A stretch of 64,000 bases of DNA. It comes from Betaproteobacteria bacterium (GTDB lineage: Bacteria > Pseudomonadota > Gammaproteobacteria > Burkholderiales > Rhodocyclaceae). The position numbers were made by a program, and so were the translations under genes. Positions 1 to 64,000 of the stretch are shown here, in pieces (the stretch's first letter is position 1; every line of letters begins with the position of its first letter). Location of the stretch: positions 310,001 to 374,000 of the forward strand of contig JACRAR010000074.1 in assembly GCA_016234745.1 (NCBI GenBank). The letters run 5' to 3'. Below the pieces are notes generated by a model. It worked only from the letters and a program-made list of their open reading frames with translations, was not told where the DNA came from and did no database searches.

Positions 1-1080
1 TTCCGTCCTGCCGGCGATGGTGGAATGCACCACGTCGGGGAAAGAAAAGCGCTGCAGATAGCGTTCAGAAACGAGGCGAATCGGGCACGGAAAGATCTCG
101 TTTTGCAGGCGCACCTTGGGCAGCGGGTCCTTGCCGTGGCAGCGCTGCAGGTACTTCGCCATCAAGGCCGGAAAGGTTTCCGCCACCGCCAGCCAGCCGA
201 TGCCGGCAACCAGCCCGGTGGCGTGGGCATCGTCGGCCATGGTCGGCGGAATCTCATACTCGGGCAGCATGGCGCGCATGGCGGCTCCAGTAGCGAGCGA
301 GTTCATCCAATAGGCCTGGTAATTGAAATTGGCGCATTGCCCCTTCTGATAGCGCATCATCATGGTGGCGACGAATACTACCCGATGCACGAAGTCCATG
401 CCCAGGCGCACCACGGCCTGGTGCACCGACGCGGTCTTTTCTGCGCCAATGAAACGTGCGGCATTCGCGTAATTGATCAGCGAGAGGGAGATCACCGGAT
501 CCGATTGCAGCACCGAGGCCACTTTCTTGATGTCACCCTTGGCGACTGCTTCGTCAACCATGTGGAACAGGGTGCTGGGAACAGGCAGGTTGTTATGGGA
601 CTCGATCGCATCGAGGAAGTCCTGCATCGAAGGTGTTTCTTCCTCCAGCCGGGGCAGTTCGCTCGCCGCCGAGAGCATCTCCAGCGCCACTTCGCCGGAT
701 GCGCCGGTTTCCTTGAGAAAAGCCTCGACGCCGATTCCCGTCGCGAAACGCTGATAAGTGATTTCGGGCAAACTTTGCCGCGACGGATCGGACCACTTCG
801 GAACTGCAACGGTAAAGCGTCCCACGGCATCGATCGTGGTCCAGCACAAGGCGTCCGGGGCGGTTCCGATGTCTTTGCAGATGTAGTGTATGGCTGCGGC
901 TGTCATGTCCTTGATCGGACGGCCCGGTTCATGGCAGGGATCGCAAGCCAGGGCAACCACCGCCGGCCAGTCCCGCTCGCCCGGTACGTAGGCCGCGATG
1001 ATGCCGAAACCGGGACGGGCCTGGTTCTCCGCAGTCACTTCGAATTGGAAAATTCGGGGATCCACTGGCGTTAAAGGCAA
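1..1080 (-). CDS. HDOD domain protein (3' end beyond the window)
   Basis: Reading the minus strand gives an open frame of 360 codons that runs off the left edge of the window. Residues from about 150 onward match the HDOD fold, a degenerate HD-type signalling domain often found in regulators of motility, stress or c-di-GMP responses. Visible hallmarks are the stretch NNLPVPSTLFHMVDEA, then LQSDPVISLSLINYAN and VHQAVVRLGMDFV. The first 100 or so residues form a separate domain that I do not recognise. No ATG exists near the 5' end. The frame opens just after the stop of the upstream acyltransferase, so the start is TTG at 1080 or GTG at 1065. The genes abut, which suggests translational coupling. 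Specific function unknown; HDOD family assignment is confident. Confidence 0.8.
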   Translation of the reverse strand, partial: MPLTPVDPRIFQFEVTAENQARPGFGIIAAYVPGERDWPAVVALACDPCHEPGRPIKDMTAAAIHYICKDIGTAPDALCWTTIDAVGRFTVAVPKWSDPSRQSLPEITYQRFATGIGVEAFLKETGASGEVALEMLSAASELPRLEEETPSMQDFLDAIESHNNLPVPSTLFHMVDEAVAKGDIKKVASVLQSDPVISLSLINYANAARFIGAEKTASVHQAVVRLGMDFVHRVVFVATMMMRYQKGQCANFNYQAYWMNSLATGAAMRAMLPEYEIPPTMADDAHATGLVAGIGWLAVAETFPALMAKYLQRCHGKDPLPKVRLQNEIFPCPIRLVSERYLQRFSFPDVVHSTIAGRTE

Positions 1081-1656
1081 TCAGTCGCCGCTGCGGGCTG
1101 ATTCGGCAGCGAAAACCAAACGGCCCTCCTGGGTCGGGTGCTTGCCGCGCCGACCGGCATAAAGCTTCACAATATTCGTCAAGTCCTCGGCCTGGTTGCC
1201 GGTCAAGTTGAGGTAGCCGAGCACGCCGATTTCGCGGCGGCTGTAATCGATGAAAGCGCAACCGAGCGGCACCCCAGCCAGCATGGTCAGGCGGTAGAAG
1301 CCGCTCTTGATGCTGCTGGTGGCGCGACGCGTGCCTTCAGGGGTAATTACAAGGTAGAAGCTCTCGTGCCGCTTGAATTCTTCCGCCAACTGATTCACCA
1401 GGCCGGTGCGCTCGCGCCGGTTCACCGGCACACCGCCAAGCTTGGCAAAGATCCAGCCGAAAGGCCAGCGAAACAAGGTGTCCTTGGCCGCATAACGGGC
1501 CGGCAACCGGACCACGCTGCGCGTGAGGATGCCGATGAAGAAATCCCAGTTCGAGGTGTGCGGATAGAAAATCAGGACTGCCTTGGGTGCTGGCGGCGGA
1601 ACGTAAATCACCTTCCAGCCAAACAGCGCCAACAGCCAGCGTGCCAGCGTGCTCAT
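1081..1656 (-). CDS. PlsC-family acyltransferase (lysophosphatidic acid acyltransferase-like)
   Basis: A 191-residue membrane-associated acyltransferase. The catalytic HX4D motif is at residues 33-38 (HTSNWD) and the substrate-binding EGTR motif at 107-110, both characteristic of the PlsC/LPLAT superfamily that transfers acyl chains to glycerol-phosphate-type acceptors. It is shorter than canonical PlsC (about 240 residues) and lacks an obvious N-terminal transmembrane helix, which is common among the small 'glycerol acyltransferase' paralogues whose acceptor is unknown. The start is the ATG at 1656. It lies directly upstream of, and touches, the HDOD gene. Family assignment is firm; the precise substrate cannot be read from sequence. 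Confidence 0.85.
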   Translation of the reverse strand: MSTLARWLLALFGWKVIYVPPPAPKAVLIFYPHTSNWDFFIGILTRSVVRLPARYAAKDTLFRWPFGWIFAKLGGVPVNRRERTGLVNQLAEEFKRHESFYLVITPEGTRRATSSIKSGFYRLTMLAGVPLGCAFIDYSRREIGVLGYLNLTGNQAEDLTNIVKLYAGRRGKHPTQEGRLVFAAESARSGD

Positions 1657-1761
1657 CCGATCTCCATGTTGGACAGGTCATGTGCTGTTGCTGTCGGCCT
1701 AGAGGCGGAACGTTTGGTCGGCAAATCCATCGGCAACAGAACGGTCTTCATCGGCGCCAGT

Positions 1762-3120
1762 TTACCGAAGATCATGCGCCCCCGCTATTTTAGAGATCCG
1801 ATTAAAGTAGATGCTCACCAGTCCGCCTCCCAGCATCAAACTGAGAATCGCGGCCAGCCAGAAACCCGGGGCTCCGGCCGGCGCGGCGATCCAGTCGGTC
1901 AGACCCAGCATGTAGCCGCCGCCTAAACCGACACCCCACAGCGCCACGGCATAGATCAGCATCGGCGCCGTGGTTTTCTTGTAACCGCGCAGCACGCTCA
2001 TCACCACCGCCTGCAGCGCATCGAACACGTGGTACACAGCGACGTAGCCGATCAGCAACGTCGCCAATTGCCGCACTTCGGCATCGCCGGTGTAGAGGCT
2101 GGCAAAGAAACCGGCGCCGAACCACAGCACCAGGCCAGCCAGTAAACCGCAGGTCAATCCGATGGCAATGGTGGCGACACCGGCATGCCGCGCCTGGCGC
2201 GCATCGCCCGCACCGAGCGCCTGGCCGGCCAGCACGCTGGCGGCATTGCCCAGGGACAAGGGAAGCATGAATGCCAGCGCCGCCAGGTTGGAAGCGATCT
2301 GATGCGCGGCCGATGTCGCCGCGCCGAGCCGGGCAATGAACAAGGCCATGAAGGTGAATGCCGTGACATCGACGAAAAATGTCGCGCCGATGGGCAGACC
2401 CAATCTGAGCAGACTCGCGATGTCCTTCCAGCGCGGCCCGTTCCAGCCCGTGAATAGCCGGTAATCCCGGCATTCCTCGGCACGCGCGCACCAAGCCCAG
2501 GCCATCAGGCAGGTGAACCAGTTGATGATGGCCGTGGCGACTGCGCAACCGGGTCCGCCCATGGCCTCCACGCCCAGTCCGCCATACATGAACCACAGGT
2601 TCAAAGGCACCTTGAGCACCAGACCAACCAGGTTGAACATCATGATCGGCCGCGTCTTCGCGATGCCGCTGGTGAAGCCGTAGAAAATCCGGAACATCAG
2701 CGCCGGCACTACGCTCCAGGCCAGGGCATCGAGATAGGCGCGCACCCTGGATTCGACCTCCGGCTGGAGTTGCGACAAGGCCAGCAGGGGCTCGGGGTGC
2801 AGCAGCAGGAACATCATGACGACGCTCAGCAGCAGCGCCAGCCATATCGACTGCCGCACTTCCTCGCCGATTTCCGCATACTGACCGGCGCCGTACAGTT
2901 GCGCCACGGTCGGGGTCAACGCCAGCAACACGCCCATGACGCTGACAAAGATGGTGATGTAGATCGAAGCGCCGATGCCCACCGCAGCAAGATCGACCGC
3001 CGACAAACGCCCCGCCATGACGGTATCGATAACGCCATTGGCCATCACCGCAAGCTGGGCGATCAGGACCGGCCAGGCGAGATGAAATAATTTGCGAAGC
3101 AGGGAAGGGGATTTCGGCAT
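1762..3120 (-). CDS. MATE family multidrug/Na+ (or H+) antiporter
   Basis: A 452-residue polytopic inner-membrane protein with about 12 hydrophobic segments arranged as two homologous MatE halves, as in NorM/MdtK. The N-terminal segment (LAWPVLIAQLAVMANGVIDT) and the following MAGRLSAVDLAAVGIG are typical of family TM1-TM2. Its role is cation-driven export of amphipathic drugs or metabolites. Length equals the family norm. It is a single gene with about 100 bp of non-coding sequence on each side, so it is probably transcribed alone. The substrate cannot be predicted; MdtK/NorM-type is the closest description. Confidence 0.92.
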   Translation of the reverse strand: MPKSPSLLRKLFHLAWPVLIAQLAVMANGVIDTVMAGRLSAVDLAAVGIGASIYITIFVSVMGVLLALTPTVAQLYGAGQYAEIGEEVRQSIWLALLLSVVMMFLLLHPEPLLALSQLQPEVESRVRAYLDALAWSVVPALMFRIFYGFTSGIAKTRPIMMFNLVGLVLKVPLNLWFMYGGLGVEAMGGPGCAVATAIINWFTCLMAWAWCARAEECRDYRLFTGWNGPRWKDIASLLRLGLPIGATFFVDVTAFTFMALFIARLGAATSAAHQIASNLAALAFMLPLSLGNAASVLAGQALGAGDARQARHAGVATIAIGLTCGLLAGLVLWFGAGFFASLYTGDAEVRQLATLLIGYVAVYHVFDALQAVVMSVLRGYKKTTAPMLIYAVALWGVGLGGGYMLGLTDWIAAPAGAPGFWLAAILSLMLGGGLVSIYFNRISKIAGAHDLR

Positions 3121-3217
3121 GGTCCTGGAGCGGAAATAAGCTGGCTACGGAAGCTCGCTCCATTCAGCGGGCACTTTAGACAGCTACAAGCGCCTCGCTT
3201 GCGAATTGGGAAGGAAG

Positions 3218-3415
3218 CTATGCCGCGACTTGCTCGAACGAGAAATGTGGGATATCAGCGCGCTGACTGGCATGTTCGATGGTCATGGCGACGAGGTTGC
3301 CGGTCGCATCGACATCCAGCAATGTGTTTTCGTCAAGGTCGCGCGTCTCGGCAATGTCACTCTTGCGGAACTCGATATAAAGAGTATCGGTATCCTGAAA
3401 ATATTTGATGTTCAT
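3218..3415 (-). CDS. DUF2283 family small protein
   Basis: A 65-residue protein of the DUF2283 family, recognisable by an N-terminal YFQDTDTLYIEF strand pair and the later DENTLLDVDATGNLVAMTIE. The start ATG overlaps the stop of the preceding DUF4258-like gene by four bases, so the two are coupled. DUF2283 proteins frequently sit beside DUF4258 proteins, and the arrangement resembles a small toxin-antitoxin operon; that role is inference and is not shown by the sequence. It lies in a patch full of other toxin-antitoxin and restriction remnants. Confidence 0.75.
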   Translation of the reverse strand: MNIKYFQDTDTLYIEFRKSDIAETRDLDENTLLDVDATGNLVAMTIEHASQRADIPHFSFEQVAA

Positions 3416-3648
3416 TTCGGGCCGCCTCGATCAAAAAACGCATTGTGCACAGTAACACCCTCTTCCAGCAAAACTACTCTCAACCATCGCCCTCCAGCCT
3501 CGTCGATCCGTCGCCAACGTCGGATTCGGCCATCTTCCTGCACTACCTCATGTTCCGGCTGGTTGATGGTACGCGCTATCCAATCCAGCGCAATTCCTGA
3601 ACGATCGGCACGTTGCCGCATCGCCATGAAATACTGGGTGAATTTCAT
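3412..3648 (-). CDS. DUF4258-like small protein
   Basis: A 78-residue protein resembling DUF4258: an N-terminal helical segment rich in Arg (MAMRQRADRSGIALDWI), then a beta-rich part containing RIRRWRRIDEAGGRWLRVVL and a terminal TVHNAFFDR. Related families (BrnT, RelE-like folds) include ribonuclease toxins, so the protein may be the toxin partner of the DUF2283 gene that follows and overlaps it by four bases. No catalytic residues can be assigned with confidence. The role is inferred from arrangement only. Confidence 0.65.
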   Translation of the reverse strand: MKFTQYFMAMRQRADRSGIALDWIARTINQPEHEVVQEDGRIRRWRRIDEAGGRWLRVVLLEEGVTVHNAFFDRGGPK

Positions 3649-3682
3649 GATTCGAGTCTAGCAGTTGCGGCCGCCTTTTGCA

Positions 3683-4608
3683 TTACCCCATCCAGCGGCC
3701 GTCTTCCAGCGCCCTGGCCTTGCCGAGAGCGACCAGCGTGTCGAGGAGTTGCGGCAGGCGTTTCTTCCGTGAGCCTTTGCCCTTGAAGTTGGCGGCGAGG
3801 TCTTCGAGTGTGAGTGGCATTGCGGCAGCGGCTAGTTTGCTTGCGACAGCGGCGACTTGTTCTGGCAAGGTTTGCGGCCATTGTTGTGGTGCAGTTTTTG
3901 ATGTCGGAGCGGGCGGGGCTGAAGGTAGGTTGGGGATTTTGAAAATCGGGGCGCAGCCAGCGGATTGTTCCTTGCGCTTCCTCGGTAGCGGCGTTAGCGC
4001 GACGAGGCGTTCGAGCAGCGCCGCATCGTCGGGTTTGTCGTTCCAGCCGTAGGCATCGAGCACGACGGCATCGAGTTCGTCGTGCAGCGAGCGCATCACC
4101 GCCACCAGGCCGCGCTCGTGAATAAGCTTGTCCTTGGCCGGCAGCGGCTCATCGCGGCGCAATTTCTCCAGCACGTTGTAGAGGCCGGTCAGCGTGAGTT
4201 CGGCATGCTCGGCCAGCTCAACTTCCAACCCTTCGCCGCTGCCTTCACGTTCGGCAGTCCAGTACACAACCGCCCCTCGCCCTCACCCAGCGCAGCGACG
4301 GTCATGGCAATGCGCACGGCGGCGCCATCCGCGCTGTCGACCCAGGGGTGGTCGGCAATCGCAAAGGCCAAATGCAAACGGGGCGGCGGGGGACTCGATG
4401 CGACCGCCTTAGCGGACGCGCGTGAAGGGAGCGGCGAGTCCCCCGCCGCCCCGCGCTCCAGAGCAGCCGTCAGCACGCGCCGGATCGGGTACCGGCACGC
4501 CCAGCAATTCGCACAGCTCGCGCACGAAAGTCTGCGCGTGGCGAGCTCGGAACCGTCGGCGTGCTGCCAGCGGGCTATGAATGTGTCTACAACAGCCTGG
4601 GGCATCAC
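3683..4608 (-). pseudogene. Eroded MmeI-like (type IIL) restriction/DNA methylase relic
   Basis: Pieces of a very large class I DNA methyltransferase/restriction enzyme survive in order but in different frames. From a GTG at 4608 one reads an N-terminal piece, [19 protein letters not shown]. After a one-base shift comes [20 protein letters not shown]. Then a mid-protein piece, [20 protein letters not shown], and in another frame the C-terminal region [20 protein letters not shown] through LDAVVLDAYGW. The family enzyme is roughly 900-1100 residues; here all pieces fit in 926 bp, so the methylase catalytic core (NPPY) and much of the rest are deleted. The C-terminal 194-codon frame (3683-4267) is still open but cannot be active. 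A perfect 18-bp inverted repeat lies at one deletion junction. The assignment rests on recognised family segments. Confidence 0.7.
4380..4452. repeat. 18-bp perfect inverted repeat with 37-nt loop
   Basis: The G-rich arm at 4380-4397 (GGGGCGGCGGGGGACTCG) is the exact reverse complement of the arm at 4435-4452. The 37-nt loop contains a nested mini-hairpin (CCGC-CTTA-GCGG). It sits inside the restriction-methylase relic, exactly where the N-terminal piece stops and the middle piece begins. It could be a REP/MITE-like insertion or the structure that provoked the deletion. Confidence 0.8.
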
Positions 4609-4667
4609 TCAGCTTTCTTTTTCGGCGCTGATGCCAGCAATGCAAGACCAGAATCGACGTTGGGTGG

Positions 4668-5129
4668 TCAACGTAAATCAGGGTAAAGTGTATTGGGAAT
4701 TGCGTGTTCGCGCGTTCCGCGCACCGCCCCAGGTTTGCCGAGCTGCGGATGTTGCCGCAACAACTCAGCCGACCGCTCGATTCGCGATTGAACCAAGGCC
4801 GCATTGGCAGGACTATCGGTAGCGATCAGCCCCAACCCAGCCAGGAATTCATCGCGAGCGGTATCCGCCCAGTCAAGCCGCTTTTGTCTGCCGGCATGCC
4901 GGGAGATGGTTGCACGCGCCTGGCGCATCACCTCGGTATGGGAGGTAATCTTGCCTTCTGCTGCTGCCGCCCTGCCTTGCCGAACCGCTGCCAGCACCCG
5001 CTCGGTTTCGGCAAAACCGTCGCGCAGCACAAACTTGAGCATGGACTTGGGTGTGCGGCCAGCTTCCTGGGCAAGCTTCTCAATCCGGCGCAAGTCGGAT
5101 TGAGTCAATTCAATTTCGGCGATCGCCAT
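4668..5129 (-). pseudogene. Frameshift-fused antitoxin/ParE-like toxin relic
   Basis: From ATG 5129 the first ~85 codons encode a CopG/ParD-like antitoxin (IELTQSDLRRIEKLAQEAGR, then ending SRHAGRQK). The frame runs without a stop into a ParE/RelE-like toxin (TARDEFLAGLGLIA, SRIERSAELLRQHPQLG, GTREHAI). Inserting one G near 4875 would restore an antitoxin ending Gln-Lys-Ala-Ala-stop overlapping a toxin starting ATG or similar, the normal layout. A second shift near 4680 truncates the toxin: the expected C-terminus (TLIYVDHPTSILVLHCWHQR) is present in another frame. Two lesions make loss of function likely, although a natural fusion protein cannot be excluded. Confidence 0.65.
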
Positions 5130-5293
5130 GTCGAAATCCTTTTGCCGTGTGTCGTCGCGTATGGTACACCGAAAGTCTTCGTCCTGCGCCTGCGACAACA
5201 GTCGACACAGCGGCAGAGAGTTAGCCAGCTTGACCTTATCGCCAACAGACTAGATAATCTGACCAGTTTTTAACCCACAGGAATATTTCGGCC

Positions 5294-5560
5294 ATGCACA
5301 AAGCGCAGTGGCGATTACAGGACGCCAAGACCCAATTCAGCCAGGTCGTCGAGGCCGCCTTGCACGGCGAACCGCAGCATGTCACACGACGCGGACGGGA
5401 TGCGGTGGTGGTGCTGTCCGAGGCAAGCTATCGGGCCTTGCGCGATAGCGCGCGCTCCGGCGCCCCCGGCTTCATCGCTCACCTTCTCGCCATTCCCAAA
5501 GGCGGCGACGCTTTTCCCGGCAAGCGCGATAACGTCAAATTACGGGAAGTCGAGTTCTAA
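5294..5560 (+). CDS. Phd/YefM-type antitoxin
   Basis: An 88-residue antitoxin of the Phd/YefM family. The N-terminal half carries the DNA-binding fold signature (WRLQDAKTQFSQVVEAALHG, then TRRGRDAVVVLSEASYRAL). The C-terminal tail (about residues 58-88) would wrap around and neutralise the toxin. An AGGA sequence precedes the ATG. Its stop overlaps the start of the PIN toxin gene by one base (TAATG), the standard coupled arrangement. By family precedent it represses its own promoter, probably in the 95-bp gap upstream; no operator is evident. Confidence 0.9.
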   Translation: MHKAQWRLQDAKTQFSQVVEAALHGEPQHVTRRGRDAVVVLSEASYRALRDSARSGAPGFIAHLLAIPKGGDAFPGKRDNVKLREVEF

Positions 5561-5967
5561 TGTTCCTGCTCGATACCGTGGTCATCTCGGAAATCAGGAA
5601 GAGCAAGCCCGATACCGGGGTTCTGCGCTGGTTGTCGAAGCAGCAGGATGATCAGTTGTTCCTGAGCGTCGTCACGCTGGGCGAGATCGAACGCGGGATC
5701 GAAAAACAGCGCAAGGCGCTGCCCGCTTTTGCCGATGAGCTGGCGGCCTGGCTGGAGAGCCTGACGCGCCTTTACGCCGACAGAATCCTGCCGATCACGC
5801 CAGGCATCGCGCTGCGCTGGGGGCGTCTGTCCACGCAACTTGGGCACGACGGGGCCGACCTGCTGATCGCCGCCACTGCCCTCGCCCATGGTCTTACCGT
5901 GGCAACCCGTAATACCAGCCACTTCGAACCTGCCGGCGTCAGCCTGTTCAATCCGTTCAGGCGTTAA
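5560..5967 (+). CDS. PIN domain toxin (VapC/FitB family)
   Basis: A 135-residue PIN-domain ribonuclease, partner of the preceding Phd-type antitoxin. Acidic metal-binding residues are visible: Asp5 (LLDTVVISE), Glu42/Glu44 (TLGEIERG), and Asp97/Asp100 ([13 protein letters not shown]), followed by the conserved Thr-Arg-Asn at 116-118. Substrate by family is RNA, often initiator tRNA, but this cannot be read here. Pairing of a Phd antitoxin with a FitB-like PIN toxin is common. All active-site residues are intact, so the module looks functional, unlike its decayed neighbours. Confidence 0.92.
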
Positions 5968-5993
5968 ACGCCTTTTCCATTTATTCATTCCCC

Positions 5994-8900
5994 ATGTCCG
6001 CCCGCCTGCGCGAAATCCCCTACAACTACACGTCGTTCTCCGACCGCGAGATCGTCATTCGCCTGTTGGGCAGCGATGCCTGGCGGGTGCTGGAAAAGCT
6101 GCGCGACGAGCGCGTCACCGGCCGTTCCGCGCGCATGCTGTACGAGGTGCTCGGCGACATCTGGGTAGTGCAGCGCAATCCCTATCTCGAAGACGACCTG
6201 CTCGCCAACCCGCAGCGGCGCGAGGCGCTGGTCGAGGCGTTGCGCCACCGGCTGCACGAAATCGACAAGCGCCGTAGCGGCAACCCTGCCGTGTCGCAGT
6301 TGCTGGCCGCAGCGGAACAAGCGGTGCAAGGCTTCGCCGCCTGGTTCTCGGAAACCCGCGACAAGCGCCGCGAGGTGCTGCGCGTACTGCTCAGGCACAC
6401 GCGCCGCGACAACATCTGCTTCGACGGCCTTTCCCGCGTCAGCCACGTCACCGACGCCACCGACTGGCGCATCGAATATCCCTTCGTGGTTCTGACGCCG
6501 GACAGCGAGGCGGAAGTGGCGCCGCTGGTGCGCGGCTGCATCGAACTCGGCCTGACCATCATTCCGCGCGGCGGCGGCACCGGCTACACCGGCGGCGCCG
6601 TGCCGCTGACAGCCTATTCCGCCGTCATCAACACCGAGAAACTCATCGACCTGGGCGATATCGCGCAGACCATCTTGCCGGGCGTTGCCCAGCCCTATGC
6701 GACGCTGCGCAGCGGCGCCGGCGTGGTGACGCGGCGCGCGATGGAAGCGGCGGAAAACGCCGGGCTGGTGTTCGCCTGCGATCCGACTTCGGCCGACGCC
6801 TCCTGCATCGGCGGCAATATCGCCATGAACGCCGGCGGCAAGAAGGCGGTCCTGTGGGGCACCGCGCTCGACAACCTGGCCTCGTGGAAAATGGTCACGC
6901 CCGACGGCAACTGGCTCGAAGTCGAGCGCATCGGCCACAACCTGGGCAAGATCCACGACCAGGAAACCGCCACTTTCCGCCTCAAGCGCACCGATGATGC
7001 CGGCCGGCAACTGGCGGAGGAGTTCCTGGCGATTCCGGGCAAGAGCTTCCGCAAGACCGGCCTCGGCAAGGACGTTACCGACAAGTTCCTCTCCGGCCTG
7101 CCCGGCGTGCAGAAGGAGGGCTGCGACGGCATCATCACTTCCGCAGTGTGGATCCTCCACAAGCTGCCGGCGCATACGCGCACGGTCTGTCTGGAATTTT
7201 TCGGCTCGGTGCGCGAAGCCGTGCCGAGCATCGTCGAGATCACCGACTATTTCAAACCCGGCGGACCGGGGGCGCGCGCCGGGGTGATGCTGGCCGGCCT
7301 CGAACACCTGGATGAACGCTATGTGCGCGCCGTCGGCTACACCACCAAGGCGCGCGGCCGCAAAGGTGGCAACGGCGGCCGGCCCAAGATGGTGCTGATC
7401 GGCGATATCGTCGGCGCCGAGGAAACCCCGGTGACGCGTGCGGCCGCGGAAGTGGTGCGCATCGCCAGCCTGCGTTCGGGCGAGGGTTTCATCGCCGTGT
7501 CGGCCGAGGCGCGCAAGAAATTCTGGCTCGACCGCGCCCGCACCGCCGCCATCTCGCGCCACACCAACGCTTTCAAGATCAACGAGGACGTAGTCATCCC
7601 GCTCGCGCGCATGGGCGACTACTGCGACGGCATCGAGCGCATCAACATCGAACTTTCGCTGACCAATAAGGTTGCGCTGTGCAACGCCTTGGCCGATTTT
7701 CTGCGCGGTGAGCTGACGCTGCATCTGGGCGACGCTTCGCTCGACAAGAAGGAAATCATCGGCGACCGGCGCGCCCAGGCGCTCGAAGTGGTGCTCGAAG
7801 CGCGCGATCGCTGGCAGTTGCTGCTCGACAATCTGGATGCGCCGTGGCCGCCGCAACGCCGCTGGCACCCGCTGCCGCCACCGCAGCCGGCGCCCAAGCG
7901 CTGGCATCCGGTGCCCGTGGTCAAGCCCAGTGCAGTAAGCGTATTCGAACGTCTGCAGAGTTATTCGCTGCGCGTGTCCTGGAAGCAGGAACTCAAGTCG
8001 CTGCTCGAAACCATTTTCGATGGCAACGTGTTCCGCCCGGTGCTGGCGCAGATCGAGGCGATCCACCAGGAAGTGCTGCGCGAACGGGTTTTCGTCGCCC
8101 TCCATATGCATGCCGGCGACGGCAACGTGCATACCAACATTCCGGTGAATTCCGACCGCTATGCCATGCTGCAGACGGCTTACCGCACGGTGGAACGCAT
8201 CATGCGCCTGGCGCGCGGCCTGGGTGGGGTGATCTCGGGCGAGCACGGCATCGGCATCACCAAGCTGGAATTCCTCAGCGAGGAGGAAATCCGGCCCTTC
8301 CGCGACTACAAGCAGCGCATCGATCCGCACGGTCGTTTCAACAAGGGCAAGCTGATGCCCGGCGGCGACCTGGCCAACGCCTACACGCCGTCATTCAGCC
8401 TGCTCGGCACCGAATCGCTGATCATGGAGCAGTCGGAAATCGGCTCCATCTCGACCCTGGTCAAGGATTGCCTGCGCTGCGGCAAATGCAAGCCGGTCTG
8501 TTCCACCCATGTGCCGCGCGCCAACCTGCTCTACAGCCCGCGCAACAAGATCCTCGGCACATCCTTGCTGATCGAAGCTTTCCTCTACGAAGAACAGACG
8601 CGGCGCGGCGTCTCCCTGATGCATTTCGACGAGTTCGCCGACATCGGCGAGCACTGCACGGTCTGCCACAAGTGCGTCAGTCCCTGTCCCGTCGACATCG
8701 ACTACGGCGATGTCTCGATCGCCATGCGCAACTTCCTGCGCCGCCAGGGCAAGAAAAAATTCAACCTCGGGGCAACCGCGGCGATGGCCTTCCTCAATGC
8801 CACCGAACCCGCCAGCATCAAGCTGTTGCGCGGCACCATGATCCGCCTGGGCTACAAGGCGCAACGCCTCGGCCACGCCATCGGCAAATCCCTGGGGCTG

Positions 8901-9896
8901 ATCCAGGAAACCGTGCGGCAGCCGCCGGCAACGCTGGGACGACCCGACATCAAGGCGCAGATCATCCACTTCATCGCCAAGCCGCTGCCGGCCGAGATCC
9001 CATCGAAGACCGCACGCGCCTTGCTGGATCTCGAGGACAACACCCTGATTCCGGTGATCCGCAATCCACGCAAGCTCGCCGAACAGACTGACGAGGATCG
9101 CGATGCCGTGTTCTATTTTCCCGGCTGCGGTTCGGAACGCCTGTTCTCGCAAGTGGGGCTGGCCACCCAGGCCATGCTCTTTGAAACCGGCGCCATCACC
9201 GTGCTGCCGCCCGGCTACCTGTGCTGCGGCTATCCGCAGACTTCGTCGGGCGACGAGGACGAGGGCCAGGCGATTACGACGCGCAACCGCGTGCTGTTCC
9301 ACCGCGTCGCCAATACTCTCAACTATCTCGACATCAAAACCGTGATCGTCTCCTGCGGCACCTGCATGGATCAGTTGCTGCAATATCAATTCGACAAGAT
9401 CTTCCCGGGCTGCCGCCTGCTCGACATCCACGAATATCTGTACGAGAAGGGCATCAAGCTGGAAGGCACGACAGGCAAGCGCTTCATGTATCACGAACCC
9501 TGCCACGCGCCGATGAAAACCTATGCGGGCCTCAAGGTGGTGAATACCCTGATGGGGCAGGCGGTTCCGCTCAACGATCGCTGCTGCGGCGAATCCGGCA
9601 CGCTGGCAGTAACGCGGGCCGACGTGGCCACCCAATTGCGCTTCCGCAAGCAGGAGGAAATGGTGCAAGGCGCCGCCAGGCTGCGTGCCGCAGACCCATC
9701 CGGCCCGGTCAGCCAGGTGAAAATCCTTACTTCCTGCCCTTCCTGCCTGCAAGGTCTGTCACGCTACAACAATGATGCGGGCACCAGCGCAGACTATGTC
9801 GTGGTCGAACTGGCACGCTCCATTCTTGGCCCGGATTGGCTGACGCGTTACCTCGATCAGGTGAAACAGGGCGGCATAGAGAAGGTGCTGCTCTAA
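5994..9896 (+). CDS. DUF3683 FAD-linked oxidase / Fe-S oxidoreductase fusion (glycolate/D-lactate dehydrogenase-like)
   Basis: A 1300-residue fusion. Residues 1-120 are a DUF3683 domain. About 150-370 form an FAD-binding PCMH domain ([38 protein letters not shown]). About 500-800 form an FAD-linked oxidase C domain ([10 protein letters not shown] near 705; [10 protein letters not shown]). Two 4Fe-4S motifs follow near 825 ([11 protein letters not shown]) and 887 ([11 protein letters not shown]). The last 260 residues are a GlcF/LldE-like CCG domain pair ([26 protein letters not shown]). Such proteins oxidise a 2-hydroxyacid and pass electrons to the quinone pool; the substrate is unknown. A Pro-rich insert at about 617-645 contains two RWHP repeats. 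It is intact over its full length. Confidence 0.9.
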
Positions 9897-9909
9897 ACAA
9901 GGATGCGCT

Positions 9910-10683
9910 TTGGAAGTTAATGACAAGGTGGTCATCATCACCGGCGCCGCCAGCGGCATCGGGGCTGCGCTGGGCCGCGCCTGCCTGACTGCGGGTGCCC
10001 GTGCCGTGATTGGTGCCGATCTGCGCACCGCAGGCATGCCGCAGGGCTGCGAAGCGCGTCAATGCGATGTCACGCGCGAAGATCAAATCGTCGATCTGGT
10101 GCGGGCGACGGAGTCGCGGCATGGCCGCGTCGATGTCTTCTGCTCCAATGCCGGCGTCCTGACGCCGGGATGGGATGTGCGGGAGGCCGACTTCGCCCTG
10201 TGGGAGCGGGATTGGCGCATCAATGTGCTGTCCCATGCCATGGCCGCCAAAGCCGTGCTGCCTGGCATGATCGAACGGGGCGAGGGCTATCTGCTCAACA
10301 CGGCGTCGGCCGGTGGTCTGCTGGCCGCGCCGGAGACGATGATCTACACGACCACCAAGCATGCCGCCGTGGGACTCGCCGAATTCCTCGCCTTCACCTA
10401 CCGCCGCTACGGCATCCGCGTTTCGGCGCTGTGCCCGATGGGGGTGCGCACGCCCATGCTCGAAAATCTCGACGCGACCGGGGCCAGCGCCGGACTGGAC
10501 GGCGTGCTGAGTGCGGATGAGGTCGCCGCCGCTGCCATCGCCGGCATGCGCGAGGAACGCTTCCTGATTTTTCCGCACCCGAATGTCGCCGACTACTACC
10601 TCAGCAAGGCCACGCGCCACGACAAATGGCTCAAGACGATGGAAAGTCTTCAGGCCCAGTTCACCGACGTGGGTCAGCCATAG
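9910..10683 (+). CDS. SDR family NAD(P)-dependent oxidoreductase
   Basis: A 257-residue classical short-chain dehydrogenase. The cofactor motif TGAASGIG is at 11-18, SNAG at 79-82, and the catalytic Ser133, Tyr146 and Lys150 (YTTTK) are all present. Asp37 following the second strand (VIGADLR) suggests NAD(H) preference. The frame has no ATG at its 5' end; TTG at 9910, preceded by AAGGATG, is the likely start. It begins 13 bp after the large oxidoreductase, so it is probably co-transcribed. The substrate is unknown. Confidence 0.88.
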   Translation: MEVNDKVVIITGAASGIGAALGRACLTAGARAVIGADLRTAGMPQGCEARQCDVTREDQIVDLVRATESRHGRVDVFCSNAGVLTPGWDVREADFALWERDWRINVLSHAMAAKAVLPGMIERGEGYLLNTASAGGLLAAPETMIYTTTKHAAVGLAEFLAFTYRRYGIRVSALCPMGVRTPMLENLDATGASAGLDGVLSADEVAAAAIAGMREERFLIFPHPNVADYYLSKATRHDKWLKTMESLQAQFTDVGQP

Positions 10684-10706
10684 TTAATTCGGCGTAAGGC
10701 TTTCCC

Positions 10707-12197
10707 TCAGGCGAGATGCTGTGCCTGACGTTGCGGCAGGCTCGGGTTGGCGCCGACAACTGAACGCGTGCGCGAAGGCTGGCCGGCATAGTCGCTGGTA
10801 AGCAAGGATTTGATCCTGTCTTCGGGTACACCCCTGCTTTGCAGCCACTCCCCGACCAATCCGGCAAGGCGGTCCAGCGCGATGTGGTGCGTCGAATTTG
10901 TGCTGGCATACAGCCAATCGGAAAACGCCAGGAAGCTGGCGAAAGGCTGTGTGCCCAGCAACACCGGCAAGGTATTGGCGAAGCGTCCTGAATTGGCGAC
11001 CAGTTCCCAATAGCGGGCAAAGCGCCGCATGCGCTGCATGGTTTGGAAATCGATGCAATTTGTGGCGAGTATCTGATACGGCGGCGCCGGATCGAATACC
11101 AGGCCATAGCCTGCGCTGTGCCGGATGATGGGCGCACCGCGCAGCCGCTTGAGCATGCCGACCTGGATCTCGTGCGGTGCCAGCGCGACCAGGCGGTCGA
11201 AGCCGCGCCCGAAGCTGGCAAGGTCTTCTCCCGGCAGGCCGAAAATCAGATCCGCATGCAAATGAACCTGACTGTTTTGTCGCAACCAATGCAGATTGCC
11301 GGCTGCCTTGGCATTGTCCTGTTTGCGGCTGATCAGGTTTTGCACCTCGGGGTTCCAAGTCTGGATGCCAATTTCGAATTGCAGAGTACCGGATGGAAAC
11401 CTGGCGATGATTTCCTTGAGCGCTTCCGGCAGGTAATCCGGCACCACCTCGAAATGAGCAAAGACAGGATCGTCGGGGTTGGCGGCATGCTTGTCGAGCA
11501 GGAACCGGAGAATCCTGATGCTGGTCCCGATTTGCAGATTGAAAGTGCGATCGACAAACTTGAAACGGCGCGCACCCCTGGCATGGAGTTTTTCCAGTTC
11601 GCCGAGGAATGTATCCAAATTGAACGGCCAGGCCGTCTTGTCCAGCGCGGACAGGCAGAACTCGCACTTGAAGGGACAGCCGCGCGATGCCTCGACATAC
11701 AGGGTGCGATGCGCGATATCCGCGTCGGCATACAACGCATAGGGCAATTCCAGCGTCTCCAGGGAGACTTGCACGCCGGCCTGGATTCTGGGCGGTGGCG
11801 CCTGCCGGTCGGCATCCAGAAGCTGCCTGCACAATTGCGGCAGTGTCACTTCGCCCCAACCCGTGATCACATGATCCGCATGCTGGACGATGGCCTGCTC
11901 GGCGGTTTCAAAAGAAACCTCCGGCCCGCCGAGAACGATCCTGACCTCGGGCGCAACACGCTTGAGCATCTCGACAACCCAGGTGGTTTCGGCGACATTC
12001 CAGATATACACGCCAAACCCGACGATGCGCGGCGCATGCGCCAGCAAGCGTTCAACGATTTCCGCCGTGTCCGCAGCGGGAGAAAATTCGGCGATGCAGG
12101 TTTGCTGGCGCAGTTCGCCCAGGTTGGCCAGCAGGCAGCGCAAGCCGAGCGAAGCGTGGGCATAGCGCGCATTGATGGTGGCCAGAACGATGAGCAT
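10707..12197 (-). CDS. B12-binding domain radical SAM protein (DUF4080-type)
   Basis: A 496-residue protein from ATG 12197. Residues 1-130 form a cobalamin-binding-like domain (LIVLATINARYAHASLGLR, VGFGVYIWN, VLGGPEVSFE). The radical SAM domain carries the cluster motif Cys174-x3-Cys178-x2-Cys181 (GCPFKCEFC), then FEIGIQTWNPEVQ and DLIFGLPGE. The C-terminal part resembles DUF4080. Such proteins perform SAM-dependent radical chemistry, often methylations, on unknown substrates. A longer upstream frame exists but has no domain match, and it would overlap the promoter zone of the divergent lipoprotein gene. Convergent with the SDR gene. Confidence 0.88.
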   Translation of the reverse strand: MLIVLATINARYAHASLGLRCLLANLGELRQQTCIAEFSPAADTAEIVERLLAHAPRIVGFGVYIWNVAETTWVVEMLKRVAPEVRIVLGGPEVSFETAEQAIVQHADHVITGWGEVTLPQLCRQLLDADRQAPPPRIQAGVQVSLETLELPYALYADADIAHRTLYVEASRGCPFKCEFCLSALDKTAWPFNLDTFLGELEKLHARGARRFKFVDRTFNLQIGTSIRILRFLLDKHAANPDDPVFAHFEVVPDYLPEALKEIIARFPSGTLQFEIGIQTWNPEVQNLISRKQDNAKAAGNLHWLRQNSQVHLHADLIFGLPGEDLASFGRGFDRLVALAPHEIQVGMLKRLRGAPIIRHSAGYGLVFDPAPPYQILATNCIDFQTMQRMRRFARYWELVANSGRFANTLPVLLGTQPFASFLAFSDWLYASTNSTHHIALDRLAGLVGEWLQSRGVPEDRIKSLLTSDYAGQPSRTRSVVGANPSLPQRQAQHLA

Positions 12198-12276
12198 GGG
12201 GAAGCATATTACAGCGAGCCCGGGCCCTATTCCTTTTCGCTTGAAGCGGCCGAGGGGAATCGGGCAAAATGCTCCC

Positions 12277-13422
12277 ATGCGATTCCTGATGACCGCCTCG
12301 TTTGCCTGCCTCGCGGCGAGTACCCTATTCGTTGCCTGTGCATCCATCGGCCCCGAGACTACCGAGCAAGTGGTTGCGCCTGCTTCGGAGAGCGTCGTTT
12401 GGCAGGAGACTGAAACTGTCGCGACAGGGGCCTACAAGGCCTATCTTGAAGCCTATCCCAAAGGCAGCCATGCCGCGATCGCGCAAAACAAACTCAACGC
12501 GCTGCAAAGCGGTGGCGTACCGGCTGCTGTACCTGCTGTACCCGCAGGTGTACCCGCGGTTCCGGCCACCGACGCCAGGCAGCCCGGAAAAACTTTCAGG
12601 GACTGTGACGATTGCCCCGAGATGGTTGTCATCCCGGCGGGTTCCTTTCAGATGGGCTCGTCGAACAGCGAAGCAGGCCGATATCCAAGCGAAGACCCGA
12701 TCCACAAAGTCACCCTCGCGCGGGACTTTGCCCTCGGCAAGACACACATCACGCGGGGACAGTTTTCCCGATTCGTCCGCGCAACCGGCCACGATGCCGG
12801 GGGCAAGTGCTACACATTCGAGAACGGCAATTATATGGAGCGCAGCGAGCGCAGTTGGCGCGACCCGGGATTTGAGCAAAAGGACGACCATCCCGCGGTG
12901 TGCGTGAACTGGAGCGATGCCAAAGCCTACGTCGAATGGCTATCGAGAAAGACCGGCAAAAACTACCGCCTGCCAAGCGAGGCGGAATGGGAATATGCGG
13001 CAAGGGCCGGGACCGCAACGGCAAGATATTGGGGCGACAACCCGGACCAGGCCTGCAGCTATGCCAATGTGATGGACAGCGCGGGCAAGGAAAAGGTGCC
13101 GGGGGTCAACTGGGAGTCGCACAATTGCTCGGATGGCTACGCCTATACCTCCCCGGCGGCCAGTTTCAAGCCCAACGCGTTTGGTCTATACGACATGATC
13201 GGCAATGCCTGGGAATGGACAGAGGATTGCTGGAATGAAAACTACACTGGCGCACCCACCGATGGCAGCGCATGGAAACACGGCGAATGCCTGAAGCGCG
13301 TGCTGCGCGGAGGTTCCTGGTACTACACCCCGCGCTATGCGCGTTCGGCCACGCGCTATCGATTTCTTGCGACATTCCGCAACTACATCTACGGCTTCCG
13401 GATCGCCAGCTCGCTGCCTTGA
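12277..13422 (+). CDS. SUMF1/formylglycine-generating-enzyme-like lipoprotein
   Basis: From ATG 12277 the product is 381 residues. It begins with a lipoprotein-type signal (MRFLMTASFACLAAS...VAC), followed by a short TPR-less linker and a low-complexity VPA repeat (AVPAVPAGVPAVPAT). Residues from about 108 to the end are an FGE-sulfatase (SUMF1) domain: MVVIPAGSFQMGS, CVNWSDAKAYVEWLS, YRLPSEAEWEYAARAG, NAFGLYDMIGNAWEWTEDC, VLRGGSWYY. True FGE oxidises a sulfatase Cys to formylglycine, but many family members are non-catalytic binding or scaffolding modules. No sulfatase is nearby. The role is uncertain; localisation to the outer or inner membrane as a lipoprotein is inferred. Confidence 0.85.
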   Translation: MRFLMTASFACLAASTLFVACASIGPETTEQVVAPASESVVWQETETVATGAYKAYLEAYPKGSHAAIAQNKLNALQSGGVPAAVPAVPAGVPAVPATDARQPGKTFRDCDDCPEMVVIPAGSFQMGSSNSEAGRYPSEDPIHKVTLARDFALGKTHITRGQFSRFVRATGHDAGGKCYTFENGNYMERSERSWRDPGFEQKDDHPAVCVNWSDAKAYVEWLSRKTGKNYRLPSEAEWEYAARAGTATARYWGDNPDQACSYANVMDSAGKEKVPGVNWESHNCSDGYAYTSPAASFKPNAFGLYDMIGNAWEWTEDCWNENYTGAPTDGSAWKHGECLKRVLRGGSWYYTPRYARSATRYRFLATFRNYIYGFRIASSLP

Positions 13423-13519
13423 AATCCGGGTTTCCCTGGATATTCAAAACCATGGATAAAAAGGGGTCTCGCGATTAAAATTGACACATTGCAGCACAAA
13501 CTGGCTTGGAGAATCAGAC

Positions 13520-14176
13520 ATGGCCGTGGGATTGTTAAGCAGGCTCATTGCAGCAGTGTCGCCAAAAAACGACGACTTCTTCAGACTCTTCAATGAACTT
13601 GCTGCATGTACCGTGCGTGGTGCGCGAATCATCGCCCGGATGAGCCTGATGGAGGACCCGACGGCCTTCAATCAGCTTTTCGACGAAATCACCAAGACCG
13701 AGGGCGAGGCCGACGAGGTCACCAAACAAATCTTTCTTGCCCTGCACAAGAGTTTCATTACGCCCTTCGACCGCTGGGAGATCAAGGATCTGGCGATCGC
13801 GCTCGATGACATGGTCGACTGCATGGAAGACATTCCACAACGGGCGAGATTGTACGGTCCCGGCACGTTCACCAAGGAAATGTCCTCGCTGGGCCAAATC
13901 AACTTGCGTGCCGTGGAAAAAGTCCAGGAAGCTGTCTCGCTCCTGTCCGATATGCAGAACGCTCCGCGCATCCTGAAAATCTGCCAGGAGATCGGAGAGA
14001 TCGAAAGCGATGCCGACCGCACCATGCGCACCGGGATGGAACGCCTGTTTGCCGAGGCGAGCGATGCCCGGGCCTTGATTCGCGCAAAAGAACTTTATGA
14101 ACTTTTTGAGGAAGCCGTCGACCGCTGCGAAGACGCAGCCGATGTGATTCATGGCCTGGTTCTGGAACGCATATGA
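13520..14176 (+). CDS. DUF47 (PhoU-like) protein associated with Pit
   Basis: A 218-residue DUF47 protein. These are PhoU-like helical bundles encoded immediately upstream of low-affinity phosphate transporters and thought to modulate them. Characteristic segments are NDDFFRLFNELAACTVRGAR, ITKTEGEADEVTKQIFLALH, FITPFDRWEIKDLAIALDDM and the C-terminal LYELFEEAVDRCEDAADVIH. The start ATG 13520 has a GGAG nine bases upstream; an earlier in-frame start would add 13 atypical residues. The stop overlaps the pit start by four bases (ATGA). A TTGACA hexamer near 13484 could be a -35 element but no good -10 is visible. Confidence 0.92.
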   Translation: MAVGLLSRLIAAVSPKNDDFFRLFNELAACTVRGARIIARMSLMEDPTAFNQLFDEITKTEGEADEVTKQIFLALHKSFITPFDRWEIKDLAIALDDMVDCMEDIPQRARLYGPGTFTKEMSSLGQINLRAVEKVQEAVSLLSDMQNAPRILKICQEIGEIESDADRTMRTGMERLFAEASDARALIRAKELYELFEEAVDRCEDAADVIHGLVLERI

Positions 14177-15174
14177 CCGAGCAGGCCTTCCTGATCATGG
14201 CGATCCTGGTCGTCGTGGCCTTGTTGTTCGATTTCATGAATGGCTTCCATGACGCAGCGAACTCGATTGCGCTGATGGTCTCGACGCGGCTGCTGACGCC
14301 GCAGGCAGCCGTGATCTGGGCAGCCTTTTTCAATTTCATCGCCTTCCTTTTTTTCGGCCTGCACGTCGCCTTGACCGTCGGGTCCGGCATCGTCTCGCCG
14401 GCGATCATCGACAACGCCGTGATATTCGGCGCACTGTGCGGCGCAATTACCTGGAATGTCGTTACCTGGTGGTTCGGCATTCCATCTTCCTCGTCGCATG
14501 CGCTGGTCGGCGGACTGGTCGGCTCCGCATTGGCCAAGGCCGGCTGGAGTTCAATTGTTGTTCAGGGTCTGGTCAAGACCTCGGCTGCAATCATCCTCTC
14601 GCCGCTGTTTGGACTGTTGCTGGCGCTGATGCTTTCGATCGCCCTGCTCTGGATTTTCCAGAAAGCCTCGCCGTACCCGGTCGAACGTACTTTCAACAAG
14701 CTGCAATTCGTGTCGTCCTCCCTCTACAGCCTGGGCCATGGCGGCAATGATGCCCAGAAAACCATGGGGATCATCGCAGTGCTGCTCTACTCCAACGGGT
14801 ACCTGCAGGGTGACTTTCATGTGCCGTTCTGGGTCGTGATGTCTTGCCAGTGCGCCATGGGACTCGGCACATTGTTCGGCGGCTGGCGCATCGTTCGCAC
14901 GATGGGTCTGGGAATTACCAGAATCCGGCCGACCGGCGGTTTCTCCGCCCAGACATCGGGCGCCGTGGCGCTTTTCCTGGCGACCTGGCTGGGAATCCCG
15001 GTGTCGACGACTCATACGATTACCGGTGCCATCGTCGGCGTCGGCTTGTCGCGCCGCGTCTCGGCCGTGCGCTGGGGACTGGCTTCCCGGATTGTCTGGG
15101 CCTGGGTGTTGACTATCCCCATTTCCGGATTGATCGCGGCTTTGTTCTGGTACCTGGGAAAGCAATTCTTCTGA
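14173..15174 (+). CDS. pit: Inorganic phosphate transporter, PiT family
   Basis: A 333-residue integral membrane protein of the PiT/PHO4 family, low-affinity H+-coupled (metal-)phosphate symport. The signature near residue 20 (DFMNGFHDAANSIA) and its second-repeat counterpart (LGHGGNDAQKTMGI) are both intact, as is GIPVSTTHTITGAIVGVG near the C-terminus. About ten hydrophobic segments are visible. Translationally coupled to the DUF47 gene. Together with the pst cluster 6 kb downstream, the window encodes both low- and high-affinity phosphate uptake. Confidence 0.94.
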   Translation: MTEQAFLIMAILVVVALLFDFMNGFHDAANSIALMVSTRLLTPQAAVIWAAFFNFIAFLFFGLHVALTVGSGIVSPAIIDNAVIFGALCGAITWNVVTWWFGIPSSSSHALVGGLVGSALAKAGWSSIVVQGLVKTSAAIILSPLFGLLLALMLSIALLWIFQKASPYPVERTFNKLQFVSSSLYSLGHGGNDAQKTMGIIAVLLYSNGYLQGDFHVPFWVVMSCQCAMGLGTLFGGWRIVRTMGLGITRIRPTGGFSAQTSGAVALFLATWLGIPVSTTHTITGAIVGVGLSRRVSAVRWGLASRIVWAWVLTIPISGLIAALFWYLGKQFF

Positions 15175-15232
15175 ACCGCCTCAGCGTCCAGCCCTCAAAG
15201 CTGCCTGGTGCTCGGTCAGCAAACGCCAGAGA

Positions 15233-16552
15233 TCAAGTTCCCGCTGCGCGCACCTCGGCCAACGCCAGTTCCACCCAGAAGGTGCTGCCCGGTTCTGCTG
15301 TGGGAGCAAAACCGATCCGTCCCCGCATCCTTTCGGTCAAGCGTTTTGCTATTGCAAGTCCGAGACCCGCCCCGTGTGTTGTCCCGGTTTCAGCGCCCAG
15401 ATGGACAAAAGGCTCGAACAATTCACTGCGCTTGTCGCTCGCAACCCCGGTACCGGTATCGGTTACGACGATGCGCAGGTAGTCGGCACCGGCCGATCGG
15501 CAAGAGATCGTGACTTTGCCGCCGGCGCGATTAAACTTTACAGCGTTCGACAGCAGATTCAGAAGCACTTGCTTCACGAGAACGCGGTCAGCCCAGACAA
15601 TCCATCCAATGCCATCATCGCAGTCGATGACCAAGGTAATGTCTTTTTTTTGCGCTTCCAGCTCGATTATTGACAGACAGGACGCAATGATTTGTTCCGC
15701 ATGGAGAGGCTCCATGTTCACCTTCAACTCGCCCGCCTCGATGCGGCTCATTTCCAGCACCCGCGTCACCAGATCCAGCAAATATTTCCCCGCGGCCGAT
15801 ATATGCTCGATAGCTCTGAGCTGTTCATTGTTCAGCGTCTTCGCCTCATTGGCATAGAGCAGTTCAGCAAATCCCAGGACGGTATTCAGCGGGGTGCGCA
15901 ACTCATCGCTCATCACCGTCAGGAACACGGATTTGGCGCGGCTTGATTGCTCGGCGGCATGCAGCGCGGCGCGCAAATGAGTTTTGGTGATTGCGCGTTC
16001 GCGCGCCACCACGATTCCCGCAAGCACGACCAAGCCAACCGAACCCAGCATGGTCGTCAGCATCAGCGCAGGCATGTCCGAGCCCAGAATTAAACTTGTG
16101 GGAAGCCAACCCTGCGTCGTAGTCAGATACAGAAGCACCAGTACACCCATCATGGTGACGCCCGTGATCAGCAAGATGGCTGTGTTGCCAAAGGTGCTCA
16201 GCAGGGCGATATTCGCGAGAAACGCCGGTAGAGCGATTGAAGCGATGCCGCCAGTGAGAAAGGCCCATGCGGCAACGATCAGAATGCCCCCGATGTTCGT
16301 TGTCACCAGGCCCAGGGTGATGTCGGCGGTTGCGCGAATCAGAAGCGCCCCCAAGGCGGGCGTGCCAATGGTCACAGCGAACAGGGCGTACTCGGCAAGG
16401 GACAAGCGTCCTCGCACAAAAACGTAGCCAACGAAAACCAATAAAGTGACCAGCGAAATAGACAGCAGGGATTTTGCGATACCCCGGTGACGCGTGTTTT
16501 TTCGAGGGTCACCCAGAACATGCGGTGGCACTAACCAGGCGATGAAATCCAT
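15233..16552 (-). CDS. Membrane histidine kinase homologue lacking the phospho-accepting His
   Basis: A 439-residue protein. Residues 28-185 contain about six hydrophobic segments (a MASE-like sensor). Residues 205-270 are a HisKA dimerisation domain, and the rest a HATPase domain with N-box (LLNLLSNAVKFN), G1 (DTGTGV) and G2 (GAGLGLAIAK). The H-box reads VMSDELRTPLN where SHELRTPLN is expected: residue 216 is Asp (codon GAT) instead of His. The ATP site is therefore intact but the normal phosphorylation site is missing. It could be a pseudokinase that modulates a partner kinase. No response regulator is adjacent. Convergent with pit. Confidence 0.88.
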   Translation of the reverse strand: MDFIAWLVPPHVLGDPRKNTRHRGIAKSLLSISLVTLLVFVGYVFVRGRLSLAEYALFAVTIGTPALGALLIRATADITLGLVTTNIGGILIVAAWAFLTGGIASIALPAFLANIALLSTFGNTAILLITGVTMMGVLVLLYLTTTQGWLPTSLILGSDMPALMLTTMLGSVGLVVLAGIVVARERAITKTHLRAALHAAEQSSRAKSVFLTVMSDELRTPLNTVLGFAELLYANEAKTLNNEQLRAIEHISAAGKYLLDLVTRVLEMSRIEAGELKVNMEPLHAEQIIASCLSIIELEAQKKDITLVIDCDDGIGWIVWADRVLVKQVLLNLLSNAVKFNRAGGKVTISCRSAGADYLRIVVTDTGTGVASDKRSELFEPFVHLGAETGTTHGAGLGLAIAKRLTERMRGRIGFAPTAEPGSTFWVELALAEVRAAGT

Positions 16553-16902
16553 TTTGCGCGCACTTTCTCGACCAATGCTGCGCCGAAAATATATTGATCG
16601 GAGCGTAAATTCTACCTGGGCGACACAATATCAGGTCACACTGATGCGTGCGGCGAGCACCCTGAGTTTGTCAATGGAAGGATTCTCTTGCAGCCAGGTA
16701 ACAGGCGGTTGATGCGCCTCTTTACCGGCTTCCAGAATCATTTATTGAGACAGCTTCTTGGGGATCGAAAATCAACCAGCCGCTCCCTGACTGGAGCCAT
16801 ATCCATGCCGTTACAATTTGGAGCCATAAGCGTACCTGCGGGCGCCGTTATGGCTCCGGGTACACCGTCTGCGTTGAAATGCCCCGTACGCTATGCTGGG
16901 GA
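16553..16902. other. 350-bp non-coding stretch with repeat copy A
   Basis: Between the start of the histidine kinase homologue and the stop of the small Lys-rich protein. No convincing gene is present. The only structured element is the palindromic repeat at 16794-16865. The promoter of the kinase homologue should lie in the left part, but no clear hexamers stand out. Confidence 0.6.
16794..16865 (+). repeat. 72-bp palindromic repeat, copy A
   Basis: The element is built from gagccata, a second gagccataa 25 bp later, and the inverse ttatggctc near the end, so that it can fold; it ends in ccgggtac. It matches copy B at 25524-25595 at 64 of 72 positions by eye, in the same orientation and without gaps. 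The two copies bracket the pst-pho block. Confidence 0.85.
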
Positions 16903-17247
16903 CTATTTTTCCCTCTTGGCTGGCTTCCTAGTTTTGATTTGTGCAGGACGCTTCAACGCAGTCAGCACGGCGCGGTCTTCGAGATCGGCCAGACAAAGAA
17001 CTGCTGCTCGGATCAAATAACTCTTTCGGGCTGTTACTCCCATCGCCAGGCAGCGTTTCTTCAGTCCTCGAATCAAAGCGTGTTCCGTCTCAGGCATGGT
17101 GAACTTATAGCGAATCAACTGAACCTTCTTAGCTTTGGCGACCGTGCTGGCCTTTTCCGGCTTAGAGACATGAGAAGTCTTACTTTTCTGCGTAACAGCC
17201 GGCTTGAGGGCTGACTTTGAGGCCAACACTTGGGGCGGTTTGGTCAA
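16903..17247 (-). CDS. Small Lys-rich protein, possible ribbon-helix-helix-like
   Basis: A 114-residue basic protein. The first 45 residues are a disordered Lys/Ala/Ser/Pro-rich tail. Residues from about 46 form a compact domain (YKFTMPETEHALIRGLKKRC, then GVTARKSYLIRAAV) whose strand-helix-helix appearance resembles small DNA-binding proteins. I recall similar Lys-tailed proteins in betaproteobacteria, but know no function. It starts 20 bp after the phoR stop, on the same strand, so it is probably the last cistron of the pst-pho operon. Nucleic-acid binding is inference from charge and shape. Confidence 0.7.
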   Translation of the reverse strand: MTKPPQVLASKSALKPAVTQKSKTSHVSKPEKASTVAKAKKVQLIRYKFTMPETEHALIRGLKKRCLAMGVTARKSYLIRAAVLCLADLEDRAVLTALKRPAQIKTRKPAKREK

Positions 17248-17267
17248 AGCTGCTTTAAAAGAACTAA

Positions 17268-18590
17268 TTATGATGTTTTGCTAATTGCTCCATGCGTCAC
17301 ACGGTGCGCGGGGAATTGCGCAGAGAAGGTACTACCGTGACTCAGTTCACTCTGTATTTTGAGCACAGCCTGGTGCCGTGTCAGGACATGCTTTACGATC
17401 GCCAGACCGAGACCGGTACCGCCGGATTCTCTCGAACGGCCGCGATCGACACGATAAAATCGCTCGGTGAGGCGCGGCAGATGATGGTTTTCTATGCCGA
17501 TCCCATTATCGCTGACACTGAAGACACCGCTACCATCGTCATCGGTCTGCCAGGAAATTCTGATTGTTCCGCCTGCTGGCGTGTAGCGAATTGCATTAGT
17601 GACCAAATTCCCCAAGGCGCTACGCAGTTCGTTCCGACTGCCAAGCAAGCCTGCTCCATTTGTGCCGGTCGGTACGATCTGATGGCGACCTTTTGATAAA
17701 GTCATCGCTTCATCGGTAACTTCCGCCAATAAGTCATCCAATGCAACACGTTCCTCAGTGGGTGGTGGACTGCCTGTCTCCAGCGCAGACAGCATCAGCA
17801 AGTCCATAATCAGCCGCTGCATCCGCTGTGCCTGTTCGTGCGCTAGGCCAAGAAAATGTTTCGCTTCTTCCTCTGACAAATCAGACAAATCGTCGAGCAA
17901 GGTTTCGATAAACCCGCTGACGACCGTCAGTGGTGTCTTTAATTCATGCGAAACATTGGCAACAAAGTCCCGGCGCATGGTTTCCAGTTTTTCCAGCTGG
18001 GTAATGTCGCGGGATAGCAATAAGCTTTGCGCGTCGCCGTAGGATACGATCTGAAGCGCCAGAGTGCGACCCGATTCCCGCACCGGGTGCAGCAACAGCG
18101 GATCGGCATACTGGCCTGCACCGATGTAGCTGACAAAAGTCGGTTCGCGCAACAGGTTCGTAATCCGTGAGCCGACGTCCTTATCCCGGCTAAGGCCGAA
18201 ATGATGCTCGGCCGTGGTATTGAACCATTCGATCACCTGATTTGAGTCGAGGATCACAACGCCATCTGGTAGTGCCTGGCCGGCATGACGGAAACGCTCC
18301 AAAGCCGTTTTCATGGAATTGCGTTCTTCGGCGGCCTCTCTCGATCTTCGATGCAACTCCGCAAACACATCTTCCCAAGCGCCACCCCCCTTGGGCAAGG
18401 GTGTGCCGACAGGTTGTCTTAACCATCGCATCAGCCGGGTCAACTGATAAAAATGGTGTGCCGTGAATAGAGACAAGACCAGCACAACCACGACAATGGC
18501 CCAGAAGGCGCTGAAAAAAAACCAGCTCGTCAGTCCCGCGACGATGCTGACTGCTATTACAAAGAAAATCTCCGCCCAGAATGAATTCAA
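17268..18590 (-). CDS. phoR: Phosphate regulon sensor histidine kinase PhoR
   Basis: A 440-residue PhoR. Two N-terminal transmembrane segments (about 8-45), a linker, a PAS domain (about 100-200: ALPDGVVILDSNQVIEWFN), then HisKA with the intact H-box VANVSHELKTPLT and a HATPase domain (N-box LGNLVTNAIRYTP; G2 GGTGLGLAIVKHVL). It phosphorylates PhoB under phosphate limitation, with its activity set by the Pst transporter and PhoU. Located seven bases downstream of phoB. Length and domain order equal the family norm. Confidence 0.95.
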   Translation of the reverse strand: MNSFWAEIFFVIAVSIVAGLTSWFFFSAFWAIVVVVLVLSLFTAHHFYQLTRLMRWLRQPVGTPLPKGGGAWEDVFAELHRRSREAAEERNSMKTALERFRHAGQALPDGVVILDSNQVIEWFNTTAEHHFGLSRDKDVGSRITNLLREPTFVSYIGAGQYADPLLLHPVRESGRTLALQIVSYGDAQSLLLSRDITQLEKLETMRRDFVANVSHELKTPLTVVSGFIETLLDDLSDLSEEEAKHFLGLAHEQAQRMQRLIMDLLMLSALETGSPPPTEERVALDDLLAEVTDEAMTLSKGRHQIVPTGTNGAGLLGSRNELRSALGNLVTNAIRYTPAGGTIRISWQTDDDGSGVFSVSDNGIGIENHHLPRLTERFYRVDRGRSRESGGTGLGLAIVKHVLTRHQAVLKIQSELSHGSTFSAQFPAHRVTHGAISKTS

Positions 18591-18597
18591 GGTAACC

Positions 18598-19296
18598 TCA
18601 AACGGAAGAGATCGCTGTGGAGAAGCGATAGCCGCTGCCGCGTACCGTCTGAATCAATTTATCGTGGCCGGTCGCTTCCAAGGCAGCGCGCAAACGCCGA
18701 ATATGAACATCCACCGTGCGTTCTTCGACATAGACATGATCGCCCCAGACCTGATTGAGCAGCTGGGTGCGGTTATGAACCCTTTCCGCGTGCGTCATGA
18801 AGAAATGCAGCAACTGGAATTCTGTCGGTCCGAGATTGATCTGCTTTCCATCTGCAGCAACGCGGTGGGTAACAGGATCGATGCGCAAGCCAGCGATCTC
18901 GACCATATCATCGGTGACCTGAGGTGCTCGCCGACGCAGCACAGCCTTGGTGCGGGCAAGCAGTTCACGTGGAGAGAATGGTTTGGTGATGTAGTCGTCC
19001 GCCCCGATTTCCAGACCCAGCACCTTGTCGTTTTCATCGCTGCGCGCGGTCAGCATGATGATCGGTATGTCTCTCGTCCGCTGCTCGCTTCGAATCTTCC
19101 TTGCCAAATCAATACCACTCATTCCAGGCAGCATCCAATCCAGCAAAATCAGGTCAGGAAGCACCTGCCTAACCTGATTTAACGCGTCTTCCGCATCAAA
19201 GGCTGTGAGCACATTGTGCCCAGAACGCCTTAGATTCGTCGCGATCAATGTCTGGATGGCCGGCTCGTCTTCCACTACCAGGATATTCGCTGACAT
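18598..19296 (-). CDS. phoB: Phosphate regulon response regulator PhoB
   Basis: A 232-residue OmpR-family regulator. The receiver domain has the acidic pocket EDE at 9-11, phospho-acceptor Asp in LILLDWMLPG, and the Thr and Lys of the active site (MLTARSD; YITKPFSP). The winged-helix domain has the recognition helix ERTVDVHIRRLRAAL and wing VRGSGYRFS. It binds Pho boxes such as the one upstream of pstS. The start ATG 19296 lies 15 bp after the stop of a miniature phoB paralogue. Confidence 0.96.
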   Translation of the reverse strand: MSANILVVEDEPAIQTLIATNLRRSGHNVLTAFDAEDALNQVRQVLPDLILLDWMLPGMSGIDLARKIRSEQRTRDIPIIMLTARSDENDKVLGLEIGADDYITKPFSPRELLARTKAVLRRRAPQVTDDMVEIAGLRIDPVTHRVAADGKQINLGPTEFQLLHFFMTHAERVHNRTQLLNQVWGDHVYVEERTVDVHIRRLRAALEATGHDKLIQTVRGSGYRFSTAISSV

Positions 19297-19311
19297 GAAC
19301 TGATTTTTTAA

Positions 19312-19647
19312 CTAAACGCAGTTAAAACGGTATCCAACACCACGTACAGACTGAACAAGTGTTCGTCCCCGGTTACCCAGGGCAATTCGCAAACGCCGCA
19401 CAGAAACATCGATCGTGCGCTGCTGGATGGATCTTAGACTCTGCGCGAATTGAAGTGCGGATTTGCCGGGCAATAGCCAATCGATCAGAATAACTTCGGG
19501 CAGCTTCCTATGTATGGCCTGAAGTGCCTCTTCAACAGAAGGAGTAGCTTCGACATCAAAACCTGCTTTTGCTAGGGCATTAGCCAACAGTTGTCGAACT
19601 GCAGCATCTGTCTCAACTGCCATCGCGTAGGTCTGAATACCGCTCAT
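19312..19647 (-). CDS. Miniature PhoB paralogue with an internal deletion
   Basis: A 111-residue open frame. Residues 1-73 are the first half of a response-regulator receiver domain, including phospho-acceptor Asp56 in VILIDWLLPGKS. It then jumps in frame, at LRS-IQ-QRT, to the very end of a PhoB-type winged helix: the recognition helix (RTIDVSVRRLRIAL) and wing (VRGVGYRF). About 110 codons, comprising the rest of the receiver, the linker and half of the effector domain, are missing. It differs from the neighbouring phoB at many positions, so it is an old duplicate. The start overlaps the phoU stop by four bases (ATGA). Either a remnant kept open or a small regulatory peptide. Confidence 0.75.
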   Translation of the reverse strand: MSGIQTYAMAVETDAAVRQLLANALAKAGFDVEATPSVEEALQAIHRKLPEVILIDWLLPGKSALQFAQSLRSIQQRTIDVSVRRLRIALGNRGRTLVQSVRGVGYRFNCV

Positions 19648-20366
19648 TCGATTTCGTCCGCTCCCTGGGCTTCACGCTCAAGCTGGTCAAAAGCCACGTG
19701 GCGCACATCCGTACCCCGGGTGATGTAGATAATTTGCTCCGCGATGTTCTTGGCGTGATCCCCAATACGTTCCACTGCCTTGGCAATGAACATGACTTCG
19801 AAGGAAATCGAAATCATGCGTGGATCTTCCATGATGAAAGTAATCAGCTGACGCGTGATTCCCTGAAATTTTCGATCGATTTCCAGGTCATCGCGGACAA
19901 TGGCCGCTGCCGCGACGGCATCCTGGCGGGCAAAGGCGTTAAGCGCAGTGCGCAGCAATCCAACCGCCATTTCGCCCGCCTCGCGAATGTCCGCAAGACA
20001 AGGGATGCGCATTTTGCCCTCGGCAAAGATGACCTTCCCTTTGCGGGCGATCAGCGCTGCTTTGTCCCCGCATCTTTCCAGGTCTGTGACGATCTTGCTG
20101 ATGCCCATCAGCATACGCAGGTCGACAGCTGTTGGTTGGCGGCGCGCGATGATCAGCGCACAGGTCTGATCGATTTCAACTTCATCGGCATTGATGCGAT
20201 GATCGTTCTTGTCGACCCGCTCCATTTCTATCAGATCGAATTCGCTGAGCGCCTTGATCGCGTCGTGGATCTGCAACTCGACCAAACCACCCATCTGAAG
20301 AACGCGGGTGCGGATTTCTTCCAGTTCCTGATCGTAGCGCTTGAATGAATGGTCATTGGACGGCAT
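19644..20366 (-). CDS. phoU: Phosphate signalling protein PhoU
   Basis: A 240-residue cytoplasmic protein made of two PhoU repeats (three-helix bundles). Hallmarks are FKRYDQELEEIRTRVLQMGG at the N-terminus, the metal-binding style sequences KIVTDLERCGDKA and FIAKAVERIGDHAKNIAE, and a central repeat boundary. It links Pst transport activity to PhoR. It follows pstB by 21 bp and overlaps the mini-PhoB gene by four. Length equals the family norm. Confidence 0.96.
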   Translation of the reverse strand: MPSNDHSFKRYDQELEEIRTRVLQMGGLVELQIHDAIKALSEFDLIEMERVDKNDHRINADEVEIDQTCALIIARRQPTAVDLRMLMGISKIVTDLERCGDKAALIARKGKVIFAEGKMRIPCLADIREAGEMAVGLLRTALNAFARQDAVAAAAIVRDDLEIDRKFQGITRQLITFIMEDPRMISISFEVMFIAKAVERIGDHAKNIAEQIIYITRGTDVRHVAFDQLEREAQGADEIE

Positions 20367-20387
20367 GTTCTCTCCTTGTATGCTGCA

Positions 20388-21212
20388 TCAACCGAAGCGA
20401 CCGGTGATGTAGTCTTCTGTCGCTTTTTTCTGCGGTTTGATAAAAATCTGGTCGGTCACGCCGTATTCGATCATCTCGCCAAGGTACATGTAAGCCGTGT
20501 AATCGGAAATGCGCGCGGCCTGCTGCATGTTGTGAGTGACGATGACGATGGTGAATTCCTGTTTGAGTTCGCTGATCAGCTCCTCGATACGCATGGTCGA
20601 GATCGGGTCGAGCGCCGAAGTCGGCTCATCCAGCAGCAGCACTTCCGGTTTGACCGCGATGCCGCGGGCAATGCACAGGCGCTGCTGCTGTCCGCCCGAG
20701 AGGCTCATGCCGCTCTGCTTAAGGATGCCCTTCACCTCATCCCAGAGGGCAGCCTTGCGCAGCGCCCACTCGACCCGGTCGTCCATCTCCGTGCGCGACA
20801 GGCGCTCCTGCAGATTTACACCGAAAGCAATGTTGTCGTAGATGGCCATCGGGAAAGGTGTCGGCTTCTGGAACACCATGCCGACCCGGGCACGCAGGTG
20901 ATTGATGTCAATTCCCTTGTCAAGGACGTTTTCGCCATCCAGCAGCAGTTCGCCTTCGGCGCGCTGATCTGGGTAGAGGTCGTACATGCGGTTAATGGCA
21001 CGCAGCAGTGTCGATTTACCGCAACCCGATGGCCCGATGAAAGCAGTGACATGGGAATGGTAGATATCCAGATTGATGTTCTTCAGCGCATGAAACATGC
21101 CGTAGTAGAAATCGAAATTCCTGAAGGCGATCTGTGTCTTCAACTCCGCCGGAGGATGATCATCGTTTTTATTCCCGCCGACGGCGATCGGCAAGGGGGT
21201 TGATTCTTGCAT
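20388..21212 (-). CDS. pstB: Phosphate ABC transporter ATPase PstB
   Basis: A 274-residue ABC ATPase energising phosphate import. Walker A is GPSGCGKST, signature [13 protein letters not shown], Walker [13 protein letters not shown], and the switch His is in [10 protein letters not shown]. PstB-specific sequences include [14 protein letters not shown] and [18 protein letters not shown]. It separates from pstA by one base, so they are co-transcribed and probably translationally coupled. Also acts in PhoR signalling by family precedent. Confidence 0.97.
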
Positions 21213-21213
21213 G

Positions 21214-22065
21214 CTAACTCCTGTGTTTCTGGCGGAAGAGAATGCGAGCCAGGATGTTGAGGCTCAACACGCCGAGCGTGATCAGGAATACCCCGGCCCA
21301 GGCAATTTCCTGCCAATCCTTGAACGGACTCATTGCGAATTTGAAAATGGTGACCGGCAGGTTGGCAATCGGCTCGTTCAGATTGAGGCTCCAGAACTGG
21401 TTGGACAGGGCAGTGAACAACAGCGGTGCGGTTTCACCCGAAATACGTGCCACGGCCAGCAGGACACCGGTCACCACACCGGCCACCGAAGCGCGCAAAG
21501 TCACTTTGCTGATCACCACCCACTTGGGTGCACCCAGCGCAAATACCGCCTCGCGCAAGCTGTTCGGGACCAGCTTCAGCATGTTCTCGGTAGTGCTGAC
21601 CACGACGGGAATCACCAGCAAGGCCAGGGCGATGACACCAGAGAATCCCGAGAATTTCCCCACGCGGGAAACGTACACGGCATACACAAACAAGCCGATG
21701 ACGATGGAAGGTGCCGAGAGCAATATGTCATTGATGAAACGGGTCGAGCGCCCCAGCCAGGTGTACTGGCCGTATTCCGCGAGATAGATGCCGGCCATGA
21801 TGCCGATCGGCGTACCCAGTAAGGTGGCCATCCCCACCAGCAACAGGCTGCCGACGATCGCGTTCAACAGACCGCCGGAGCTGCCAGGCGGTGGCGTCAT
21901 TTCGGTGAACAGCTTGAGCGAAATGCCGCTCAGGCCCAATTGGAACACATCGAACAGAATCCAGATCAGCCAGACCAGACCGAAAGACATTGCCAGCATC
22001 GACATCGCCAAGGCCAAACGGTTGGCCCACTGACGCTTGGCACGCAAGCTCAGGCCAAGGTTCAT
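21214..22065 (-). CDS. pstA: Phosphate ABC transporter permease PstA
   Basis: A 283-residue inner-membrane permease with six predicted helices and the conserved EAA-type loop ([21 protein letters not shown]). The segment [15 protein letters not shown] is typical of PstA. Its start overlaps the pstC stop by one base. Forms the transmembrane heterodimer with PstC. Confidence 0.96.
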
Positions 22066-23015
22066 CAGGTTGCCCGCCCTTCCTGACGTGACAGGTGCAA
22101 CAGCAGCAGTTTGGAGAAGACCAGCACGGCCAGGGTGATCAGGAACAGGATCAGGCCAAGCTCGATCAACGATGCGGTATAGATTCCTTGCGATGCTTCC
22201 GAGAATTCGTTGGCGAGTACCGAGGTGATGCTATTGCCCGGCTCGAACATAGATGCGCTGTTGATGGAATTGGTATTGCCGATAACGAAGGTGACCGCCA
22301 TGGTTTCACCCAGGGCGCGGCCCAGTCCGAGCATGATGCCGCCGATTACGCCCACCTTGGTATAAGGGAGCACCACGTTCCACACTACCTCCCAAGTAGT
22401 GGCACCAAGACCATAGGCTGATTCCTTGAGCATCGGGGGGGTAACCTCGAAGACGTCACGCATCACCGAGGCGATGAAGGGAATAATCATGATGGCCAGG
22501 ATGATTCCGGCTGTCAGCAGCCCGATCCCGAGGGGAGGACCGCTGAACAATGCGCCGAGCAAGGGTAGTTTGCCGAGAGTCGCTGCAATGAAAGGTTGAG
22601 CTTTGGAAAACAGCGGAACAAAGACCAGCAAGCCCCACATGCCGTAGACGATGCTCGGAATGCCAGCCAGGAGTTCGATTGCCACGCCGAGCGGACGCCG
22701 CAACCAGGTTGGAGAAAGCTCAGTAAGAAACAGGGCAATGCCAAAACTGACTGGCACTGCAATTGCCAAGGCGATCAAGGAAGTGATCAGGGTACCGTAG
22801 ATCGGAATCAACGCGCCGAATTTCTCCATTGGCGGATTCCAGTCGGGAGTCCAGAGGAACGGAAAGCCAAAGTGCTTGAGCGAGGGCCAGGCGCCATAAA
22901 CAAGCGAGGCGATGATGCCTCCCAGCATCAGCAGCGTAAGCAAGGCGAACAATCGGGTTATATTGAAGAAAACCCAATCGCCGATACTTCTCTTGCGCCT
23001 GGCTGTTGCCATCAT
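22065..23015 (-). CDS. pstC: Phosphate ABC transporter permease PstC
   Basis: A 316-residue inner-membrane permease with a short cytoplasmic N-terminus and six main helices. PstC-type motifs include [16 protein letters not shown]-like [24 protein letters not shown], and the EAA loop [18 protein letters not shown]. It is separated from pstS by 109 bp containing a hairpin, the usual place where expression of the abundant binding protein is uncoupled from the membrane subunits. Confidence 0.96.
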
Positions 23016-23083
23016 TTGAGTTTGTCCGTATCGATTGCTTCACGCAAGGCCTTTGCGCATGGAAGGAATTCTAAGGCAAGGTT

Positions 23084-23108
23084 GCCGAAGTCAGTCATGA
23101 ACTTCGGC
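23084..23108 (-). promoter_or_regulatory. Intercistronic hairpin between pstS and pstC
   Basis: An 8-bp perfect stem, gccgaagt at 23084-23091 with acttcggc at 23101-23108, and a 9-nt loop, lies in the gap downstream of pstS. It lacks a T-run, so it is more likely an mRNA-stabilising or partial attenuation structure than a full terminator. Confidence 0.55.
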
Positions 23109-23124
23109 ACCAGAGAAACGCTTC

Positions 23125-24171
23125 TTATTTGCCACTCCAGATCGTCTTGCCCGAGGAATCCCTGATACCGCTCCAGGATGTGTGGATCAGCTTGATCAGG
23201 CTGTCGGGCAGCGACACGTAATCCAGCTCGTCGGCCATCTTACCGCCATTCTTGTATGACCATTCGAAGAACTTGAGCGCTTCAGTACCTTGGTTCGGCT
23301 TGTCCTGTACCTTATGCATCAAAATGAAGGTGGCGCCGGTGATGGGCCAGCTATCCTTGCCGTCCATGTTAGTAAGGATTTCGCCGAAGTTTGACTTGGT
23401 CCAATCGGCTCCGGCAGCGGCCGCCTTGAAGGTCGTGTCGTCAGGGGCGACAAAGTTGCCGGCTGCATTCTGCATTAGCGTGTAGGCCATCTTGTTTTGC
23501 TTGGCGTAGGCGTACTCGACATAACCGATTGCACCCGGAATGCGCTGGACAAATGCTGAAACGCCTTCATTACCCTTGCCGCCCAGTCCGATCGGCCACT
23601 GCACCGCCGTACCCTCGCTGACTTTCTGCTTCCATTCGGCGCTGACCTTGGAAAGGTAATTGGTGAAAATGAAGGTGGTGCCTGAACCATCAGCACGACG
23701 GACCACGGCGATGGCTTGGTCAGGCAGGCTCACCTTCGGATTCAGATCGGCAATGGCCTTGTCGTTCCACTTGACGATTTTGCCCAGATAAATATCGGCC
23801 AGCACGGTAGACGTCAATCGCATTTCACCCGGCTTGACGCCGATATTGACGACCGGCACGACACCGCCGATCACCGTCGGAAACTGCATCAAACCGTCCT
23901 TCTCCAGGTCGGCTGCTTTCAGGGGCATGTCGGAAGCGCCGAAATCGACGGTTTTGGCAATGATTTGCTTGATACCGGCACCCGAGCCGATCGACTGGTA
24001 ATTGATCTTGTTACCTGTCGCCTTCTGGTAGCCCTCGGCCCATTTGGCATAAATCGGCGCTGGGAAGGAAGCCCCGGCACCGGTGATTTCTGCGGCCTGA
24101 GTATTAGCGGCTGTCAATGCCAGGGAAGCCGCCAGCAATGGCAAAGTAAGTGTTTTGAGACGAGTCAACAT
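23125..24171 (-). CDS. pstS: Periplasmic phosphate-binding protein PstS
   Basis: A 348-residue precursor with a clear signal peptide ([20 protein letters not shown], cleavage near 26). Mature sequence contains the phosphate-binding segments [37 protein letters not shown] and [16 protein letters not shown]. It delivers phosphate to PstCA. A strong Pho box lies 48 bp upstream of the start. Length equals family norm. Confidence 0.97.
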
Positions 24172-24219
24172 GATGATCTCCGTAAAAAGGAATAAGCGGA
24201 ATGATTGTAGGCGGCGAAT

Positions 24220-24237
24220 GTGACAGTCTTGTTACAG
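24220..24237 (-). promoter_or_regulatory. Pho box upstream of pstS
   Basis: On the minus strand the sequence reads CTGTAAC-AAGA-CTGTCAC: two 7-bp repeats separated by 4 bp, differing at few positions from the PhoB consensus. The 3' edge lies 48 bp before the pstS ATG, a suitable place for a PhoB-activated promoter that overlaps the -35 region. Confidence 0.8.
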
Positions 24238-24279
24238 AAATCTCTGCGCGTGGCAAAAAGGATTTCTGTGGAGAAAGAT

Positions 24280-24795
24280 TTACTCTGATTGTTTGTCCAG
24301 CTTTCCGATCGCATCAAGCTGTTGCTTGAGCGCCAAGATGCCAAGCTTGCTGAACGGCAGATTCGCAAACAGGGCGATGCGGCGATTAAGTTGGTTGTAG
24401 GCAAGAAAAAATGCTTTGCGCTGCTCGGTTTCACTGCCGACTGCGGCAGCTGGATCCGCAATTCCCCAATGCGCAGTCATTGGTTGTCCTGGCCATATCG
24501 GACAAATCTCTCCCGCAGCGCTGTCACAAACGGTAAAAACAAAGTCAAGAACAGGTGCATCGGATTTGGCAAACTCGTCCCAGCTTTTGCTGCGCAATCC
24601 GTCACATGGGATATGGTTACGCTGCAGGAGTTCTATAGCTAACGGGTTCACTTTCCCGGTCGGGTGGCTGCCCGCGCTGAAGGCACGGAAGCGTCCGTGT
24701 CCGACCAGGGGAAGGTTAAGGATAGCCTCGGCCAGAATGCTGCGTGCCGAATTGCCGGTGCACAAAAAGAGCACGTTGTAGATGCGTTCGGTCAT
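24280..24795 (-). CDS. Arsenate reductase / low-molecular-weight tyrosine phosphatase family
   Basis: A 171-residue protein with the phosphatase P-loop CTGNSARS (Cys12, CX5R) at the N-terminus and, near residue 88, a second Cys pair (VCDSAAGEIC) as in thioredoxin-coupled ArsC enzymes, followed by PIWPGQPMTAHWGIADPA. It should reduce arsenate to arsenite, although without arsR, arsB or acr3 nearby. Its location just upstream of pstS on the same strand suggests membership of the phosphate-starvation response, which makes sense because Pst can import arsenate. A weak Pho-box-like sequence lies upstream at 24806-24824. Confidence 0.88.
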   Translation of the reverse strand: MTERIYNVLFLCTGNSARSILAEAILNLPLVGHGRFRAFSAGSHPTGKVNPLAIELLQRNHIPCDGLRSKSWDEFAKSDAPVLDFVFTVCDSAAGEICPIWPGQPMTAHWGIADPAAAVGSETEQRKAFFLAYNQLNRRIALFANLPFSKLGILALKQQLDAIGKLDKQSE

Positions 24796-24805
24796 GGGAT
24801 GTTGT

Positions 24806-24824
24806 GTAACATTCTATGTGACAG
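24806..24824 (-). promoter_or_regulatory. Possible weak Pho box upstream of the arsC-like gene
   Basis: On the minus strand CTGTCAC is followed, after 5 rather than 4 bases, by ATGTTAC, which matches the half-site at 5 of 7 positions. It ends 11 bp before the ATG at 24795, very close for an activator site. Tentative. Confidence 0.3.
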
Positions 24825-24842
24825 CCAGATTCTAGTGCGCAA

Positions 24843-25271
24843 ATGTTACGGCGAGATGACGCCGGCAATCTCTTCCGTTATGCCCCTCGCAGCCAGCTCC
24901 GCCTGTCGGGCGCGAGACAACGTGCACCATTCTTCACCAAGCAATTCGAGGCGGCCGTCGAAGTGTTCGACAATCGCTGTACAACTATCGTGGACGAATT
25001 ATGTGACGTGATTGAGTACCTCGTTCGCGCGGGGTACACGCGGGGCGTAATGTCTGGTGGCAGGCGAATGGCTAATGTATTGCGGGAGCAGATAAATAGA
25101 TATTGCGCAGACAAAGTCTATCCGAAGATTCTGCAAAAGATTAACGTACGTATGCAGGCAAACGGAGTTGATGGAATGCGCATTGGCTTGGTCGACGGCG
25201 GCCAACGCCTTTATGTTGCCGACATAGCTCGATCGGATGTTCAAGTTTTGGGCTTCGATAATTGGCAGTAG
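24843..25271 (+). CDS. Hypothetical protein of unknown origin (low confidence)
   Basis: A 142-codon open frame, divergent from the arsC-like gene. I do not recognise the product. Its middle part (FDNRCTTIVDELCDVIEYLV, then MSGGRRMANVLREQINRYCA) looks like plausible helical protein, and the C-terminus ends DVQVLGFDNWQ. There is no clear ribosome-binding site. Codon choice is visibly poorer in G and C at third positions than in neighbouring genes, which fits either recently acquired DNA or a chance frame. It may be a remnant of something once inserted beside the tRNA. Confidence 0.35.
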   Translation: MLRRDDAGNLFRYAPRSQLRLSGARQRAPFFTKQFEAAVEVFDNRCTTIVDELCDVIEYLVRAGYTRGVMSGGRRMANVLREQINRYCADKVYPKILQKINVRMQANGVDGMRIGLVDGGQRLYVADIARSDVQVLGFDNWQ

Positions 25272-25619
25272 GAACAGGTCGGATAGGCGGTGTCGCCGAC
25301 CACTCGGTCAGAAGACACATGGACGCTCTGCACGCCGACATGACTTGCAGAGTGTGCTGCGTTTTGAATCGCCCCGACTTCAGAAGATGAATTTGGAACG
25401 GACTATCTATATTGGCCGGCAGCCAATCCAAAGCCATGAAGTCAGGTCCATGTTTAGTTGGGCACGAGAAGAACTCTTGGGGGCTCTCTAATTCGCTGCG
25501 GCAATCGTTTCTTGCCCCAACCAGAGCCATATCGGTGCCGTTACAACTTGGAGCCATAACCGTACCGGGCGGCACCGTTATGGCTCCGGGTACACAAGGA
25601 AAACTTTCTGGGCTGGATT
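25272..25619. other. 348-bp non-coding stretch with repeat copy B
   Basis: Between the hypothetical gene and tRNA-Arg. No gene is supported. The right part holds palindromic repeat copy B at 25524-25595; nothing else structured was seen. Base composition is lower in G+C than the surrounding core genes. Confidence 0.6.
25524..25595 (+). repeat. 72-bp palindromic repeat, copy B
   Basis: Same layout and orientation as copy A (16794-16865): gagccata, gagccataa, then the inverse gttatggctc, ending ccgggtac. 64 of 72 bases match copy A by eye. It lies 24 bp beyond the 3' end of tRNA-Arg. Confidence 0.85.
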
Positions 25620-25695
25620 TGGCGCGCTCGGCGGGGATCGAACCCACAACCCCTGGCTTCGGAGGCCAGTACTCTATCCATTGAGCTACGAGCGC
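25620..25695 (-). tRNA. tRNA-Arg (anticodon CCG)
   Basis: A 76-nt cloverleaf on the minus strand with encoded CCA. The acceptor stem pairs GCGCTCG with CGAGCGC. The D-arm contains AGCTCAATGGATAGAGT. The anticodon stem-loop CTGGC-CTCCGAA-GCCAG gives anticodon CCG, decoding CGG. The T-arm contains GGTTCGATCC. Its 3' end faces repeat copy B and the pst-pho block; tRNA-Arg genes are frequent integration targets. Confidence 0.96.
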
Positions 25696-25813
25696 TGATG
25701 GGGAAATTATCAAAACTGGAGAGTGGTTGCCATTTTAGCGCTTTCCCGGACCAGCATCCCATGCAACACTTATAGAAATGACAGTGCCGCCGGTATTAGC
25801 TATGCTTCCGCCC

Positions 25814-26677
25814 ATGCGACTGATTCTGATCAGCGGTCTGTCCGGCTCCGGCAAGAGCATCGCCCTCAATGTTCTCGAGGACGCCGGCTATTACTGCGTT
25901 GACAATCTTCCGGCGGCGCTCCTGCGCCAGCTGGTTGCGCAGTTGCGCGACGAGGGTTATGCGCGCGCCGCGGTCGCCGTGGATATGCGCGGCGGCGCCA
26001 GCATTGCCGGCTTGCCCGCGCAGTTGCGCGATCTGCAAAAGCAGGGAATCGATTCGCGCTTCATTTTTCTCGATGCCCGCGACGATGTGCTCATTCAGCG
26101 CTTTTCCGAAACGCGCCGACGCCATCCACTTGCCGACCAGGCGCCCACCCTGGCGGAATCGATCGTGCGCGAGCGCGAGGGACTGGAGACCATTGCCGGG
26201 CTTGGCCACCATATCGACACCAGCAACTTGCGGCCCAACGCGTTGCGTGCCTTCGTCAGGGATTTCGTCGCGGCCCACAGCCAGGCGACCGGTGCGGCGC
26301 TGATCCTGCTGTTCGAATCGTTCGGCTACAAGCACGGCCTGCCGCTCGATGCCGATCTCGTCTTCGACGTGCGCTGCCTGCCCAATCCGCACTATGACCC
26401 GCTGCTGCGCCCGCTCACCGGCCGCGACACGGAGGTCAGGGAATTTCTCGTGGCGCAGCCGGAAGTGACGCACATGCTGGAGGACATTCGTCGCTTCGTC
26501 GCCGGCTGGCTTCCTGCATACATCCGGGATTCGCGCGCCTATCTCAGCGTCGCCATCGGCTGCACCGGCGGTCAGCATCGCTCGGTGTATCTGGTGGAAT
26601 GCCTGGCGCAGCACTTCCGGGAACTTGCGCCTACCCCGGTGCAGGTGCTGGTGCGTCACCGGGCATTGCCTGCCTGA
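25814..26677 (+). CDS. rapZ: RNase adapter protein RapZ
   Basis: A 287-residue RapZ/YvcJ protein. The N-terminal P-loop is GLSGSGKS (residues 6-13), followed by VLEDAGYYCVDNLPAALL. The C-terminal RNA-binding region has FGYKHGLPLDADLVFDVRCLPNP and SVAIGCTGGQHRSVYLVE. In enterobacteria it presents sRNA GlmZ to RNase E and senses glucosamine-6-phosphate; no sRNA is evident here. ATG 25814 is chosen because the preceding 12 in-frame codons are atypical. Its 3' end overlaps mutY, convergently, by 47 bp. Confidence 0.93.
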   Translation: MRLILISGLSGSGKSIALNVLEDAGYYCVDNLPAALLRQLVAQLRDEGYARAAVAVDMRGGASIAGLPAQLRDLQKQGIDSRFIFLDARDDVLIQRFSETRRRHPLADQAPTLAESIVREREGLETIAGLGHHIDTSNLRPNALRAFVRDFVAAHSQATGAALILLFESFGYKHGLPLDADLVFDVRCLPNPHYDPLLRPLTGRDTEVREFLVAQPEVTHMLEDIRRFVAGWLPAYIRDSRAYLSVAIGCTGGQHRSVYLVECLAQHFRELAPTPVQVLVRHRALPA

Positions 26678-27731
26678 AAAACTCCCCGAGAATCTTTCTT
26701 ACCGGCGTCGGCAATGCTGCGGTGTCGATATCACCGCGCTTGACCCAGCAATATCCGGCCGGATCGGCGACGCCTGGCAGCATTCTCGCAACGCCCGACA
26801 GAGGCAACAGGGTCAGTTGAAAATGGGTGAAGTTGTGCCGCAACGAAGGCAACGCAGCAAAGCCGGTAACCGTGCAACCCAGCGTTTTCAATATATATTC
26901 TGTTGGATCTGAGGTTCCATCGACTTCCGGCAGGCTCAGCAAGCCGCCCCAGATTCCGCTCGGCGGCCGTCTTTCGAGCAACACGCAGTCGCCATCCCAC
27001 AACACCAGCACACGCGTCTCGCGTTTCGGCAATACCTTGCGCGGACGGGGCGCCGGCAATTCGTCGATGCATCCGGTGTTCCGTGCAATGCAGAGATCAG
27101 CCACAGGACAGCTGGCTGCGGCCGCCAGGCAAGCCGGTTCCCTGCGCGTGCAGACCGTGGCGCCCAAGTCCATCTGCGCCTGGATGTAGGTTGCCACATT
27201 GCTTCTGGGCAACAGCGATTCGGCCAAGCGCCAGAGGCGTTTCTCGGTGGCCGCCGCACCCGGGAATTCCTTAATGCCATGCGTGCGGCAGAGCACGCGC
27301 TTGACATTGCCGTCGAGAATCGCGGCACGTGCGCCAAAGCAGAATACTGCGATGGCATTCGCGGTGGAACGGCCGATGCCGGGCAGTTCCGCCAGGGCAG
27401 TTGGCTGCTCGGGAAATCTGCCGCCATGCCGACTCGTGATGATTCGGGCGCATCGATGCAGATTGCGCGCCCTAGCGTAATAGCCCAACCCGCTCCAGAG
27501 CGCCATGACCTGTTCGAGCGGTGCAGCCGCCAATTCCTGCAGTGTCGGGAAGCTCCAGAGAAATCGCCGGTAATAGGGAATGACGCTGGCGACCTGGGTT
27601 TGTTGCAGCATGATCTCCGACAGCCAGACCTGATAGGGATCGGCAGTCAGCTGCCAGGGCAGGTCATGGCGACCGTGGCGCTTGTGCCAGGCGATGAGAC
27701 GTTGCGAGTATGTCTTGGTCGTATCCATCAA
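26631..27731 (-). CDS. mutY: A/G-specific adenine glycosylase MutY with altered Fe-S spacing
   Basis: A 366-residue MutY, removing adenine mispaired with 8-oxoguanine. Catalytic Glu39 (WLSEIMLQQTQV), the helix-hairpin-helix LPGIGRSTANAI and Asp140 (ILDGNVKRVL) are intact, and a NUDIX-like C-terminal domain follows. The four cluster Cys are 194, 201, 208 and 214, giving C-x6-C-x6-C-x5-C; the canonical spacing is C-x6-C-x2-C-x5-C, so there are four extra residues (a short Ala-rich stretch) between the second and third. The 3' end runs 47 bp into the convergent rapZ gene. Confidence 0.92.
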   Translation of the reverse strand: MMDTTKTYSQRLIAWHKRHGRHDLPWQLTADPYQVWLSEIMLQQTQVASVIPYYRRFLWSFPTLQELAAAPLEQVMALWSGLGYYARARNLHRCARIITSRHGGRFPEQPTALAELPGIGRSTANAIAVFCFGARAAILDGNVKRVLCRTHGIKEFPGAAATEKRLWRLAESLLPRSNVATYIQAQMDLGATVCTRREPACLAAAASCPVADLCIARNTGCIDELPAPRPRKVLPKRETRVLVLWDGDCVLLERRPPSGIWGGLLSLPEVDGTSDPTEYILKTLGCTVTGFAALPSLRHNFTHFQLTLLPLSGVARMLPGVADPAGYCWVKRGDIDTAALPTPVRKILGEFFRQAMPGDAPAPAPG

Positions 27732-27787
27732 AGCAACGCGAGTGCATCGACAGGGGGACGTTGCAAGGCGATAATCGTGCCTCAGTT

Positions 27788-27829
27788 GGACCCGCTGGGG
27801 GACCCGTTTTTTGGACCCGCTTGGACCCG
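27788..27829 (+). repeat. Four short GGACCCG repeats in a promoter region
   Basis: GGACCCG occurs at 27788, 27800, 27813 and 27823, the last two as a perfect 10-bp tandem (TTGGACCCGC). They lie in the 121 bp between the divergent starts of mutY and the glycosyltransferase. Confidence 0.75.
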
Positions 27830-27852
27830 CCGCAACCGCGCTGGATTATACG

Positions 27853-29076
27853 ATGCGTATCCTTTTCGTTCATCAAAACTTCCCGGGACAATTCAAGTTC
27901 CTGGCGCCTGCGCTGGTCAAGCAGGGACATGAGGTAGTGGCCTTCACCATGCAGAAGCAGGCCAGCGCCGAGTGGAACGGCATCCGCCTGGTCGCCTACC
28001 AGCCGTCGCGCGGCACCAGCCCGACGGTGCATCCCTGGGTCTCCGATCTCGAGACCAAGGTGATCCGTGCCGAACTGGCTTTTCGCGCCGCCTTGCAGCT
28101 CAGGCAGCAGGGTTTTCTTCCCGACGTCATCGTCGCCCATCCTGGCTGGGGCGAAAGCCTGTTCCTCAAGGAAGTCTGGCCGCAGGCGCGACTGGGAATC
28201 TATTGTGAATTTTTCTATCGCCCGGTCGGCGCCGATGTCGGCTTCGATCCGGAATTCAAGCCGGAAGATGCGGGCGATGTGTGCCGCCTGCGCCTGAAGA
28301 ACGTCAATAACCTGATGCACTTCGAGGTTGCGGACGCCGGGATTTCACCGACTCACTGGCAGGCCTCGACTTTCCCCGAACCATTCCGGTCGAAAATCAC
28401 CGTCGTGCATGACGGCATCGATACGCTTGCCCTGGCCCCCAATCCCTCGGTGAATCTGACCCTGAACGGTGCACTGACATTGAGCCGCAAGGACGAGATC
28501 ATCACTTTCGTCAATCGCAACCTTGAACCGTATCGCGGTTATCACGTGTTCATGCGCTCACTGCCGGAAATCCTGAAGCGGCGCCCCAAGGCCAGGGTTT
28601 TGATCGTTGGCGCCGATGATGTGAGTTACGGCGCGCGCCCCCCTGAAGGGCAAAAGTGGAAGGATATTTTCCTCAACGAGGTCAAGGACAGGCTGGATCT
28701 TTCGCGCGTGCATTTTCTCGGCCACATCCCGTATCAGCACTTCATCCCGTTGCTGCAGCTCTCCACCCTGCATGTCTATCTGACTTATCCCTTCGTGCTG
28801 AGCTGGAGCCTGCTCGAGGCCATGAGCATCGGCTGCGCCATCGTCGCCAGCGATACCTCGCCGTTGCGCGAAGCCATCGTCCACGACCAGACCGGCCGCC
28901 TGGTCGATTTCTTCGATCACCGGCAGCTCTCCAACACCGTTTGCGAACTGCTCGATCAGGAAGATCAGCGCGCCAGGCTGGGAAAGAACGCGCGTGAATT
29001 CGCACGGGGACATTACGATCTGCAGACGGTCTGCCTGCCCCGCCAGCTTGAGTGGGTGAATTCGCTGGCAGCTTGA
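27853..29076 (+). CDS. Glycosyltransferase, GT4-like (group 1)
   Basis: A 407-residue cytoplasmic glycosyltransferase with a GT-B fold. The N-terminal half begins MRILFVHQNFPGQFKFLAPA; the C-terminal donor-binding half contains the acidic EX7E-type region (LSWSLLEAMSIGCAIVASDTSPLREAI). It would transfer a sugar from an NDP donor to an envelope or secreted polysaccharide. ATG 27853 fits the family N-terminus; an upstream TTG would add 14 residues encoded by the GGACCCG repeat. The following DUF3108 gene begins 12 bp later. No other polysaccharide genes are close, so the acceptor is unknown. Confidence 0.87.
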   Translation: MRILFVHQNFPGQFKFLAPALVKQGHEVVAFTMQKQASAEWNGIRLVAYQPSRGTSPTVHPWVSDLETKVIRAELAFRAALQLRQQGFLPDVIVAHPGWGESLFLKEVWPQARLGIYCEFFYRPVGADVGFDPEFKPEDAGDVCRLRLKNVNNLMHFEVADAGISPTHWQASTFPEPFRSKITVVHDGIDTLALAPNPSVNLTLNGALTLSRKDEIITFVNRNLEPYRGYHVFMRSLPEILKRRPKARVLIVGADDVSYGARPPEGQKWKDIFLNEVKDRLDLSRVHFLGHIPYQHFIPLLQLSTLHVYLTYPFVLSWSLLEAMSIGCAIVASDTSPLREAIVHDQTGRLVDFFDHRQLSNTVCELLDQEDQRARLGKNAREFARGHYDLQTVCLPRQLEWVNSLAA

Positions 29077-29088
29077 GGTTGAGCGTAT

Positions 29089-30135
29089 ATGCAGGTACGG
29101 CATTACCTACGCATGTTCTGGGCGCTCGTGGCATCCCTGCTGCTGCACCTGGTCATCATCGGAGATCTGAGCCGCCTTCTGCGGTGGCAACCCTTCGTTT
29201 CGACAACTCCGGCTTCCTCACTTGATGTATTGCTGATTCCCGCAGCGGAACCGGTCAAACCGCACCTCAACCCTGCCAGAGAAAAATTCAAGCAACAATC
29301 CCGGCCTCAGCCCGCTGTAGCGAATGATCCCGCGCCGGAGACGCTTGCCCCGCCGCCAAATCCCGGAACATTCATAGTTACCGAATCGTCTGACCCGATT
29401 CCGGCGCCGAGTCCGGCCACAGATTTACCCGCCACTACCGCCGTAACGCCCGTCCAGGCAAATGACGACAAGGTTGTCCAACGTCTGCCACCCAATGGAA
29501 AACTGATTTATCGTTTCTATTGGGGCACCGCCCGCTGGCTGGCTGGCGAGGCCATCCATCAATGGCAAATCAGCAATGGCTATTACAGTTTGACGAGTAC
29601 GGTCAGAACGACCGGAATATTCCAGTGGCTGCGTCCGATCAAGCTGGAAGAAGTCTCCAAGGGAAGAATCAATGGAGCTCTGTTGCTGCCGCTGCAATTT
29701 TCCACGCAACTCAACGAGTATCCCCCTGCCGTGGCCATTTTCGACTGGGATAAGGAACTCTATCGATGGTTCCGCGGCAAGGCCGTCTTCAATCAGGCTT
29801 TGCCGAAAAATTCCTACGACAAGATTTCATATCTGTACCAGCTCTACCTGGCGCCAAGGAAAGAAAACTATTTTTCAGCCGAGATCACTACGGGACGGCG
29901 GCTGGAACATTACGACATTCTCAATCTGGGGCTGGAGGAAGTCGACATTGACGGTGACATTCATCAATCCATCCACCTGCAAAGAGCGACAACCTCCCCC
30001 GACATGGAAAAAATCGACATCTGGCTTGCAGTGAACCTCGATCACCTGCCGCTGAAAATGACCTACGCCAATCAGGCCGGAGATCATTTTGAGCAACTGA
30101 TCTCGGGTGCCTCATTGCCGGCACGGCAACCCTGA
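29089..30135 (+). CDS. DUF3108 domain protein, membrane anchored
   Basis: A 348-residue protein with one N-terminal transmembrane anchor (residues 10-27), then a Pro-rich linker to about 130, then a DUF3108 domain (PNGKLIYRFYWGTARWLAGE, TTGIFQWLRPIKLEEVSKGR, YDILNLGLEEVDIDG, IDIWLAVNLDHLPLKMTY). The domain is a periplasmic beta-rich module of unknown function; the layout (short cytoplasmic start, one helix, Pro-rich spacer) is reminiscent of TonB-type proteins. It follows the glycosyltransferase by 12 bp and is probably co-transcribed. Confidence 0.85.
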   Translation: MQVRHYLRMFWALVASLLLHLVIIGDLSRLLRWQPFVSTTPASSLDVLLIPAAEPVKPHLNPAREKFKQQSRPQPAVANDPAPETLAPPPNPGTFIVTESSDPIPAPSPATDLPATTAVTPVQANDDKVVQRLPPNGKLIYRFYWGTARWLAGEAIHQWQISNGYYSLTSTVRTTGIFQWLRPIKLEEVSKGRINGALLLPLQFSTQLNEYPPAVAIFDWDKELYRWFRGKAVFNQALPKNSYDKISYLYQLYLAPRKENYFSAEITTGRRLEHYDILNLGLEEVDIDGDIHQSIHLQRATTSPDMEKIDIWLAVNLDHLPLKMTYANQAGDHFEQLISGASLPARQP

Positions 30136-30196
30136 GAAATCAAGAGACGTTACGTCAATTTTGCCCCAAATAAATAGCCAAACCTACCCTGTTTAG

Positions 30197-30210
30197 CCGA
30201 TAATTATCGG
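30197..30210. promoter_or_regulatory. 14-bp perfect palindrome upstream of tkt
   Basis: CCGATAATTATCGG at 30197-30210 is a perfect palindrome in the 137-bp gap before tkt. It is the best candidate operator for the glycolytic cluster. No factor can be assigned. It might alternatively be part of a weak terminator for the upstream gene, but no T-run follows. Confidence 0.5.
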
Positions 30211-30272
30211 TTCTCGCTAGGCCTGCAGGGCCTTGGAACAGAAAACCTCCCTCAAACTTCAAGATTTTCAAA

Positions 30273-32267
30273 ATGCCGCCACCCGTATTCAATCCCCTCA
30301 CCGGCGCCATCCGCGCTCTGGCCATGGACGCCGTGCAACAGGCCAATTCCGGTCATCCGGGCGCCCCGATGGGCATGGCCGAAATAGCCGAAGTGTTATG
30401 GAATCACCATCTGCGCCACAATCCGGGCAATCCCGGCTGGGCCGACCGCGACCGCTTCGTGCTGTCCAACGGCCATGGCTCAATGCTGCTTTATGCGTTG
30501 TTGCACCTGACCGGCTATGCCTTGTCCATAGAAGATCTCAAACAATTCCGCCAGTTGCACAGCAAGACACCGGGGCATCCCGAGTTTGGCTACGCGCCGG
30601 GCGTCGAAACCACCACGGGACCGCTCGGGCAGGGCATCGGCAATGCCGTCGGCATGGCCATGGCAGCAAAACTTCTTGCTCATGAATTCAACCGCCCGGG
30701 GCATGAGATCGTCGACCACTACACCTACTGCTTCCTCGGCGACGGTTGCCTGATGGAAGGCATTTCCCACGAGGTCTGTGCATTGGCGGGCACCTGGGGC
30801 CTGTCCAGACTGGTCGCTTTCTGGGATGACAACGGGATTTCCATCGACGGACATGTCGAGGGGTGGTTCACCGACGATACGCCAAAGCGATTCGAAGCTT
30901 ACGGCTGGCAGGTCATTCCCAATGTCGACGGTCACGATCCGGTGGCAATCAATGCCGCAATCGAAAAAGCCAAGGCATCGACGGACCGGCCCACCTTGAT
31001 CTGCTGCAAGACGGTGATCGGTCTGGGCGCACCGAACAAGCAGGGCAGCCATGATGTACATGGCGCGCCGCTGGGTGCTGCCGAGATTGCCGCTGCCCGG
31101 GTTCAGATCGGCTGGAACCATGCCCCCTTCGAGATTCCCCAGGAGGTCTATGCGGCCTGGGATGCCAAGAAAAAAGGTGCGGCCTGGGAAAGCACCTGGC
31201 AACAGAAATTCGAGCGTTATGCCAAGGATCATCCGCAACTTGCGGCAGAGTTCAAGCGCCGCATGGCCAATGAGTTGCCGGCCAACTGGGCGGAGCATGC
31301 GCGCCAGGCCATTGACGCCGTGAATGCCAAGGCCGAGACCGTTGCCACACGCAAGGCCTCGCAAATCGCCATCAACGCGCTGGCCCCGCTGCTGCCTGAG
31401 TTTGTCGGCGGTTCGGCGGACCTGACCGGCTCCAACCTGACCAACTGGAGCGGCTGCAAGAATGTCAGCGGCAAAGCACCGGGCAACTATATCTCTTACG
31501 GCGTACGCGAATTCGGCATGGCCGCGATCATGAACGGCATGGCCCTGCATGGCGGCTTGTTGCCCTTCGGCGGCACCTTCCTGATGTTCTCGGAATATGC
31601 CCGCAATGCTCTGCGCATGGCGGCGCTGATGAAGCAGCGCGTAATTCACGTGTTTACGCACGACTCGATCGGCCTGGGCGAGGATGGACCGACCCACCAG
31701 CCGGTGGAGCAGACCGCCACTTTGCGCATGATTCCCAACATGGATGTCTGGCGCCCCTGCGACACGGTGGAGACCATGGTGGCATGGACCGAGGCTGTAG
31801 CCAGACTCAATGGCCCAACCTGCCTGGCCCTGTCACGCCAGAACCTGCCTTTTGTCCAACGCGAGCCAGCCGTTGTTGCCAGCATTGCCCGTGGCGCCTA
31901 TATCCTGTCTGAAGCCAAGGGCACTGCACGGGCAGTGATCATTGCCACCGGCTCGGAAGTCGACCTGGCGCTCAAGGCCCAGGCCAAGCTGGCCGAGGAA
32001 GGCATTCCCGTGCGCGTCGTGTCGATGCTGTCCACCAATGTTTTCGACCGCCAGCCGCAGGACTACCGGGACAGCGTGTTGCCCAGGGGCATCGTCCGGA
32101 TTGCCGTCGAGGCCGGCGTCAGCGCCGGCTGGTACCGGTACGTTGGCCTTGAGGGCGCCGTCATCGGTCTCGACCGCTTCGGCGAGTCGGCCCCGGCCGG
32201 CCAGTTGTTCAAGGAATTCGGCTTCACGGTGGAGCATGTGATCGCCACCGTGAAATCGGTAATGTAA
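30273..32267 (+). CDS. tkt: Transketolase
   Basis: A 664-residue thiamine-diphosphate enzyme moving two-carbon ketol units in the pentose phosphate and Calvin pathways. Motifs: [38 protein letters not shown], the ThDP motif [12 protein letters not shown], and C-terminal [19 protein letters not shown]. Length equals the family norm. First gene of the block tkt-gap-pgk-pyk-fba, which suggests joint control of central carbon flux; a palindrome lies about 63 bp upstream. Confidence 0.96.
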
Positions 32268-33284
<1,017 letters not shown>

Positions 33285-33339
33285 GAGCCAAATGAGCACC
33301 AAATGAGGAGCGCCGAGTAATTTTTTGACAGGTGTCGCG

Positions 33340-34506
33340 ATGCAATTCAAACGTCTGATCGATCAGAACCTCCAGGGCAAGCGCGTGTTCATCCGCGCCG
33401 ACCTGAATGTGCCACAGGACGATGCCGGCAATATCACCGAGGACACGCGCATCCGCGCTTCCGTGCCAGCCATTGAGTTCGCCCTCAAGGCAGGCGCGGC
33501 GGTGATGGTCACCTCGCATCTGGGGCGTCCCACCGAAGGCGAGTTCAAACCCGAGGATACACTGGCGCCGGTGGCCAAGCGCCTGTCCGAGCTGCTTGGT
33601 CGCGAAGTGAAGCTGGTCGCGGATTGGGTCGGCGGTGTGACAGTGGCACCGGGCGAGGTCGTCTTGCTGGAAAACTGCCGCATCAACAAAGGCGAGAAAA
33701 AGAACAACGACGAGTTGGCGCAGAAGATGGCCAAGCTCTGCGATGTCTATGCCAACGACGCCTTCGGTACGGCGCATCGCGCCGAAGCCACCACCCACGG
33801 CATCGCCAAGTACGCGCCGATCGCCTGTGCCGGTCCGTTGCTCGCCGCGGAACTCGACGCGCTGGGCAAGGCCCTGCACAACCCGGCGCGGCCCATGCTG
33901 GCCGTGGTCGCCGGCGCGAAAGTCTCCACCAAGCTGACCATCCTCGAAGCACTGGCGGACAAGGTCGACCAGCTCATCGTCGGCGGCGGCATCGCCAACA
34001 CTTTTCTGCTCGCCCGCGGCTACAAGATCGGCAAGTCGCTGGCCGAGCGCGATCTCGTCGATGCGGCGAAGAAGGTGATGGCCAAGACCAACGTACCCCT
34101 GCCCACCGACGTGGTCTGCGCCAAGGAATTTTCCGCCACGGCGAAGGCCACGGTGATGCGCGTCAAGGACCTCGACGACGACGACATGATCCTCGACATC
34201 GGACCGGAATCGGCCTACGCCCTGGGTGCCGTCGCTCGCGCCGCCGGCACCATCGTCTGGAACGGCCCGGTCGGCGTGTTCGAATTTCCTGCCTTCAGCA
34301 ACGGCACCGAAACCCTGGCGCGCGCCATCGCCGCCTCCAAGGGGTTTTCCATTGCCGGCGGCGGCGACACCCTGGCGGCCATCGCCAAGTACGGCATTGC
34401 CAAGGATGTCAGTTACATCTCCACCGGCGGTGGCGCCTTCCTCGAATTTCTCGAAGGCAAGACTTTGCCCGCCGTCGAGATTCTCGAACAACGAGCCAAC
34501 AGCTAG
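33340..34506 (+). CDS. pgk: Phosphoglycerate kinase
   Basis: A 388-residue PGK. Segments: [62 protein letters not shown], the ATP-binding [17 protein letters not shown] and C-terminal [23 protein letters not shown] 33340 fits the family start; five extra codons lead back to a TTG. The ribosome-binding site is weak, and 55 bp separate it from gap. Confidence 0.96.
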
Positions 34507-34515
34507 GCGAACCAT

Positions 34516-35985
<1,470 letters not shown>

Positions 35986-36010
35986 GTTCCGGAAAACCCA
36001 AACTTACGAA

Positions 36011-36083
36011 CAAGGGGAGAACCCCCCTTGTTTATCCCCCAGAGAGGAACAATGGGGCAAGCCCCCTTGTAAATCCCCCTTAA
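36011..36083 (+). repeat. C-rich direct repeats and hairpin between pyk and fba
   Basis: The 128-bp gap holds two copies of CCCCCTTGTnnATCCCCC at 36023-36040 and 36062-36079. The first is preceded by CAAGGGG, so CAAGGGG-agaacc-CCCCTTG forms a 7-bp stem at 36011-36030. It may attenuate or stabilise the transcript before fba. Confidence 0.65.
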
Positions 36084-36113
36084 ACCAACTACTCATTCAC
36101 TCAGGAGACTCTT

Positions 36114-37178
36114 ATGCCTCTCGTTTCCATGCGCCAACTGCTCGACCACGCTGCCGAAAACGGCTACGGCTTGCCGGCCTTTAACGTGAACAACCTGGAG
36201 CAGATCCAGGCCGTCATGGAGGCTGCGGCGGAGACCAACAGCCCGGTGATCATCCAGGGCTCTGCCGGCGCCCGCAAATATGCCGGCGAACCGTATCTGC
36301 GCCACCTGATCGAGGCTGCCATCGAGACCCATCCCGACATTCCCATCGTCATGCACCAGGACCACGGCGCCAGCCCGTCGATCTGCATCCAGTCGATGCG
36401 TTCGGGTTTCTCCAGCGTGATGATGGACGGCTCGCTGCAGGAAGATGCCAAGACGCCCTCTTCATTCGAATACAACGTCAAGGTCAGCAGGCACGTGGTG
36501 GACATCGCCCACGCCATCGGCGTGTCGGTGGAAGGCGAACTGGGCTGCCTCGGCTCGCTGGAAACCGGCATGGGCGAAAAGGAAGACGGTCACGGCGCGG
36601 AAGGCGCGTTGTCGCAGGACCAGTTGCTCACCGATCCCACCGAAGCCGCCGAGTTCGTCAAGGCCACCGGTGTCGATGCGCTGGCCATCGCCATCGGCAC
36701 TTCGCACGGCGCCTACAAGTTCACCCGGCCGCCGACCGGGGCGGTGCTGCGCATCGACCGCATCAAGGAAATTCATGCGCGCATCCCCAACACCCATCTG
36801 GTGATGCACGGCTCCTCCTCGGTTCCTCAGGATTGGCTCAAGATCATCAACCAGTTCGGCGGCACCATGGGCGAAACCTATGGCGTGCCGGTCGCGGAAA
36901 TCGTCGAGGGCATCAAGCACGGCGTACGCAAGGTCAACATCGACACCGATCTGCGCATGGCTTCGACCGGCGCGATACGCAAGTACATGGCGGAAAACTC
37001 GAAAGATTTCGACCCGCGCAAATATCTTGCCGTAGCACGTACCGCCATGAAGGGGATTTGCAAGGCGCGCTATGAAGCATTCGGCTGTGCCGGCATGGCC
37101 GGCAAAATCAAGCCGGTCAGCCTGGAGAAGATGGCCGAACGCTACAAGAAAGGCGAACTGAACCAGATCGTGAAGTAA
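36114..37178 (+). CDS. fba: Fructose-bisphosphate aldolase, class II
   Basis: A 354-residue zinc-dependent aldolase of the long CbbA-like subtype. Visible: [20 protein letters not shown], the zinc-site [53 protein letters not shown] and [18 protein letters not shown] strong AGGAGA site precedes the ATG. It completes the glycolytic set after pyk. Confidence 0.96.
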
Positions 37179-37204
37179 TCAACACCCAGTCGACAAGGCC
37201 TATC

Positions 37205-38098
37205 ATGAGTCAAGCTCCTCTTTTTGAATCGAACATCACCAGCCTGCAAATGCTTGGTCGCGGCAAGGTTCGCGATATTTACGCGGTCGACGCCGACCAT
37301 CTGCTGATTGTCACCAGCGACCGTTTGTCGGCTTTCGACGTGATCATGCCCGACCCGATCCCGGGCAAGGGCGAAGTGCTCACCGCAGTAGCCAATTTCT
37401 GGTTCGGCAAGCTGGCCCACATCATTCCCAACCAATTGACCGGCATCGATCCGGAAGCCGTGGTCAAAGGCGAAGCGGAATGCGCCCAGGTGCGCGGGCG
37501 GAGCCTGGTGGTGAAACGCCTCAAGCCGCTGCCGATCGAAGCCGTGGCGCGCGGCTACCTGATCGGTTCGGGCTGGAAGGATTACCAGACCAACGGAGCA
37601 GTCTGCGGCATCCAGTTGCCTGCCGGATTACGCCAGGCCGAACAGTTGCCGCAGCCCTTGTTCACGCCGGCAACCAAGGCGGAGCAGGGGGAGCATGACG
37701 AAAACATCGACTTCGCCAGCGTCGAAAAAATGATCGGTGCGCCGCTTGCCGCTCAGGTGCGCGACACCACGCTGCGCCTTTATCGCGAAGCCGCCGGCCA
37801 TGCCCGCGTGCGCGGCATCATCATCGCCGACACCAAGTTCGAGTTCGGCCTGGATGCTGCTGGAAAACTCTACCTGATCGACGAAGTCCTGACTCCCGAT
37901 TCCTCGCGTTTCTGGCCGGCTGACCAATACAAGGTCGGCATCAGCCCGCCCAGTTTCGACAAACAGTTCGTCCGCGACTACCTGGAAACGCTGGATTGGG
38001 ACAAGAAGGCGCCTGGTCCCAAGCTGCCGCCGGACATACTCGCCAAGACTGCCGCCAAGTACCGCGAGGCTTTGACACGGCTCACCGGCCAAGCTTAA
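37205..38098 (+). CDS. purC: Phosphoribosylaminoimidazole-succinocarboxamide synthase
   Basis: A 297-residue SAICAR synthetase of purine biosynthesis. Motifs: [49 protein letters not shown]-type [18 protein letters not shown], and [10 protein letters not shown]...[14 protein letters not shown]. Follows fba by 26 bp and may be read from the same transcript. Length is normal for this longer subtype. Confidence 0.96.
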
Positions 38099-38115
38099 TT
38101 TCAAGTTGCCAGCGC

Positions 38116-40230
38116 ATGAATCCTCTGCTGGATTTCTCCGGCCTGCCGCGCTTTGATGCGATCACACCCGAGCATGTCGCGCCGGCCATCGGCCAGTTGC
38201 TCGAAGAGAATCGCGCACTCATAGAACGGCTGGCCAATCCCGCCACGCCCGCCACCTGGATTGGTTTCGTCGCACCGTTGACGGATGGCGGCGAGCGTCT
38301 CGGCCGGGCCTGGGGCATCGTCGGTCATCTGCATGCGGTGAATGATGTCCCGCCCTGGCGCGAGGCATACAACGCCATGCTGCCCGAAGTCACGCGCTTT
38401 TATGCCGAGCTCGGCCAGAATCTCGCACTGTTCGCCAAGTACAAGGCGCTGCGGGAAAGCCCGGAATTTTCTGCGCTGACGGCCACCCAACGCCGCATCA
38501 TCGAGAACGATATCCGCGACTTCAGACTTTCCGGAGCAGAGTTGCCGGAAGAGCAGAAACCCCGCTTCCAGGCGATCCAGGAAGAGCTCGCGGCACTGGG
38601 AGCGAAGTTTTCCGAGAACCTGCTCGATGCCACCAACGCCTACGGGGAATACATCACGGATACTGCACTGATCGCCGGCATCCCTGACGATGTATGCCAG
38701 ACCGCGCGCGCCGCAGCCGAAAAGGAAGGCAAACCCGGCTGGAAGTTCACCCTGCACGCGCCCTCCTATGTGCCGCTGATGCAGTATGCGGACAACCGCG
38801 AGCTGCGCGCACGCATGTACCGCGCCTACGGCACCCGCGCTTCCGAACAGGGCAGGGCGGAGTTCGACAACTCGCCGCTGATCGAGAAAATTCTCAAGCT
38901 GCGCGCCGAAGAGGCGCAGATGCTCGGCTATGCCAATTACGCCGAGGTCTCGCTGGTGCCGAAGATGGCCGAATCACCCGGACAGGTTGCCGCCTTCCTG
39001 CGCGAAATCGCTGCCAAGGCACGACCCTTTGCCGAGCAGGATGTTGCCGAACTGGGCGAATTCGCCCGCGGCGCATTCGGCATGACGAGTCTGGAAAGCT
39101 GGGATCTGGCCTGGGCATCGGAGAAACTCAAGCAGGCGCGTTACGCATTCTCCGACGAGGAGGTCAAGCAATACCTCCCTGAACCGCAAGTGTTGCAGGG
39201 CTTGTTCCGGGTCATCGAGAAATTGTTCGAAGTCACTATCGAGGCAGACCAGGCCCCCGTCTGGCACCCCGCCGTGCGTTTCTTCCGCATCCTGCGCCAG
39301 GGTCAGATGGTCGGCCAGTTTTATCTCGATCTGTATGCCCGCGACGAGAAACGCGGCGGCGCCTGGATGGACGAAGCCATCACCCGGCGCAAGCTGGCCG
39401 CCGGAACGTGTGCCCCTGAGGGTACGGGTGCCCCTGAGGGTATCCAGACGCCGGTGGCCTATCTCAACTGCAATTTCTCCGGCCCGGTCGGCGACAACCC
39501 CGCCTGCTTCACCCATGACGAGGTCATCACGCTGTTCCACGAATGCGGCCACGGCCTGCACCATCTGCTGAGCCAGGTCGATGAATTGCCGGTTTCCGGC
39601 ATCCACGGTGTCGAGTGGGATGCCGTGGAACTTCCCAGCCAGTTCATGGAAAACTTCTGCTGGGAATGGGAGGTTCTGTCGGGCATGACCCGCCATGTCG
39701 ACAGCGGCGAAGCCTTGCCACGTTCGCTCTACGACAAGATGCTGGCGGCAAAGAATTTCCAGAGCGGTCTGGCGATGTTGCGCCAGATCGAATTCGCCTT
39801 GTTCGATCTGTTGCTGCACTTGTGCCCCAGAGGCAGCGTACACTCACCCTCGGAAAGCAAGAACGTGATGGATTTGCTCAACGAGGTGCGCCGCGAGGTG
39901 GCGGTCTTCATTCCACCGCCATGGCAGCGTTTCCCGCACAGCTTCTCGCATATCTTCGGCGGCGGTTATGCGGCCGGTTACTACAGCTACAAATGGGCCG
40001 AAGTGCTTTCTGCCGATGCCTACGCCGCGTTCGAAGAGAGCGGCAAGCAATCCGGCAGCGTGCTCGATGCCGCCACCGGGGCCAGGTTCTGGCGCGAAAT
40101 CCTCGCCGTGGGCGGCTCGCGTCCGGCCATGGAATCCTTCCGCGCCTTCCGCGGGCGCGAACCGAGCGTCGATGCCTTGCTGCGGCACAATGGCATGACT
40201 TCTTCACCGGGCAGCGGAGTCGGGGCATGA
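38116..40230 (+). CDS. prlC: Oligopeptidase A (M3 metallopeptidase)
   Basis: A 704-residue cytoplasmic zinc peptidase degrading short peptides and signal peptides. The zinc motif HECGH is at 475-479 (LFHECGHGLHHLL), with the later RFPHSFSHIFGGGYAAGYYSY typical of M3. ATG 38116 starts the usual MNPLLDFSGLPRFDAI; 40 extra upstream codons would overlap purC. Two local oddities: residues 432-444 are encoded by an 18-bp tandem duplication, giving APEGTGAPEG, and near 570-583 a CPRGSVHSPSE segment makes the protein several residues longer than E. coli PrlC. Both lie in loops and the frame is intact. Confidence 0.95.
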   Translation: MNPLLDFSGLPRFDAITPEHVAPAIGQLLEENRALIERLANPATPATWIGFVAPLTDGGERLGRAWGIVGHLHAVNDVPPWREAYNAMLPEVTRFYAELGQNLALFAKYKALRESPEFSALTATQRRIIENDIRDFRLSGAELPEEQKPRFQAIQEELAALGAKFSENLLDATNAYGEYITDTALIAGIPDDVCQTARAAAEKEGKPGWKFTLHAPSYVPLMQYADNRELRARMYRAYGTRASEQGRAEFDNSPLIEKILKLRAEEAQMLGYANYAEVSLVPKMAESPGQVAAFLREIAAKARPFAEQDVAELGEFARGAFGMTSLESWDLAWASEKLKQARYAFSDEEVKQYLPEPQVLQGLFRVIEKLFEVTIEADQAPVWHPAVRFFRILRQGQMVGQFYLDLYARDEKRGGAWMDEAITRRKLAAGTCAPEGTGAPEGIQTPVAYLNCNFSGPVGDNPACFTHDEVITLFHECGHGLHHLLSQVDELPVSGIHGVEWDAVELPSQFMENFCWEWEVLSGMTRHVDSGEALPRSLYDKMLAAKNFQSGLAMLRQIEFALFDLLLHLCPRGSVHSPSESKNVMDLLNEVRREVAVFIPPPWQRFPHSFSHIFGGGYAAGYYSYKWAEVLSADAYAAFEESGKQSGSVLDAATGARFWREILAVGGSRPAMESFRAFRGREPSVDALLRHNGMTSSPGSGVGA
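39410..39445 (+). repeat. 18-bp tandem duplication inside prlC
   Basis: GTGCCCCTGAGGGTACGG (39410-39427) is followed directly by a second copy differing only in its last bases (39428-39445). Each copy contains the near-palindrome CCCCTGAGGG. The insertion adds about 12 residues to a loop just before the zinc-binding region. Confidence 0.85.
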
Positions 40231-40748
40231 GGGTGCACTTCCCGCACAAGGGCTGGGCCTGCCTGCTCCTGATAACCGTGATGAGTGCGCATGCGCAGAC
40301 CGCCTATCGCTGGATCGGCAAGGACGGCCAGGTGCATTACTCGGACCAGCCCCCGCCCGCCGCAGAAACCAGGCAGTTTCAGCAAAAGAAACTACCGGGC
40401 AACGTCATCGAGACCAGCGGTCCTTCCTACTCGGCTCAGTTGGCCGCACAGAAATCTCCGCTCACTTTGTACACCAGTCCCAACTGTGTCGAAAACTGCA
40501 GAATCGCGCGCGACTTTCTTAACAAGCGCGGCGCCCCATTCAGCGAGAAAGAGATCAAGACGCTCGAGGATTTGACTGCATTCAAGGCAGCCACTGGCAG
40601 CAGCGAAGCCATCGTTCCCGTGCTGATGGCGGGAACCAAAGTGGAAAAAGGCTTTGAGGAAAATGCCTGGCGCAGCCTGCTCGACTCGGCCGGCTACCCG
40701 CAGGACGACGGCATTCCGCGGCGCAAAGCTCCAACTCCGGCGAAGTAA
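40227..40748 (+). CDS. DUF4124 and glutaredoxin-like domain protein, exported
   Basis: A 173-residue protein. Signal peptide in the first 24 residues (WACLLLITVMSAHAQ), a DUF4124 motif (AYRWIGKDGQVHYSDQPPPA) and from about 77 a glutaredoxin-like domain (LTLYTSPNCVENCRIARDFL, PVLMAGTKVEKGF). The Cys pair is C-x3-C rather than the classical C-x2-C. Periplasmic thiol chemistry is inferred. The start overlaps the prlC stop by four bases (ATGA), so the two are coupled. Confidence 0.85.
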   Translation: MRVHFPHKGWACLLLITVMSAHAQTAYRWIGKDGQVHYSDQPPPAAETRQFQQKKLPGNVIETSGPSYSAQLAAQKSPLTLYTSPNCVENCRIARDFLNKRGAPFSEKEIKTLEDLTAFKAATGSSEAIVPVLMAGTKVEKGFEENAWRSLLDSAGYPQDDGIPRRKAPTPAK

Positions 40749-40764
40749 AGCTGCGCGAATCCGC

Positions 40765-41136
40765 TTATCTGGTGCTGTGCAGCAGGGCAGGCAGTTCCCG
40801 TTCGAGCAGGTTGGGATCGCCGGCATTCAATTCGACCAGGCGGCGCAGATGAGTGATGCTGTCGAGCCCAAGATTGTCGCAGCGCAGCCCCATGCGCGTT
40901 CCTTCCAGGTGAGCCACCGTCGCCTGCATGATGATCATCGCTCCCTGACCGAGATCGAGACGCAACTTGCACTTTGCACCAAGAACGCCGGGCCAGTCAG
41001 CCGACATTTCGAGCAAAGCACCCTTGAGGGAAATGTCCAGAAGCTCGCCTTCCCAGGTTCCTGTGGCATCGGTCAGTTGCACCGTGGCATGGAATGGTGC
41101 GCGCCAGAAAGCGCGGTGGTCATGCGAGTCTTTCAT
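40765..41136 (-). CDS. PilZ domain protein (c-di-GMP binding)
   Basis: A 123-residue single-domain PilZ protein. The RxxxR motif is HRAFWRAPF (residues 7-11 region) and the D/NxSxxG motif is DISLKGALL, so c-di-GMP binding is likely. Its 5' end overlaps the 3' end of the upstream zinc-ribbon gene by 17 bp. Convergent with the glutaredoxin-like gene. An effector partner is not apparent; pilC and pilD are 6 kb away. Confidence 0.88.
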   Translation of the reverse strand: MKDSHDHRAFWRAPFHATVQLTDATGTWEGELLDISLKGALLEMSADWPGVLGAKCKLRLDLGQGAMIIMQATVAHLEGTRMGLRCDNLGLDSITHLRRLVELNAGDPNLLERELPALLHSTR

Positions 41137-41308
41137 TTGGAATCCTGTTCAATGAATTGCGGGAAAAATCGTAGCCGCTGAAGCAGCGCTGCAGCGGACA
41201 GGAGATGCTCTTCGCACAATGATGCTCTCTGGCGCACTCGCGGTGTGTCTGATCAAGCAACACCACTTCATTGCAGACCGGGCAGTAGTCAAAGGGCGAA
41301 TCGAACAT
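41120..41308 (-). CDS. Small zinc-ribbon-like protein
   Basis: A 62-residue protein from ATG 41308: PFDYCPVCNEVVLLDQTHRE, then CAREHHC and CPLQRCF. The paired cysteines and His suggest one structural zinc. Related small proteins with PFDYCPVC...LLDQT occur in other betaproteobacteria; function unknown. It overlaps the PilZ gene by 17 bp, so both probably share a transcript. An alternative ATG at 41338 would add ten residues. Confidence 0.7.
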   Translation of the reverse strand: MFDSPFDYCPVCNEVVLLDQTHRECAREHHCAKSISCPLQRCFSGYDFSRNSLNRIPNERLA

Positions 41309-41423
41309 GGCAGCTTCCGTAAGCACGGATGAGTTCATTATAGTCCGCCTGAGTCGCACGTTGCGGTATCATCCAGCCGCCTGCAGCCCCTGCTCATCAG
41401 CCGATCGTTCGCGAGGAAACCAC

Positions 41424-42200
41424 TTGAAAATAGCCACCTGGAATGTCAATTCGCTCAAGGTGCGCTTGCCGCAGGTCCTCGACTGGTTGGCGCAGCAGCG
41501 ACCCGACGCGCTGTGCCTGCAGGAACTCAAGCAGGAAGACTCGGCGTTCCCCATGGCGGCGATCACGGCGGCCGGTTATCACGCTGCCATCAGCGGCCAA
41601 AAAACCTACAACGGCGTCGCCATCCTCACCCGCAACGAACCCACTGCCATCGAACGCGGCATCGGCGGCTTCGAAGATGAGCAACGCCGCCTTATCAGTG
41701 CCAGTGTCGACGCCAACTTCGGTGCGCTGCGCATCGTTTGCGCCTACATGCCAAACGGCCAGAGCATCGACTCCGACAAGTATCAATACAAGCTGCGCTG
41801 GTTGCAGGCCTTGACTGTCTGGCTGCGCGGAGAGCTCGAGAAATATCCGCGCCTGGTCTTGCTGGGCGATTACAACATCGCTCCGGAAGACCGCGACGTG
41901 CATGATCCGGAAGCCTGGCGCGGCCAGATTTTATGCAGCGAGCCGGAGCGCGCCGCCTTCAAGTCGCTGCTCGAACTGGGCTTCAGCGATGCCTTCCGGC
42001 GCTTTGAACAGCCGGAGAAAAGCTTCTCCTGGTGGGACTACCGCATGCAGGGCTTTCGTCGCAACCTGGGTTTGCGCATCGACCACATCCTGCTGTCGCA
42101 AGCCCTGGACGGACACTGCAAGAGTTGCAGCATCGACAAGGCGCCGCGCAAACTGGAACGCCCCTCCGACCACGCGCCCGTCGTCGCCGAGCTGGCTTAG
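41424..42200 (+). CDS. xth: Exodeoxyribonuclease III
   Basis: A 258-residue AP endonuclease/3'-exonuclease of base excision repair. Motifs: KIATWNVNSLKVRLPQVLDW, LCLQELKQEDSAFP (metal-binding Glu), VLLGDYNIAPEDRDVHDP, and C-terminal RIDHILLSQAL and PSDHAPVVAEL (catalytic His/Asp). No ATG fits; TTG 41424, five bases after GAGGAAAC, gives the standard N-terminus. Convergent with the SNase-like gene, one base between stops. Confidence 0.95.
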   Translation: MKIATWNVNSLKVRLPQVLDWLAQQRPDALCLQELKQEDSAFPMAAITAAGYHAAISGQKTYNGVAILTRNEPTAIERGIGGFEDEQRRLISASVDANFGALRIVCAYMPNGQSIDSDKYQYKLRWLQALTVWLRGELEKYPRLVLLGDYNIAPEDRDVHDPEAWRGQILCSEPERAAFKSLLELGFSDAFRRFEQPEKSFSWWDYRMQGFRRNLGLRIDHILLSQALDGHCKSCSIDKAPRKLERPSDHAPVVAELA

Positions 42201-42201
42201 C

Positions 42202-42834
42202 CTACCTTGCCGGCGTCAGCCAGTGTCGCGTGCTGCGAATCGGGTGCAGCACGATGGTCTTGGCCTGTCTGATGCGGATACCGGCTTTGGCCAGCACGGA
42301 AGATGACTGCCCCTCCTGTCTATGGCGCCATTCCCAAGGCGGTTCCGGCCGCGCGACGGCCCACAGGCCGAGATGCCTGATGCGTGCGGCATTTTCGGCG
42401 AAAGCGTAACGAGCCTTATCCTCATGAGTCTGATCGCGCGATTCGCTGCGGTACCACCAGGCATATCCGGCGGAAATTTGCGCCAACCCAACATCCTCGG
42501 CCGGGCTGCAGTTGCTGCAGGCAGACGATGCCGCAAGCAATTTGCCGACAACGCGGCCGTATGCATCGCGCTTGTCCCATACCACGCTCACCGTCTTGCC
42601 CAATACCAGCAGCTTCAGATTTTCGCTGGCCTGACGACCGAAAGTTTGCTGCTTTTCCGGTGCATCGATGCCGCTCAGCCTGATCTTGATCTTGCGTCTG
42701 CGTCCATCGGCAACGGTCACGGTATCGCCATCGATGACGCGCACAACGGTGGCTTGCAGAGTGGCTGCCTGCGGCGTCGCGGCAGAGAACACCAGCAAGC
42801 AAACCAGTACTCCGATGCGGGAAGTTTGTGACAT
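42202..42834 (-). CDS. Secreted staphylococcal-nuclease-like (SNase) protein
   Basis: A 210-residue protein with a signal peptide (IGVLVCLLVFSAATPQAA). The SNase domain starts near 28: VVRVIDGDTVTVADG, IRLSGIDAPEKQQTFG (Arg and Glu/Asp of the active site) and RDAYGRVVGKLL (second Arg). Position-equivalent catalytic residues are present, so calcium-dependent nuclease activity in the periplasm is likely. Residues 150-210 form a basic tail. Confidence 0.9.
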   Translation of the reverse strand: MSQTSRIGVLVCLLVFSAATPQAATLQATVVRVIDGDTVTVADGRRRKIKIRLSGIDAPEKQQTFGRQASENLKLLVLGKTVSVVWDKRDAYGRVVGKLLAASSACSNCSPAEDVGLAQISAGYAWWYRSESRDQTHEDKARYAFAENAARIRHLGLWAVARPEPPWEWRHRQEGQSSSVLAKAGIRIRQAKTIVLHPIRSTRHWLTPAR

Positions 42835-42896
42835 GGCAGGTATGGTGATCGTTCGAACACCGCACCATAGTGAGCGTTTCAGCGCTTGTCAAGCGC

Positions 42897-42935
42897 CGCT
42901 GCTGGCTATGTTGCTGGCTGTGTTGCTGGCTGCTG
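42897..42935. repeat. 12-bp tandem repeat next to ffh
   Basis: About three head-to-tail copies of TGTTGCTGGCTG (the first imperfect) lie in the 104-bp gap between the SNase-like gene and the 3' end of ffh, ending a few bases before the ffh stop. Confidence 0.65.
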
Positions 42936-42938
42936 CTT

Positions 42939-44294
42939 TCAGCGCAAGCCCGGCATCATGCCGCGCATGCCGCGCAGCATCTTCTGCATGCCGCCCTTGG
43001 CGAACTGCTTCATGACCTGCTGCGTTTGCTCGAACTGCTTCAGCAGACGATTGACTTCCTGCACCGATACGCCGGCACCCAGGGCGATGCGGCGCTTGCG
43101 GCTGGCCTTGAGGATTTCCGGCTTGCTGCGTTCCAGTGGCGTCATGGAATTGATGATGCCCTCGATGCGGCCGATGGTCTTGTCCTCCATGCCGCCGCCG
43201 GCTTGCTGGGCAACCTGGGCAAACTGCGCCGGCAGCTTGTCGAGCATCGACGCCATGCCTCCCATCTTGCGCATCTGGCCGATCTGCTCCTTGAAGTCGT
43301 TGAGGTCGAAGCTCTTGCCCGATTTGATTTTGTTGGCAAATGCCTGGGCCTTGTCCTGATCGACGCCGCGCTGCGCTTCCTCGACCAGGCCGAGGATGTC
43401 GCCCATGCCGAGGATGCGCGAGGCCATGCGCTCGGGGTGGAACTCTTCCAGCCCGGCCAGCTTTTCGCCGACGCCGGCGAACTTGATCGGCTTGCCGGTC
43501 ACATGACGCACCGAGAGCGCCGCACCGCCGCGCGCATCGCCATCGAGCTTGGTGAGAATGACACCCGTGAGCGGCAAGGCTTCGTTGAAGGCCTTGGCGG
43601 TATTCACCGCATCCTGGCCGAGCATGGCATCGACCACGAACAGCGTCTCGATCGGCTTGAGCAAGGCATGCAGTTCGGTGATTTCCGCCATCATCGCCTG
43701 GTCGATGGCCAGACGGCCGGCGGTGTCGACGAACAGCACGTCGTGATAATGCTTCCTGGCGAAATCGAGCGCTGCGGCCGCGATGTCCGCCGGTTTCTGC
43801 CCGACCTCGGAAGGATAGAAATCGATGCCCGCCTGGCTTGCCACCGTTTTCAATTGCTCGATGGCTGCCGGTCGATAAACGTCGCAGGAGACTACCAGCA
43901 CTTTCTTTTTCTGCCGTTCCTTGAGCCATTTGCCGAGCTTGGCGGTGCTGGTGGTCTTGCCCGAGCCCTGCAAGCCCGCCATCAGGATCACCGCCGGCGG
44001 TTGCGTGGCCAGGTTCAGCCCGGTGCTGGCACCGCCCATCAGTTCGGTCAGTTCGCGATGCACCACGCCAACCAGGGCCTGACCAGGGGTAAGCGAGCCG
44101 ATCACTTCATGGCCGACCGCCTTTTCCTTGACGCGCGCGATGAATTTCTTGACCACCGGCAAGGCGACATCGGCCTCGAGCAGGGCCATGCGCACTTCGC
44201 GCAGCATGTCGCTGATATTGTCTTCGGTCAGGCGGGCCTGGCCGCGCAGCGTCTTGACGACCTTGGCGAGCCGCAGGGAGAGATTGTCGAGCAT
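42939..44294 (-). CDS. ffh: Signal recognition particle protein Ffh (SRP54)
   Basis: A 451-residue SRP GTPase. N domain from MLDNLSLRLAKVVKTLRGQA; G domain with GLQGSGKTTSTAKLGKWL, DTAGRLAIDQAMM and TKLDGDARGGAALS; Met-rich M domain ending in RGMRGMMPGLR. It binds signal sequences and 4.5S RNA and targets ribosomes to the membrane. ATG 44294 fits the family start; the frame stays open upstream without similarity. Divergent from the ypjD-like gene (53 bp between starts), the usual genomic arrangement. Confidence 0.96.
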   Translation of the reverse strand: MLDNLSLRLAKVVKTLRGQARLTEDNISDMLREVRMALLEADVALPVVKKFIARVKEKAVGHEVIGSLTPGQALVGVVHRELTELMGGASTGLNLATQPPAVILMAGLQGSGKTTSTAKLGKWLKERQKKKVLVVSCDVYRPAAIEQLKTVASQAGIDFYPSEVGQKPADIAAAALDFARKHYHDVLFVDTAGRLAIDQAMMAEITELHALLKPIETLFVVDAMLGQDAVNTAKAFNEALPLTGVILTKLDGDARGGAALSVRHVTGKPIKFAGVGEKLAGLEEFHPERMASRILGMGDILGLVEEAQRGVDQDKAQAFANKIKSGKSFDLNDFKEQIGQMRKMGGMASMLDKLPAQFAQVAQQAGGGMEDKTIGRIEGIINSMTPLERSKPEILKASRKRRIALGAGVSVQEVNRLLKQFEQTQQVMKQFAKGGMQKMLRGMRGMMPGLR

Positions 44295-44347
44295 GGCATA
44301 TATGGTCTGCGACCAATAACAGGGAGCGATTAAGGTAAACTGCGGGG

Positions 44348-45178
44348 ATGCCTGCGATTCTACTGCATCTCCTGGCCGCAGCCCTGTATGCCGGGCTTGC
44401 CGCTTTTTTCTGGCGCACGCGCTGGCGCGGCGCTGTCCTGGCGCAACCGCTGGCCGGTCTGCAACGCTGGGAACGTGCCGTACTGCTGGCCGCGCTGGCA
44501 TTGCACGGCCTCACCCTGGGTCAGGAAATTTTCGCCGATGGCGCGATGCGCTTCGGCTTCTCGGTGGCCTTGTCGCTGATGCTGTGGCTGGCCATCACGC
44601 TGTACTGGATCGAGAGCTTTTACGCGCGCATGGAGGGTTTGCAAATGCTTGGCCTGCCGCTGGCCACGATCTGCGTATTGTTGCCGGCGCTGTTTCCCGG
44701 CCAGCACTTGCTGACCAAGGCCGATTCGCCCGCGTTCCGCGCCCATTTCCTGATGGCGATGCTGGCCTACAGCCTGTTCACACTTGCCGCCATGCATGCG
44801 TTGTTGATGGCAGTCGCGGAAAAGAGCTTGCACAAGGGTCGCCTGTCGCCGCTGCTGGCTGGCCTGCCGCCGCTGCTGACCATGGAGACCCTGCTGTTCC
44901 GCCTGATTCATACGGCCTTCCTGTTGCTGACGCTGACCCTGCTCTCGGGCGTTTTCTTTTCCGAAACATTGTTCGGCAAGGCCCTCTCCTTCAATCACAA
45001 AACCATCTTTGCCATACTCTCCTGGCTGATCTTCGGCGCACTTCTGCTGGGCCGCCATCTTTATGGCTGGCGCGGACGCCAGGCATTGCGCTGGACGCTG
45101 GCGGGATTCGTCGCGCTGATGCTGACCTACGTCGGCTATCGCTTCGTATTGGAAGTGATCCTCGGTCGCGTTGCATAG
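44348..45178 (+). CDS. CcsA/YpjD-type inner-membrane protein
   Basis: A 276-residue protein with about eight transmembrane helices, of the cytochrome c assembly (CcsA/ResC) superfamily, YpjD branch. The segment LTKADSPAFRAHFLMAMLAY includes the conserved His; the C-terminal part has FFSETLFGKALSFNHKTIFA and WRGRQALRWTLAGF. The YpjD branch is found next to ffh and a CorC/CNNM protein in many proteobacteria, and has been linked to Mg/Co handling rather than haem transport. Exact function unresolved. Confidence 0.88.
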   Translation: MPAILLHLLAAALYAGLAAFFWRTRWRGAVLAQPLAGLQRWERAVLLAALALHGLTLGQEIFADGAMRFGFSVALSLMLWLAITLYWIESFYARMEGLQMLGLPLATICVLLPALFPGQHLLTKADSPAFRAHFLMAMLAYSLFTLAAMHALLMAVAEKSLHKGRLSPLLAGLPPLLTMETLLFRLIHTAFLLLTLTLLSGVFFSETLFGKALSFNHKTIFAILSWLIFGALLLGRHLYGWRGRQALRWTLAGFVALMLTYVGYRFVLEVILGRVA

Positions 45179-45228
45179 GGCATGTTCGCCATGAGCGACA
45201 TACGCCGATCAACTGAGAACAGGCGCTA

Positions 45229-46509
45229 ATGGACGAAATTCCGCTGTCGCTGCAGTTCGCGGCGCTGGCAATTCTTCTGGTTTTCTCAGGATTTTTTTCC
45301 ATGGCAGAAACGGCCATGATGGCCACCAATCGCCATCGCCTGCGCCACATGGCCGAGAAGAACCGCGGCGGCGCCGCTTTGGCGCTGGTACTTTTGGGGA
45401 AAACCGACAAGCTGCTGGGCGTCATCCTGCTCGGCAACACCCTGATCAATGCCGCGGCCGCCATGCTCACCGGACACATTGCACTGACCGTGTTCGGCCA
45501 GGAGAAATGGACCCTGGAAGCCGGCACGCTGTTTGTCACCTTCTGTCTGCTGGTGTTTTCGGAAATCACGCCGAAGGTGATAGGCGCGACTTATCCCGAT
45601 TGGCTGGCGCCGCGTATCAGTTATGTGCTGGCACCGTTGCTGCGGATCGCCTATCCGGTGATCTGGTTCGTCAACCTGTTCGTTGTCGCACTGCTGAAAT
45701 TGCTGAAATTGCAACCCAAACCAGGCCGCGAAACGCAACGCCTCTCGCCGGAAGAGTTGCGCGGTCTGGTGCTGGAAGCCAGCCATTTCATTCCGCATCA
45801 GCACCAGACCATGCTGCTCAACTTGTTCGACCTGGAACACATTTGCATCGAAGACATCATGACGCCGCGCGGCGAAATCGAGGCCATCGATATCAGCGCG
45901 CCGATCGAGCAGGTCCGCGAGCAACTCGGCACCAGCTTCCACCGCAGATTGCCCGTCTATGACGGCGATCCGGATAATGTCATCGGCATTTTGTTGCAGC
46001 GCCGCCTCCTCGCCAGCGCTTTGAGCGGAGAATTGACCAACGAGATTCTGCGCGAGCATCTCGTCGAACCCTACTATATCCCGGCAGCGACCACGGTCTA
46101 CGCCCAGCTCCTGTTCTTCCGCGAGAATCGCCAGCATTTCGGTCTGGTGGTCGATGAGTACGGCGAGATCGAAGGGCTGGTCACGCTGGAAGACATCATC
46201 GAGGAAATCATCGGCAAGTTCACCACGGGCATGCCCGCCAGCAGCAAGGAACTGGCCTGGGAAAACATGCAAGGCGTGGCAAGCCTTTTGGTCGACGGCA
46301 GCCGCAGCCTGCGCGAATTGAACCGCGAACTCGAACTGAATTTTCCGCTGGACGGCCCGAAAACCTTGAACGGCCTGATTCTGGAACATTTGCAGGACAT
46401 TCCGGAATCGGGACTGAGCGTCAAGATCAGCGATGTGCCGATGGAGATCGTCCAGACTCAGCATCGCCGAATCCGCATGGTGCGGCTTTTCAAGCCCGAC
46501 TCGCCATGA
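45229..46509 (+). CDS. CNNM/HlyC-CorC family transporter (CorE/YfjD-like)
   Basis: A 426-residue membrane protein. Residues 1-190 form a DUF21/CNNM membrane domain (FSGFFSMAETAMMATNRHRL; LLGVILLGNTLINAAAAML). About 205-325 form a CBS pair (EDIMTPRGEIEAIDI; HFGLVVDEYGEIEGLVTLED) and 340-420 a CorC_HlyC domain. The family is implicated in Mg2+/Co2+ efflux or regulation. It follows the YpjD-like gene by 50 bp, in the arrangement known from E. coli. Confidence 0.92.
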   Translation: MDEIPLSLQFAALAILLVFSGFFSMAETAMMATNRHRLRHMAEKNRGGAALALVLLGKTDKLLGVILLGNTLINAAAAMLTGHIALTVFGQEKWTLEAGTLFVTFCLLVFSEITPKVIGATYPDWLAPRISYVLAPLLRIAYPVIWFVNLFVVALLKLLKLQPKPGRETQRLSPEELRGLVLEASHFIPHQHQTMLLNLFDLEHICIEDIMTPRGEIEAIDISAPIEQVREQLGTSFHRRLPVYDGDPDNVIGILLQRRLLASALSGELTNEILREHLVEPYYIPAATTVYAQLLFFRENRQHFGLVVDEYGEIEGLVTLEDIIEEIIGKFTTGMPASSKELAWENMQGVASLLVDGSRSLRELNRELELNFPLDGPKTLNGLILEHLQDIPESGLSVKISDVPMEIVQTQHRRIRMVRLFKPDSP

Positions 46510-46602
46510 ACATGCCCACCCCGGCAAGCGGCCTTTACAAACGTTCGGAGGCGAGGCATGATCGGACACGCTTCGGCCATTAGTTAAGGGGAGACTTCAG
46601 GA

Positions 46603-47832
46603 ATGGCTACCGTCGCCAAGACGAGCAAGGATAAAGCTGCAGAAGCCACCTTCGCCTGGGAGGGCAAGGACAAAACCGGCAAGCTGGTGCGCGGGGAAAT
46701 GCGCGCTGTCAGCAGAACCATGGTGCAGGCGGCATTGCGGCGCCAAGGCATCCTGGTCAGCAAAATCAAAAAGCAGGGCATGGGCAGCGGCGGCAAGGTC
46801 ACCGAAAAGGACATCGCGCTCTTCACGCGCCAGCTCGCTACCATGATGAAGGCCGGCGTGCCGTTGCTGCAAGCCTTTGAAATCGTCGGCAAGGGCGCCA
46901 GCAACGCGGCGGTCGGCAAACTGCTGACGGACATCAAGACCGATGTCGAAAGCGGCTCCAGCCTGACCCAGGCTTTCCGCAAGTACCCGTTGTATTTCGA
47001 CGCACTGTTCTGCAACCTGGTCGGCGCCGGCGAACAGGCGGGCATCCTCGACTCATTGCTCGATCGACTGGCCACCTACAAGGAAAAGATTCAGTCCATC
47101 AAAGGGAAGATCAAGTCGGCGCTGTTTTATCCGATTTCGATCATCGTCGTGGCTTTCATCATTACGGCGGTCATCATGATTTTCGTGATCCCGCAATTCA
47201 AGAATATTTTTTCCACCTTCGGCGCCGACCTTCCCACACCCACGGTAGTCGTCATCGCCTTGTCCGATGCCTTTGTCGCCAACTGGTATTTCATCTTCGG
47301 CGGTATCGGCGGGGCAGTATATGGTTTCTTCTATACCTGGAAGCGTTCGCTGGCGATGCAGATCCTCATGGATCGGGTCATGCTGAAACTCCCGGTGTTC
47401 GGCGACCTCGTCCGCAAGGCCACCATCGCACGCTGGACGCGAACGCTGTCCACCATGTTTGCCGCCGGCGTGCCGCTGGTCGAAGCGCTCGATTCGGTGG
47501 CCGGCGCCGCCGGCAATCATGTCTACATGCTGGCGACCAAGCAGATCAAGAACGACGTTAGTACCGGCCAGAACCTGACCGTGTCGATGCAGACCACCAA
47601 TCTTTTTCCGAGCATGGTGATCCAGATGGTGTCGATCGGCGAGGAATCCGGCCAGCTCGATGGCATGCTCGGCAAGGTCGCCGACTTCTATGAAGCGGAA
47701 GTCGACGATGCTGTGGAGGCGCTCTCCAGCCTGATGGAACCGCTCATCATGGTGGTCCTGGGTACTTTGATCGGCGGCATGGTGGTCGCAATGTACCTGC
47801 CGATCTTCAAGCTTGGCGCGATCGCCGGCTAG
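46603..47832 (+). CDS. pilC: Type IV pilus inner-membrane platform protein PilC
   Basis: A 409-residue GspF-family protein. N-terminal cytoplasmic part includes FAWEGKDKTGKLVRGEMRA; two homologous GspF domains (FTRQLATMMKAGVPLLQAFE; WTRTLSTMFAAGVPLVEALD) and three membrane segments; ends ALSSLMEPLIMVVLGTLIGG. It anchors the PilB/PilT motors. An AGGGGAG site precedes the ATG. pilB, normally just upstream, is absent from the window. Confidence 0.95.
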   Translation: MATVAKTSKDKAAEATFAWEGKDKTGKLVRGEMRAVSRTMVQAALRRQGILVSKIKKQGMGSGGKVTEKDIALFTRQLATMMKAGVPLLQAFEIVGKGASNAAVGKLLTDIKTDVESGSSLTQAFRKYPLYFDALFCNLVGAGEQAGILDSLLDRLATYKEKIQSIKGKIKSALFYPISIIVVAFIITAVIMIFVIPQFKNIFSTFGADLPTPTVVVIALSDAFVANWYFIFGGIGGAVYGFFYTWKRSLAMQILMDRVMLKLPVFGDLVRKATIARWTRTLSTMFAAGVPLVEALDSVAGAAGNHVYMLATKQIKNDVSTGQNLTVSMQTTNLFPSMVIQMVSIGEESGQLDGMLGKVADFYEAEVDDAVEALSSLMEPLIMVVLGTLIGGMVVAMYLPIFKLGAIAG

Positions 47833-47863
47833 CAATGCAGCACAACCGCAATTTACCTGGTCC

Positions 47864-48736
47864 ATGCGCATGACTTTTGATTCAACGCTGGTACTCCTTG
47901 CACAACCCGGTTACCTGGCTTTTGCATGCATGCTGCTTGGGTTGATGGTCGGCAGTTTCCTGAATGTCGTCATCCATCGTTTGCCGCAAATGATGCAGCG
48001 CGACTGGCTGGCGCAGTGCGCGGAACTTCGCGGCGAAGATGCGCCGGTGCAGGAAAAGCTCTCGCTGGCCACGCCGCGTTCGCGCTGTCCGCACTGCGGC
48101 CACATGATTGCAGCCCTGGAAAACATTCCCATTCTGAGCTGGATCGTGCTGCGCGGTCGCTGCCGGCATTGCCAGGCGCCGATCTCCCTGCGCTACCCGT
48201 TGGTCGAAGCAGTCTCGGGGTTGCTCTCGGCTTACGCTGGCTGGCATTTTGGGTTTGGTCTGGCAACCGCCGCAGCGCTGCTGTTCCTGTGGTGCATGAT
48301 CGCCCTGACCTGCATCGATTTCGACACCCAGTTGCTGCCCGACGACATCACCTTGCCGCTGCTCTGGTTCGGCCTGCTGTTCAACCTCGTCGGCGGATTC
48401 TGCGACCTGCGCAGCGCAGTGATTGGCGCCATGGCCGGCTACTTGTCGCTGTGGAGCGTGTATTGGGGTTTCAAGCTGGTCACCGGCAAGGAAGGCATGG
48501 GCTATGGCGACTTCAAGCTGCTCGCGGCTATTGGCGCGTGGCTCGGCTGGCAGATGCTGCCGCTGGCCATTCTGCTCTCCTCTCTGGTTGGGGCCGTGGT
48601 CGGCATCAGCCTGATCATTATTAACCGTCGCGGCCGCGATATCCCGATCCCGTTCGGTCCTTACCTGGCAACCGCCGGAACCATTGCCCTGTTCTGGGGA
48701 AAGCCCCTGACCCAAGCGTATCTGCGGCTGATCTGA
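47864..48736 (+). CDS. pilD: Type 4 prepilin peptidase PilD
   Basis: A 290-residue bifunctional prepilin peptidase/N-methylase. The zinc-type tetracysteine motif is present (CPHCGHMIAALE and GRCRHCQAP), as are the aspartyl protease sites, CIDFDTQLLPDDITLP and GYGDFKLLAAIGAWLG. About eight membrane helices. Start ATG 47864, with 47870 as an equally possible alternative. It follows pilC by 31 bp. coaE, often next, is not present. Confidence 0.95.
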   Translation: MRMTFDSTLVLLAQPGYLAFACMLLGLMVGSFLNVVIHRLPQMMQRDWLAQCAELRGEDAPVQEKLSLATPRSRCPHCGHMIAALENIPILSWIVLRGRCRHCQAPISLRYPLVEAVSGLLSAYAGWHFGFGLATAAALLFLWCMIALTCIDFDTQLLPDDITLPLLWFGLLFNLVGGFCDLRSAVIGAMAGYLSLWSVYWGFKLVTGKEGMGYGDFKLLAAIGAWLGWQMLPLAILLSSLVGAVVGISLIIINRRGRDIPIPFGPYLATAGTIALFWGKPLTQAYLRLI

Positions 48737-48748
48737 GCGCTTGAAAAA

Positions 48749-48802
48749 GAGCGTTCGCGCTCCCATATATCGTTTTGTATATGTTGCCAAAACCCTTTTG
48801 GC
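48749..48802 (+). terminator. Two hairpins downstream of pilD
   Basis: GAGCG-TTCG-CGCTC at 48749-48762 is a 5-bp stem closed by a UUCG tetraloop. GCCAAAA-CCC-TTTTGGC at 48786-48802 is a 7-bp stem. Neither is followed by a long T-run, so together they look like weak termination or mRNA 3'-end protection after pilD. Confidence 0.5.
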
Positions 48803-48808
48803 TTAGGA

Positions 48809-48835
48809 GCTTAAGTTATGTGCTTAAGTTATAAT
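48809..48835 (+). promoter_or_regulatory. Probable promoter with direct repeats before fmdB
   Basis: Two exact copies of GCTTAAGTTAT (48809-48819 and 48822-48832) run into a perfect TATAAT at 48830-48835, 21 bp before the fmdB start. No consensus -35 is present, so an activator binding the direct repeats may be needed. Confidence 0.55.
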
Positions 48836-48856
48836 CGTTTCTTTTAGGAGGCAGCC

Positions 48857-49120
48857 ATGCCCATCTATGCCTATCGTTGCAGCAGTTGCAACCACGAAGA
48901 CGAAGTGCTGCAGAAGCTCAGCGATGCCTTGCTCACTGTCTGCCCCGCCTGCCATCAGGAAACCTATGCCAAACAATTGACCGCCCCGGGATTTCAACTC
49001 AAGGGCAGCGGCTGGTATGCGACCGATTTCAAGGGCGGCAAGAAATCTGAAAGCAAACCTGAAGGCAAGGCCGAGCCGCCACCCTGCCAGGGAGGCAATG
49101 GCTCTTGTGCCTGCAATTGA
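48857..49120 (+). CDS. FmdB family zinc-ribbon protein
   Basis: An 87-residue protein: an N-terminal zinc ribbon (MPIYAYRCSSCNHEDEVLQK, then CPACHQETYAKQLTAPGFQL) followed by KGSGWYATDF and a Lys/Cys-rich tail ending GSCACN. Members are thought to be regulatory; E. coli has no counterpart and function is unresolved. AGGAGG precedes the ATG. First gene of a plus-strand run to ubiJ. Confidence 0.9.
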   Translation: MPIYAYRCSSCNHEDEVLQKLSDALLTVCPACHQETYAKQLTAPGFQLKGSGWYATDFKGGKKSESKPEGKAEPPPCQGGNGSCACN

Positions 49121-49157
49121 AGCACCGCTCGCAACACTCCGCCCGCCCGGGTACTCA

Positions 49158-49790
49158 ATGAAAAAATACTTCATCACCGGCTTGCTGATTTGGGTACCCC
49201 TGGCGATGACGGTCTGGGTCTTGTCGCTGATCGTTCGCACCATGGATCAGTCGTTGCTGCTGCTGCCCAACACCATTCGTCCGGAAACCTTGCTGGGTTT
49301 CTATATTCCAGGCATAGGCGCAATTCTCACTTTGCTGGTGGTTTTTCTCACCGGCCTGATCACGGCCAACATCATTGGCCAGCGTCTTGTAAGGTTCTGG
49401 GAAAGTGCGCTGGCGCGCATTCCCGTGGTGAAGTCGGTGTATTACAGCGTCAAGCAGGTATCCGATACGCTCTTCTCCTCCTCCGGTGAAGCGTTTAGAA
49501 AAGCCTTGCTGGTTCAGTATCCACGTCCCGGCAGCTGGACCATCGCCTTCATGACCGGTCAACCGGGGGGAGATGTTGTTCAGCATCTCCAGGGGGACTA
49601 TGTCAGTGTGTATGTTCCCACCACACCCAATCCGACTTCCGGATTTTTTCTCATGATGCCGCGTCAGGATGTCATCGAACTCTCCATGAGCGTTGACGAA
49701 GCGCTGAAATACATCATCTCCATGGGTGTCGTGGCGCCGCCACAGCGGCGAATTCCAGAAACTCGCGCGGGGCAGAATCAACTTCAATAA
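49158..49790 (+). CDS. DUF502 family membrane protein
   Basis: A 210-residue inner-membrane protein with two main helices ([39 protein letters not shown]) and a cytoplasmic/periplasmic domain: [31 protein letters not shown]-type [39 protein letters not shown] 49158 gives the normal start; function unknown in the family. Sits between fmdB and aspS, a widely conserved betaproteobacterial order. Confidence 0.9.
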
Positions 49791-49842
49791 GCCTGCCGCT
49801 CGCTCCGCGGGCGGTATTATTCAAATCTTCGGAAACAGGAAA

Positions 49843-51645
49843 ATGCGAACTCATTATTGCGGCCAGGTCAATGCCAGCCACGTCGACCAGATCGTTACCC
49901 TCTGCGGCTGGAGCCATCGCCGCCGCGATCACGGCGGCGTGATTTTTATCGATCTGCGCGACCGCGAAGGCCTGGCGCAAATCGTTTGCGACCCGGACCG
50001 CGCGGAAATGTTCACGCGTGCCGAAAGCGTGCGCAATGAATTTGTCCTCAAGGTCACCGGCAAGGTACGCCGGCGTCCGGAAGGTACCGTGAATCCCAAC
50101 CTCGCTTCCGGCGAAATCGAGATTCTTTGCCATGAGCTTGAAGTGCTCAATACGGCAACAACCCCGCCGTTTCAGCTCGACGAAGAGAACCTGTCCGAGA
50201 ACGTGCGCCTGACCAATCGCGTCATCGATTTGCGCCGGCCGCAGATGCAGAAGAATCTGATGCTGCGCTACAAAACCACCATGGCTTGCCGTCGCTACCT
50301 CGACGCCAACGGTTTCATCGACATCGAAACACCCATGCTGGGCAAAAGCACGCCGGAAGGTGCGCGCGACTACCTGGTGCCATCGCGCGTCCATCCCGGG
50401 CAGTTTTTCGCCTTGCCGCAGTCGCCGCAATTGTTCAAGCAGCTTTTGATGATCGCCGGATTCGATCGCTACTACCAGATCGTCAAATGCTTCCGCGACG
50501 AGGATTTGCGCGCCGACCGCCAACCGGAATTCACCCAGATCGACGTCGAGACTTCCTTTCTCGACGAAACCCGGATCACCGGTCTGATGGAAGGCATGAT
50601 CCGCTTCGTGTTCAAGGAAGCCATGGCGGTTGATCTGCCCGAACCGTTTCCGCGCATGACCTACGCCGAAGCCATGCGGCGCTTTGGCTCCGACAAGCCG
50701 GACTTGCGCGTCACGCTGGAGCTGACCGAGCTGACCGATGCCGTCAAGGACGTCGCCTTCAAGGTCTTTAGCGGACCGGCCAACGATGCGGGCGGCCGTG
50801 TCGCCGCGTTGCGCATCCCGGGCGGCGCTACCCTCACCCGTGGCGAAATTGACGGCTATTCCGAATTTGCCAAGATCTATGGCGCCAAGGGACTGGCCTA
50901 TATCAAGGTCAACGACGCCAGCCAATCCAACGAAAGCGGGCTGCAGTCGCCGATCGTCAAGAACCTGCACGAAGCGGCATTGAAAACCATCCTCGCGCGA
51001 TGTGGAGCGCAAAGCGGCGACCTGATTTTCTTCGGTGCCGGTCCGGCAAAAGTGGTTAACGATGCTTTAGGCGCACTCCGCGTAAAACTCGGCCACGAGA
51101 AAAAATTCCTCACCGGCGAAGCTTGGCGGCCTTTGTGGGTCGTCGATTTTCCGATGTTCGAATACGACGAGGAAAACCGGCGCTGGTCGGCCTGTCACCA
51201 CCCCTTCACCAGCCCCAAGGACGGCCACGAGGACTTGCTCGAGTCCGATCCGGGCGCTTGCCTGGCCAAGGCCTACGACTTAGCCCTGAACGGCTGGGAG
51301 ATCGGCGGCGGCTCGGTGCGGATACATCGTGAAGCCGTGCAAAGCAAAGTTTTCCGCGCGCTCGGGATCGACGCTGAGGAAGCCCAGCTCAAATTCGGTT
51401 TCCTGCTCGATGCCTTGAAATACGGCGCGCCACCCCACGGCGGATTGGCTTTCGGACTCGACCGCATCGTCACCATGATGACCGGAGCCGAATCGATCCG
51501 CGACGTCATTGCCTTCCCCAAGACCCAGCGCGCCCAGTGTCTGCTGACCAATGCGCCTTCGGAAGTCGACGAGAAGCAGCTGCGCGAACTGCACATCCGC
51601 TTGCGGCAGAAGCTTGACACCCAGGTTGAAGTCGGAAAGGGCTGA
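49843..51645 (+). CDS. aspS: Aspartyl-tRNA synthetase
   Basis: A 600-residue bacterial-type class II synthetase. N-terminal OB fold ([20 protein letters not shown]), motif 1 region, motif 2 ([20 protein letters not shown]), the bacterial GAD insertion domain (about 290-420), and motif 3 ([13 protein letters not shown]). Betaproteobacterial enzymes of this kind may be non-discriminating (Asp/Asn) when Gat amidotransferase is present; not decidable here. ATG 49843 fits the family. Its stop shares a base with the next start (TGATG). Confidence 0.96.
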
Positions 51646-52076
51646 TGATGGATTGCGAATTCTGCAACGCCGCCGGGGGCGAAATTCTTTGGCAGGATGA
51701 GCGTTGCCGCGTGATCCGTGTCGGCGGCAGGGAAGCAACGGATTTCCCGGGCTTCTGCCGGGTCATCTGGAAAGAGCACCGACGCGAAATGAACGACTTG
51801 TCTGGCGCGGACCGCCAGCATTTGATGACCGTGGTCTTTGCCACCGAGTCGGCATTGCGCGCACTGTATCGACCCTTCAAGCTGAATCTTGCCAGCCTGG
51901 GGAATGTGACTCCCCATGTGCATTGGCATGTAATCCCGCGCTTTGAAGACGATCCCTTGTTTCCGTCGCCAATCTGGTCGAAGCAGGAACGCAAGCCCGG
52001 TGACCCACCGATCCGCGCGATCGTCGATAACCAGACTATAAGCAAGGCCATACAGCAGGCGCTTGCTGAAACATAA
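51645..52076 (+). CDS. HIT family protein
   Basis: A 143-residue histidine-triad nucleotide hydrolase/transferase. The triad is in VTPHVHWHVIPRFEDDPLFP. The N-terminal CEFCNAAGGEILWQDERCRV is typical of the small Zn-binding subgroup. Substrate unknown. Coupled to aspS by the TGATG overlap; an ATG three bases later is an alternative start. Confidence 0.92.
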   Translation: MMDCEFCNAAGGEILWQDERCRVIRVGGREATDFPGFCRVIWKEHRREMNDLSGADRQHLMTVVFATESALRALYRPFKLNLASLGNVTPHVHWHVIPRFEDDPLFPSPIWSKQERKPGDPPIRAIVDNQTISKAIQQALAET

Positions 52077-52151
52077 CTTCATCTGGACAGCACGAATTAA
52101 GCACTGGTTCTGCGTTATGATTGTCCGACTTACTTGATCAGGATTAACCCA

Positions 52152-52574
52152 ATGGCAGGCCTCGACAAACATACCCCGATACCCACTGAAATCAAGTTGC
52201 ACAAAAAATCCAGGCAACTGGAAATTGCTTTCGGCGATGGCAAGACTTTTATGCTGAGCCACGAACTGCTGAGAATTTCCAGCCCGTCGGCAGCAGTGAG
52301 AGGGCATGGCCCCGGACAGGAGACACTGCAAACCGGCAAGCGCAATGTCGAAATCGTCAGCATCGAGCCTGTCGGAAATTATGCGGTCAAGCTTAGCTTC
52401 TCCGATGGTCACGACAGCGGCATTTATTCCTGGGATTTGTTTTACACGCTGGGAACCCACCAGAACGAGATCTGGCAAAGTTATCTGGCCAAACTGGATG
52501 CGGCGGGCGCCAATCGCGATGTTGACACGACCAGTCCGCCCCCCAAAAGCGGCGGCGGTTGCGGACACCACTAA
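52152..52574 (+). CDS. DUF971 domain protein
   Basis: A 140-residue protein with a DUF971 (gamma-butyrobetaine-hydroxylase N-terminal-like) domain: IKLHKKSRQLEIAFGDGKTF, LLRISSPSAAVRGHGPGQ, SDGHDSGIYSWDLFYTLG. A short C-terminal tail ends GGGCGHH, possibly metal-binding. Such proteins are found next to ubiE, with a proposed role in Fe-S or quinone metabolism that is unproven. 13 bp upstream of ubiE. Confidence 0.87.
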   Translation: MAGLDKHTPIPTEIKLHKKSRQLEIAFGDGKTFMLSHELLRISSPSAAVRGHGPGQETLQTGKRNVEIVSIEPVGNYAVKLSFSDGHDSGIYSWDLFYTLGTHQNEIWQSYLAKLDAAGANRDVDTTSPPPKSGGGCGHH

Positions 52575-52586
52575 TATCCGCCGACC

Positions 52587-53336
52587 ATGTCTGAGCAGCA
52601 GACTCACTTTGGTTTCAAGCAAGTCGCCGAAAGCGACAAGGCACGACATGTCGCCGGCGTATTCTCGTCCGTGGCGCAGAAATACGATGTGATGAACGAC
52701 CTCATGTCGCTCGGTTTACACCGCCTCTGGAAGCAATTCGCGATTCAGATTGCCGGTGTCAAAAGCGGCGAACGCGTGCTCGATGTCGCTGGCGGCACGG
52801 CCGATCTATCGCGGGCCTTCGCCAAGCGGGTCGGCGCCTTTGAAATAACCGGGGGTGAAGTCTGGCTGACCGACATCAACAACGCCATGCTCACGGTGGG
52901 CCGTGACCGTCTGCTGGATCGGGGCATGGTCCTGCCGGTAGCGCAGTGCGATGCCGAGAAACTGCCCTTCCCCGACGATTACTTCGATTGCGTCACCGTG
53001 GCTTTTGGTCTGCGCAACATGACGCACCAAGTACTGGCGCTGGCGGAAATGCGCCGCGTGCTCAGACCGGGCGGACGCCTGCTGGTGCTGGAATTTTCCA
53101 AAGTATGGCAGCCCCTCGCGGCAGTCTATGACATGTATTCCTTCAAGCTGCTTCCCTGGTTGGGCGCCAAGGTGGTCGATGACGCCGAAAGCTATCGCTA
53201 TCTCGCCGAATCGATCCGCATGCATCCCGATCAGGACACGTTGAAAAACATCATGGAACAAGCCGGCCTGGAGAATGTCGAATACTTCAACCTGACGGCG
53301 GGTGTGGTTGCTTTGCACCGTGGCTACAAGCTGTGA
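52587..53336 (+). CDS. ubiE: Ubiquinone/menaquinone C-methyltransferase UbiE
   Basis: A 249-residue SAM-dependent methyltransferase. Motifs: [20 protein letters not shown], motif [17 protein letters not shown], the [20 protein letters not shown] segment and the C-terminal [20 protein letters not shown]. It C-methylates benzoquinol intermediates. Part of a local quinone group with ubiJ two genes later. Confidence 0.96.
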
Positions 53337-53372
53337 CCTGTTCCAATTTCTTGAAATAACCCGGAGGTACCC

Positions 53373-54248
53373 ATGAAGAACTTTTCAACTGTTTTGCTGG
53401 CGCTCGTGCTGACGATAGGTATTGCTGTTTCATCCCAGGACGCTGAAGCCAAACGCTTGGGCGGCGGCATGTCATCGGGCATGAAACGCGACAGCGGCAT
53501 CATGAAACGTGATGCTGCGCCGACCCCTAGCGCGCCCAGTCAAGCCGCGCCGAGACCCGCCGCGCCAACTCCAACACCGGCTCCCGCCCCGTCAGGGATG
53601 AGCCGCTGGCTGGGGCCGCTGGCTGGACTGGCTGCGGGAATCGGCATCGCCTCCCTGTTTTCACACTTCGGCATGGGCGAGGGAATGGGCTCCCTGCTCA
53701 TGATGCTGTTGATTGGCGGCGCAATATTCTTTGTCGTACGCATGCTGATGCGACGCAGCGCAACCCCGGCGGACTCCGTGCAATATGCAGGCGCAGGAAA
53801 CAACGCGCCGGTTCGTTTCGAACCGCAGGTCATGCCAAGCGGCAGCGCCGTTCCGCTAGCTGCATCAATTAACATTCCAGCCGGCTTTGACGTGGATGGC
53901 TTCGTCCGCCAGGCCAAACTCAACTTCGTCCGCCTGCAGGCGGCCAACGATGCCGGCAACATGGAAGACATCCGCGCTTTCACAACGCCCGAAATGTTTG
54001 CCGAAGTCCAGATGGAATACCAGGAACGTGGCAAAACGGTGCAGCAAACCGATGTGGTCGAATTGAACGCAGGCTTGCTCGACCTATCCACCGAAGGCAA
54101 CCGTCAGATCGCCAGCGTGCGTTTCTTTGGCCTGATCCGCGAGACACCCAATGCCGCGCCGGAAGCTTTCGATGAAGTCTGGCACCTGGCGCGGCCTGCC
54201 GATGCCAGCAGCGGCTGGGTCATTGCCGGCATACAGCAATTCAGCTAG
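53373..54248 (+). CDS. Tim44-like domain membrane protein
   Basis: A 291-residue protein: signal or anchor (residues 5-25), a Gly-rich RLGGGMSSGMKRDS segment, a Pro/Ala-rich linker (about 48-75), two hydrophobic segments (about 80-125) and a C-terminal Tim44-like/Tim44-MRPL45 domain from about 170 (VDGFVRQAKLNFVRLQAAND; VWHLARPADASSGWVIAGIQ). Located between ubiE and ubiJ in many betaproteobacteria; function unknown. Confidence 0.88.
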   Translation: MKNFSTVLLALVLTIGIAVSSQDAEAKRLGGGMSSGMKRDSGIMKRDAAPTPSAPSQAAPRPAAPTPTPAPAPSGMSRWLGPLAGLAAGIGIASLFSHFGMGEGMGSLLMMLLIGGAIFFVVRMLMRRSATPADSVQYAGAGNNAPVRFEPQVMPSGSAVPLAASINIPAGFDVDGFVRQAKLNFVRLQAANDAGNMEDIRAFTTPEMFAEVQMEYQERGKTVQQTDVVELNAGLLDLSTEGNRQIASVRFFGLIRETPNAAPEAFDEVWHLARPADASSGWVIAGIQQFS

Positions 54249-54263
54249 CACCGACCCGGCATC

Positions 54264-54830
54264 GTGCTCAACCGCGCCGCACTGCTTGCGCTCAACCACC
54301 TGCTGCAGGATGCCCGTTGGGCAAGAAACCGCTTGGCGCCTTTCGCCGGAAAGGCGCTGCGACTGACTCTCCCGCCATTGAAATTTGATCTTGTGGTCAA
54401 TGCAGAGGGAATGTTCGCGCCGATCGATCTGGAGAATTTCGATGTCGAGATTTCTTTTCCGGCCGACGCACCCATGCTGGCGCTGGCCGGGGCAGAAAGT
54501 CTCTACAAAGCGGCGAATATTTCCGGCTCGGCGGAGTTTGCCGATGCACTGGGATTCGTGATGCGCAATTTGCGCTGGGACTTTGAGGAAGATCTCAGCC
54601 GTTATGTCGGCGACATCGCCGCCCACCGCGTTGCCGGCCTATTCACCGCCTTCGATGCCTGGCAGCAGCAGGCCAGGCAGCATCTTGCGGAAAATCTGGC
54701 CGAATATCTTACGGAAGAACAGCCGACGCTTGCCAAAGCGTCGGCTGTCAAGGCGTTTGCTCAGGAGATCGATCGACTGCAGGGTGATCTGCAGCAACTT
54801 GAACAGCGCGTTGCGCTGCTGGGTGGTTAA
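54264..54830 (+). CDS. ubiJ: Ubiquinone biosynthesis accessory factor UbiJ (SCP2 domain)
   Basis: A 188-residue protein with an SCP2-like lipid-binding domain (LRLTLPPLKFDLVVNAEGMF) and a C-terminal coiled helix (EIDRLQGDLQQLEQRVALLG). UbiJ with UbiK assists the ubiquinone O2-independent/aerobic metabolon. The start is GTG 54264, 15 bp after the Tim44-like stop. ubiB, which often follows, is absent: the next gene is convergent and shares the palindromic TTAA stop at 54827-54830. Confidence 0.9.
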   Translation: MLNRAALLALNHLLQDARWARNRLAPFAGKALRLTLPPLKFDLVVNAEGMFAPIDLENFDVEISFPADAPMLALAGAESLYKAANISGSAEFADALGFVMRNLRWDFEEDLSRYVGDIAAHRVAGLFTAFDAWQQQARQHLAENLAEYLTEEQPTLAKASAVKAFAQEIDRLQGDLQQLEQRVALLGG

Positions 54831-55639
54831 TTCCCGCCGAGACCCAATTCGACCGAATACGGATTGCTCGGATACTGGAAGGCGACCGGGCCGTCCGGCT
54901 TGGCATGAACAAACTGGTGCACGAACGGATTGTCGGAATCGAACATTTCCGCCGCCGGTCCCTCGGCCACAACCACGCCATCGTGAACGAAATACGCGTA
55001 ATCGACGACTTTCAGTGATTCCGACATGTCGTAGGTTACGACGATCGAAGTCACCCCCAGTGCATCGTTGAGACGCCGGATCAGGCTGGCGATTACGTTC
55101 AATGAAATCGGATCGAGACCGGCAAACGGCTCGTCGTACATGATCAACAGCGGGTCCAGTGCAATCGCCCTAGCCAGTGCGACACGCCGCGCCATTCCAC
55201 CGGACAATTCCCCCGTCATCATTTGGGCGGCGCCGCGCAGCCCTACCGCATGGAGTTTCATCAGCACCAGATCGTGGATGATTTCCTCGGGCAGGTCTGT
55301 CAGTTCGCGCATCGGGAAGGCGACATTGTCGAAAACTGAAATGTCGCTATACAACCCGCCCATCTGGAACATCATGCCCATGTCGCGCCGCAGTGCGTAA
55401 AGGCCGTCGTCATCGAGTTCATGCACGACCTGGCCTGCCACCTTGACGCTGCCACGCTGGGGTTTCAGCTGACCGCCCATGAGCCGCAGCAAAGTTGTCT
55501 TGCCGCTGCCGCTGACGCCCAGGATGGCCACCACCTTGCCTCTCTGGATGTCCAGGTTGATGCCATGCAGAACTTGCCGTTCGCCATAGGCAAAATGCAA
55601 ATCTTTGATGCTGACCAGGGTTTCGTTAGATTCAGGCAT
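54827..55639 (-). CDS. Orphan MlaF-like ABC transporter ATPase
   Basis: A 270-residue ATPase resembling MlaF (lipid transport across the envelope). Walker A GVSGSGKT (41-48), Q-loop FQMGGLYSD, signature LSGGMARR (from 145), Walker B LIMYDEPFAGLD. The usual switch-loop His is Tyr203 (VVTYDMSESL). ATG 55639 is chosen for a GGAG nine bases upstream. It is 22 bp downstream of an RND-efflux outer membrane gene, on the same strand. No MlaE permease, MlaD or MlaC is in the window. Its stop overlaps ubiJ's. Confidence 0.85.
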   Translation of the reverse strand: MPESNETLVSIKDLHFAYGERQVLHGINLDIQRGKVVAILGVSGSGKTTLLRLMGGQLKPQRGSVKVAGQVVHELDDDGLYALRRDMGMMFQMGGLYSDISVFDNVAFPMRELTDLPEEIIHDLVLMKLHAVGLRGAAQMMTGELSGGMARRVALARAIALDPLLIMYDEPFAGLDPISLNVIASLIRRLNDALGVTSIVVTYDMSESLKVVDYAYFVHDGVVVAEGPAAEMFDSDNPFVHQFVHAKPDGPVAFQYPSNPYSVELGLGGN

Positions 55640-55661
55640 GCTTTTCATCTCCAACGAAGCT

Positions 55662-57071
55662 TCAATCAGCTTTGGCGGCAGGCTCTTCCTGTTTGCCGCC
55701 GCCCAGAGCCTTGAACAACAGTGCCGCGCTGGACAACTGGCTGCGCCGCGTCTGCACCAATGCTTGCTGCGCCGCGAAGGACTCACGCTGGGCATCAAGC
55801 ACTTCCAGGTAGCTGGCCACTCCCGCCCTGTAACGCGCATCCGCAAGCTTGAACCGTTCGCCCTGCACCTTGTCCAGGCGTTCCTGGGCACGCAATTGTT
55901 CGGCCAGTTGTTCTGTTGCGGCAAGCAGGTCAGCCACTTCACGAAAGGCCTGCTGGATGGCTTTTTCATACTCGGCCACGGCGACATGCCGCCGCGCTTC
56001 GGCCAGATCTGTTCCGGCGGCGGCACGGCCAGCATCAAATATGGGCAGATGCAAGACGGGCTGGAAGTTCCAGGCACCTTGCCCAGAATCGAAAAGACCC
56101 GACAAAGACTTGCTTGCGGTTCCAAGTCCGGCCGTCAGCGAAATGCGCGGCAGGAATGCCGCGCGCGCGGCACCGATGTTGGCATTTGCAGCAATCAGCT
56201 TTTGCTCGGCAGCCAGCACATCGGGACGTTGCAGTAAAACCTCGGCGGGCAAGCCGGCAGCAAGATTGGCAACGATCGCTTGTTCCGCAAGCTTGCGGCC
56301 GGCAGGTAAAGCGGCAGGTTCCGTCCCCACCAATAACGCCAGCATGTTGGCTGCGGCAGCCCGCTGTCGCTCGAGATTGGCCAATTCCGCCCGGGCCAGT
56401 TCGTAGGCGCCATCCGCCTGCAGATAGTCGAGATCACCAGCCAAGCCCACATCGCGACGCCGGCTCACAAGCAGCCGGGTCTGCTCCCGGCTTGCCACCG
56501 TGGCGCGCGCCAGCGTTGTACGCTCTTCCATTTCGAGCAGGCTCAGATAAGCATTGGCGACATCGGCAATCAGTGTCAAGCGCAGTGCCTTGCGGGCTTC
56601 CTGGCTGGCGAGATAACCCGCCAGCGACGCTTCATTGAGGCTTTTCACACGGCCCCAGAAATCCAGTTCGAAAGACAACAAAGACAGCCCGACATCGGAA
56701 CGGTGACTGGTTGCAGCGCGCCCGCTCAAGGAAAGATCACCCGGGGTGCGCGCCGAAGTCCCGCTGGCGACAAGATCGACGTTCGGCAATCGGTCGGCGC
56801 GGGCAATGCCAGACAAGGCGCGAGCTTCGTCGACACGCGCCACTGCTGCCCGCATGTCCCGATTGTGCTCAATGGCGGTGGCAATCAAGCCTTGCAAGCG
56901 CGGATCGGTAAAGTAGGTGCGCCATTCGATCGTGCTTGCCGGGCGCATCCCAACGACCGGTGCAGTTTGCGTCCATTGTGCCGGAATCGGCGCCGCGGGC
57001 CGCTGGTAATCGGGCAGTTGTGAGCACCCGCCAAGTGCTGCACACAATACGAGGATCGTCGGCTTAAGCAT
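55662..57071 (-). CDS. RND efflux outer membrane lipoprotein (OprM/NodT family)
   Basis: A 469-residue outer-membrane channel. Lipoprotein signal MLKPTILVLCAALGGCSQ (lipobox Cys16). Two OEP repeats typical of TolC-like trimers (HNRDMRAAVARVDEARALSG; GLPAEVLLQRPDVLAAEQKL), ending with a Lys-rich tail. Its start overlaps the transporter gene's stop by a few bases. It completes the tripartite pump. Confidence 0.94.
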   Translation of the reverse strand: MLKPTILVLCAALGGCSQLPDYQRPAAPIPAQWTQTAPVVGMRPASTIEWRTYFTDPRLQGLIATAIEHNRDMRAAVARVDEARALSGIARADRLPNVDLVASGTSARTPGDLSLSGRAATSHRSDVGLSLLSFELDFWGRVKSLNEASLAGYLASQEARKALRLTLIADVANAYLSLLEMEERTTLARATVASREQTRLLVSRRRDVGLAGDLDYLQADGAYELARAELANLERQRAAAANMLALLVGTEPAALPAGRKLAEQAIVANLAAGLPAEVLLQRPDVLAAEQKLIAANANIGAARAAFLPRISLTAGLGTASKSLSGLFDSGQGAWNFQPVLHLPIFDAGRAAAGTDLAEARRHVAVAEYEKAIQQAFREVADLLAATEQLAEQLRAQERLDKVQGERFKLADARYRAGVASYLEVLDAQRESFAAQQALVQTRRSQLSSAALLFKALGGGKQEEPAAKAD

Positions 57072-60000
57072 GATCGTTCTCCTCGTGGTGGCGGGCATGG
57101 CCGGGGAAGATTTTTCGAACCACGACGAAGAACACCGGCACCAGGAAGATCGCCAATATTGTGGCTGCGAGCATGCCGCCGATGACGCCCGTGCCGATGG
57201 CATGGCGGCTGTTGGCACCGGCACCGGTTGAAATCGCCAGCGGCAAGACGCCGAGTATGAAAGCGAAGGAAGTCATCAGGATCGGCCGGAAGCGCATCCG
57301 GCAGGCTTCGAGCACGGCGTCGACGGCCGACATGCCGCGCTCCTGCAGGTCACGTGCAAACTCGATGATCAGGATGGCGTTCTTGCTCGACAGTCCGATG
57401 ATGGCGATCAGGCCGACCTTGAAATACACATCGTTGGGCAATCCGCGCAGGGTCACCGCCAGGGCCGAGCCGAAAACGCCCAGCGGCACCACCAGCATCA
57501 CGGCGAAAGGGATCGACCAGCTTTCATACAAGGCTGCGAGCGCCAGGAATGCCACCAGCATCGCCAGTGCGAACAAGAGCGGCGCCTGGCTGCCGGAAAG
57601 TTTTTCCTCGTAGGAAGTACCCGACCATTCGAAACCGAAACCTGTCGGCAGCGTCTTGGCCATGCCCTCCATGGCCTGCATTGCTTCGCCTGTGCTGCGG
57701 CCGGGTGCGGGACCTCCGGCGATTTTCATGGATGGCAAGCCATTGTAGCGATCAAGCTTGGGCGAGCCGATAATCCAGTGCGGCGTAATGAGTTCAGCCA
57801 GCGGTACCATTCCGCCATCCCGGTTTCGCACCGGCAGACGCAACATTTCCTCCGCCGAGGCACGGAGTTTCGGATCGGCCTGCATCAGCACTCGCAGGAT
57901 GCGTCCCTGCCTTTCAAAGTCATTGATGTAGGCGATGCCGAAAGTCGACTGCAGGGTATCGTTGAGGTCGGCCATCGATACGCCCAGCGTTTCCGCCTTG
58001 CGTCGATTAATATCGAGCAGCAGTTGCGGTGCAGCCTCCTGTCCTTCGGGACGCAAACCGGCCAGGGTGGTATTCTGGCTGGCAGTGCCTAAAGCAATAT
58101 TGCGCGCTTCGAGCAGCTTTTCGCGCCCTATGCCGGCGCGATCCTGTAAACGGAAATCGAACCCGCCGGTTGAAGCAAGCTCGGGAATTGGCGGTGGGTT
58201 GATGGCGAAGATCATGGCCTGCTTGATCTGGAAAAAAACCATATTCGCTCGTTGCACCAGCGCAATCGACGAATGTTCTGCACCCGGACGCTCATCCCAC
58301 TCCTTCAAGCGCACGAATGCCAAGGCGGCGTTCTGGCCGCGGCCAAAAAATGAAAAGCCGACCACCCCGACCACTTTCGCAACTTCAGGCTGCTTGAGGT
58401 AATACTGTTCGATTTGTGTCAGCACTTCTATCGTGCGTTCCTGCGAAGCACCCGGCGGCAATTGCACCATGTTGATGAAGTAGCCCTGATCTTCCTCCGG
58501 CAGAAAACTCCCGGGCAAGTGTAGAAAGAGCCAAGCAGTGGCGCCGATGATAGCTGCGTAGAGAAGCAGGTACAGTCCGCTCCTTTTCAATATCCGGCTC
58601 ACCGATGCTTGGTAGCCTGATCGAACCCGATCAAAAAAGCGGTTGAACGCGCCGAAAAATCCCTTGCTTGGAAGCAACTCGGAACCGGGCTGGTGCTTGA
58701 GCAAAGTCGCGCACAGAGCGGGTGAGAGCGTTAGCGCCATGAGGATGGAGAATCCCATGGCAAGCAGCAGGGTCATGGCGAACTGCCGGTAAATCACGCC
58801 CACCGAACCGCCGAAGAAAAGCATCGGTGCGAATACGGCGGACAGCACCAGCGTGATGCCGATGATCGCGTTGAAAATCTGGCCCATGGCTTTGCGCGCC
58901 GCATCGCGCGGACTCAATCCCTCCTCGGTCATGATGCGTTCAACCGCCTCCACCACAACGATCGCGTCATCCACCACGATACCCACCGCCAGCACCATGG
59001 CAAACAGGGTCAGCACGTTGATCGAATAGCCGAAAACATACAGTCCCGCCAAAGCTCCGGTCAGCGCCACCGGCACGACAATGGCCGGAATCAAGGTGGC
59101 GCGGAAGTTTTCGAGAAACAGATAAATCACCATAAAAACCAGCAACATGGCTTCAACCAAAGTCAGCAAGACTTCCTTGATCGAAATATCGACAAAACGC
59201 GATGTATCGTAGGGAACATCCCAGGCAACCCCCTTGGGGAAGTAGGGTGCCATCTCCGCCAGCTTGTCGCGTACCGCGTTGACCACGTCGAGCGCATTGC
59301 CGTCGGGCGATACGCGGATGGCGATTGCTGCGGTCGGCTGTCCGTCCAGGCGGGCAAAAATGTTGTAATCCTGGGAGCCCAGTTCCACCCGGGCGACATC
59401 CTTGACTCTCAACGCGGACCCGTCCGGCAGTGTGCGCACGAGAATATTGCCGAACTGTTCAGGCGTGACCAGGCGGCTGCGCGTGATGATCACGGCATTC
59501 ATCTGCTGGCCCTTGGCGGCAGGCACCTGACCCAACTCCCCAGTCGCCAACTCGATGTTTTGGGCGCGCACCGCGCGCGTCACGTCGGCGGGCGAGAGCT
59601 TGTAGGCATAAAGCTTTTCCGGCTGCAGCCACAAGCGCATGGAATACTCGGTTCCAAACAATACGGCTTCGCCGACGCCCTTTACACGGCGCAATGGATC
59701 CAGCACGCTGGCAGCGGCAAAGCTGCCAAGATCGACTGCGGAAAGGCTTTTATCCGGTGAATAAAGCGAAACGAACATCACGTAATTGCGGGAAGGCTTG
59801 GTCACAGGCACACCGGCGCGCCGCACATCATCAGGCAAACGTGCCTCGATGCGCTTGAAACGGTTCTGCGCTTCGACGGACGCAATATCGACATTGGTGC
59901 CAGGCTGGAAGGTCAGCGTCACCGTGCCCGTTCCTAGTTCGGAAGACGACTCCATATAGAGCAAGCGCTCGATCCCGTTCATTTCCTGCTCAATCAAGGT

Positions 60001-60189
60001 GGTCACCGTGCTTTCCACCACCTGCGCCGAGGCGCCCGGATAAGAAATGTTGAAGGCGATGGAGGGAGGCGCCACAGCGGGATACTGGGAAACCGGCAGG
60101 ATCCTTAGCGCCAGTACCCCGGCAAGCAGGATCACCAGGGCGATCACCCAGGCGAATATCGGGCGATCAATGAAAAATTTAGCGATCAT
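57064..60189 (-). CDS. RND multidrug efflux transporter, AcrB/HAE1 type
   Basis: A 1041-residue inner-membrane H+-antiport pump with twelve helices and two large periplasmic loops. Typical: AKFFIDRPIFAWVIALVI at the N-terminus, QFAMTLLLAMGFSILMALTL, and a proton-relay Asp pair in TM4 (GIVVDDAIVVVEAV). Export of amphipathic drugs or solvents is expected; spectrum unknown. Ten bases after the membrane fusion protein. Confidence 0.96.
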   Translation of the reverse strand: MIAKFFIDRPIFAWVIALVILLAGVLALRILPVSQYPAVAPPSIAFNISYPGASAQVVESTVTTLIEQEMNGIERLLYMESSSELGTGTVTLTFQPGTNVDIASVEAQNRFKRIEARLPDDVRRAGVPVTKPSRNYVMFVSLYSPDKSLSAVDLGSFAAASVLDPLRRVKGVGEAVLFGTEYSMRLWLQPEKLYAYKLSPADVTRAVRAQNIELATGELGQVPAAKGQQMNAVIITRSRLVTPEQFGNILVRTLPDGSALRVKDVARVELGSQDYNIFARLDGQPTAAIAIRVSPDGNALDVVNAVRDKLAEMAPYFPKGVAWDVPYDTSRFVDISIKEVLLTLVEAMLLVFMVIYLFLENFRATLIPAIVVPVALTGALAGLYVFGYSINVLTLFAMVLAVGIVVDDAIVVVEAVERIMTEEGLSPRDAARKAMGQIFNAIIGITLVLSAVFAPMLFFGGSVGVIYRQFAMTLLLAMGFSILMALTLSPALCATLLKHQPGSELLPSKGFFGAFNRFFDRVRSGYQASVSRILKRSGLYLLLYAAIIGATAWLFLHLPGSFLPEEDQGYFINMVQLPPGASQERTIEVLTQIEQYYLKQPEVAKVVGVVGFSFFGRGQNAALAFVRLKEWDERPGAEHSSIALVQRANMVFFQIKQAMIFAINPPPIPELASTGGFDFRLQDRAGIGREKLLEARNIALGTASQNTTLAGLRPEGQEAAPQLLLDINRRKAETLGVSMADLNDTLQSTFGIAYINDFERQGRILRVLMQADPKLRASAEEMLRLPVRNRDGGMVPLAELITPHWIIGSPKLDRYNGLPSMKIAGGPAPGRSTGEAMQAMEGMAKTLPTGFGFEWSGTSYEEKLSGSQAPLLFALAMLVAFLALAALYESWSIPFAVMLVVPLGVFGSALAVTLRGLPNDVYFKVGLIAIIGLSSKNAILIIEFARDLQERGMSAVDAVLEACRMRFRPILMTSFAFILGVLPLAISTGAGANSRHAIGTGVIGGMLAATILAIFLVPVFFVVVRKIFPGHARHHEENDHA

Positions 60190-60198
60190 GGCCGGCCC

Positions 60199-61335
60199 TT
60201 ACTTCTTTTCGCCAGCCGGGGATTGCGCCGCAGGAGTCGGAGTTGGATTCCACGGTGAGGGTTTCACCGGGGCGCCAGGACGAATTTTCTGCAGCCCGTT
60301 CGCAATCACCTGCTCGCCTGCTTTCAGGCCCTCGGCAATGATGAAATCGCCGCCGCTCATGCCATCGGTTTTGACCGGGCGGTACGCCGCCTTGCCTGCG
60401 CTATCCACGACCATCACATACTGTCCCTGGGGATCCGCCAAAACGGCGCGCTGCGGTACGCGTATGGCTGAGTCGACAATCGCTTCGGGAAAGCGGACAC
60501 GCACGAATGCGCCAGGCAATAGTTCATGCCGCGGATTGGCGAAGAGTGCACGCAAGGAAACGCTACCGGTCGCAGGGTCGATGGCCAGATCGGAGAACTG
60601 CAGCCTGCCCATTTGCGCATAGATACTACCGTCCTCCAGAATCAATTCCACACCGGCACGCTCGGCTTGTTTGAATTTGCCCGATTTAAAAGCTTTCTTT
60701 AGACGAAACAGGTCAGCACCAGGCTGTGTGAAATTCACGTAAATCGGATCGATCTGTTCAATGGTCGCCAACAGCGTCGCTTCGCCGCGTCCGGCCAGGG
60801 CGCCTTCGGTGACTGCAGCACGCCCGATGCGACCGAATATTGGCGCTGGTACCGCGGTATTGTCGAGATCGATGCGCGATTTCATCACGGCAGCCTCTGC
60901 TTGCTTGACCCGGGCATCGGCCAAATCGACTTCCTGCTGACTCACTGCCTTGATGTCGAGCAAAGGACGGTAGCGTTCGAGGGTCAGCCGGGCAACTGCA
61001 AGATCTGCCTTGGCCGCCTCGAAAGCAGCCTGATAGTTGCGTGGATCGATGCGGAAAAGCGTTTGACCCGCTTTGACATCGCTGCCTTCTTCGAACAAAC
61101 GTTTTTCAACAATGCCTTCCACCCGCGCCCGTACTTGCGCGGTACGAAATGCCTGCAAGCGTCCAGGCAATTCCTGGGTGATGGTTGCCGAACCGGATGA
61201 GACCGCAACCACATCCACTTCTGCCGGCGGCATGCCTGCGCCACCGGGACCTCCGGCCATCTTGTCCTCCCCTTTGCCACCACAAGCAGCTATGGTTGCG
61301 GACAACACAAGCATCGGCAGGATTTTGAGTTTCAT
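60199..61335 (-). CDS. RND efflux periplasmic adaptor (membrane fusion lipoprotein)
   Basis: A 378-residue AcrA-like adaptor. Lipoprotein signal ending IAACGGKG; then VRARVEGIVEKRLFEEGSDV (lipoyl half), a helical hairpin with KAVSQQEVDLADARVKQAEA, and beta-barrel/MP domains. First gene of the RND operon; its promoter must lie in the 85 bp before the atp terminator, with no TetR/LysR regulator adjacent. Confidence 0.94.
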   Translation of the reverse strand: MKLKILPMLVLSATIAACGGKGEDKMAGGPGGAGMPPAEVDVVAVSSGSATITQELPGRLQAFRTAQVRARVEGIVEKRLFEEGSDVKAGQTLFRIDPRNYQAAFEAAKADLAVARLTLERYRPLLDIKAVSQQEVDLADARVKQAEAAVMKSRIDLDNTAVPAPIFGRIGRAAVTEGALAGRGEATLLATIEQIDPIYVNFTQPGADLFRLKKAFKSGKFKQAERAGVELILEDGSIYAQMGRLQFSDLAIDPATGSVSLRALFANPRHELLPGAFVRVRFPEAIVDSAIRVPQRAVLADPQGQYVMVVDSAGKAAYRPVKTDGMSGGDFIIAEGLKAGEQVIANGLQKIRPGAPVKPSPWNPTPTPAAQSPAGEKK

Positions 61336-61421
61336 GTCTGTTCCTTATTGATTCGGGAGTAACGCGCAAAGATGTAGTAATGCACGCAAAGTGCAAACGT
61401 CATTTTCCAACAATACAAGAA

Positions 61422-61449
61422 GAAAAGGCAGCCGTAGCTGCCTTTTTTG
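61422..61449 (-). terminator. Rho-independent terminator after atpC
   Basis: GGCAGC-CGTA-GCTGCC stem (61428-61443) flanked by A- and T-runs on both sides, so it can serve transcripts in either direction. It ends the atp operon. Confidence 0.88.
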
Positions 61450-61462
61450 CCATTCTGATTTT

Positions 61463-61888
61463 TCAGTGAGAGCGTTTGCGCAATTTCTGGATCGCCGACA
61501 ATTGCGCGATGGCTTCCGCCAGCTCGGCCTGGGCGCGCACATAATCGAGTTCGGAACTGCGGGTTGCCATGGCTTCCTCTGCCTTCTTTTTCGCATCGAG
61601 CGCCTTGGCCTCGTCCAGATCCTTGCCTCGAATTGCCGTATCGGCAAGCACCGTTATCCGGTTCGGCTGGACTTCCAGCATGCCCCCGGCGACGAAGAAT
61701 AATTCTTCATTTTCCTGACTGGGCAATTTCAGGCGCACGGTACCTGCCTTGATTCGGGTCATCAAAGGCATGTGGCCCGGAAGTATGCCCAGTTCGCCAG
61801 CTTCGCCGGGCAACACGACGAATTCGGCGAGTCCCGAGAAGATGGACTCCTCGGCACTGACAACGTCGACGTGAATGGTCATGGCCAT
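61463..61888 (-). CDS. atpC: ATP synthase epsilon subunit
   Basis: A 141-residue F1 epsilon subunit: beta-sandwich N-terminal domain ([40 protein letters not shown]) and C-terminal helical pair. Rotates with gamma and can inhibit hydrolysis. Twelve bases after atpD and the last gene of the operon. Confidence 0.96.
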
Positions 61889-61900
61889 GTTTTGAATTCC

Positions 61901-63304
<1,404 letters not shown>

Positions 63305-63378
63305 TCATTAGAAAACCAACGTGAATAAAATTACGCTTAAAGCTTTGATCCAACCTGATCCGCACTCAGCTCTGCCGG

Positions 63379-64000
63379 TTAAACCGCCGCCGCACCGCCG
63401 ACGATTTCAGCAAGTTCCTTGGTAATCGCCGCCTGGCGGGTCTTGTTGTACACCAGCTGCAGATCCTTGATGACGGTAGCTGCGTTGTCCGACGCCGCTT
63501 TCATCGCCACCATTCGTGCCGATTGCTCCGAGGCCATGTTCTCCGCCACCGACTGGTACACCAGTGCTTCGACATAACGCACCAGCAACTCGTCGATCAC
63601 CACTTTCGAGTCGGGTTCGTAGAGATAGTCCCAGCTATGCGCCTGGTCGTCCTGCAACTGCTCGCCCGACAAGGGCAGGAGCTGTTCCAGCACGGGCTCC
63701 TGCTTCATGGTATTGACGAAACGGGTATATGCAATATAGACGACATCCAACTCGCCGGCAGAAAAAGCGTCGAGCAGCACCTTGACCGGTCCGATCAGCT
63801 TTTCAAGATGCGGTGTGTCGCCCAGACCGGTGATCTTGGACACCACGTTCGCACCCAGGCGCTGCATGAATCCCAGCCCTTTGTTACCAATGCAGGCCAC
63901 GCTGACCTTGCTTACCCCGGCTGCGTCCAATTCCTTGATGCGTCCGAAAGCCAGCCGCAGCACGTTGGTGTTGAGACCACCGCACAAACCCTTGTCGGTG
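63379..64000 (-). CDS. atpG: ATP synthase gamma subunit (5' end beyond the window)
   Basis: The C-terminal 207 codons of the F1 gamma shaft: [12 protein letters not shown] at the window edge, then [20 protein letters not shown] and the conserved C-terminus [20 protein letters not shown] ending EIVGGAAAV. The start lies outside the window. Confidence 0.95.

Follow-up and report, generated by a model that had tools for sequence, protein, structure and literature searches.

Results

A histidine kinase core with Asp at the phospho-acceptor position

The window, by which we mean the whole 64,000-nucleotide stretch of a Betaproteobacteria bacterium genome that was analysed, carries on its minus strand, at 15233..16552, an ATG-initiated open reading frame of 439 amino acids that encodes a putative pseudo-histidine kinase. 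The protein contains a HisKA (DHp) domain at residues 207-274 (15731..15934, minus strand; Pfam PF00512, 4.5e-15, 55.9 bits) and a HATPase_c (CA) domain at residues 322-431 (15260..15589, minus strand; PF02518, 2.6e-24, 86.3 bits), both exceeding the curated Pfam gathering cut-offs. Residues 1-190 (15983..16552, minus strand) form a membrane region of around six hydrophobic helices to which Pfam, at E<=0.1, assigned no family. Six long helices also appear in the N-terminal part of an AF2 model that was built from two sequences and is of low confidence (mean pLDDT 52.6). The same Pfam search gave no PAS match (E<=0.1) and no receiver domain anywhere in the protein.

The H box reads MSDELRTPLN. 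The codon GAT at 15905..15907 of the minus strand (ATC in plus-strand letters) places Asp216 where the phospho-accepting His is expected, a substitution first pointed out from the sequence alone and now confirmed by the reading frame and its translation. The protein has every motif that we take to be an N, G1, F or G2 box, in line with the description of the N, G1 and G2 boxes as intact. The N box spans residues 332-341 (15530..15559, minus strand) and includes N336 and N341; the G1 box, DTGTG, spans residues 365-369 (15446..15460, minus strand), and the G2 box, GAGLGL, residues 394-399 (15356..15373, minus strand). With Asp216 in place of the phospho-acceptor His of an active sensor histidine kinase, the window protein cannot relay phosphate via a His of its own. 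Both domains remain recognisable, the His is absent beyond what an isolated error would produce and the gene is under selection, as described below. The protein would thus belong among the pseudo-histidine kinases, a known kind of protein.

Orthologues and their distribution

Orthologues were separated from the numerous other kinases by a query with the N-terminal residues 1-207. Matches were found in 24 of 395 genomes of the family (six of them in genus g18), in 19 of 31 genomes of genus g2, some of which are incomplete, in two of three genomes of genus g118 and in three of 399 genomes of the order, the window genome included. The window genome was the sole match among 369 genomes of the class; the family, genus, order and class samples overlap. 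The genus of the window itself has the gene in two of four genomes. Viral contigs and plasmids were also searched and contained no relative of the window gene.

The resulting set of 24 full-length orthologues comprises the window gene, G002 from the same genus, 19 genes of g2, two of g118 and L060, which comes from a Betaproteobacteria metagenome-assembled genome and is 72% identical. Six g18 loci (L081-L086) were excluded as long kinases with only the N-terminus in common. All 24 orthologues are open over 434-457 codons including the stop, and all have the N-terminal membrane region.

The phospho-acceptor site varies among orthologues

Is the missing His peculiar to the window gene? The site is His in ten orthologues and another residue in 14 (Asp 1, Ala 1, Asn 5, Gln 7); Tyr occurs in none of the 24. 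As to whether Asp216 is fixed among orthologues, which the sequence-only reading asked, loss of the His is recurrent, and among the 24 Asp itself occurs in the window protein alone. The closest orthologue found, G002 (77% identical), has Ala (codon GCC), the next closest, L060, has His (codon CAT), and the most distant ones, L090 and L091 from another family, have His as well.

Around this site R205, A206, K207, F210, L211, E217, R219, P221 and L222 are invariant in 24/24, and the other variable sites of the H-box region are 212, 214, 218, 220, 223 and 224. With a relative rate of 1.15, site 216 is the fastest within 203-222, yet over the full protein it ranks only at the 68th percentile. Site 220 (H+4) is Thr in 12 orthologues, Ala in 11 and Glu in one, and seven of the 14 His-less proteins have Ala or Glu there. 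Only five of the 24 keep both the His and Thr220, against 21 of 21 PhoR orthologues in a matched control, for which 23 orthologue-bearing genomes were searched (that of L060 was not included) and 21 gave a match. In the nucleotide site, N336, N341, D365, G367, G369 and G396 are invariant in all 24 proteins, the His-less ones included. Ser occupies the position of G394 in four of the 24 and that of G398 likewise in four; those with Ser at G398 are four of the five Asn-type proteins, where this change hints at further decay.

Other histidine kinases of these genomes keep the residue. For the control we took 64 loci: from the window genome 29 of its 52 other matches, and besides these 27 from relatives, two labelled genome_contigs and the six of g18. 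Two of the 64 gave no alignment at the site, and one (L023) was the window gene itself. The aligned site was His in 61/61 scorable loci, which correspond to 60 distinct genes because one gene is listed twice, as L050 and L085. Among the g18 loci, His was found in five of six; the sixth, L086, was unscorable, its frame departing from kinase sequence after the PAS part. In Fisher's exact test the orthologues differ from PhoR at 1.2e-5 and from the 61 loci at 5e-10, values that ignore kinship and so overstate the certainty. In general such loss is rare: one survey counts 722 of 76,471 HisKA domains (0.9%) without the His (PMC12632262).

Repeated loss of the histidine

In a tree computed with the His column removed, parsimony places His at the root and requires five losses, the Asp and Ala of the window genus being scored as one. 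Support is weak at several inner nodes within genus g2. Over 1000 bootstrap trees, the count with irreversible loss was four in 162 trees, five in 830 and six in eight; with reversal allowed it was four in 163, five in 832 and six in five. The best root state by parsimony was His in 1000/1000.

Constrained trees were also compared. The AU test rejects a single clade of all His-less proteins (p 2.7e-48), of Asn plus Gln (p 2.3e-52), of Gln (p 0.005) and of Asn plus Asp plus Ala (p 0.003), and does not reject a common clade for Asn (p 0.32). Under the SH test, which is more conservative, only the all-His-less and the Asn plus Gln clades fall, leaving the Gln clade (p 0.21) and the Asn plus Asp plus Ala clade (p 0.064) standing. 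A single ancestral loss is rejected by the AU test (p 2.7e-48) and by the SH test too. From this alignment-based history we infer that the ancestor had His and that the residue was lost at least four times within the group. We put the count at four or more rather than at five because one Asn origin is not rejected and the loss in L089 is possibly not separate from that of the other Asn members.

The His-less proteins are under purifying selection

Simple pairwise Nei-Gojobori counts, in which some pairs share branches and dS rises to 1.04, gave full-length dN/dS values of 0.09-0.35 for eight His-less pairs, with 0.14-0.30 in the CA domain and 0.02-0.52 in the DHp domain, the top value coming from the pair L073/L075. 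Four His-bearing pairs were similar (0.19-0.29 full length, 0.12-0.33 in CA). The window gene and its closest orthologue gave 0.16. A mixed pair, L031 (Ala) and L060 (His), excluded from these ranges, gave 0.29 over the full length. The His-less proteins are thus under purifying selection. Mean site rates are 0.88 for the membrane part, 1.00 for DHp and 1.06 for CA: the kinase core is maintained though it is not the slowest-evolving part, and DHp evolves at the average rate.

Genomic surroundings

In the window the gene is flanked by pit (PHO4 family) and phoR, which bears out its description as lying between pit and a pst-pho block. It was also said to have no partner regulator beside it; this holds in the window, the nearby regulators being the phoB paired with phoR and a shortened phoB-like frame. 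The latter, at 19312-19647 on the minus strand between phoB and phoU, would encode 111 amino acids in which part of a receiver (residues 10-77) joins the end of a DNA-binding domain (profile positions 41-77), the middle being missing. At 20 other PhoR loci, no separate match to it was seen within the short flanks that were retrieved. A further frame of 114 amino acids (16903-17247, minus strand), without a significant Pfam match, lies between the pseudokinase gene and phoR, and a frame at 12172-13422 on the plus strand encodes a formylglycine-generating-enzyme (sulfatase-modifying factor) domain (1.8e-69).

Does this neighbourhood make PhoR a partner? In none of the 23 other orthologue loci did a pit, pst, phoU or phoR orthologue appear beside the gene, some of these stretches ending at contig ends (as in G002). 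Conversely, at 20/20 other PhoR loci phoB and phoR are adjacent and the gene is absent from the flanking sequence retrieved, which reached up to 1.5 kb. With no conserved linkage seen in these stretches in either direction (0/23 and 0/20), a PhoR partnership was rejected as a candidate. Modulation of PhoR, which had been proposed from the position of the gene, is not supported, since linkage to phoR, pst and pit was seen in the window genome only; as far as we have seen, the location beside phoR appears to be a feature of one genome.

The window phoU (19644-20366, minus strand) is 51-53% identical to the single phoU of each of three congeners, in which the fetched stretches show no pst or pit gene beside phoU. 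The pho-pst block of the window genome may be of different origin. Two of these congeners are without the pseudokinase gene and the third is G002, whose fetched phoU region does not contain it; this comparison adds little on the PhoR link.

Elsewhere the neighbours differ between orthologue subgroups, with blocks in common inside genus g2, and no kinase gene turned up as a shared neighbour of the orthologue loci. A search for receiver domains identified genes in seven of the 23 other loci, none closer to the pseudokinase gene than 1.8 kb. Among the five Asn-type loci, four (L094, L096, L098 and L100) have a LuxR-type response regulator 1.8-6.1 kb away in opposite orientation, and three further loci (L106, L107 and L113) have receiver domains several kb away, as well as weak PhoB- or PhoR-like matches (31-33% identity) at a distance of several kb. 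We take none of these regulators to be the partner. The next downstream gene in G002 encodes a carbonic anhydrase (Pro_CA).

Only one other locus shares a clear neighbour with the window. A B12-binding radical SAM gene (DUF4080) lies in the window at 10707-12347, on the same (minus) strand as the pseudokinase gene and 2.9 kb downstream of it, pit and two further genes intervening. L112, a 49% identical orthologue from another family, has a homologue 1.8 kb downstream on the same strand (12455-13810, plus strand). The two radical SAM genes are 65% identical; we give this neighbour no weight because it was found in one of 23 loci only. The remaining match to a window neighbour is a weak one to a dehydrogenase (31%) in L100.

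Discussion

The suggestion that this gene encodes a pseudokinase has come out stronger than it was proposed, with repeated loss of the His in genes under purifying selection. The literature that we searched, as titles and abstract openings, held no earlier report of a group with at least four His losses together with His-keeping sisters, and from our reading of a limited literature the roles of most His-less HisKA proteins are little understood. The orthologues described here constitute a natural series: the His has gone independently at least four times, sisters that still carry it exist for comparison, and catalytic residues vary in a protein that is otherwise maintained. Such a group allows a direct question to be asked: can a histidine-kinase core signal without phosphotransfer?

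What could the His-less proteins do? We consider that there is about an even chance that they are pseudo-histidine kinases in which a six-helix membrane sensor is joined to a core that acts as a binding module, without phosphate relay via its own His. The DHp-CA core would still dimerise and bind nucleotide, and its conformation would shift with a signal at the membrane. It might then form a pair with a second histidine kinase, in the manner of RetS and GacS, or bind a response regulator and hand that state on, in the manner of DivL with DivK and CckA; either way, another pathway would be tuned. A new acceptor at site 216 is unlikely because Asp, Ala, Asn and Gln share no chemistry. The His-less proteins do keep an open frame under purifying selection, the part of the H box that is invariant and the main residues of the nucleotide site. 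Counting against the binding module are the ten His-keeping orthologues, which may be true kinases; conservation of the nucleotide site would also suit catalysis in trans or a phosphatase.

A related scenario would accommodate the His-bearing proteins. The ancestral six-helix kinase might have acted mainly by binding, so that the His and the phosphatase Thr were free to go, lineages converted in parallel to phosphate-free signalling, and His-bearing and His-less orthologues would do the same job. We advance this tentatively, as a possibility somewhat short of probable.

The invariance of N336, N341, D365, G367, G369 and G396 even where the His is gone, together with the CA dN/dS of 0.14-0.30 in the eight His-less pairs, is also what a kinase acting in trans would show: as one half of a heterodimer with a partner kinase, its intact CA domain would phosphorylate the His of the partner, and its own would be dispensable. 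However, four of the five Asn-type orthologues have Ser at G398, the CA domain evolves no more slowly than other parts of the protein (mean rate 1.06) and no kinase gene turned up as a shared neighbour, and we think such a role unlikely.

The window protein also retains E217 and T220, which we take to be a motif of the E/DxxT/N type, and it could thus be a phosphatase only, dephosphorylating a response regulator. One survey describes the conserved His as contributing to, but inessential for, the phosphatase activity of HisKA proteins, and argues against phosphatase action as a general role of pseudo-histidine kinases (PMC12632262). We regard this function as unlikely here, since T220 is replaced by Ala or Glu in 12 of the 24 orthologues, including half of the His-less ones, and the nearest receiver gene across the 23 other loci is 1.8 kb away.

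Could the gene simply be decaying, as a dispensable kinase that loses its function lineage by lineage? Its patchy presence (two of four genomes in the window genus, 19 of 31 in g2, some incomplete), its variable locus context and the Ser at G398 in the Asn-type proteins would be in keeping with this. Nevertheless, the 24 frames are all open over 434-457 codons including the stop, the full-length dN/dS of the His-less pairs (0.09-0.35) is similar to that of His-bearing ones, and there is no variation at nine residues near site 216 or at the main ATP-site residues, which makes decay improbable. A sequencing or assembly error from CAT to GAT in the window, for which one base change suffices and which the CAT of the second-closest orthologue (72%) would suit, is very improbable indeed, since the closest orthologue, of the same genus, already has Ala (GCC), so that the His was either gone before or separately lost, and it is missing elsewhere in the group.

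Comparison with known systems

The reading of the core as a binding module can be set beside several known proteins. Among them are the g18 hybrid kinases (L081-L086) with PAS, HisKA, HATPase and REC domains, whose N-terminal region is 37-41% identical to that of the window protein. Unlike it, they carry PAS domains and a receiver domain (as determined by Pfam on L050) and have His in five of the six loci. The similar N-terminal membrane region is possibly a sensor domain that has yet to be described. The sequence of the window core scores highest with hybrid-type kinases such as TorS and BarA, far under the curated cut-offs. The family may thus be a stripped-down hybrid kinase that would have lost PAS and REC and then the His; this direction is conjectural, and domain shuffling would fit equally.

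RetS of Pseudomonas aeruginosa is a hybrid kinase, unlike the window protein, which has no receiver domain. Its solved core matches the window core at 3.6e-24. RetS is described as a histidine kinase that controls the kinase GacS by hetero-oligomerisation (PMC9491836). In the same text, a catalytically inactive ChrS variant of Corynebacterium glutamicum promotes phosphotransfer by its paralogue HrrS, whether by a direct or an indirect route, and heterodimers were seen for native ChrS and not for the truncated version (PMC9491836). The CA domain of that variant was broken by a frameshift in laboratory evolution (PMC9491836), whereas the window protein keeps its CA domain and lost its His in nature. 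By analogy, the ChrS variant would be a less direct precedent than RetS for a kinase-like protein that influences another kinase.

DivL of Caulobacter crescentus resembles the window protein in having a HisKA-type DHp-CA core in which the phospho-accepting His is replaced and the other boxes are kept; its essential roles are reported to be independent of kinase activity, and it binds ATP weakly (PMC4211667). The solved DivL structure (4q20) matches the window core at 2.5e-27 and has Tyr at the aligned site. The two differ in that DivL has PAS domains, whereas the window protein has a membrane N-terminus and no PAS match. They differ also in the fate of the site itself: the Tyr is described as conserved in DivL homologues, with one Ala exception (PMC4211667), whereas the window orthologue group mixes His, Asp, Ala, Asn and Gln, and Tyr is absent from it.
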